DNA of 33,992 bases, from the NCBI GenBank assembly GCA_024103415.1, contig JAGFIR010000134.1, forward strand, positions 1 through 33,992, in the 5' to 3' direction. Position numbers and translations under genes: made by a program. The notes beneath the pieces are model-generated. The model saw only the letters and a list, made by a program, of their open reading frames with translations, was not told the DNA's origin and searched no databases. Of the stretch, positions 1 to 33,992 are shown piece by piece; the stretch's first letter is position 1; each line of letters opens with the position of its first letter. This DNA is from Acidimicrobiales bacterium (lineage in GTDB: Bacteria; Actinomycetota; Acidimicrobiia; Spongiisociales; ZC4RG35).

Positions 1-716
1 CATACGACGACGCACCGGTGTTGGAGAACGTCCGCTTCGACATCGAGGCGGGCAAGACCCTGGCGATCGTGGGGCCGACCGCCTCGGGCAAGTCCACGTT
101 CGCCCTCCTGATGGCACGGCTGTGGGACCCGAGCACCGGGCGGATCACCCTGGACGGACGCGACCTTCGGACGTTCGCCAGGTCGGAGCTCCCCCGCGAG
201 GTCGCATACGTGTCACAGGAGGCGTTCCTGTTCGATGCCAGCGTCCGGGACAACATCACCCTCGGTGAGGACTTCACCGACGAGGAGGTGTGGGAGGCGG
301 CCAAGCTCGCCGGGGCGCGTGAGTTCATCCTCGAGCTCTCGGACGGCCTCGACACGCGGCTGGGGGAGCGCGGCACCAATCTCTCGGGTGGTCAGCGCCA
401 GCGGCTCGCCCTGGCCCGGGCGCTCATCCGCAAGCCGAGGCTCCTGATCCTGGACGACGCGACGTCCGCGGTCGATCCCTCGGTCGAGTCCGAGATCCTG
501 CGGTCGCTCAAGGCCGCCGACCTTCCCTCCACGATCGTCGTGATCGCCTACCGGCCGTCCTCGATCCGTCTCGCCGACGAGGTGCTCTTCCTCGACGAGC
601 GACGGATCCTCGGCCACGGCACCCACGAGGATCTGCTCCAGAAGGTGCCCGGCTATGCCCGGCTGGTCCAGGCCTACGAGCAGGAGGCGCTTCGAGCCCG
701 TCAGGAGGCATCGTGA
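1..716 (+). CDS. ABC exporter subunit, ATP-binding half (5' truncated)
   Basis: C-terminal nucleotide-binding domain of an ABC exporter; the gene enters from the left edge, since the frame is open to base 3 and reads YDDAPVLENV, typical of the NBD start. The transmembrane domain must lie upstream. Walker A is GPTASGKST and the signature is a canonical LSGGQ. The catalytic Walker B position is Asp (LILDD, codon 456-458) instead of Glu, and the switch His is Tyr (IAYR, codon 549-551). This half therefore holds the degenerate ATP site. The stop overlaps the start of the next half-transporter by 4 bases (GTGA), so the two are surely co-translated partners of a heterodimer. Such pairs export lipids, peptides or drugs from the inner leaflet; the substrate cannot be told here. 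Confidence 0.93.
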   Translation, partial: YDDAPVLENVRFDIEAGKTLAIVGPTASGKSTFALLMARLWDPSTGRITLDGRDLRTFARSELPREVAYVSQEAFLFDASVRDNITLGEDFTDEEVWEAAKLAGAREFILELSDGLDTRLGERGTNLSGGQRQRLALARALIRKPRLLILDDATSAVDPSVESEILRSLKAADLPSTIVVIAYRPSSIRLADEVLFLDERRILGHGTHEDLLQKVPGYARLVQAYEQEALRARQEAS

Positions 717-2485
717 GCGGCAAACAGGAGAAGTACACGACCGCGGGGGTGATCCGGCGGGCGCTGGCCGAGGCGCCGGTGCTCGGCCATGGTCTGCGTC
801 TCACCCTGTTCCTGGCGATGATCGGGCAGGCGGTGACGGTGATCACACCGATCACCCTGCAGCAGATCGTCGACGGAGACCTGCTCTCGGACGCGGGGAT
901 CGACATGGGGTCCGTGGCCGCGAAGGCCGGTCTCGCCCTGCTGGCACTGGTCGTCGGCGTGGTGGTCGGCCGAGCCGCGCAGCTCCGGCTCGTCAGGTCG
1001 GCCTCGACCGGTCTCTCCGACCTGCGCGCCCACACCTTCCGTCACATCCTGAGGCAGTCGGTGCTCCACGTCCAGGCCGAGCAGCGGGGCAGCCTCGTGG
1101 CGCGCGTCACTTCGGACATCACAACGATCCAGGAGTTCATGGAATGGGGTGGCGTCGGGCTGATCATCGCCGCCAGCCAGGTCCTCCTGGCCACCACCGC
1201 CATGGTCTTCTATCAGTGGCGGTTGGCCCTGATCGCCCTGGTGGGAGTGATCCTCTACCTGCTGATGATGCGCTGGTTCCAGCGAATCCTGTCCCGGAAG
1301 TACGACCAGGTCCGGGAGGAGGTGGGCGCCTCGATGGGGGTGCTCAGCGAGGCCATCACCGCCATCCCGGTGATCCGCGCCTACGGGACCGAGGAGCGCA
1401 CCCAGTCCAGGGTTGCCGATGCGCTGCAGCGTCGCTTCCGGGCCGAGTTCACGACGGCGCGATTCGGCAACGCCCTGTTCTCCACCGCCGAGGTGTTCGC
1501 CGGGGCCCTGACCGCCGTCATCATCGCGGCGGGCATCGCGGTCGGGACCGCCCAGGGCATGTCCTCGGGGACGCTGATCGCGTTCCTGTTCCTGGTAAAC
1601 CTGCTCATCGAGCCGCTTCAGGTGGTCGTGGAGACCCTCGACTTCGCCCAGGCGGCGGCGTCCGGTCTCCGTCGGATCATGACCGTGCTCGACGGCGAGA
1701 TCGAGATCCAGGAGCCGGAAGATCCGCAGCCGCTGCCTTCCGGCGGTCTCAGCGCCCGCTTCGAGGCGGTTTCCTACTCGTACCCGGACGGGCCGGAGGT
1801 GCTCTCCGACGTGACGGTGGAGATCCCGGTCGGGGCGCGGGTCGCCGTCGTGGGCGAGACCGGCTCGGGGAAGACCACCTTCGCCAAGCTCCTCGTGCGT
1901 CTCATCGACCCCACCAGAGGGCGCGTCTATCTGGGCGGCGTTCCCGCCTCGAAGGTCCGCCTCGCCGAGCTCAGGTCCCGGGTCGGGTTCGTGCCCCAGG
2001 AGGGGTTCCTGTTCGACGACACCATCGCCAACAACGTCCGCTACGGGAGGCCCGAAGCCGACGACGCCGAGATCTACGCGGCGTTCCACGAGCTCGGGCT
2101 GGGCGATTGGGTGGAGAGTCTCCCCGAGGGCCTGGCCACGCGGGCCGGCGAGCGGGGGAGCAACCTGTCCGCGGGGGAGCGTCAGTTGGTGGCCCTTGCC
2201 AGGGCCTGGATCTCGTCCCCCGATCTCCTCGTGCTCGACGAGGCGACGTCCGCCGTCGACCCGGCACTCGACGTGGCGCTGCGGGCGGCGATCAACCGGC
2301 TCACCCAGCACCGGACCTCCGTGACCATCGCCCACCGTCTCTCCACGGCCGAGGCCGCCGACGAGGTGCTGGTGTTCGATCGCGGGCGCCTCGTGGAGCG
2401 GGGCAAGCACCGCGACCTGGTAGCCGCCGGCGGGGTCTACTCAGAGCTCTACGCCGACTGGGCGGCCGGCACCAAGACGGTCTAG
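713..2485 (+). CDS. ABC exporter subunit, fused membrane and ATP-binding domains
   Basis: Full half-transporter of 590 aa: ABC type-1 membrane domain with about six helices (residues about 20-325), then an ATPase domain (about 345-585). Walker A is GETGSGKTT (about 381), Walker B LLVLDEATSAVD with the catalytic Glu, and the switch is IAHRLS. The signature is altered to LSAGE (bases 2165-2179). Together with the preceding subunit, which has a normal LSGGQ but lacks the Walker B Glu and switch His, this gives one consensus and one degenerate ATP site, the layout known for heterodimeric exporters such as TM287/288. GTG start chosen because it overlaps the upstream stop and follows an AGGAGG-like ribosome site. 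The substrate is unknown. Its stop shares CTAG with the convergent Nudix gene. Confidence 0.95.
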   Translation: MSGKQEKYTTAGVIRRALAEAPVLGHGLRLTLFLAMIGQAVTVITPITLQQIVDGDLLSDAGIDMGSVAAKAGLALLALVVGVVVGRAAQLRLVRSASTGLSDLRAHTFRHILRQSVLHVQAEQRGSLVARVTSDITTIQEFMEWGGVGLIIAASQVLLATTAMVFYQWRLALIALVGVILYLLMMRWFQRILSRKYDQVREEVGASMGVLSEAITAIPVIRAYGTEERTQSRVADALQRRFRAEFTTARFGNALFSTAEVFAGALTAVIIAAGIAVGTAQGMSSGTLIAFLFLVNLLIEPLQVVVETLDFAQAAASGLRRIMTVLDGEIEIQEPEDPQPLPSGGLSARFEAVSYSYPDGPEVLSDVTVEIPVGARVAVVGETGSGKTTFAKLLVRLIDPTRGRVYLGGVPASKVRLAELRSRVGFVPQEGFLFDDTIANNVRYGRPEADDAEIYAAFHELGLGDWVESLPEGLATRAGERGSNLSAGERQLVALARAWISSPDLLVLDEATSAVDPALDVALRAAINRLTQHRTSVTIAHRLSTAEAADEVLVFDRGRLVERGKHRDLVAAGGVYSELYADWAAGTKTV

Positions 2486-2922
2486 AAGGGGCCGCGTCCG
2501 GCGAGCAGCTGCTCGAAAGGCGCCTGCTCGATGAGCTGCCGGTCGTTCTCGTAGTCGACCAGCGCCGCGGCCTCCTCGGGCGAGAGCCAGCGCACCTCGT
2601 CGATCTCGTCGTCGGGAAGTGTCCCTGACCCCTCCGGGACGGGGCGCATGACGTACCAGGCGACGGTCTTGGTGCCCTGACCCGTCTCATGGGTGGTCTC
2701 GGCGAGGACGGCGATGATGTCGCAGTCGTAGCCGGTCTCCTCCCGCACCTCGCGCAGGGCGGCTTCTTCGTCCGACTCGCCGGGGTCGACCTTGCCCTTG
2801 GGGAGCGTCCAGTCGTCGTAACGGGGTCGGTGGACGACGAGCACCTCGATGGCGCCCCGCGGGGTGACCCGGCAGACCAGGCCGCCGGCAGCCCTGACGC
2901 TGGTGGTACTTCGGGGTCTCAG
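2482..2922 (-). CDS. MutT1-like Nudix hydrolase
   Basis: Nudix pyrophosphohydrolase. The Nudix box begins GKVDPGES and ends REVREETG (GX5EX7REUXEEXGU), which binds the metal. The preceding VVHRPRYDDWTLPKGK is close to mycobacterial MutT1, which cleans up 8-oxo-dGTP and dinucleoside polyphosphates, but the histidine-phosphatase domain of MutT1 is absent. The first standard start is GTG at 2844 (120 aa), but that would remove the conserved first strand: the same frame reads AAGGLVCRV upstream. No ATG, GTG or TTG precedes it; a CTG at 2922-2920 has AGGAG seven bases ahead (2934-2930). I therefore place the start at CTG, giving 146 aa; the GTG start is the conservative alternative. It ends convergently on the ABC gene. 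Confidence 0.88.
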   Translation of the reverse strand: MRPRSTTSVRAAGGLVCRVTPRGAIEVLVVHRPRYDDWTLPKGKVDPGESDEEAALREVREETGYDCDIIAVLAETTHETGQGTKTVAWYVMRPVPEGSGTLPDDEIDEVRWLSPEEAAALVDYENDRQLIEQAPFEQLLAGRGPF

Positions 2923-2932
2923 GACCGCGCTC

Positions 2933-3163
2933 CTAGGAGTTGCTGCGGGAGGGCGCCGAGCGACGGGCGAACTCGTCCGGAGACGGGGTCGCCATCTCGT
3001 ACGCGCCGGTGAGGTCGATGCTGACCGCAGAGCAGCGGTCGCACACGCGCCTCGAGATCCCGCCGCCGACCTCCTGGGTCGGCCCGAAGGAGTGAATGCC
3101 CTTGCGGCAATTGGGCCGGGAGTCGCGCTTGGATGGCCTGGGCCTCACGTGGCTCACGGTCAT
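2933..3163 (-). CDS. Small Cys/His (zinc-ribbon-like) hypothetical protein
   Basis: Small basic protein of 76 aa. A compact core carries Cys19, His24, Cys41 and Cys44 (C-x4-H-x16-C-x2-C), flanked by the conserved-looking stretches HSFGPTQEVGGGI, RRVCDRC and SAVSIDLTG. This spacing suggests a single structural zinc site. The N-terminus is Arg/Pro-rich and the C-terminus Ser/Arg-rich, probably disordered. No name or function is recognised. The start is uncertain: ATG 3163 is used here, TTG 3193 is possible, and a TAGCCT hexamer at 3171-3166 would favour a leaderless GTG at 3157. It lies 35 bases downstream of the E1 dehydrogenase and directly upstream of the Nudix gene on the same strand. Confidence 0.68.
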   Translation of the reverse strand: MTVSHVRPRPSKRDSRPNCRKGIHSFGPTQEVGGGISRRVCDRCSAVSIDLTGAYEMATPSPDEFARRSAPSRSNS

Positions 3164-3198
3164 CCAGGCTACGACCGGCTCCCGCACCGGCAAAGCAT

Positions 3199-5262
3199 CT
3201 AGCCACCCATCACCTGCCGTATGCCGGCCACGACCCTGTCGACGTCGACCAGGGCGTGCTTCTCGATGGCGAACTGGGGCCAGGGCACGTCGAAGCCCGT
3301 GACCCTGACGATCGGCGCCTCCAGGTCGTACATCGCCTCCTCGGCGACGACCGCGGCGACTTCGGCTGCGACACCGGCGGTTCCCTGCGGCTCCTGGACG
3401 AGCAGCAGCCGGCCCGTCTTCGCCACGGACGCCAGGACCGTCTCCCGATCCCAGGGGAACAGGGTGCGGAGATCGATGACGTCGGCAGAGACGCCCTCCC
3501 TCTCCACGGCCTGGAGCGCCACCGGCACCATGCCGCCATAGGTGACGACGGTGAGGTCGTTGCCTTCCTTGCGAACCCGGGCGCGGCCGATAGGGAGCTT
3601 GTAGCTCTCCACCGGAACCTGCTCCCGCCCGGCCCGATACAGCACCTTGGGCTCGAGGAACATCACGGGGTCCTCACCCTGGAGCGCGGCAGTGAGGAGT
3701 CCCTTGGCGTCGGTCGGAGTCGAGGGGCAGACGACGACGAGACCGGGGGCGTGGACGAAGTAGGCCTCCGGCGAGTCGCAGTGGTGCTCGTGGGCCCCGA
3801 TCCCCGCGCCGTTCGGCATGCGGACGACGACGGGCACGGTGGCGTTCCCCCGTGTGCGATAGCGGAAGCGGCCCAGGTGGCTGACGATCTGGTCGAAGGC
3901 GGGGTACACGAAGCCCTCGAACTGGATCTCCGCGATCGGACGGGCCCCGCCGAGGGCCATGCCGATGGCGGTGCCCACGATTCCGGACTCGTTGAGCGGC
4001 GTGTCGATGACCCGGTCGGGCCCGAACCGGTCGAGCAGCCCCTCGGTGATCCGGAACACCCCACCGGCCCGGGCGACGTCCTCGCCGAGGACGACCGTGG
4101 AAGGATCGCTCTCCATCGCCAGGTGGAGGGCCTGGTTGATCGCTTCCGCCATGTTCATGGCCTCCGTCGGCCCTTCGGGTAGACGGTCTCTCCCCACCAC
4201 CCAGATCTCGTCGGGGGAGAAGGGGGTCTCGGGCTCGCCGTGGGCGCGCTGCATCCGGTGGAGTTGCTCGACGACGTGCTCGGGGATCTTGTGGAAGCCG
4301 TGGCGGACGGCGTCGTCGCGATCGGGAAGGGGGCGGGCTTCGATCTCGGCGATGGCCCCGTTCACCGCGTCGGTGACCTCCATCGCCACCTTCTCGACCT
4401 CCCGCTCGTCGAGGAGGTCGCGGTTCTCGAGGAACCGGCGCATCCGGTCGATCGGATCCTTCTTCCGCCACTCGGCGACCTCGTCGTCGGTGCGGTACAG
4501 GGTGGGGTCGTCGGCCGTGGCATGGGGCCCGTAGCGATAGGTCATCGCCTCGATGAGGGTGGGGCCCTCCCCGCGGCGGGCCCGCTCCACCGCCTCCCGG
4601 GTGGCCAGGTAGACGGCGACGGGGTCCATCCCGTCGACCCGCACCCCGGGGAATCCGTAGGCGTCCGCCTTCTGGGCGATGGTCTCCGACGCAGTCTGCT
4701 TGTGATACGGCACGGAGATCGCGTAGAGGTTGTTGGCGCAGACGAAGACGGTCGGGGTCTTCCACACCCCGGCGAAGTTCATGCCGGAGTGGAAGTCGAT
4801 TTCGGAAGTGGCGCCGTCACCGAAGTAGACGGCCGTGACGGTGTCGTCCCCGAGCAAGCGCCGGTAGTACGAGTATCCGACCGCGTGCGGCAGCTGGCTG
4901 GCGATCGGAACCGTGACGATGCCGGTCCGGTACTTCTCGACGTCCCAACCCGAGTTGGGGAGGCCCCTCCAGTAGGCGAGGAGGACGTCGATGGGCAGAC
5001 CGTGGGTGATCTGGACCCCGTGCTCGCGGTAGGAGGGGAACACGAAATCGTCCGGGCGGAGGGCCATGGCCGAGCCGATCTGGACCGCTTCGTGACCCTC
5101 GAGCATGGCGTAGGTGCCGATGCGCCCCTGACGTTGCAGTGCGAGCATCCGGCGGTCCAACTCCCGTGCCAGGACCATGTTCCGGTACATGGCCTGGTAG
5201 ATGCCCGGGTCGAGGCCCGGGTCGTCTCCCACGAGGTTGCCCTGCGGGTCGATGATCTGCAT
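3199..5262 (-). CDS. Fused E1 alpha-beta 2-oxoacid dehydrogenase (pyruvate or branched-chain type)
   Basis: Thiamine-diphosphate E1 component carrying out oxidative decarboxylation of pyruvate or a branched-chain 2-oxoacid and passing the acyl group to lipoyl E2. Both subunits are in one 687-aa chain. Residues 1 to about 330 are E1 alpha, with the ThDP motif GDG 148-150 to NN 177-178 and a phosphate-loop-type His247 (RYGPHATADDP). A linker of about 40 residues follows. About 370-687 is E1 beta, with GEDV near 393 and the HEHHCDSPEAY loop. Usually E1 alpha and E1 beta are separate genes of about 360 and 325 aa. No E2 or E3 gene is nearby, so the substrate class cannot be settled. ATG 5262 lies 93 bases from the divergent aminotransferase, with a possible TACTCT -10 at 5287-5282. 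Confidence 0.93.
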   Translation of the reverse strand: MQIIDPQGNLVGDDPGLDPGIYQAMYRNMVLARELDRRMLALQRQGRIGTYAMLEGHEAVQIGSAMALRPDDFVFPSYREHGVQITHGLPIDVLLAYWRGLPNSGWDVEKYRTGIVTVPIASQLPHAVGYSYYRRLLGDDTVTAVYFGDGATSEIDFHSGMNFAGVWKTPTVFVCANNLYAISVPYHKQTASETIAQKADAYGFPGVRVDGMDPVAVYLATREAVERARRGEGPTLIEAMTYRYGPHATADDPTLYRTDDEVAEWRKKDPIDRMRRFLENRDLLDEREVEKVAMEVTDAVNGAIAEIEARPLPDRDDAVRHGFHKIPEHVVEQLHRMQRAHGEPETPFSPDEIWVVGRDRLPEGPTEAMNMAEAINQALHLAMESDPSTVVLGEDVARAGGVFRITEGLLDRFGPDRVIDTPLNESGIVGTAIGMALGGARPIAEIQFEGFVYPAFDQIVSHLGRFRYRTRGNATVPVVVRMPNGAGIGAHEHHCDSPEAYFVHAPGLVVVCPSTPTDAKGLLTAALQGEDPVMFLEPKVLYRAGREQVPVESYKLPIGRARVRKEGNDLTVVTYGGMVPVALQAVEREGVSADVIDLRTLFPWDRETVLASVAKTGRLLLVQEPQGTAGVAAEVAAVVAEEAMYDLEAPIVRVTGFDVPWPQFAIEKHALVDVDRVVAGIRQVMGG

Positions 5263-5280
5263 GGCTTCGAGGATGACCCA

Positions 5281-5336
5281 GAGAGTAATGCTCTCCGCGT
5301 GCCTCCGGCCAAGCCGCCGGCTCTGCCCGTCCGGGC
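5281..5336. promoter_or_regulatory. Divergent promoter region with small inverted repeats
   Basis: The 93 bases between the E1 and HisC-like genes hold a 5-bp inverted repeat GAGAG-TAATG-CTCTC (5281-5295) that contains the candidate minus-strand -10 TACTCT (5287-5282), and a second repeat GCCCG-TC-CGGGC (5325-5336) just before the plus-strand -10. They could be operators, but the arms are short for such GC-rich DNA. Confidence 0.3.
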
Positions 5337-5342
5337 ATCTGG

Positions 5343-5348
5343 TACCTT
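5343..5348 (+). promoter_or_regulatory. Putative -10 (TACCTT) of the HisC-like gene
   Basis: TANNNT hexamer ending 7 bases before ATG 5356 with no Shine-Dalgarno sequence, so transcription would begin at or next to the start codon. Confidence 0.5.
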
Positions 5349-5355
5349 CGCGGCC

Positions 5356-6441
5356 ATGCCGATCCTCAGACCGGAGATCGACGCGCTCGTCTCATACGAG
5401 GTTGGCCGGCCCATCGAGGACGTGGTCCGCCAGTACGGCGTCGACCCGGCCACCGTGGTCAAGCTCACCGCCAACGAGAGCCCGTTCGGCCCCTTCCCCG
5501 GCGTCGCCGAGGCGATCGCAGCAGAGGCGTCACTCCAGCGATATCCCGACAACCAGGTGTGGAATCTGGGAGGTCGTCTCGCGGAGGAACTGGGCGTCGC
5601 GCCCGGCAACCTCCTGTTCGCCAACGGGAGCACCGCCCACATCGCCGACTTCGCCTCAGCCGTGGGAGGTCCGGGGACCCGCATCGTCTACGCGTGGCCC
5701 AGCTTCATCATGTATCGATACGCGGCGGCATGGGCCGGTTCGGAGGCCGTCGAGGTGCCGCTCGACCCGGAGTTCCGCGTCGACCTGGCCGCCATGGCGG
5801 ACGCCATCGACGACGCCACCCGGTTGGTGATCATCTGCAACCCGAACAACCCGACCGGCACGATCCGCTCCGGTGACGAGGTGGAGGACTTCATCTCCTC
5901 GGTCCCCGACCACGTCCTCGTCCTCGTCGACGAGGCCTATGCCGAGTTCGTGCAGGATCCGTCGTACCGCTCGATGAGCCGGATCGCCGTGGACCAGCCC
6001 AACGTCGTCACACTGCACACCTTCTCCAAGATCTACTCACTCGCCGGTCTGCGGATCGGCTACGCGATCGGTCACCCCGACACACTCACCGGGCTTCGCA
6101 AGGCCCAGCAACCGCTCACCGTGAACCGCCTGGCCCAGGCCGCCGCCCTGGCTTCACTCGGTCAGCCCGATGAGCTGGCGCGACGGGTCGAGGCCAACGC
6201 GGCAGGGAGGCACTACGTCGCGGGCGCCATCGAGGAGCGGGGCCTGGCGCACGTCCCGAGTCACACCAACTTCGTCTTCTTCAAGATGCCCGGCGGAGAC
6301 TCGCAGGCGTCCGGGGAGGCGATGACCCGTCAGGGCGTCCTGATCCGCCCCATGGCGGGCGGCTGGATGCGCGTGACGATCGGGACCGATGACGAGAATC
6401 GACGTTTCGTAGAGGCACTCGACGCAGTTCTAGGCGACTGA
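5356..6441 (+). CDS. hisC: Histidinol-phosphate aminotransferase family (HisC-like)
   Basis: Fold-type I PLP aminotransferase of 361 aa, usual HisC length. Visible motifs are TANESPFGP (38-46), NPNNPTGT (162-169), DEAYAEF (192-198), the Schiff-base Lys225 in FSKIYSLAG and the substrate-carboxylate Arg in GLRIGY. HisC converts imidazole-acetol phosphate and glutamate to histidinol phosphate in histidine synthesis; relatives act on phenylalanine, tyrosine or cobalamin precursors. No other his genes are present, so the specificity is inferred from overall resemblance. The frame is open far upstream, but ATG 5356 is chosen because homology starts there and a TACCTT -10 lies 7 bases ahead. Confidence 0.85.
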   Translation: MPILRPEIDALVSYEVGRPIEDVVRQYGVDPATVVKLTANESPFGPFPGVAEAIAAEASLQRYPDNQVWNLGGRLAEELGVAPGNLLFANGSTAHIADFASAVGGPGTRIVYAWPSFIMYRYAAAWAGSEAVEVPLDPEFRVDLAAMADAIDDATRLVIICNPNNPTGTIRSGDEVEDFISSVPDHVLVLVDEAYAEFVQDPSYRSMSRIAVDQPNVVTLHTFSKIYSLAGLRIGYAIGHPDTLTGLRKAQQPLTVNRLAQAAALASLGQPDELARRVEANAAGRHYVAGAIEERGLAHVPSHTNFVFFKMPGGDSQASGEAMTRQGVLIRPMAGGWMRVTIGTDDENRRFVEALDAVLGD

Positions 6442-6535
6442 GCCGCTCGACGAGATTGGGTCTTTGGTCGCATGCCGCGGCCGTGGTTCGCTGGCCCGTT
6501 CCGACCAGAATGTCGGGGATGGATCTGGGTCGCGC

Positions 6536-7519
6536 ATGGACGTCTCCCGAATAGCCGAAGAGGCCACCCGGCTGTTGCCGCTGGCCCGGCGCGTCCTGAC
6601 CCGATACCACTACCCCGTGCGGGCCGTGTCCCACCTCGCCACCCACTCCAACATCATGTACCGGGTGGAGACCGCCGCCGGCGAGCAGATGGTCCTCCGT
6701 GTCGGGTCCGCGCACGGGAACACGCGTTCCAACATCGACCTCGAGGTGGCCTGGCTCCTGGCGCTCGGCCGCGACACCGACCTCGAGGTGGTGCGGCCCC
6801 TGCCCACCCGCGGTGGGCAGTACGTGGTCGACGAATACGACCCGACGGTCGACAAGGAGCGCGCCTGCGTCCTGTTCAGCTGGATCCCCGGCGAGCCGCT
6901 CGGCGCCGGCGGTCCCTACGGCTACCGCGTCCTCGGACAGGTCTCTGCGACCCTCCACCGCCACGGCGCGACCTGGCAGCCGCCCAGCCTCGAGACGATG
7001 CGTCGCTGGGACCGGGTCTTCTATTACGGATCGGACATAGACCCCGTCGTGATCACCGATCCCCTCTACGACCACATCTTCGACCGGGAGATCCGGCGAA
7101 CCGTCTCCCGGGCGGGAGAGCTCGCCGAGAAGGTGATCGTCGATTCGTGGGCATCCGGCACCCCCCAGGTGGTGCATGGCGATCTCCACGAGTGGAACGT
7201 GCACCTGGCCGGTGGCAGGATGCACGTGTTCGACTTCGAGGACCTGATGATGGCCCTGCCGGCCCAGGACATCTCCATCTCGCTCTACCACTCCAGGACC
7301 CGCCCCGACCGGGATGAGATCGCCGCTGCGTTCCGCCGCGGGTACGAGACCGTCGCCGATTGGCCGGTGGCCGACCCTGAGCAGCTCGACGGCTTCATGG
7401 CCGCCCGCCAGGTCTTGCTGATGAACTACGCCGCCCGCACCCTCCCGCCGGGGGAGGCGGCTCGCTTCGTGGACGCCATCTACCCCTGGCTCCACGGGTA
7501 CGTGGCCAAGTACGGCTGA
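6536..7519 (+). CDS. APH/choline-kinase-fold phosphotransferase
   Basis: Small-molecule kinase of the aminoglycoside phosphotransferase superfamily, 327 aa. The N-lobe reads THSNIMYRVE (37-46) and MVLRV with the ATP-contacting region; the catalytic loop is HGDLHEWN (214-221, catalytic Asp216), and a DFE at 233-235 replaces DFG as metal ligand. Relatives include SrkA/YihE, homoserine kinase II and aminoglycoside kinases; I cannot choose among them and resistance should not be assumed. ATG 6536 is chosen because a longer frame opening at 6464 adds low-complexity residues without homology. The stop overlaps the next ATG (TGATG), so it is translationally coupled to the phosphoribosyltransferase. 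Confidence 0.85.
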   Translation: MDVSRIAEEATRLLPLARRVLTRYHYPVRAVSHLATHSNIMYRVETAAGEQMVLRVGSAHGNTRSNIDLEVAWLLALGRDTDLEVVRPLPTRGGQYVVDEYDPTVDKERACVLFSWIPGEPLGAGGPYGYRVLGQVSATLHRHGATWQPPSLETMRRWDRVFYYGSDIDPVVITDPLYDHIFDREIRRTVSRAGELAEKVIVDSWASGTPQVVHGDLHEWNVHLAGGRMHVFDFEDLMMALPAQDISISLYHSRTRPDRDEIAAAFRRGYETVADWPVADPEQLDGFMAARQVLLMNYAARTLPPGEAARFVDAIYPWLHGYVAKYG

Positions 7520-8187
7520 TGCGCTTCACCGATCGCCGCCAGGCCGGGGCACAGTTGGCCGAGGCGATCGCCGCCCTCGCGCCCCGTGATCCGGTCGTCT
7601 ACGCACTGCCCCGGGGCGGCGTCCCCGTCGGATACGAGGTGGCGCAGGTGCTGGGTTGCCCCCTCGACGTGGTCCTGGTGCGAAAGCTGGGCGTCCCCGG
7701 GCATCCCGAGCTGGCAATGGGGGCGCTGGCGGAAGGCGGCGTCACGGTCTGGAACGAGGACCTCATCGAGATGATCGGCATCGGTGACGCCGAGATCGCG
7801 GCGGTCGTCGAACGAGAGACGGTCACCCTGGCCCGCCAGGCGGAGGCCTTTCGCCCGGCGGGGCTGGAGCGGATCGAGCCGGTGGGCCGGACCGCGCTGA
7901 TCGTCGACGACGGCCTCGCCACCGGTGCCACCGCTCTGGCCGCGCTGGACGCTCTCCGTGAGGAGGGGGCCGCCGAGGTGTGGGTGTGTGTTCCGGTGGG
8001 CCCGAGGGACACATCCGAGGCGATGCGAAAGGTCGCCGATCAGGTGGTAGTGGTGTACACGCCGCCCCGGTTCGGGGCAGTGGGCGCGTGGTATCAGGAT
8101 TTCAGCCAGGTCGAGGACCACGAAGTTCAAGATCTGCTTCGTGAGGCGCGGCTACGGTTCCGGCCGTCACCAGAGGAGGACTCCTGA
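7519..8187 (+). CDS. Predicted phosphoribosyltransferase (COG1926 type)
   Basis: Type I phosphoribosyltransferase fold, 222 aa. The PRPP-binding loop is LIVDDGLATGAT (127-138), preceded by the characteristic ALPRGGVPVGYEVA (29-42) and VRKLGVPGHPELAMGA segments of the COG1926 group. The enzymes use PRPP or release it from a nucleotide, but the group's natural substrate has not been established to my knowledge. ATG 7519 overlaps the kinase stop by one base, and the DUF3237 gene starts two bases after its stop, so these three genes form one operon. Confidence 0.9.
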   Translation: MRFTDRRQAGAQLAEAIAALAPRDPVVYALPRGGVPVGYEVAQVLGCPLDVVLVRKLGVPGHPELAMGALAEGGVTVWNEDLIEMIGIGDAEIAAVVERETVTLARQAEAFRPAGLERIEPVGRTALIVDDGLATGATALAALDALREEGAAEVWVCVPVGPRDTSEAMRKVADQVVVVYTPPRFGAVGAWYQDFSQVEDHEVQDLLREARLRFRPSPEEDS

Positions 8188-8189
8188 AC

Positions 8190-8600
8190 ATGCCCGAGCT
8201 CGAACCGTTCTGCACCATCGAGGGCCAGATGAGCCCGCGCATGGTCGGCCGCACCCCGGTCGGTGTGCGCATCGACTTCCCGTTCCAGGGCGTCGCGACC
8301 GGTCCCCATTGGGAGGGTGAGCGGCCCGTGAGCGGGGTCGACTACGCCACGGTCCGTGCCGACGGGAACATGGATCTCGACATCCACGGCGTCATCGGCG
8401 AGAAGCGCGACTCCGTGGGCTACACGGCGACCGGGGTGTCCGTGGTGCTCGAGGACCAGTCGGCCGAGATCAACGAGTTGCTCAAGTTCCACACCGGCAG
8501 CGAGGACCTGGCCTGGCTCAACGACAGGATCGGCGTGGCCATCGGCCGCGGGGCCGAAGGCAAGATCACCCTCGAGGTCTATCTGGTCAAACGGGCCTGA
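8190..8600 (+). CDS. DUF3237 family protein
   Basis: Compact 136-aa protein with the DUF3237 pattern: PRMVGRTPVGVRIDFP near 16-31, a GVDYATVRADG segment, then repeated beta-strand-like stretches ending EVYLVKRA. Members are predicted beta-barrels; the family's activity is not established. ATG 8190 has a good ribosome site (GAGGAGGA at about 8174) inside the end of the phosphoribosyltransferase. As last gene of the kinase-phosphoribosyltransferase operon it may bind or process the same small molecule, which is inference. It is followed by a palindrome and a hairpin terminator. Confidence 0.82.
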   Translation: MPELEPFCTIEGQMSPRMVGRTPVGVRIDFPFQGVATGPHWEGERPVSGVDYATVRADGNMDLDIHGVIGEKRDSVGYTATGVSVVLEDQSAEINELLKFHTGSEDLAWLNDRIGVAIGRGAEGKITLEVYLVKRA

Positions 8601-8608
8601 CGGCCCGC

Positions 8609-8641
8609 AGTACTTGGTACCAAGTACTCAGTACTCAGTAC
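8609..8641. repeat. 20-bp perfect palindrome with tandem AGTACTC heptamers
   Basis: Bases 8609-8628 form a perfect 20-bp palindrome with arms AGTACTTGGT. Its right end starts a direct repeat of AGTACTC at 8623-8629 and 8630-8636, with a partial third copy AGTAC at 8637-8641. The block is AT-richer than its surroundings and sits between the DUF3237 stop and the terminator hairpin, outside any gene. Confidence 0.85.
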
Positions 8642-8642
8642 G

Positions 8643-8671
8643 AGGGCGGTGTAGCGGACCTACACCGCCCT
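8643..8671. terminator. Bidirectional hairpin terminator
   Basis: Perfect 12-bp stem AGGGCGGTGTAG / CTACACCGCCCT with a 5-base loop. It lies after the DUF3237 gene and contains the last codons of the convergent crotonase gene. A short T-rich stretch (GTAGTTTG) follows on the plus strand. It can serve both converging genes. Confidence 0.6.
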
Positions 8672-9436
8672 GTAGTTTGGCTTGCGCTTCTCCACGAACG
8701 CCCGGACCCCCTCCATGTGGGCGGGGGCGCGTCCGAGGCGGTCCTGTTGCTCCCGTTCCGCGGCGAGGGCACGGGAGAACGGGGTCACCACGGCCTCTCT
8801 GATGAGCCGCCGCGTGGTGACGAGGGCATCCGGGGCGAGGTCGGCCAGTGCGCCGGCAACGGCCATCGCCCGATCGCGCAAAACGTCATCGGGCACGACC
8901 TCGGCACACAGACCCCAGGCCACTGCCTCGCGGGCATCGAGACGGCGGTTGGTCATCGTCATCTCGAGGGCGCGGCCGACACCGATGGTGGCGGCCAGCC
9001 CCCAGGTCGATCCCGAGTCCGGAACCAGGCCTATGCCGGTGAACGCCGACACGAAGGTCGCGGCCTCGGCGGCGATGCGGATGTCGCAGGCGAGCGCCAG
9101 GCCCAGGCCCGCACCGGCCGCCACGCCGTTTATGGCGGCGACCGTCGGGACCGGGGCGTCGACCAGGGCGGCCACGACCGGATGGAAGATGCGGTCCAGG
9201 ATGTCGCCGAGCTTGGGGCCGCGGGCCTCGTAGTCGGCGATCAACTCCGTGAGGTCCGCACCCGCGCAGAATGCCTTGCCGGAACCCGTGAGCACCAGGG
9301 CACGCGCCTCGTCGGCCGCGCGGGCCACGGCGTCGACCACCCCGCTGGACAGGGTGGTCTCGATGGCGTTGAAGCGGTCGGCACGCGCCAGCGTGACCAC
9401 CGCGACGTCACCGACGAGCGTGTACTCGACGCTCAT
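8660..9436 (-). CDS. Enoyl-CoA hydratase/isomerase family (crotonase, PaaG-like)
   Basis: Crotonase-fold acyl-CoA enzyme, 258 aa, full family length. The oxyanion hole comes from KAFCAGADL (54-62) and NGVAAGAGLGLALACD (103-118). At the position where hydratases carry a catalytic Glu the sequence reads GLVPDSGSTW (136-145), with Asp140, as in PaaG-type isomerases acting on ring-epoxide or unsaturated acyl-CoA. Whether this enzyme hydrates, isomerises or does either in fatty-acid or aromatic catabolism cannot be told; no other phenylacetate genes are present. ATG 9436 is the natural start. It is monocistronic on the minus strand and ends within the shared terminator. Confidence 0.9.
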   Translation of the reverse strand: MSVEYTLVGDVAVVTLARADRFNAIETTLSSGVVDAVARAADEARALVLTGSGKAFCAGADLTELIADYEARGPKLGDILDRIFHPVVAALVDAPVPTVAAINGVAAGAGLGLALACDIRIAAEAATFVSAFTGIGLVPDSGSTWGLAATIGVGRALEMTMTNRRLDAREAVAWGLCAEVVPDDVLRDRAMAVAGALADLAPDALVTTRRLIREAVVTPFSRALAAEREQQDRLGRAPAHMEGVRAFVEKRKPNYRAV

Positions 9437-9548
9437 GGAACGCGAATCGAATATCGAGCAATGACCATGGGATTTCCTCGCTTTCCCCTATCGTTGCCGG
9501 GCAATTGTCGCATCATCGCGGCGTAGACATCGACCCGAAGGAGGGGCC

Positions 9549-9842
9549 GTGAACAAGACCGAAATGGCGGAGAAGCTCGCCAAGAAGGCGGACATCTCCA
9601 AGGCCAAGGCTGCCGAGATCATCGACATCATCTTCTCGACCAAGGATGGCGAGGGGATCATCGCTGTCGAACTCGACGCCGGCCGCAAGGTCAACATCAG
9701 CGGCTTCGGGAGCTTCAGCACCAAGTCGCGTTCCGCCCGTACCGGCCGCAACCCGGCCACCGGCGAGACCATCCAGATCCCTGCCCGCAAGTACGCCGCC
9801 TTCACCCCCGCCAAGGGCCTGAAGGACCGCGTGGTCAAGTAG
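9549..9842 (+). CDS. hup: HU-family nucleoid protein
   Basis: Histone-like DNA-bending protein, 97 aa, dimeric in the family. It starts MNKTEMAEKLAKKADISK, has GFGSF and the DNA-binding arm ARTGRNPATGE, and ends TPAKGLKDRVVK. About six extra residues relative to E. coli HU follow helix 2 (around FSTKDGEGIIAVELDAG), as in several HU subfamilies. The Lys/Ala-rich tail of mycobacterial and streptomycete HU is absent. GTG 9549 has the strongest ribosome site of the window (AAGGAGG, 9538-9544), fitting high expression. Two TAG stops in a row and a strong terminator follow. Confidence 0.96.
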   Translation: MNKTEMAEKLAKKADISKAKAAEIIDIIFSTKDGEGIIAVELDAGRKVNISGFGSFSTKSRSARTGRNPATGETIQIPARKYAAFTPAKGLKDRVVK

Positions 9843-9866
9843 TAGCCAGGGACACATCGCATGTTG

Positions 9867-9900
9867 GTGAGGGGCCTTTGAGGCCCCTCACTGCTTTTCT
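9867..9900 (+). terminator. Rho-independent terminator after hup
   Basis: Perfect 11-bp stem GTGAGGGGCCT (9867-9877) / AGGCCCCTCAC (9881-9891), 3-base loop, then TGCTTTTCT. It is the clearest intrinsic terminator in the window. Confidence 0.9.
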
Positions 9901-9916
9901 ACGACGGGCCCGTCGC

Positions 9917-9922
9917 TAGCTT
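9917..9922 (+). promoter_or_regulatory. Putative -10 (TAGCTT) of the glycerophosphodiesterase operon
   Basis: TANNNT hexamer ending 7 bases before ATG 9930, just downstream of the hup terminator and with no ribosome site in between. Confidence 0.5.
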
Positions 9923-9929
9923 TTCACCC

Positions 9930-10691
9930 ATGGCCATCTCTCCGGCAGTCGTCGCCCATCGGGGCAGCAGGTACCTCTGGCCGGAGAACACCATGGTGGC
10001 CTTCGAGGGCGCCGTCGCCACGGGGGTGACCCACATCGAGACCGATCTCCGGGTGACCGCCGACGGCGTCGTGGTCTGTCACCACGACCGCACCGTCGAC
10101 CGCACGACCGATGGCTCCGGCCCGGTGGACGCCATGACCTTCGACGAGTTGGACCGACTCGACGCCGGATATCGCCACCGCGGCGACGAAGGCTTCCCCC
10201 ATCGAGGCTCGGGGGTGAGGGTCCCGGCACTCGAAGAGCTCCTCACGTCGTTCCCCGACCTCCAATTGGTCCTCGAGGTCAAGGACGGATCCGTCGTCCC
10301 GGGTCTGCTGCAGCTGTTCGAGACGCACGACCTCTACGACCGGGCGGTCGTGGGATCGTTCCGGGAGCGCTGGCTGGACGAGATCCGCAGGGCCTCTTCC
10401 GGTCGTGTCCGCACCTCGACCGGGACCAGGGGAACGAGGGATTGGATCGTGGCGGCCCGGGCGGGAACCCGTCCCCGCACGAGGGCTGCGGCGCTGCATG
10501 TGCCGGTCCGCTTCCGCGGGATCCCGGTGGTGGACCGAAGGCTGATCGAGACCGCTCGCCGGCAAGCCGTCCCCGTGTACGTGTGGACCGTCAACGATCC
10601 CCGGGAGATGCAGAGACTCGCCGACCTCGGAGTGGACGGGCTCATCACCGATCGGCCCGATCTCGCCCGCCGGATGGAGCCCGCCCCATGA
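9930..10691 (+). CDS. Glycerophosphodiester phosphodiesterase
   Basis: GDPD-family TIM-barrel enzyme, 253 aa, hydrolysing glycerophosphodiesters to glycerol 3-phosphate and an alcohol. Catalytic and metal motifs are intact: AHRG (9-12), PEN (18-20), HIETDLR (35-41) and CHHDRT (50-55), with LVLEVKDG further on and a C-terminal VYVWTVND and DGLITDRPD typical of the family. No signal peptide, so it is probably cytoplasmic (UgpQ-like). It is the first gene of an operon: its stop overlaps the next start by 4 bases (ATGA). A TAGCTT -10 directly ahead suggests leaderless translation. Confidence 0.93.
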   Translation: MAISPAVVAHRGSRYLWPENTMVAFEGAVATGVTHIETDLRVTADGVVVCHHDRTVDRTTDGSGPVDAMTFDELDRLDAGYRHRGDEGFPHRGSGVRVPALEELLTSFPDLQLVLEVKDGSVVPGLLQLFETHDLYDRAVVGSFRERWLDEIRRASSGRVRTSTGTRGTRDWIVAARAGTRPRTRAAALHVPVRFRGIPVVDRRLIETARRQAVPVYVWTVNDPREMQRLADLGVDGLITDRPDLARRMEPAP

Positions 10692-11185
10692 AGCTGATCA
10701 CCCTGGCCGTGCTGGCGGCCGTGAACCTCGGAGGCTCGTTCGGGGAGGCCGGCGCCTCGACGGTCAGCATCGAGCCGGAGACCTTCATCGTCGACATCTA
10801 CGTGGATGTCGCCGTGTCCGCCCAGTCCGTGGTGGCTCATCTGTCGACCGGTCAGGAGGACAGCCGGATCGTCTCGTTGATCCACCGCGGGGGGACCCGA
10901 TACGGCATCCGCACCGAGCTGCCGCGCAAGAACTACATGGTGGTGTTCGAGATCGTCGGCGAGAACGGCCACCTCTCCGAGCCGCTGACCCTCACCGCTC
11001 TCGGAGCACAACTCGACGTGTCGGACACCACCACCATTCCGGATGACCCCGGGGAGGAGCCGCGGGAGTCGACACGCTGGGGCTGGCTCGCCCTGGCCCT
11101 CGGCGCGGCCTCCCTCTCGGCTCTCGCCTTCTGGGTCCTCGGCGAGAGAGACGGCGAGGCGACGGACCCCGCAGAGGAAGAGTGA
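10688..11185 (+). CDS. Exported membrane-anchored hypothetical protein
   Basis: 165 aa, no family recognised. It has an N-terminal signal peptide (hydrophobic TLAVLAAVNLGG, likely cut after GEAGAS near residue 24) and an extracellular beta-rich domain of about 100 residues (VSIEPETFIVDIYVD to EPLTLTALG). A Pro/Glu/Asp-rich spacer, one membrane helix (about 131-153) and an acidic cytoplasmic tail follow: a type I anchored layout. The ATG overlaps the phosphodiesterase stop, and its own stop overlaps the GNAT start, so all three are co-translated. A role at the cell envelope is inference from topology. Confidence 0.82.
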   Translation: MKLITLAVLAAVNLGGSFGEAGASTVSIEPETFIVDIYVDVAVSAQSVVAHLSTGQEDSRIVSLIHRGGTRYGIRTELPRKNYMVVFEIVGENGHLSEPLTLTALGAQLDVSDTTTIPDDPGEEPRESTRWGWLALALGAASLSALAFWVLGERDGEATDPAEEE

Positions 11186-11679
11186 GCATCCGGCCGGCCC
11201 GACCGGAGGACGCCCAGACACTGGGCCCGCTCCACGTGCGGTGCTGGCAGGAGGCGTACGCCCACATCCTCCCCGAGCCGTTCCTGCAGCGTCTCGACCC
11301 GGCCGTGAGGACCGACCGCTTCCGCGAGCTGATCGCGGACCCGGAGGTGACCCTGATCGTCGCGGAGGACGACGACGGTATCGCCGGCTTCTGCAGCTTC
11401 GGTCACGCCCGGGATGTCGCAGACCGGGGCGAGGTCTACGCCATCTACCTCCGGTCCTCCGCCTGGGGCCGCGGATTGGGCTCCGGATTGCTGTTGGAAG
11501 CCCAGGACCGGCTGTCGGAGACGTTCGACGAGGCCATGCTCTGGGTCCTCTCGGACAACACCCATGCACGCGGGTTCTATGAGCGTCATGGGTGGTCTCC
11601 GAATGGCGAGAAGCAGTATCTCGACATCGCGGGTCTCTCGGTGGAGGAGCTTCGCTATGACCGAAAGCTCAGGGGATGA
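11182..11679 (+). CDS. GNAT-family N-acetyltransferase
   Basis: 165-aa acetyltransferase. Motif A for acetyl-CoA reads RSSAWGRGLGSGLL (Q/RxxGxG/A form) near residues 91-104, preceded by the strand EVYAIYL, and the C-terminal part has DNTHARGFYERHGW, which closes the acetyl-CoA site. The N-terminus IRPARPEDAQTLGPLHVRCWQ is typical of the group. The acceptor substrate is unknown. GTG start from the 4-base overlap with the upstream gene. The last 11 bases overlap the end of the convergent IspD-family gene. Confidence 0.92.
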   Translation: MSIRPARPEDAQTLGPLHVRCWQEAYAHILPEPFLQRLDPAVRTDRFRELIADPEVTLIVAEDDDGIAGFCSFGHARDVADRGEVYAIYLRSSAWGRGLGSGLLLEAQDRLSETFDEAMLWVLSDNTHARGFYERHGWSPNGEKQYLDIAGLSVEELRYDRKLRG

Positions 11680-12280
11680 CCCGGGCGAGATCGTCCCGGT
11701 AGGTCACCTTCAGGTTGCGCGGGTCGCCCGGAACGGCAGCGATGCGGACCGCACCGTGTCTTCGCACCACCTCGGCCGTGTCATGGGCTGGAGGAGAGGC
11801 GAACTCCCGGTACGCCTCGATCAGCACGTCTGCCCGGAACACCTGGGGGGTCTGCGCGCTCATCACGCCATCCACATGGGCGGCGGTCTCCCGGGCGACG
11901 ACCGGCCCGGGGAGCGGGAGCACGGGGACCGCGCCGCCGTGCTCGCGTGCCGCTGCATAGAGCCTCTCCACCAGGCCGGGGAACACGTTGGGCCGGGCTC
12001 CGTCGTGGATGCCGATCAGCTCGTGGCGATCGCCGAGGGCGTCGAGCCCGGCGATCTCGCTGTCGGTGCGGGTCGCTCCACCCGTGGTCGTTCTCACCCC
12101 GAGCGAGGAGAGCTCCTCCTGCTGGTCCGCCCGGCAGACCAGCACCAGCTCGTCGACGAGGGGGAGGAGCCTGGTCACGGTCAGCTCCACGAGGAGCCGG
12201 CCCCCGAGCGGGGTCATCAGCTTGTCGCCCTCGAAACGGGTGCCGGAACCGGCGGCGACCACGACCATGGCTCGGGACAC
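11669..12280 (-). CDS. ispD: IspD-family cytidylyltransferase (divergent)
   Basis: IspD makes CDP-methylerythritol from MEP and CTP in isoprenoid synthesis. Seen here: the CTP loop VVAAGSGTRF (7-16) with Arg15 and Lys20, GGATRTDSEIAGL (68-79), HDGARP (92-97), AQTPQVFR (142-149) and NLKVTYRDDL (189-198) with Lys191. Two segments differ from typical IspD: the DTIK-like substrate loop is replaced by PLPGPVV, and the Arg preceding the QTPQ motif is missing (VDGVMSAQTPQ). The 203 aa are about 25 short of the usual length. It may be a rapidly evolved IspD or a paralogue for another sugar or polyol phosphate. No ispF neighbour. GTG 12280 follows a TAGCCT -10 by 6 bases; ATG 12268 is the alternative. 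Confidence 0.75.
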   Translation of the reverse strand: MSRAMVVVAAGSGTRFEGDKLMTPLGGRLLVELTVTRLLPLVDELVLVCRADQQEELSSLGVRTTTGGATRTDSEIAGLDALGDRHELIGIHDGARPNVFPGLVERLYAAAREHGGAVPVLPLPGPVVARETAAHVDGVMSAQTPQVFRADVLIEAYREFASPPAHDTAEVVRRHGAVRIAAVPGDPRNLKVTYRDDLARVIP

Positions 12281-12286
12281 GGCGAG

Positions 12287-12296
12287 AGGCTACCTT
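12287..12296. promoter_or_regulatory. Overlapping divergent -10 elements sharing one TA step
   Basis: Plus strand: TACCTT at 12291-12296 ends 6 bases before GTG 12303. Minus strand: TAGCCT at 12292-12287 ends 6 bases before GTG 12280. The TA at 12291-12292 is used by both hexamers. Both predicted transcripts start on the first base of the start codon, so two leaderless divergent genes fit in a 22-base gap. Confidence 0.6.
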
Positions 12297-12302
12297 GCGC
12301 CC

Positions 12303-12617
12303 GTGATCCATCCCTCCCGCCTGCTCGACGCCGGCACCGATCGGATCTGCTTCGACACGAGGGGCGACCGCGTGGTCGACGATCTCCCACCCGGCCCTGC
12401 GGTTATGTCGGTTGTGGCGGTCACGGACGCACTCAAAGTGGTCAGCGAGGGGTTCGTCGTCGACTCCGTGGACCGGGAGAGCGTGGCCCGGGTGACCGCG
12501 TTCGCCGTGGAGCGCACGGTTCTCGAGCGAATCGGTGACGGCGCGCTCTCCCCGGAAGAGCTGATCGAGGCCGTTCGGGCGCAGGGTGTCGACTGGGTGA
12601 TCGTCGATCGGGTCTAG
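12303..12617 (+). CDS. Small hypothetical protein
   Basis: 104 aa, no family recognised. Codon third positions are strongly G/C, as in real genes here. The sequence suggests a small alpha/beta domain: a strand-like IHPSRLLDAG start, then GPAVMSVVAVTDALKVV, a Val-rich segment and a helical C-terminus with LSPEELIEAVRAQGVDWVIVD. Acidic, no membrane segment, no cysteine cluster. GTG 12303 is supported by a TACCTT -10 six bases ahead and by the absence of a ribosome site. It is divergent from the IspD-family gene and shares its CTAG stop with the convergent HAD phosphatase. Confidence 0.65.
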   Translation: MIHPSRLLDAGTDRICFDTRGDRVVDDLPPGPAVMSVVAVTDALKVVSEGFVVDSVDRESVARVTAFAVERTVLERIGDGALSPEELIEAVRAQGVDWVIVDRV

Positions 12618-13390
12618 CTCTTGCGACCCTTGAGGGCCCAATAGGCGAGGATCGCCGCCACACCCGTCGCAACCGCGGCACCGGCGGGCACTGCCGCCCC
12701 GGAGAGGCGGTCGCGCATCGTGACCGCCGACTCGAACCGCCTCACCTCCCAGCCGCGCTCTTCGGCGATCGCGGCCAGCGCCGAGTCGGGGTTGACCACC
12801 ACCGGATGCCCGACGGCCTCGAGCATCGGAAGGTCGGTCGCCGAGTCGGAGTACGCATAGCTCGCTTCGAGGTCGATTCCCTCCCGCTCGGCCAGCTCCA
12901 CCATCGCCTCCGCCTTGTGCGGGCCGTATGCGTAGAACTCGATGTTCCCTGTGTACCGGCCTTCCTCGTCGACCTCGGACCGGGTGGCGATCACCTCGTC
13001 GATGCCCAGGTACGAGCAGAGCGGTCGGACGATCTCCTCGGGGCTCGCGGAGACCACCACCACCCGATGCCCCTTCTTCCGGTGGTCGTCGACGAGAGCC
13101 AGTGCCTCCGAGTAGACGAGCGGGGTCACGACCTCGTCGACCGTCTCGGCCACCAGGTCCATGACCTCGTCGCGGCTCCAGCCCTGGACGAGGTTGGCGA
13201 GCTCCTCCTTGACGCGCTCCAGCTGGTCCTCGCCGGCCCCAAAGGCGCGGTAATAGGCCTGGGCGATGCCGGCCTTGGCCAGGGTGACACCGCCCAACAT
13301 CCCGGCCCGGAACATCGGGCGGGTGAAGGCGAGGGTCGACGAGCGGGCGATGATCGTCTTGTCGAGGTCGAAGAACGCTCCGACGGCCAT
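12614..13390 (-). CDS. HAD-IB family phosphatase with C-terminal membrane helix
   Basis: SerB-like haloacid dehalogenase hydrolase, 258 aa. Motif I is FFDLDKT (6-12; nucleophile Asp8, acid Asp10), motif II VVVSASP (111-117), Lys159 lies in GPHKAEAM, and motif IV is SDSATDLPML (181-190). A helical cap lies between motifs I and II. After the catalytic domain comes a hydrophobic helix (about 232-252) and the basic end LKGRKS, suggesting membrane attachment. The natural substrate of the group is not settled. In mycobacteria a HAD-IB gene stands next to the tad/ssd locus just as here, 62 bases away and divergent. ATG 13390 has a TAACTT -10 six bases ahead. Confidence 0.9.
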   Translation of the reverse strand: MAVGAFFDLDKTIIARSSTLAFTRPMFRAGMLGGVTLAKAGIAQAYYRAFGAGEDQLERVKEELANLVQGWSRDEVMDLVAETVDEVVTPLVYSEALALVDDHRKKGHRVVVVSASPEEIVRPLCSYLGIDEVIATRSEVDEEGRYTGNIEFYAYGPHKAEAMVELAEREGIDLEASYAYSDSATDLPMLEAVGHPVVVNPDSALAAIAEERGWEVRRFESAVTMRDRLSGAAVPAGAAVATGVAAILAYWALKGRKS

Positions 13391-13396
13391 GGGCGG

Positions 13397-13402
13397 AAGT
13401 TA
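13397..13402 (-). promoter_or_regulatory. Putative -10 (TAACTT) of the HAD-IB gene
   Basis: Minus-strand TANNNT hexamer ending exactly 6 bases before ATG 13390, with no ribosome site. Confidence 0.5.
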
Positions 13403-13440
13403 CCGGCGACGGGGGCCTTGTCGGCCGGTCGGCCCGGCCA

Positions 13441-13446
13441 TATGTT
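13441..13446 (+). promoter_or_regulatory. Putative -10 (TATGTT) of the tad operon
   Basis: TANNNT hexamer ending 6 bases before ATG 13453, the first gene of the pilus operon. It would give a leaderless mRNA. Confidence 0.5.
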
Positions 13447-13452
13447 CGGGAC

Positions 13453-14004
13453 ATGGGGAGGGAGAGGGGTCGTGTCCTGGCGGTCGCCGCCACCGATCCG
13501 GTGATGTCCGTCGTCGCGCCGGTGGCCCTGGCGGCTTCCGCCGGGACGGCTTTGGTCGTCGACATGGGCGAGACGCTGGGGCGGGCCGGGGCGCGCACCC
13601 TCGAGGACATCGCAGCCGACGGACCGACCCGGGCCGAGGCCGTCCCCGGGCGCAAGGGCGTGGCCGTCATCCGATCCGGCCGACTCCGCACCGAGGATGC
13701 GGTGGAGCTGGTGGGGAGGCTCGCACTGGCCTGGCCGGCGGTGGTCATCCGGACGGGCCCCGGCGTCTGGCCGGGGCCGATGGTGCCGATCGAGGCCCTC
13801 TTTCCCGGGCTGCTCTGTCCCCGCGTGTCGCATCCAGCGGTCTGGCAACGGGTGCGGGGTGGCCCTTCGGCCGCCCCGGGCCCGGGGCCGGTGCTTCCGC
13901 CGGCAGGGGCCGCCAACGTTCGTCGCATCCTCGCCGGCGGGATGCCGCTTCCCGGCCGCTGGCTGCGGTCCTGGCGAAGGGTCTGGGGGCTGCCGTGGGC
14001 GTGA
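13453..14004 (+). CDS. Degenerate Ssd/CpaE-like protein of the tad locus
   Basis: 183 aa at the place where actinobacterial tad loci encode Ssd/CpaE, a MinD-like ATPase that positions the pilus or septum machinery. The fold order can be followed: strand RVLAVAATD (7-15), strand TALVVDMGE (32-40) like the switch region, GVAVIRSGR (69-77) and AVVIRTG (95-101). The P-loop is not recognisable: where GGxGKT/S is expected the sequence reads TDPVMSVVAP. The C-terminal 60 residues are Pro/Gly/Arg-rich. Nucleotide hydrolysis is therefore unlikely, and it may act as a scaffold. The assignment rests mainly on position and a weak strand pattern. Its stop overlaps the TadA start (GTGA). Confidence 0.7.
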   Translation: MGRERGRVLAVAATDPVMSVVAPVALAASAGTALVVDMGETLGRAGARTLEDIAADGPTRAEAVPGRKGVAVIRSGRLRTEDAVELVGRLALAWPAVVIRTGPGVWPGPMVPIEALFPGLLCPRVSHPAVWQRVRGGPSAAPGPGPVLPPAGAANVRRILAGGMPLPGRWLRSWRRVWGLPWA

Positions 14005-15038
14005 TCGATCGGGTGGCACGCGCCGTGGCCATGTCAGACGTCGGCCTGGACTCCGCCTCGGTGTCGGCGGAGGCGGCCCGGATCCTGGCCGCGGAGTCCC
14101 CGTGGAGGGTCTCCGAATCGGTGGCCCCGGTGGTGGCCGGTGTGATCGGGATGGGGCCGATCCAGACCCTCCTCGACGATCCGGAGGTGACCGACGTCCT
14201 GGTCAACGGTCCCGACGAGATCTGGGTCGACCGTGGCGCCGGTCTGATCCGCGTCGCGGAGCGTTTCCCGTCCCCCGGCGCCATCGTGTCCATGGTGGAG
14301 CGGGTGATCGCCCCGCTCGGGCTCCGCATCGACCGGACGATGCCGATGGTCGACGCCCGTCTGCCCGACGGCAGCCGTCTCCACGCCGTCCTCCCGCCGG
14401 CAGCGGTGGACTCGCCTCTGGTGGCGGTTCGCCGGTTCACCCAGAGAGTGGGGAGCCTCGACGACCTGGTGACAACCGGGACCGTGACCCGGGAGCAGGC
14501 GGATCGGCTGGGCTCGGCCGTGGATCAGCGACAGACCATCCTCGTGTCCGGTGGCACCGGTGCCGGGAAGACGACGCTCCTCAACCTCCTCGCGGCACGC
14601 ATCCCGCCGGACGAACGCGTTGTCACCATCGAGGACGCCGCCGAGCTGTCACTGCCCGGTCACGTCGTCCGTCTCGAGGCACGTCCCGCCAATGCAGAAG
14701 GGGTGGGTGAGATCACCATCCGTGAGCTGGTCCGGTCGGCTCTCCGTCTCCGTCCGGATCGTCTCATCGTGGGCGAGGTCCGGGGTGCCGAGGCGCTCGA
14801 TCTGGTCTCCGCCCTCAACACCGGCCATCGCGGCTCGATGACCACGGTGCACGCCAACTCGCCTCAGGAGGCGATGTGGCGGCTCCACACGCTGGCGCTC
14901 TCCTCGGGTGTCGCGTCCGAGATCGCGGTGAGACGGCAACTGCAGGCGGCGGTGGACCTCATCGTGCAGATCGAGCGGACCCGCACCGGACGTTTCGTGC
15001 GCTCGATCACGAGCCGCGAAGACCTGGGCGACTGGTGA
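14001..15038 (+). CDS. tadA: TadA/CpaF secretion ATPase
   Basis: Hexameric ATPase that powers Flp/Tad pilus assembly at the inner face of the membrane. 345 aa, CpaF type: N-terminal domain with TDVLVNGPDEIWVDR (64-78) and RIDRTMPMVDARLPDGSRLH (a family signature, 109-128), then Walker A GGTGAGKTT (184-192), an Asp box TIEDAAEL, Walker B LIVGEVRG (255-262) and the His box NTGHRGSMTTVHANS. The frame is open upstream to 13266, but GTG 14001 is chosen because it overlaps the preceding stop and gives a normal CpaF N-terminus. The next gene starts on its stop (TGATG). Confidence 0.95.
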   Translation: MIDRVARAVAMSDVGLDSASVSAEAARILAAESPWRVSESVAPVVAGVIGMGPIQTLLDDPEVTDVLVNGPDEIWVDRGAGLIRVAERFPSPGAIVSMVERVIAPLGLRIDRTMPMVDARLPDGSRLHAVLPPAAVDSPLVAVRRFTQRVGSLDDLVTTGTVTREQADRLGSAVDQRQTILVSGGTGAGKTTLLNLLAARIPPDERVVTIEDAAELSLPGHVVRLEARPANAEGVGEITIRELVRSALRLRPDRLIVGEVRGAEALDLVSALNTGHRGSMTTVHANSPQEAMWRLHTLALSSGVASEIAVRRQLQAAVDLIVQIERTRTGRFVRSITSREDLGDW

Positions 15039-15676
15039 TGGAACTGGTATTGCTCGCCGTGGCGCTGGCGATGGGGGTCGATCTGCGAAGGCTGGCGCTT
15101 CTCGCTCTCGCCCTGTTCTTCCCGTGGGGGTTCGCCGTGCTCTTGACCGTGCTGGCCCGGGTGGCCCGTCGTGGCGCCGACGGCCGCTCCACCCGGTTCC
15201 TCGAAGGGGTGGCCGCGGAGCTCCGATCCGGGTCTTCGCTACGCCAGGCGCTGTCGGCGTCTGCCACGGCCGTCGGCGAGCCGGGGCTGGCGTCCGACGC
15301 GATGGAGTCGTCCTATTTGGAGATGGGTGAGCGGGCGGGGGCAGTGTTCCCGGAGGTCGGGAGGGAGATCTCGCTGACGATCGCCTCGGCTGCGGGCTCG
15401 GGAACCGCAACCGCCCGGCTCTTCGACGAGCTGGCATCGCTTGCCATGGCCCGGGACGAGGTCCGGCGGGAGGTGAGGGTGGCCGCGGCGCCGGGTCGGG
15501 TCGCAGCCGGCTTGTTCCTGGCGGCGCCCATCCTCTACCTGGGACACCGGTGGACATCAGGCGATCTGGCCGCCCTCCTCTCCGCTCCGGGTCAGCGTGT
15601 GGCTGCGGTGGCCGGCCTCGCCCTCTTCCTCACGGGTCTCGTCGGTGTCGCCATCGTGCTCTGGAGGGCGAGATGA
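15038..15676 (+). CDS. tadB: TadB-like pilus platform protein
   Basis: Inner-membrane platform protein (type II secretion F domain), 212 aa. Two closely spaced N-terminal hydrophobic segments (about 1-42) are followed by a cytoplasmic helical F domain with LRSGSSLRQALSASA (61-75) and a Gly-rich SAAGSGTATARLFDELA region, then two C-terminal membrane helices (about 155-210). It is short compared with proteobacterial TadB (about 300 aa) but fits the trimmed actinobacterial form. ATG 15038 overlaps the TadA stop by one base; its own stop overlaps the TadC start by four. Confidence 0.85.
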   Translation: MELVLLAVALAMGVDLRRLALLALALFFPWGFAVLLTVLARVARRGADGRSTRFLEGVAAELRSGSSLRQALSASATAVGEPGLASDAMESSYLEMGERAGAVFPEVGREISLTIASAAGSGTATARLFDELASLAMARDEVRREVRVAAAPGRVAAGLFLAAPILYLGHRWTSGDLAALLSAPGQRVAAVAGLALFLTGLVGVAIVLWRAR

Positions 15677-16164
15677 CGATCGTCGTCGCGCTCTTCTGTG
15701 CCGGGATCCTCCTCAGGCCACGCCGGTCGAGGACGGAGCCCGTGCCGCTCCGGCTGGTCCTCATCGTCCTGCTCGTCGAGATCGGGTCGGGCCGGTCGGT
15801 TCTGGCGGCGCTTCAGGCGGCCGCAGCCAGATTGCCCGATCATCGCGAGCTCTCCAGAGTGGCGCGTCTGGCGGCCGTGGCCGGTCTCTCGACCGCGGTT
15901 GCGGCCTCGCCGAAGGAGCTCCGGCCGATGCTCGGCCAGCTCGCCCGCGCCCAGCGCTCCGGCGCCTCATTGACCCACACGGTGCGTCGTCTCATCGAGG
16001 ACGACCTCGCCGGGGAGCGCACGGCACGTCTCGCCAGGGCTCGCTCGCTCCCCACGCGTCTGATGGTCCCGGTAACCCTCCTCATGCTGCCGGGCCTCGT
16101 CCTCCTCCTGTATGCCCCGTCGCTGATCGCCGTCTTCGAAGAGCTCGTCGGAGGGCTCCCGTGA
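15673..16164 (+). CDS. tadC: TadC-like pilus platform protein
   Basis: 163-aa second platform protein, expected to pair with TadB and TadA. It has an N-terminal membrane segment (4-15), a second one around 27-36, an F-domain helix bundle with EIGSGRSVLAALQAAAARL and AQRSGASLTHTVRRLIEDDL, and a C-terminal membrane hairpin (about 132-155). It is shorter than classical TadC (250 aa or more), as in mycobacterial tad loci. ATG 15673 from the 4-base ATGA overlap. A 58-base gap with a hairpin separates it from the pilin. Confidence 0.8.
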   Translation: MTIVVALFCAGILLRPRRSRTEPVPLRLVLIVLLVEIGSGRSVLAALQAAAARLPDHRELSRVARLAAVAGLSTAVAASPKELRPMLGQLARAQRSGASLTHTVRRLIEDDLAGERTARLARARSLPTRLMVPVTLLMLPGLVLLLYAPSLIAVFEELVGGLP

Positions 16165-16186
16165 GACTCCCGCACTTCTCCCCGCA

Positions 16187-16203
16187 GCCGGTCGGTCACC
16201 GGC
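16187..16203 (+). promoter_or_regulatory. Hairpin upstream of the Flp pilin
   Basis: 6-bp stem GCCGGT / ACCGGC with a 5-base loop, between tadC and the pilin, directly before the pilin ribosome site AAGGAAGG (16204-16211). It could stabilise a processed pilin mRNA or act as a partial terminator; the role is inference. Confidence 0.35.
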
Positions 16204-16222
16204 AAGGAAGGAATGTCGAGAA

Positions 16223-16420
16223 ATGACACGAATCTGGAACCGGCTTCACGCCGCCCTGTCCTCGGAGAAGGGCCAGGGCACCGTGGAGTACTTCCTCGTG
16301 ATCCTGGCGGCGACCGCTCTGGCGATCATCGCCCTCCGCTGGCTGCAGCAGGGCAGCGGCGGTGGTCTTCTCGGGAACCTCTTCGGCCGGATCATCCAAT
16401 GGGTGATGGGCCGGTTCTGA
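16223..16420 (+). CDS. flp: Flp-type (class IVb) major pilin
   Basis: 65-aa prepilin. A short basic leader (MTRIWNRLHAALSSEKG) is followed by a likely prepilin-peptidase site after Gly17. The mature start QGTVEYF has Glu at +5 and Tyr at +6, the Flp hallmark, and leads into the hydrophobic helix FLVILAATALAIIAL that packs in the fibre. The C-terminus has a Gly-rich turn and a second amphipathic segment. No prepilin peptidase gene is in this window. ATG 16223 is chosen with a ribosome site at 16204-16211; the ATG at 16213 is in another frame. Confidence 0.92.
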   Translation: MTRIWNRLHAALSSEKGQGTVEYFLVILAATALAIIALRWLQQGSGGGLLGNLFGRIIQWVMGRF

Positions 16421-16782
16421 GATCGGAGCGGGGGAGCCTCACGGTGGAGCTGTTCCTGGTGATCCCGGTCGTGGTGCTGGTGCTCGTTGGCGGGCTCCAA
16501 TTGGTTGGCGTCGCCCGGTCCCGTCTCGAACTGGCCGGTGCCGCCCGTGATGGGGCCCGGGTGGCGGCGACCAGCCCGGATCCGCGACGAGCGGTCGAGG
16601 CGGCGTTGGCCGCGCTTCCTCCGGAGATCCGCCCGCGGGCCCGGGTCACGGTGACCCGGCCGTCGCTGCCGGGTCGTCAGGCCCGGGTGGTGGTCACGGT
16701 CAGGCACCAACTCGGCACGCCGTTCCCGCCCGGGGTCGGGTTCGACCTGTCCGCCGCGGCCGCAATGACGGTGGAGAGATGA
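16399..16782 (+). CDS. tadE: TadE-like pseudopilin 1
   Basis: 127-aa minor pilin. The start ERGSLTVELFLVIPVVVLVL holds a likely peptidase site after Gly12 with Glu at +5, then one membrane helix and an exported domain with VARSRLELAGAARDGARVAA, typical of TadE. The only sensible in-frame start is ATG 16399, which lies inside the pilin gene, so the two genes overlap by 22 bases in different frames and are probably translationally coupled. TadE-type proteins assist pilus assembly at the membrane. Confidence 0.85.
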   Translation: MGDGPVLRSERGSLTVELFLVIPVVVLVLVGGLQLVGVARSRLELAGAARDGARVAATSPDPRRAVEAALAALPPEIRPRARVTVTRPSLPGRQARVVVTVRHQLGTPFPPGVGFDLSAAAAMTVER

Positions 16783-17162
16783 TCGAAAGGGGGTCGGCCA
16801 CGATCCTGGCCATGGCCGTGGCCGGCCTCCTGGCTGCTCTGACGGTCGGGGCCACGGCAGTCGCCATGGCCCTGACGGCGCGGGAGAAGGCCAACACGGC
16901 TGCCGAGTCGGCCGCCCTCGCCGCGGCGGTGGCGACCTATCCGGGCACCGGTCGTCCATCGCCGGTCGCAGAGGCGCGACGGAACGCCGCGGCCAACGGC
17001 GCCTCATTGGCTTCGTGTGTCTGCGCGGTCGACGGCTCCGTCGCGCCGAGGACCGTGACAGTGAGGACGGTGGTCGAGATCGTCGTGCCGATCTTCGGTC
17101 GACTGCGCATCGCCGGCGCCGCCAGGGCCGAGTTCGACCCTGCGGCCTGGCTGGGATTCTGA
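16779..17162 (+). CDS. TadE-like protein 2 (Rv3654c-type)
   Basis: 127 aa, overlapping the previous stop by four bases. It begins MIERGSATILAMAVAGLL: a very short leader, a membrane helix (about 8-33), then AREKANTAAESAALAAA, which resembles the TadE/TadG-like secretion-neighbourhood proteins at the end of actinobacterial tad loci. It lacks the +5 Glu of true pilins. The exported domain has two close cysteines (CVC, about 80-82). It is the last gene of the operon; PolX follows after 22 bases with its own promoter. Confidence 0.8.
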   Translation: MIERGSATILAMAVAGLLAALTVGATAVAMALTAREKANTAAESAALAAAVATYPGTGRPSPVAEARRNAAANGASLASCVCAVDGSVAPRTVTVRTVVEIVVPIFGRLRIAGAARAEFDPAAWLGF

Positions 17163-17172
17163 GTCGCGGGGA

Positions 17173-17178
17173 TATCCT
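17173..17178 (+). promoter_or_regulatory. Putative -10 (TATCCT) of polX
   Basis: TANNNT hexamer ending 6 bases before GTG 17185. It indicates a separate leaderless transcript after the tad operon. Confidence 0.5.
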
Positions 17179-17184
17179 CGCCAC

Positions 17185-18915
17185 GTGGCCGCGTCCCGCA
17201 CCGAGATCCTCCGCATGCTCGCCGAGATGGCGCGTCTCACCGCTCTGGACGAGGGGTCACCTCAGTCGTTCAAGGCGAGGGCCTACGAGGCTGCGCTGGC
17301 CGGCATCGAAGGTCACCCCGGTGAGCTGACCGGGCTGTCCAAGACCGAGCTCACCAAGATCAAAGGGGTCGGCAATTCCATCGCCGAGAAGATCCTCGAG
17401 TTCGACACGACGGGCACGGTCCGCAAGCTCGAGGAGCTGCGCGCCAAGTACCCGCCGGGGTTCGTCGAACTGACCCGCGTCCCCGGTCTCGGACCGAAGA
17501 CCCTGAAGATGTTGCGCGACCGGCTGGGCGTGGTCGACGTCGACAGCCTCAAGGAGGCCCTGGACGCCGAGAGGTTGCGCGAGCTGCCGGGGATGGGCGA
17601 GAAGTCGGAGGAGAAGATCCGCCGGGCCCTGGAGAGACTCGGGATGCATGGCAAGGACCGGCGGACCCCCCTCGTCGAGGTCTACGGGCTGGCCCACTCC
17701 CTCGCCGCCCGGCTCGGCGATCTCCCCGGCGTGGTCGAGGCCGTGCCTTGCGGCTCGATTCGCCGGTTCTCGGACACGATCGGAGACGTCGACATCGTGG
17801 TCGCCACCACCGACCCGGTCGTGGTCATGAACGAGGTCGCCAACCTCCCGCACCTGTCCGAGCTGATCGGCTCGGGCGAAACCAAGACGTCCTTCCTCAC
17901 CCACGAGGGCCTTCAGGTGGACGTGCGTGCCGTCCATCCCGACCAGTTCGGATCCGCGCTTCTCTATTTCACCGGGTCCAAGGTCCACAACATCGCCCTG
18001 CGGCAGCGGGCGATCGACCGGGGCTGGCTCCTCAGCGAGTACGGGTTGTTCGAGGAGGAGAAGGTGGTCGCCTCGGTCACCGAGGAGGACCTCTATGCCG
18101 CCCTCGGCATGGAGTACGTCCCGCCTCCGCTCAGGGAAGGGCGGGGTGAGGTCGAGGCCGCGGCGGGTGATCGCCTTCCCCGGCTCATCCGGCGGGAGGA
18201 CATCGCCGGCGACATGCACTACCACTCCGACCGGTCGGGAGACGGGCGGTCCAGCCTCGAGGAGATGGTGGAGGCGGCGATCGAGGCCGGCTACCGCTAC
18301 GTGGCCTTCACCGATCACGGTGAGGACCTCACCATCAACGGCTCCAGCCGGGAGGAGATGCTCGCCCATCGCGACCGCATCAGGCAATTGGATGACCGGT
18401 ATCCCGAGATCGACCTGCTGTTCGGCTGCGAGCTCAACATCGGCCCCGACGGAAGCCTCGACTACGACCCGGGATTCCGTCTCGAGTTTGACTGGTGTGT
18501 CGCCTCCATCCATTCACACTTCGACCTGCCGGCCGAGCAACAGACGATCCGTGTCCTCAAGGCATTGTCCGACCCCGCCGTCAACGCCATCGGTCACCTC
18601 ACGGGGCGATACGTGGGTCGACGCCCCGGGGTCGAGCTCGACGTGGACGCCGTCCTCGAGGGTCTGGCCACGACCGGCGTGGCTCTCGAGATCAACGGCG
18701 CACTGGACCGTCTCGACGCCACGGACGAGGTGGCGCGGAGGGCGATGGCGGCCGGCGTCGATGTGGTCATCGACACCGACTCCCATCACACCCGCGAGCT
18801 GATCCGGATGGATTACGGTGTCCGCTGGGCCCAGCGCGGCTGGGTCACCGTCGACCGGGTGCTCAACGCCCGTCCCATCGAGGAGATCCGAGCGCGGGTG
18901 GCGGCCCGCCGCTGA
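17185..18915 (+). CDS. polX: PolX: family X DNA polymerase with PHP domain
   Basis: Gap-filling repair polymerase and 3'-5' exonuclease, 576 aa, full length. Residues 1-150 form the helix-hairpin-helix region (IKGVGNSIAEKI, VPGLGPKT, LPGMGEKS). The polymerase nucleotidyl-transfer motif is GSIRRFSDTIGDVDIVV with Asp201 and Asp203, and the third Asp246 lies in LQVDVRAV. The PHP nuclease domain runs from about 340, with intact DMHYHSD, FTDHGEDL, GCELNI, SIHSHF, IGHLTG and DTDSHHTRE metal ligands. Both activities look intact. Mycobacteria generally lack this bacterial PolX, so it is a useful marker of a different lineage. GTG 17185 follows a TATCCT -10. Confidence 0.96.
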   Translation: MAASRTEILRMLAEMARLTALDEGSPQSFKARAYEAALAGIEGHPGELTGLSKTELTKIKGVGNSIAEKILEFDTTGTVRKLEELRAKYPPGFVELTRVPGLGPKTLKMLRDRLGVVDVDSLKEALDAERLRELPGMGEKSEEKIRRALERLGMHGKDRRTPLVEVYGLAHSLAARLGDLPGVVEAVPCGSIRRFSDTIGDVDIVVATTDPVVVMNEVANLPHLSELIGSGETKTSFLTHEGLQVDVRAVHPDQFGSALLYFTGSKVHNIALRQRAIDRGWLLSEYGLFEEEKVVASVTEEDLYAALGMEYVPPPLREGRGEVEAAAGDRLPRLIRREDIAGDMHYHSDRSGDGRSSLEEMVEAAIEAGYRYVAFTDHGEDLTINGSSREEMLAHRDRIRQLDDRYPEIDLLFGCELNIGPDGSLDYDPGFRLEFDWCVASIHSHFDLPAEQQTIRVLKALSDPAVNAIGHLTGRYVGRRPGVELDVDAVLEGLATTGVALEINGALDRLDATDEVARRAMAAGVDVVIDTDSHHTRELIRMDYGVRWAQRGWVTVDRVLNARPIEEIRARVAARR

Positions 18916-18918
18916 GAT

Positions 18919-19512
18919 CTAGAGGTACTCGTCGCGCTGCTGCTCGGCGCGGGCGGCGCCGATCTGCGTCTTCACCGACTTCTCCTCCTCGGGCGGGGGG
19001 AGGGCGGCGGGGACGCCCAGGGAGTCGAGCCACAGCTCGCGGGCCCAGCCCATGGTGTGGAAGAGGTGCTCGGCCTCCTCTTCGGAGACCTCCTCGTACT
19101 TGGCCTTCATCACCTTGGCGAGGTCGCCGCTGGCGTGCTCGGCCATCTTCCCGATCAGCTCCCAATTGGCGAAGTCCTTCGACTCGGCTTCGACGATGGA
19201 CTCGGCGGCGGCGAGCTGGCCGGCGACCGGGCCGCCTTCGCTCTTGGCGAGATCCATCGCGGCCACCAGCGCCTCGGCCTTGAGACGGACGGTCTTGCGC
19301 CCCGGGGTCTCCACGAACGGGTCGAGCCCGGCCGCTTCGAGGATCTCCTCGACCTTGTCCTGGTGGGTCATGGTCTCTTCGAGGTACTTCTGCCACTCCT
19401 CGCGGACGTCGTCGTTGACGGCGCAATCGATCGCCTTGCGGTAGATCTGCTCTCCGCCCAGTTCGGTCTCGTACGCCTGGTACAGCAGCTCGTTCAGCTG
19501 GTCGCGGTCCAT
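18919..19512 (-). CDS. Ferritin-like domain protein
   Basis: 197 aa, nearly all helical, with a carboxylate/His pattern of di-iron ferritin-like bundles: AYETELGGEQIY (helix 1), EETMTHQDKVEEIL (helix 2), ESIVEAESKDFANWELI (helix 3) and EEVSEEEAEHLFHTMGW (helix 4). The C-terminal 40 residues are charged and probably loose. It could be an iron store, rubrerythrin-like peroxidase or other di-iron enzyme; there is no rubredoxin Cys motif. ATG 19512 has the ribosome site AGGGAG. Longer starts give unrelated sequence. It is divergent from the oxygen-sensitive NifJ enzyme across 115 bases, so a role in iron or oxidative protection is plausible but inferred. It ends 3 bases from the convergent polX stop. 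Confidence 0.8.
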   Translation of the reverse strand: MDRDQLNELLYQAYETELGGEQIYRKAIDCAVNDDVREEWQKYLEETMTHQDKVEEILEAAGLDPFVETPGRKTVRLKAEALVAAMDLAKSEGGPVAGQLAAAESIVEAESKDFANWELIGKMAEHASGDLAKVMKAKYEEVSEEEAEHLFHTMGWARELWLDSLGVPAALPPPEEEKSVKTQIGAARAEQQRDEYL

Positions 19513-19615
19513 TTGGTGCTCCCTGTCGTTGGCCTGGGTGCAGTTACCCCCGCCGACGATGCCGCAACCGGGCAAATAGGGCCGTTCTGCCCTGTCGGTG
19601 CGCGTGGGGCTCCCA

Positions 19616-19621
19616 TACGTT
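19616..19621 (+). promoter_or_regulatory. Putative -10 (TACGTT) of nifJ
   Basis: TANNNT hexamer ending 6 bases before ATG 19628. It supports that start over the GTG at 19598, which would sit upstream of the promoter. Confidence 0.55.
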
Positions 19622-19627
19622 GGCGAC

Positions 19628-23161
<3,534 letters not shown>

Positions 23162-23232
23162 GCCCCGATCCGACAGGGCGATTTACCGGCAATCCTTGAA
23201 TTCGGGGCCTCGAGGCGTGATGCTGGGTTCCG
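23162..23232 (+). other. Short gap between nifJ and phoH with inverted repeat
   Basis: 7-base arms GCCCCGA (23162-23168) and TCGGGGC (23202-23208) enclose 33 bases. They could form a weak terminator-like fold for nifJ. No TANNNT promoter sits at the leaderless distance from TTG 23233. Confidence 0.3.
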
Positions 23233-24558
23233 TTGGAGACGCCCAGGCCCGCAACCGATCCGGCCCACGAGACCTACATCCTCGACACGTGCGTCCTCCT
23301 CGCCGACCCCCGCGCCCCTCTCCGATTCGAGGAGCACGACGTGGTCCTGCCGCTCGTGGTCGTGGAAGAGCTCGACCGGATGAAGGGGCGGATGGACGAC
23401 GTCGGGGCCAACGCCCGGTCCGCGATCCGGCTGCTCGAGGAGCTAGGTGCGTCCCGGCCCGGCGGGCTGCGTGACCCGGTGCGGCTGGCGGGCGGCGGGT
23501 CGCTGCGGATCGAGCTGAACGGTGTCACCTCCGACCGCCTGCCGTCGGTGCTCGACCCCCACACACCCGACCATCGCATCCTCGCCACGTGTCTCAACCT
23601 CGGGGGAGTGCTCGTCACCAAGGACGCATCGCTCCGCATCAAGGGCGCTCAGCTCGGGGTCGCCGTCCAGGACTACCGGGCGGACACCGCGCCGACCCAT
23701 CAGGTCCGGCAGGGAGTGGTCGAGCACCAGGTCGACTCCGACACCATCGACCGGCTGTTCGAGGAGGGGAAGATCACCCTCGAGGGCGTCGAGTCGGTCG
23801 TCAACGAGTTCGTGGTGCTTCGCTCGGGCATCTCCCGCTCCGCGCTGGCCAGGGTGCTGCAGACGACACCGGAGACGGTGGTGGAGCGGGTGCCCACCCA
23901 CGTCCGCGCATTCGGTGTCGAGCCGAAGAACCTGGCACAGACCGTGGCACTGCATCAGCTCCTCGACCCCTCCATCCCGGCCGTCTCCCTCATGGGCATG
24001 GCGGGGACCGGCAAGACGTTCCTCGCCCTGGCTGCCGCCCTGGAGCAGGTGCTGGAACAGAGGCGCTACCGGAGGGTCTCGGTCTACCGCCCGCTGGTCG
24101 CCGTGGGCCGACAGGAGGTGGGCTACCTGCCCGGTGACCTGGGGGAGAAGCTGGCCCCGTGGATGGCGGCGGTGCACGACAATCTCTACGCCCTCTTCTC
24201 CGACGCGGGTCCGGACGGCGCCCGTGACGCGGTGGAGGAGCTGATCGAGCGTGGCGAGTTGGAGATGGCCGCAGTCACGTATCTGCGCGGCCGGTCGATC
24301 ACCGGCGAGATCGTGATCATCGACGAGGCGCAGAACCTGGAGCTCTCCACCCTGAAGGTGATCCTGACCCGCATGTCACAGGACTCCAAGGTGGTCTTCT
24401 GTGGGGATCTGTCCCAGGTCGACAACCCCTACATCTCGCCGTACGGCGGCATGGCGGCGCTGATCGAGAAGCTCCGGGGGTCGCCACTGTTCGCCCACGT
24501 CACCTTGGAGAGGTCGGTGCGATCACCGCTCGCCGAGATGGCGGCGACCATTCTCTAA
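23233..24558 (+). CDS. PIN-PhoH fusion ATPase (PhoH2 type)
   Basis: 441 aa. An N-terminal PIN RNase domain (about 13-150) begins YILDTCVLLADP with Asp18, has VVEELDRMKG and the acidic HRILATC and VTKDASLRIKA segments. A PhoH ATPase domain follows (about 230-441), with Walker A MGMAGTGKTF (near 254), Walker B IVIIDEAQNL (near 362) and sensor-like VVFCGDLSQVDNP. PhoH2 proteins are sequence-specific RNA helicases coupled to RNA cleavage, per studies of the family. No separate antitoxin-like gene lies upstream. The TTG start is the only one that keeps the whole PIN strand; the ribosome site is weak. The stop overlaps the topA stop in CTAA. Confidence 0.92.
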   Translation: METPRPATDPAHETYILDTCVLLADPRAPLRFEEHDVVLPLVVVEELDRMKGRMDDVGANARSAIRLLEELGASRPGGLRDPVRLAGGGSLRIELNGVTSDRLPSVLDPHTPDHRILATCLNLGGVLVTKDASLRIKGAQLGVAVQDYRADTAPTHQVRQGVVEHQVDSDTIDRLFEEGKITLEGVESVVNEFVVLRSGISRSALARVLQTTPETVVERVPTHVRAFGVEPKNLAQTVALHQLLDPSIPAVSLMGMAGTGKTFLALAAALEQVLEQRRYRRVSVYRPLVAVGRQEVGYLPGDLGEKLAPWMAAVHDNLYALFSDAGPDGARDAVEELIERGELEMAAVTYLRGRSITGEIVIIDEAQNLELSTLKVILTRMSQDSKVVFCGDLSQVDNPYISPYGGMAALIEKLRGSPLFAHVTLERSVRSPLAEMAATIL

Positions 24559-27110
24559 CCGGAGGCGAGACGCTCGCGTCGGGCGGCGAGCAGCTCCAAC
24601 GCCCGGTCCAGCGTCATCTTGGACGGGTCGTCGCCTTTGCGCAGCGAAGCGTTGACCTCGCCGTCGGTGACATAGGGGCCGAAGCGGCCGTTTCGCACCG
24701 TGATCTTCTTCCCGGACCCGGGATCCTCACCCAGGTCGGCCAGCACCGAGGTCCTGGCCTGGCCGCGGCGTCTCGGTGGTTCGGCGAGGAGTTGAAGGGC
24801 CTCTTCGACGGTGATGGTGAACAGTTGATCCTCGCTCTCCAAGCTGCGGCGGTCCTCCCCGCGCTGGATGTACGGCCCGTAGCGGCCGTTGAGGGCCAGG
24901 ATCTCGACGCCGTCCTCGTCGTGGCCGATGACCCGGGGCAGCGAGAGCAGCCGGAGTGCGTCGTCGAGGCCCATCTCGTCGAGGTCCCAGCCCCGGAGGA
25001 GCGAAGCGCGCTTCGGCTTCTCCTTGGCGCCCTCTTCCTGCTCGCCGAGCTGGACGTAGGGGCCGAAGCGGCCGGTCATGCCGTAGACGGTGAGCCCGGA
25101 CTCGGGGTCGGTGCCGAAGATCTTCGCCCCGGCGTTCTGGGTCTCTATCAACTCGACCGCCTTCTCGACGGTGAGCTCGTCGGGTGGGAGGTCGTCGGGG
25201 ATGGAGGCCCGCTCCTCGCCGCGCTCCACATAGGGCCCGTATCGGCCAACGCGGGCGACCACTTCGTTGCCGTCGGCGTCCTTCCCGATGCTGATGGTCC
25301 CCACTTCGCGGGGGTCGATCTCGTCGAGGCGCCGGGCGATCGTCTCCCGCAGACCGTCGTCACCGAAGTAGAAGGACGAGAGCCAGGGGACCGACTCCTG
25401 CTCGCCGGCAGCGATGGAGTCGAGGTCGGCCTCCATGGCCGCGGTGAAGTCGTAGTCGACGAGCTGGGGGAAGTGGCGCTCCAGCAGCGTCACCACCGCG
25501 AAGGCGGTGAACGAAGGCACCAGGGCGGTGCCCTTCTTGAACACGTACCCCCGGTCCTGGATGGTGGTCATGATCGACGCATAGGTGGAGGGACGACCCA
25601 CGCCCAGCTCCTCCAGCCGCTGGACCAGAGACGCCTCGGTGTAGCGGGCCGGTGGCTTGGTGGTGTGCCCGGTGGGCTCGAGACGCTGCACCGCCAGGTC
25701 CACACCCTCCTCGAGGGGCGGCAGGACGCCTTCCTCGTCGTCTGCGTCCTCTTCGTCCCGCCCCTGGACGTACGCCGCGAGGAATCCCGGGAACGTGATG
25801 GTGCGACCCGAGGCGCCCCAGACCGTGTCCCGACCGTCGTCGGCGACCGCGCCGATGCGGGCGGTGACGGTGACCCCGACGGCGTCGGCCATCTGCGACG
25901 CCATCGTGCGACGCCAGATCAGGTCGTAGAGCTTGGCCTCGTCGGGCCCCACTTCGCGAGCCACCTGCTCGGGTGTCTTGAAGCTCTCTCCGGCCGGCCG
26001 GATCGCCTCGTGGGCCTCCTGGGCGCCCTTGACCTTGGAGGCGTAGCGACGCGGGCTGGGCGAGAGGTACTGCTCGCCGTAGATCTTGGCCACCTGGGAC
26101 CGCGCCGCCGCCACGGCGGTCTCGGACAGGTTCACCGAGTCGGTCCGCATGTAGGTGATGTATCCGTTCTCGTAGAGACGCTGGGCGACCGACATGGTCC
26201 GGCTCGACGAGAAGCGGAGCTTGCGGCCGGCCTCCTGCTGCAGGGTCGAGGTCCGGAACGGGGGCTGTGGGCTGCGCTTGTACGGCTTGGTGGTGACCGA
26301 TCGCACCTGGAAGGAGGCGTCGGCCAGGCCGGTGGCGAGGGCCTCGGCGGTGTCCCGGTCGAGGATGAGGACACCTTCTTTGGCCTTGCCCTGCTCGTCG
26401 AAGTCGCGGCCGGTCGCCACCCGGGCGTCGTCGACGCTGAGCAGGTTCGCCGTGAACGTCCGGTCCAGGTCGTCGGCCCGGGCGAACACACCTTCGATCC
26501 CCCAGTAGTCGGCGGGGACGAAGGCCATCCTCTCCCGTTCGCGCTCCACGACGATGCGGACGGCCACGCTCTGGACACGGCCGGCGGAGAGACGGGGCTG
26601 GACCTTCCGCCACAGGACGGGGGAGACCTCGTAGCCGTAGAGACGGTCGAGGATCCGCCGGGCCTCCTGGGCCTGGACGAGCCTCTCGTCGAGATCGCGC
26701 GGATTGGCGAAGGCCTCCTCGATCGCCGGCTTGGTGATCTCGTGGAAGACCATACGCCGCACCGGCACCTTCGGCTTGAGCACCTCCACGAGGTGCCATG
26801 CGATGGCCTCGCCCTCGCGGTCCTCGTCCGTGGCCAGGTAGAGGACGTCCGCTTCCTCGAGGGCCTTCTTCAGCTTCTTCACCTGCTGCGACCGGTCCTT
26901 GGGGACCACGTAGAGGGGTTTGAAGTCGTTCTCCACGTCCACGCCGAGCCGGGCCCACTCGCTGCCCTTGGCGCTGGCGGGGATCTCCGCCGCCGATCGG
27001 GGCAGGTCGCGTATGTGGCCCATCGACGACTCGACCACCGCGTTCTCGAGGAACGAGGAGATGGTTCTGGCCTTCGTGGGCGACTCGACTATGACGAGAG
27101 CTTTGGGCAT
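24555..27110 (-). CDS. topA: DNA topoisomerase I
   Basis: Type IA topoisomerase relaxing negative supercoils, 851 aa. The TOPRIM domain starts KALVIVESPTKA and has TDEDREGEAIAWHL. The active-site Tyr is about residue 320 in ITYMRTDS. LSAGRVQSVA and GVGRPSTYASI are core motifs. The C-terminus has no zinc fingers but four Topo-C-type repeats, each with a GRYGPY/GRFGPY core (ending RGEE, LGEQ, RGED and DGEV), as in actinobacterial TopA. The frame opens at 27149, but ATG 27110 (MPKALVIVES) is the natural start. Possible promoter TTGACA (27149-27144), 18 bases, TCAACT (27125-27120). It is divergent from tmk. Confidence 0.97.
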   Translation of the reverse strand: MPKALVIVESPTKARTISSFLENAVVESSMGHIRDLPRSAAEIPASAKGSEWARLGVDVENDFKPLYVVPKDRSQQVKKLKKALEEADVLYLATDEDREGEAIAWHLVEVLKPKVPVRRMVFHEITKPAIEEAFANPRDLDERLVQAQEARRILDRLYGYEVSPVLWRKVQPRLSAGRVQSVAVRIVVERERERMAFVPADYWGIEGVFARADDLDRTFTANLLSVDDARVATGRDFDEQGKAKEGVLILDRDTAEALATGLADASFQVRSVTTKPYKRSPQPPFRTSTLQQEAGRKLRFSSSRTMSVAQRLYENGYITYMRTDSVNLSETAVAAARSQVAKIYGEQYLSPSPRRYASKVKGAQEAHEAIRPAGESFKTPEQVAREVGPDEAKLYDLIWRRTMASQMADAVGVTVTARIGAVADDGRDTVWGASGRTITFPGFLAAYVQGRDEEDADDEEGVLPPLEEGVDLAVQRLEPTGHTTKPPARYTEASLVQRLEELGVGRPSTYASIMTTIQDRGYVFKKGTALVPSFTAFAVVTLLERHFPQLVDYDFTAAMEADLDSIAAGEQESVPWLSSFYFGDDGLRETIARRLDEIDPREVGTISIGKDADGNEVVARVGRYGPYVERGEERASIPDDLPPDELTVEKAVELIETQNAGAKIFGTDPESGLTVYGMTGRFGPYVQLGEQEEGAKEKPKRASLLRGWDLDEMGLDDALRLLSLPRVIGHDEDGVEILALNGRYGPYIQRGEDRRSLESEDQLFTITVEEALQLLAEPPRRRGQARTSVLADLGEDPGSGKKITVRNGRFGPYVTDGEVNASLRKGDDPSKMTLDRALELLAARRERLASG

Positions 27111-27119
27111 TGAGCTAAG

Positions 27120-27149
27120 AGTTGACCGGATGTTCCTACCTGATGTCAA
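27120..27149 (-). promoter_or_regulatory. topA: Putative topA promoter
   Basis: Minus strand: a perfect -35 TTGACA (27149-27144), 18-base spacer and weak -10 TCAACT (27125-27120), 9 bases before ATG 27110, giving a leader of only a few bases. Confidence 0.45.
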
Positions 27150-27176
27150 TACGGATGATGCGTCATCACCGATGGT

Positions 27177-27182
27177 TAGCGT
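27177..27182 (+). promoter_or_regulatory. Putative -10 (TAGCGT) of tmk-holB
   Basis: TANNNT hexamer ending 7 bases before GTG 27190 and excluding the longer frame starts that lie upstream of it. Confidence 0.5.
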
Positions 27183-27189
27183 GGCCGAT

Positions 27190-27783
27190 GTGAGCCGCTA
27201 CATCGCCCTAGAGGGTGTCGACGGCAGCGGGAAGAGCACCGTCGTCTCCGCCCTGGCCACCCGTCTTCGGGACGCCGGGGAGACCGTGGTCACGGTGCGC
27301 GAGCCGGGCGGGTCGCCGTTCGGGGAGGTGGTCCGAGGGCTGTTGCTGGACTCCGATCACCTCGACATCAAGGCAGAGGTGCTGTTGTTCGCCGCCCAAC
27401 GCGCCGTTCTCACCTCCGAGGTGGTCCGACCCGCGCTGGAGGGGGGGGAGTGGGTGATCAGCGACCGCACCTACTACTCGTCCCTCGCCTACCAGGGCCG
27501 GGCCAGAGGTGTGGGTATGGACTGGGTACGTGAGATCAACGAGTGGGCGGTGGATGGCGTCATCCCCGACCTCGTGGTGGTCCTCGATGTCGATCCCGAG
27601 GAAGGGCTGCGCCGCCAGCACCGTGAGGACCGCATCGGGCGCGAGGGCGTCGATTTCCAATCCGAGGTGCGGGCCGCCTATCTGGAACTGGCCGAGGCCG
27701 AGCCCGACAGGGTGCTCATCCTGAAAGGGTCGCTGGCGGTGGAGGAGATGGTGGACGCGATCCTGGAGAGGCTGGGCAGGTGA
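27190..27783 (+). CDS. tmk: Thymidylate kinase
   Basis: dTMP kinase, 197 aa, making dTDP from dTMP and ATP for DNA synthesis. P-loop LEGVDGSGKS (7-16), substrate motif REPGGSPFGE (33-42), SDRTYYSSLAYQG with the DR(Y/H/T) element, and LID region RRQHREDRIGRE. Length is near the family norm of about 205. The open frame extends to 26920, but GTG 27190 fits homology and the TAGCGT -10 seven bases ahead. Its stop overlaps the holB start (GTGA), a common actinobacterial pairing. Confidence 0.96.
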   Translation: MSRYIALEGVDGSGKSTVVSALATRLRDAGETVVTVREPGGSPFGEVVRGLLLDSDHLDIKAEVLLFAAQRAVLTSEVVRPALEGGEWVISDRTYYSSLAYQGRARGVGMDWVREINEWAVDGVIPDLVVVLDVDPEEGLRRQHREDRIGREGVDFQSEVRAAYLELAEAEPDRVLILKGSLAVEEMVDAILERLGR

Positions 27784-28814
27784 GCGGGCTGTTCGACGAC
27801 GTCATCGGTCACGAGCGTGTCGTCGAGCTCCTCGAGTCCGAGCTCGCGTCGCCTTCCCAGGCATATCTGTTCGTGGGCCCCTCATCGATCGGGAAGTCGA
27901 TGATGGCGGTCCGCTTCGCGGCCGGGTTGTTGGACCCACCAGAGGGCAGTGAGGAGGCGAGGGACCGCTCGATGCGACTCGCCCTGGCACAGTCTCACCC
28001 CGATCTCGTCGTGGTGGAGCCACAGGGGGTGGCCAGCATCGGTGTCGATCAGGCCCGCGAGGTGGTGCGCAAGGCGTCGATGGCCCCGGTCGAGGGCGCA
28101 CGGACCGTGTTCCTGATCCCCGAGGCGGGCACCCTGACGGAACAGGCGGCCAATGCCCTCCTCAAGACGTTGGAGGAGCCGGGGGCAACCGTCGTGTTCC
28201 TGCTCGTAGCGGAGTCGGAAGATCAGTTCCCGGCCACGATCGCGTCCCGCTGCCGTGTGGTGCGCATGGGGAGAGTGCCGGATGAGGTGTTGACGGAGGC
28301 CCTGGTGGCGCGGGGTCTCGAGCCGGCCCGGGCCGGGGGGCTCGCCGTAGTGTCGGCCGGCCGGCCCGGTCTGGCGCTTGCGCTGATGACCAGGCCGGAG
28401 GTGGCGAGCTTCAGGGAGTTCTGGTTGTCCATCCCGGCCAAGGTGACCGCCCGTCCCGGCGACGCCCAGCGTCTCGCCGGCCTGGTTCTGGAGGAGATCG
28501 CTCCGCTCGTCGACGACTCCGTGCCCGGCGGTCTGGACAAGGACGCCACCCAGAGGCACAAGCGTCGGATCGAGATGTCGCTGCTGGTGACCGGCCTGGA
28601 GATACTGGCGTCCTGGTACGCCGACGCGGCCTCCCTCCAGGTGGGCGGGCCGATCCGGAACACCGACGTCGACCTGAACCATTTCACGGACGTCTCGCCA
28701 CGCAAGGCCGTGCATGGGGCAGAGCTGGCGCTGGCGGCAGTGGTCGACATCCAGGCGAACCTGCGCCGGGAGCTCGTGCTCACCAACCTGTTCGCCGAGT
28801 TGGGAGCGGACTAG
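27780..28814 (+). CDS. holB: DNA polymerase III delta' subunit
   Basis: Clamp-loader subunit, 344 aa, part of the complex that loads the beta sliding clamp. AAA+ fold: VIGHERVVELL near the start, P-loop VGPSSIGKS (32-40), QSHPDLVVVEP, ANALLKTLEEPG and the SRC motif (156-158) that contributes to neighbouring ATP sites. The C-terminal collar domain follows. The zinc-binding cysteines that most delta' and DnaX proteins carry between the P-loop and HPD are absent (the segment PEGSEEARDRSM has none). It is the last gene before a converging tRNA gene. Confidence 0.93.
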   Translation: MSGLFDDVIGHERVVELLESELASPSQAYLFVGPSSIGKSMMAVRFAAGLLDPPEGSEEARDRSMRLALAQSHPDLVVVEPQGVASIGVDQAREVVRKASMAPVEGARTVFLIPEAGTLTEQAANALLKTLEEPGATVVFLLVAESEDQFPATIASRCRVVRMGRVPDEVLTEALVARGLEPARAGGLAVVSAGRPGLALALMTRPEVASFREFWLSIPAKVTARPGDAQRLAGLVLEEIAPLVDDSVPGGLDKDATQRHKRRIEMSLLVTGLEILASWYADAASLQVGGPIRNTDVDLNHFTDVSPRKAVHGAELALAAVVDIQANLRRELVLTNLFAELGAD

Positions 28815-28845
28815 AGCGGCCGCGCGGAGACGCAGATAAACAAGA

Positions 28846-28868
28846 GGCCCCGGTCGGTGACCGGGGCC
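28846..28868 (-). terminator. Terminator of the tRNA-Thr gene
   Basis: Perfect 10-bp stem GGCCCCGGTC / GACCGGGGCC with a 3-base loop. Read on the minus strand it follows the tRNA 3' end by 6 bases and is followed by CTCTTGTTTATCTG, a T-rich run. The plus-strand side is GC-rich, so it mainly serves the tRNA. Confidence 0.8.
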
Positions 28869-28874
28869 GCGCCG

Positions 28875-28946
<72 letters not shown>

Positions 28947-28957
28947 GGGGTCCCCGA

Positions 28958-28963
28958 ATCGTA
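28958..28963 (-). promoter_or_regulatory. Putative -10 (TACGAT) of the tRNA gene
   Basis: Minus-strand TACGAT ending 11 bases before the tRNA 5' end, giving a short precursor leader. Confidence 0.5.
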
Positions 28964-28992
28964 CCGGCGTCGAATGCGATCCGGTAACCGAA

Positions 28993-29024
28993 CGGCCGGC
29001 CCGGTCGCTGCGACGGGCCGGCCG
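28993..29024 (-). terminator. Hairpin after the multicopper oxidase gene
   Basis: 11-bp stem CGGCCGGCCCG / CGGGCCGGCCG around a 10-base loop, 15 bases past the oxidase stop on the minus strand, followed by TTCGGTTACC. The stem is strong and the T tract weak. Confidence 0.6.
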
Positions 29025-29038
29025 CTCGGAGTGTCGGG

Positions 29039-30436
29039 CTACTCCTCGACGATGAGCGCCGTGAGCATCCCGAACATGGTGCCGTCGGGCTTCTCCACGT
29101 GGCTGAAGATGTGGCAGTGCCAGACCCACGTTCCGGGGAGCTCGGCCAGGACGAGCACCGTGTACCGCTCACCCGGTGCGACGTCGAGGGTGTCGACGTA
29201 GTACGGGGACTCGAGCGGGAAACCGTCCTTGGCGATGACCAGCTGGCGGTTGTTGTGCAGGTGCATGGGGTGGTTCATCAACCCCTCGTTCATGTAGTGC
29301 ACCATCATCGCCTGGCCCTGCTTGAGGACGTACGGCGTGGTCGCGGGGAAGGACTTGCCGTTGAGGGTGAAGCCGATGTTCCCGCCGTCGTTGAGCATCA
29401 TGATCTCTTCGGAGACCACGTCCCATCCGTCGGGGATGGGCACGTCGCCGACGATGAACGCCCCGGCCAGGCCGTTGGGGACCTGATGGAGACCCATGTC
29501 GTGGCCGTGGTACATGGCCACCGACTGCTCCGGGACGATGAACTCGACCTCCCAGGTCTCACCCGGGCGGATCGGCGTCTTCTGGGTGATGAAACCGACG
29601 CCGTCGGCCTCGATCGGGTGACGACGGAGCCCGTGCGGGTGCCACGACGTGATCATGTCGAGGCGGTTCTCGACCACGATCTTCACGCGGTCGCCCACGT
29701 CGACCTTGACGGTCGGTCCGGGGATCTGGCCGTTGTAGGCGTAGCCCTTGACGATCTTCCCGGGCTCGACCTCCCAGTCGATCTCCTCGACGACGAAGCG
29801 GAACTCCTTGGTCCCGTCGGGGAGGATGTTCGGCTCCATCGGCTGGGCGCCTGTGCCCTGGGTCTCGGCGGGGAAGGACACGACGGACTTCCTCATGTTC
29901 TCCTCGACGTCCTGCCAGGTGAGACCGGCGATGCCACCGTGGCCGGAGTGGTCGGTGGAGCCCTCGGAGTCGGGGTTGGCGCCCTCCTTGACCACCAGGG
30001 TCGTCGTCATGCCGGCACCGGCGTGACCGGGGATCTCACAGGTGATCTCATAGGTGCCCGGCTCGAGGTTGCCCACGTCGAGCATGTAGCTCTCGCCGTT
30101 GTTCAGGTCCGGCGTCTGGGCGTTCCCCAGCTTGAGGTTGTGGGCGACGGCGCCCTCGTTGACGACTTCGAGGATCGTCGGTCCGGGCGCGATCTCCGTC
30201 GGGCCGACGATGGAGAACTCGTTGAGGGTGTACTTGATGGTCTGTGGCTCGTCTGCCTGCGGCACGGTGGTCCCGGTCCCGGGAACGGTCGTGGAGGGGG
30301 TGTCGTCACCGGCTCGCACCGCGGCCATGCCGGCCAGGAACGCCGTGACCACCGCCACCAGTCCGATCAGCAGGAGGAGACGGTCGAATGTCTTTCCGCC
30401 CGGCGCGCGGTCGGGCGAAGGTGATCGGGTCGTCAT
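29039..30436 (-). CDS. Membrane-anchored cupredoxin / two-domain multicopper oxidase fusion
   Basis: 465 aa. An N-terminal membrane anchor (about 19-40) is followed by a Thr/Pro/Gly linker. A plastocyanin-like domain (65-150) has type 1 copper ligands His99, Cys133, His138 and Met143. After a His-rich spacer (DHSGHGG) comes a two-domain multicopper oxidase with HPH (266-268), HGH (310-312), HPMHLH (389-394) and HCHIFSH plus Met (440-457). The first oxidase domain has HGH where a type 1 site would have HCH, so its type 1 copper is in the second domain only. It should oxidise Cu(I), Fe(II), Mn(II) or organic substrates outside the membrane and reduce O2; the substrate is unknown. Divergent from the ECF sigma gene. 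Confidence 0.9.
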
Positions 30437-30472
30437 GGCCCGAATCTCAACCTGGCGGCAGGTCTATTCACA

Positions 30473-30504
30473 GGGACCAAAGTCCCGAAAACCGCGGCTA
30501 GCGT
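30473..30504 (+). promoter_or_regulatory. Promoter region of the ECF sigma gene
   Basis: A TAGCGT hexamer (30499-30504) ends 10 bases before ATG 30515. Upstream, GGGAC-CAAA-GTCCC (30473-30486) is an inverted repeat lying over the expected -35 region and could be an operator. I see no clear SigR-type GGAAT...GTT promoter. Confidence 0.35.
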
Positions 30505-30514
30505 GCCTCCCCAC

Positions 30515-31093
30515 ATGGCCGACAAGGCGACCTTCGAAGAGGACGCCCTCCAGTACGCCCGACAGCTCTACTCGGCGGCGTTGAGGATGACCCGCAACCC
30601 GTCCGACGCCGAGGACCTGGTGCAGGAGACGTTCCTCAAGGCGTACCGCGCCTACGACTCCTTCGAGGAGGGCACGAACCTGAAGGCGTGGCTCTACCGG
30701 ATCCTCACCAACACCTTCATCAACAAGTACCGGGCCGACTCACGCCGTCCCAAGCAGTCGGAGCTGGGGGACGTCGAGGACCTGTACATGTATCGCCGCA
30801 TCGCCGTGGGCGACTCGTCGGCCGCGTCGCGCAGCGCCGAGGAGCGTGTGCTGGAGGGCCTTCTCGAGGAGGACATCAAGCGGGCCGTGGAGGAGCTTCC
30901 GGAGAACTTCCGGATCCCAGTCCTGCTCGCCGACCTCGAGGGATTCTCCTACAAGGAGATCGCAGAGATCCTCGACATCCCCATCGGCACCGTCATGTCG
31001 CGACTGCACCGGGGAAGAAAGGCGATGGAGAAGAGGTTGTGGGATTACGCGGAGCAGCGAGGCCTGCTCCCGGATGAGGCTGAACGACCATGA
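30515..31093 (+). CDS. sigR: ECF RNA polymerase sigma factor, SigR/SigH-like
   Basis: 192 aa. Region 2 spans about 10-75 ([20 protein letters not shown], then [18 protein letters not shown]), which melts the -10 element; region 4 spans about 125-180 ([20 protein letters not shown], then [20 protein letters not shown]), which reads the -35. The immediate partner is an RsrA-like zinc anti-sigma gene overlapping by four bases, so it belongs to the SigR/SigH thiol-oxidative-stress group. ATG 30515 is preferred over GTG 30503, since homology begins after it. The divergent copper oxidase may be part of the regulon, which is inference. Confidence 0.93.
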
Positions 31094-31326
31094 GCCGAAA
31101 CTGCGACGAAGCACTGGCCAATCTCTACGCGTACCTCGACGCCGAGCTCGACGAGGTGAGCGCCGAGGAGATCAGGGCCCACCTCGCCGAGTGTGGCGGG
31201 TGCGACCGTCCGTTCGATTTCGAGCGGAGACTCCGCGACGTCATCCGGGCCAAGCTCGATGAAGAAGTGCCCCAGGAGATCATCGTCCGCATCAAGACGG
31301 TGATCTCGCTCGAGGCCCGGGGCTGA
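31090..31326 (+). CDS. rsrA: Zinc-binding redox anti-sigma factor, RsrA-like
   Basis: 78 aa. Cys5, His31, Cys35 and Cys38 form the HxxxCxxC ZAS site with the extra N-terminal Cys. The spacings (26, 4, 3) equal those of Streptomyces RsrA (Cys11, His37, Cys41, Cys44), where oxidation releases zinc and frees SigR. Flanking residues [14 protein letters not shown] and [12 protein letters not shown] match as well. The protein is shorter than RsrA by about 27 residues at the C-terminus and lacks its further cysteines. ATG 31090 overlaps the sigma stop. Confidence 0.92.
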
Positions 31327-31351
31327 GGTTCGCCCCCGGCGAGGGCGGGAT

Positions 31352-31357
31352 TAGGCT
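31352..31357 (+). promoter_or_regulatory. Putative -10 (TAGGCT) of the 31366-hpt operon
   Basis: TANNNT hexamer ending 8 bases before ATG 31366 (or 11 before the adjacent ATG 31369), no ribosome site visible. Confidence 0.45.
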
Positions 31358-31365
31358 GCGAGATC

Positions 31366-31674
31366 ATGATGCGTGCCCGGTCGCTGATGCAGAAGGCCGT
31401 CCTCGTCGCCGTGCTGGCCGCCCTCTTCCTGCTGGCCCTCCCCGCAATGGCCCAGGAAGATCAGGGGTCGACCACCACTTCGAGCGTCGTCTCTGAGAAC
31501 CTGACCCCGGCGGTCCCGATCGAGACCCCCGTCACGCCGCCCGCCACTCCCGACTGGACGTACCGCTACCTCATACCCACCGGTCTCGTGCTCGCCGGCC
31601 TGGTGGTCGTGGTCACCTCGATCCGATACTTCACCAACGTGGTGCGGAAGCGGTACCGCATCGTCGAGGAGTGA
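31366..31674 (+). CDS. Small exported single-pass membrane protein
   Basis: 102 aa, no family recognised. It has a basic N-terminus and signal peptide (VLVAVLAALFLLALPAMAQ, cut after Ala-Met-Ala near 28), then a Ser/Thr/Pro-rich extracellular stretch of about 35 residues. One membrane helix (about 68-88) and a basic cytoplasmic tail RKRYRIVEE follow. The stop overlaps the metalloprotease start (GTGA), so they are co-translated. Possibly an accessory of the metalloprotease; this rests on position only. Confidence 0.78.
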   Translation: MMRARSLMQKAVLVAVLAALFLLALPAMAQEDQGSTTTSSVVSENLTPAVPIETPVTPPATPDWTYRYLIPTGLVLAGLVVVVTSIRYFTNVVRKRYRIVEE

Positions 31675-32702
31675 CGCTCGTCCGGTCCGTCGAGGACCGA
31701 ATCGTCGCCCGACTCGCCGGCACCTATCCACTCGCCGAGACCTATCTCCTCGACGCACTCGTCGCCGAGATGGAGGCGATCACCGTTCGGGTCTCCCCGC
31801 TGGTCTCCGAGGCAACGGGTCTCGACCTGCCCGGCGAGCCCACCACCGCAGTCGTCGGCAGGGTCGAGTGGGTCGAGCGCAACGTGGCGTCCTTCTATCA
31901 CATGGTCGAGCCGGTGCGGACCCAGATGGAGGAGCGCCTCGCCCGCGCCGGGCGCGATCCCGAGATGGCCGGTCGCATCATCCAGAGGGAGACCAGCCTG
32001 ATCCTGGCCGTTCTGTCCCAGCGTGTCCTCGGCCAGTACGAGCTCGTCCTCCCGGGCGGGGAGCCCGGCGACACCGTGGCATACGTGGGGGCCAACATCC
32101 TCCACATGGAGCGGCGGCACCACTTCCCGCCGGCGGAGTTCCGCTTCTGGGTGGCTCTGCACGAGCTGACCCACCGCGCCCAGTTCCAGGGTGTCCCCTG
32201 GCTGCGCGACTACTTCAACGGCCTCGTCCGTCGTCTGGTCGAAGCCTCCAAGCCGGAGCCCGGGCGCTGGCAGAAGGTGATTTCCGAGCTCGCCGAGCGG
32301 CGGCTCGCCGGGCGGCCCATGATCGACCAGCGCGGTGTGCTCGGCCTGTTCGCCACGCCCGAGCAGAGCGAGGTCGTCGATCAGGTCCAGGCCCTCATGT
32401 CCCTGCTCGAAGGTCACGGCCACTACGTGATGGACCGGCTCGGCGCCGTCCACCTCCGGTCGCAGAACCGCATGAGCCGCGTCCTCAAGGACCGACGCGT
32501 CGACAAGCGGACCGCCGCGTTCTTCCGGCTGACCGGGCTCGAGATGAAGATGGAGCAGTACCGGCAGGGGGAGAAGTGGGTGGCCGCGGTGGAGCGGGAA
32601 GCCTCGTGGGAGACGGTGAACCTGGCCTTTTCCTCCCCCGAATCCCTCCCCACGCTCGACGAGATCGCGCACCCGACGCGATGGCTGGCACGCGTCGCCT
32701 GA
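31671..32702 (+). CDS. DUF2342 zinc-dependent metalloprotease family protein
   Basis: 343 aa with the zincin motif HELTHRAQF (about 164-172) in the context FWVALHELTH, and a second-half Glu-rich LEGHGHYVMDRLG segment that likely supplies a further ligand. This family is largely actinobacterial, has been annotated as associated with coenzyme F420 genomes, and is often found next to tilS-hpt as here. Its substrate is unknown to me. No signal peptide, so cytoplasmic. GTG start from the 4-base overlap. The tilS start lies 22 bases inside its end. Confidence 0.9.
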   Translation: MTLVRSVEDRIVARLAGTYPLAETYLLDALVAEMEAITVRVSPLVSEATGLDLPGEPTTAVVGRVEWVERNVASFYHMVEPVRTQMEERLARAGRDPEMAGRIIQRETSLILAVLSQRVLGQYELVLPGGEPGDTVAYVGANILHMERRHHFPPAEFRFWVALHELTHRAQFQGVPWLRDYFNGLVRRLVEASKPEPGRWQKVISELAERRLAGRPMIDQRGVLGLFATPEQSEVVDQVQALMSLLEGHGHYVMDRLGAVHLRSQNRMSRVLKDRRVDKRTAAFFRLTGLEMKMEQYRQGEKWVAAVEREASWETVNLAFSSPESLPTLDEIAHPTRWLARVA

Positions 32703-33904
32703 CGGCACTCGCCGCCGAGGCGACATCCCGACTCGACTTGCCCGACGGTGACCTCGTGGTCGCTCTCTCCGGCGGCGCCGACTCGGCCGCGCTTGCGTGG
32801 CTGATCGGGGAGGCCGGCCGCAAGGTCCGGGCCGTTCACGTCGATCACGGCCTTCCCGGGTCTCCACTGATGAGGAAGGCGGCGGTGGCGATCGCCGGGC
32901 GTCTCGGCCTCGATCTCCGCATCCTCGAGGTGGTGGTGGCGGACGGTCCCTCACCGGAGGCGATGGCCCGGGAGGCGCGATACGCGGCCCTGGCCGGCGC
33001 GATCGGCGACGGAGAGACCCTCCTCACCGCGCACACCGCCGACGACAACCTGGAGACGGTGCTCATCAACCTGGTGCGGGGGACGGGCACCAGGGGCCTG
33101 GCCGGCATCCCGCGTCGCGGCCTCGCCGGCGCGCACCGGCCCTTGCTCGAGGTGAGCCGCGACGTCACGAGGGAGATCGCCGCCCTTGCCGGTCTTCCCT
33201 TCGCCGAAGACCCGATGAACCTGGACCCGAACCTGGCTCGCACCCACATCCGGGCCCGTGTCCTGCCCGAGCTGCGGGCGCTCAACCCCGACCTGGTGGC
33301 CACTGTGACCCGGAGCTCTGCCCTCGTGGCCGCCGACGCCGACCTCCTGGATGAGCTGGAGGGTGTGATCACGGTCCGGGAGACACCGGACGGCCTGGCG
33401 ATCGCCGTTGGGGAGCTGGCCGCGGCCCCCGGGGCCGTCGCGGGAAGGGTGCTGCGCGAGGCGCTCGGGGCCCTGGGAGCACCCCGCTCGGCCGAATCCG
33501 TCGCCCAGGCCCTGGCGGTGGCCAGGGGAGAGGCGACGTCGGCCCGGTTGGGTGGCGGTGTCACCGTCACCCGGCGCGGTGCGGTGCTCCATCTGATCGG
33601 CGACACCGTGGAGCAGAGCGACGTGATCGCCCTGCAACCGGGGGTGACCCGGCACGCCGGCCTCGTCTTCGAGGTGCTGCGACGCGACGGCGTCTGCCGT
33701 GTCGCCCCACTGGGCAATTGGGGAGCGATCTTCCCGGAGGGCACCAGCCTCACGGTCGGTCCGGACGGTGTCGTCCACGCCGACGGCGAGCCCGCCTGGA
33801 TCCCCGGAAGGCAGCGCCTCCCGGTCGCCTGGTATCAGGCGGGGTCGGTCGGCTACCTTTCCGTGCTCGCCAGAGAGGAAAGCGGATGGACATCAAGCCC
33901 CTGA
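32681..33904 (+). CDS. tilS: tRNA(Ile)-lysidine synthetase
   Basis: Modifies C34 of the CAU-anticodon tRNA-Ile with lysine and ATP so that it reads AUA; essential in most bacteria. 407 aa. The PP-loop is VALSGGADSAALAWL (about 25-39), followed by HVDHGLPG, TAHTADDNLETVLINL and RGTGTRGLAGIP, and the linker and C-terminal domain. The open frame reaches back to 31868, but ATG 32681 fits the family start (MAGTRRL). It overlaps both neighbours (22 bases upstream, 19 downstream). Confidence 0.95.
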   Translation: MAGTRRLTALAAEATSRLDLPDGDLVVALSGGADSAALAWLIGEAGRKVRAVHVDHGLPGSPLMRKAAVAIAGRLGLDLRILEVVVADGPSPEAMAREARYAALAGAIGDGETLLTAHTADDNLETVLINLVRGTGTRGLAGIPRRGLAGAHRPLLEVSRDVTREIAALAGLPFAEDPMNLDPNLARTHIRARVLPELRALNPDLVATVTRSSALVAADADLLDELEGVITVRETPDGLAIAVGELAAAPGAVAGRVLREALGALGAPRSAESVAQALAVARGEATSARLGGGVTVTRRGAVLHLIGDTVEQSDVIALQPGVTRHAGLVFEVLRRDGVCRVAPLGNWGAIFPEGTSLTVGPDGVVHADGEPAWIPGRQRLPVAWYQAGSVGYLSVLAREESGWTSSP

Positions 33905-33992
33905 TCACAGCCGAGGAGATCGCCGAGAAGCTGGCCGAGATGGGCCGGCAGATCACCGAGGACTACCGGGGCAAGGACCTGCTCCTGGTCGG
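33886..33992 (+). CDS. hpt: Hypoxanthine phosphoribosyltransferase (3' truncated)
   Basis: The first 35 codons of a gene cut by the window end. They read MDIKPLITAEEIAEKLAEM, then GRQITEDYRG and KDLLLVG, the usual N-terminus of Hpt, which salvages hypoxanthine and guanine with PRPP. The catalytic PRPP loop is outside the window. ATG 33886 has GAGGAA nine bases ahead and overlaps tilS by 19 bases; tilS-hpt (often with ftsH next) is a classic bacterial order. Confidence 0.88.
   Translation, partial: MDIKPLITAEEIAEKLAEMGRQITEDYRGKDLLLV

Follow-up and report, generated by a model that had tools for sequence, protein, structure and literature searches.

Does the P-loop-less protein at the Ssd position of a tad pilus locus descend from a localisation ATPase, or has a different protein taken its place? 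The question is raised by a locus in a stretch of 33,992 nucleotides from an Acidimicrobiia genome (the window, meaning the whole stretch analysed). ParA/MinD-type proteins position cell structures through ATP-driven dimerisation, and the same mechanism is proposed for the placement of Tad pili by TadZ, the importance of its weak ATPase being unsettled.

Gene order of the tad locus

The following features were delineated in the window:

12614..13390, minus strand: HAD-IB family hydrolase, divergent neighbour (Rv3661-type); TIGR01490, 195 bits, E 1.5e-57, above cut-off
13453..14004, plus strand: Ssd/TadZ-position protein without P-loop, 183 aa, predicted MinD/ParA-type fold (sequence, model and survey)
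13471..13500, plus strand: strand b1 (residues 7-13), then a two-residue turn, T14-D15, at the P-loop place (AlphaFold2 secondary structure)
13957..14001, plus strand: amphipathic Trp/Arg motif at the C-terminus (residues 169-183), RWLRSWRRVWGLPWA (conservation and hydrophobic moment)
14001..15038, plus strand: TadA/CpaF pilus ATPase, P-loop GGTGAGKTT intact (TIGR03819, E 1.6e-101; sequence)
15038..15676, plus strand: TadB-position inner-membrane platform protein, 212 aa (position; sub-threshold T2SSF, E 0.015)
15673..16164, plus strand: TadC-type platform protein, 163 aa (T2SSF, E 8.5e-8)
16223..16420, plus strand: Flp/DUF4244 prepilin, 65 aa (PF14029, E 9.5e-7; PF04021 class III signal peptide)
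16399..16782, plus strand: TadE-type minor pilin (NF041390 TadE_Rv3655c, 43.8 bits, cut-off 40)
16779..17162, plus strand: second TadE/G-like protein, Rv3654c type (TIGR03816, E 1.2e-12; PF13400, E 4e-4)

Profile matches and positions confirm the gene order proposed in the original prediction, in which a divergent HAD-IB gene is followed by the Ssd position, TadA, TadB, TadC, Flp and two TadE-like proteins, as in the Rv3661-Rv3654c locus. A TadA-family ATPase with an intact P-loop is present, together with two single-domain platform proteins, the Flp prepilin and the TadE-like proteins. TadB was assigned by its position and a weak T2SSF similarity only, and it also resembles the same-position gene of related loci; the TIGR03816 'Rv3654c family' match on 16779-17162 (47.9 bits) lies just below the cut-off of 50.95. 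The open reading frame at 13453-14004 begins with ATG and has a coding-type GC content by codon position (GC1 0.79, GC2 0.63, GC3 0.87), and its stop codon overlaps the GTG start of tadA by 4 nt. Inspection of the sequence bore out that its 183-aa product reads TDPVMSVVAP at residues 14-23 and carries no P-loop there.

Predicted fold and probable ancestry of the P-loop-less protein

The AlphaFold2 model of the window protein (pLDDT 91.5, pTM 0.88) has the topology b1-a1-b2-a-b3-a-b4-b5-b6-a-a, with b1 starting at residue 7 and a1 at residue 16, so that the N-terminal receiver-like domain of about 110 aa, which would precede the MinD-like core, is absent. Both this model and that of a divergent family member show a turn of two residues in place of the P-loop. 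Foldseek comparison of the window protein with the PDB returned almost only SIMIBI/MinD-class NTPases (MinD 4v02, TMq 0.59), at weak E-values (best 0.019), and the divergent member (pLDDT 92.1) matched BcsQ (0.66), FlhG (0.63), FleN (0.62), MinD (0.62) and Soj (0.61). MinD/ParA matches dominate both searches over nearly the full length, and the SIMIBI fold and strand order were recovered in the two predicted models at TM 0.52-0.66; a fold search of BFVD gave no significant match. Structure prediction and comparison with MinD/CpaE, as proposed in the original prediction, thus yielded a MinD/ParA-type fold and not the unrelated one for which it had allowed.

Searches of Pfam, NCBIfam and PDB sequences, using the single protein and 20- and 24-member profiles, returned nothing useful, and the HMM search of the protein that had been suggested matched no Pfam or NCBIfam family. 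The TIGR03815 cut-off (154.45 bits) was not reached by the window protein, and none of 20 relatives matched this family. By contrast with the controls, profile-profile comparison linked the family with the Ssd of actinobacteria at P 2.2e-5 to 2.9e-5 and a score of 39-40, which points to homology with Ssd/TadZ: the reversed profile scored 14.1, the best of 100 column shuffles 19.2 (best P among them 0.05) and five other locus families at most 15.3. Similarity to CpaE is modest (P 0.0016 to 0.0035), and the taxonomically nearest Ssd set, drawn from other Acidimicrobiia, shows no significant similarity (P 0.011 to 0.29). Compared on their own, the C-terminal 55 residues gave no significant profile match; equating the C-terminal third with the final strand and the helices after it in Ssd (GPVLP ... 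LLxGRxP against PVLARVP ... AVDAGVLP), although plausible by eye, was unsupported by separate profile comparison and was not retained.

The lack of sequence matches in the databases, the non-significant similarity to the nearest Ssd set and the family-specific C-terminal third are what could be expected if an unrelated protein had replaced Ssd at this position, its likeness to MinD reflecting a convergent alpha/beta fold. We nevertheless regard such a replacement as unlikely, as the profile link to actinobacterial Ssd is far over all controls, both fold searches are dominated by MinD/ParA over nearly the full length, the operon position and neighbours are the same, and the family and the class-type Ssd exclude each other (see below). 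Descent of a putative scaffold from the localisation ATPase is preferred to the arrival of a different protein because of the MinD/ParA-type predicted fold and the profile link to actinobacterial Ssd. Of the two alternatives in the original prediction, the first is thus partly supported, while decay of a single copy is not.

Distribution, selection and proposed function

Genome contigs were scanned with a 10-member family alignment. The P-loop-less protein is present in 104 of 110 genomes, and in 53 of 54 genera, of this Acidimicrobiia order. Its context is that of TIGR03815-type genes, with tadA directly downstream in all 46 distinct members and a divergent HAD gene beside 33 of the 40 members with enough flank. 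The gene is lacking in G001 and G002, which belong to the window's own genus, and in G039 and G194; only cpaF-like or divergent tadA copies, and no Ssd-type tadA, were found in these four, so that the whole locus is missing from these draft assemblies. None of the 46 distinct members has a P-loop at this place (0/46), the deviant Walker A motif KGGxGK[ST] is likewise absent from the window protein, and the proposed survey of the order's genomes disclosed no close relative with an intact P-loop at this gene position. Outside the order, no family member was present in the class sample and no convincing one was found overall; four weak phylum-level matches (E 0.003-0.009) were rejected as one MinD/FlhG-type P-loop protein, two CBS-domain proteins and one short shadow frame. 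With dN/dS of 0.10-0.20 for family pairs at 73-93% identity, the protein is under purifying selection. The pseudogene reading was rejected on these values and on the distribution, which describe a selected state of the entire order and not a single decayed copy, as had been considered earlier.

We find it likely that this is a shortened pseudo-ATPase specific to the order and derived from TadZ/CpaE/Ssd, a protein that lost the Walker-A lysine before the loop and acts as a nucleotide-independent adaptor for TadA. Loss of the P-loop would abolish ATP-driven dimerisation and release, and a protein that binds no ATP to dimerise or release would be a constitutive adaptor; made together with TadA, as the stop/start overlap suggests, it may recruit the TadA motor to the membrane platform or place it there. 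The C-terminal motif (family consensus RWVRAWRxVWELPW), in which W170, W178 and W182 are invariant or nearly so across the family, has a hydrophobic moment of 0.79, compared with 0.44 (sd 0.21) for shuffled motifs, and is from its sequence a candidate membrane- or partner-binding helix. This Trp/Arg amphipathic helix might take over the membrane-binding step of ATP-driven MinD-type dimers, although the high model confidence of the helix could reflect packing on the domain and not on the membrane. Sequences and models together suggest that the Tad pilus of this order probably works without the TadZ/Ssd ATP switch. To the fuller proposal, that the whole order runs its Tad pilus with a nucleotide-free MinD-fold TadZ/Ssd scaffold bearing its own amphipathic Trp/Arg anchor, we would give an even chance.

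It is rather improbable that a nucleotide or another ligand is still bound at a remodelled site, making the protein a switch of a new type. Conserved residues do occur at non-classical places (D37, P65, W94, R100 and PGPGPVLP 142-149) and could form a new pocket, but both models physically lack the phosphate-binding loop, and none of the members carries a P-loop there. Note also that the window genome encodes a separate CpaB-CpaE pair, whose 390-aa CpaE has an intact KGGSGKT motif, and that CpaE-CpaF loci are present in other genomes of the order; a TadZ/CpaE of this kind could serve both pili in trans, with the small protein as its dedicated adaptor, which we judge quite improbable. Finally, a functionless, decaying remnant kept by translational coupling to tadA, as the short length, the lost P-loop and the overlap with the tadA start might suggest, is highly improbable in view of the low dN/dS, the order-wide invariant residues and the retention across the order's genomes.

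Walker-A states and comparison with known systems

The original prediction had expected GGxGKS/T at the Ssd position, which is not the norm in Actinomycetota. The Walker-A lysine is missing from nine of the nine TIGR03815 members over cut-off (curated actinobacterial Ssd), which have a GGAGA[ST]-like motif with alanine in place of this lysine in every protein sampled. Likewise, 70 of 70 Ssd-position proteins from other orders of the class keep the signature lysine, without the Walker lysine (KGGxG[TVMA][ST]). In other orders, Ssd proteins of this type fill the position in 76 genomes, whereas no genome of this order has them there; as the P-loop-less family occurs only in this order, the two are mutually exclusive. 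This order is the endpoint of a graded loss, with the loop deleted. Evolution was probably stepwise, the Walker-A lysine being lost first across Actinomycetota Ssd and the loop being deleted later in this order. Intact KGGxGK in CpaE, the lost lysine in Ssd and the deleted loop here form a natural series, which provides a direct way to ask which TadZ functions need nucleotide. The series also cautions that the label of MinD-like ATPase may be wrong for the Ssd proteins of actinobacteria. If our reading is true, the TadZ-family ATP cycle would be dispensable for Tad pilus placement and would have been lost stepwise across Actinomycetota.

Among SIMIBI ATPases, BcsQ, FleN/FlhG and MinD resemble the models in predicted fold (TM-score 0.52-0.66), but all are P-loop nucleotide-binding proteins, unlike the family described here. 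TadZ/CpaE of other Tad pili (for example E. rectale TadZ, PDB 3fkq) is also a ParA/MinD-superfamily Tad component, proposed as a localisation factor and hub; its atypical ATP-binding P-loop and receiver-like N-terminal domain are both absent from the present family. TadZ has been described as a recruiting hub whose Walker-A motif is atypical and whose ATPase activity is low (PMC6668835). Actinobacterial Ssd (CpaE_hom_Actino, TIGR03815; Rv3660c type) shares with the family its place before tadA, the divergent HAD-IB gene, the MinD-type core and, in all over-cut-off members sampled (9/9), the loss of the Walker-A lysine. It differs in its length of about 350 aa, compared with about 180 aa here, where the N-terminal domain of about 110 aa and the glycine-rich loop are lacking, a Trp/Arg C-terminal motif is present and TIGR03815 is not matched. 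The Ssd-position proteins of other Acidimicrobiia orders, in contrast, keep the loop and the signature lysine, measure 210-250 aa and have no terminal Trp motif, but they are likewise single-domain proteins without a receiver domain, encoded directly before tadA.

The gene that opens the tad operon

The tad operon of the window begins with an ORF encoding a 183-aa protein, beside a divergently oriented HAD-IB gene:

12614-13390, -, HAD-IB hydrolase, divergent neighbour
13453-14004, +, ORF of the 183-aa protein, first gene of the operon
14001-15038, +, TadA
15038-15676, +, TadB
15673-16164, +, TadC
16223-16420, +, Flp
16399-16782, +, TadE
16779-17162, +, second TadE/G-like protein

Codon-position GC marks the ORF at 13453-14004 as coding, and most genes of the operon overlap their neighbours by a few bases. 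The original prediction described this ORF and its surroundings correctly, both in gene order and in the lack of a P-loop. In none of the 198 genomes sampled from the class did TIGR03819 (TadA, window 14001-15038) attain its cut-off, and TIGR03816 falls just below cut-off for the second TadE/G-like protein (window 16779-17162), so that the curated models under-call the tad loci of Acidimicrobiia. The genes topA, tmk and holB (24555-28814) follow the tad locus at a distance of about 7.4 kb; the closeness of topA and holB to it is reminiscent of the mycobacterial Rv3644c-Rv3660c region, a likeness that would favour orthology of the tad locus. Elsewhere in the window (3199-5262, -), the alpha and beta subunits of pyruvate dehydrogenase E1 are seemingly fused in a single 687-aa ORF, with TIGR03181 matching residues 2-335 and beta-subunit models 363-685.

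Distribution and descent of the P-loop-less family

The protein and its P-loop-less relatives form a family; a search of the window's genome together with 40 relatives found it in 38 of the 41. A survey of the window's order within Acidimicrobiia (completeness ≥80%) found it in 104/110 genomes and 53/54 genera; absences are soft, as these genomes are mostly draft MAGs. All 47 positives in the class sample of 198 genomes fall within the order, and the search of 297 genomes of the phylum, with weak matches inspected, revealed no convincing member outside it. Directly downstream of every one of the 46 distinct family members lies tadA, and the divergent HAD gene adjoins 33 of the 40 having enough flank. 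This wide presence, the constant tadA neighbour and a dN/dS of 0.10-0.20 between pairs of relatives indicate a selected component of the tad locus, and on the same grounds we reject the reading of the gene as a wreck.

The profile of class-type Ssd (the Ssd-position proteins of other Acidimicrobiia orders) matched 76 genomes, all of other orders and none of the window's. This complementary distribution, with the new family confined to the order in the class sample, is the strongest argument that the family stands in for Ssd by descent. Compared with a profile built from 12 actinobacterial Ssd-type proteins, the family profile scored 39.7 (P ~2.5e-5), against 14.1 for the reversed profile, 19.2 for the best of 100 column shuffles and at most 15.3 for profiles of TadA, TadB, TadC, TadE and HAD. 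The family profile matched CpaE proteins less strongly (P 0.0016 to 0.0035), and its similarity to the Ssd set from other Acidimicrobiia did not reach significance (P 0.011 to 0.29); profile comparison gave no independent homology support for the C-terminal third.

Predicted fold and proposed role

AlphaFold2 models of the protein (24 input sequences; pLDDT 91.5, pTM 0.88) and of a divergent family member (pLDDT 92.1, pTM 0.89) were compared with the PDB by Foldseek. The former matched almost exclusively SIMIBI-class NTPases (E 0.019 and above; TM 0.59 to MinD 4v02, 0.52 to FleN), and the latter BcsQ, Soj, FlhG, FleN and MinD (E from 1.2e-3, TM ≤0.66). The comparison with MinD proposed originally thus places the predicted models among SIMIBI/MinD-class folds. 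In the model of the window's protein, strand b1 ends at residue 13 and helix a1 starts at residue 16, and the MinD-type phosphate-holding loop would therefore be absent, not merely mutated. Lacking a P-loop, the protein is not expected to bind ATP in the canonical manner.

Conserved in the family are a WP-x-VV-x-R stretch, a PGPGPVLP loop and a C-terminal motif, RWVRAWRxVWELPW, whose three tryptophans, at a spacing of four, suggest an amphipathic helix (mean moment 0.79 vs 0.44 for shuffled motifs). In MinD, a C-terminal amphipathic helix binds the membrane once ATP drives dimerisation. With a stronger, constitutive helix this membrane-binding step could become ATP-independent, which is the least certain step of the proposal; the stop-start overlap with tadA fits a stoichiometric partner of the TadA motor. 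Most likely, we infer, the protein acts as a constitutive TadA adaptor or scaffold. The literature covered, which took in few subscription papers, yielded no mention of the protein or of ParA/MinD relatives lacking a P-loop in Tad loci.

Walker A motifs in Ssd and CpaE

None of the 46 distinct family members has a P-loop, and the GGxGKS/T assumed to be the norm at this gene position is absent from the Ssd examined in other orders too. In all 70 class-type Ssd examined, KGGxG with its signature lysine is kept, and the Walker lysine after it is replaced by T (62), V (6), M (1) or A (1). All nine TIGR03815 members above cut-off have lost both lysines and carry GGAGA(S/T) or something close to it. 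Rv3660c is said to possess a Walker A motif (PMC10482377), which may be its glycine-rich stretch. TadZ in general is described as a protein with an atypical Walker A that binds ATP but has low ATPase activity, and as a hub recruiting other Tad parts (PMC6668835).

The CpaE of separate cpaE-cpaF loci kept KGGxGK(S/T) or TGGCGKT in 8/9 cases examined outside the order. The window's own genome encodes a 390-aa CpaE with KGGSGKT (locus L155, G000:C164, 111-1283), adjoining CpaB near the contig end, which is a second, canonical Tad component of this genome. At another locus (L104, G115:C73, 1412-2158), a CpaE whose N-terminal region is long has KGGSGTT; the CpaE branch, too, has therefore lost the Walker lysine on at least one occasion. 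The window's order thus stands at the end of a series that runs from CpaE with KGGxGK(S/T), through Ssd without the Walker lysine, to proteins without the loop.
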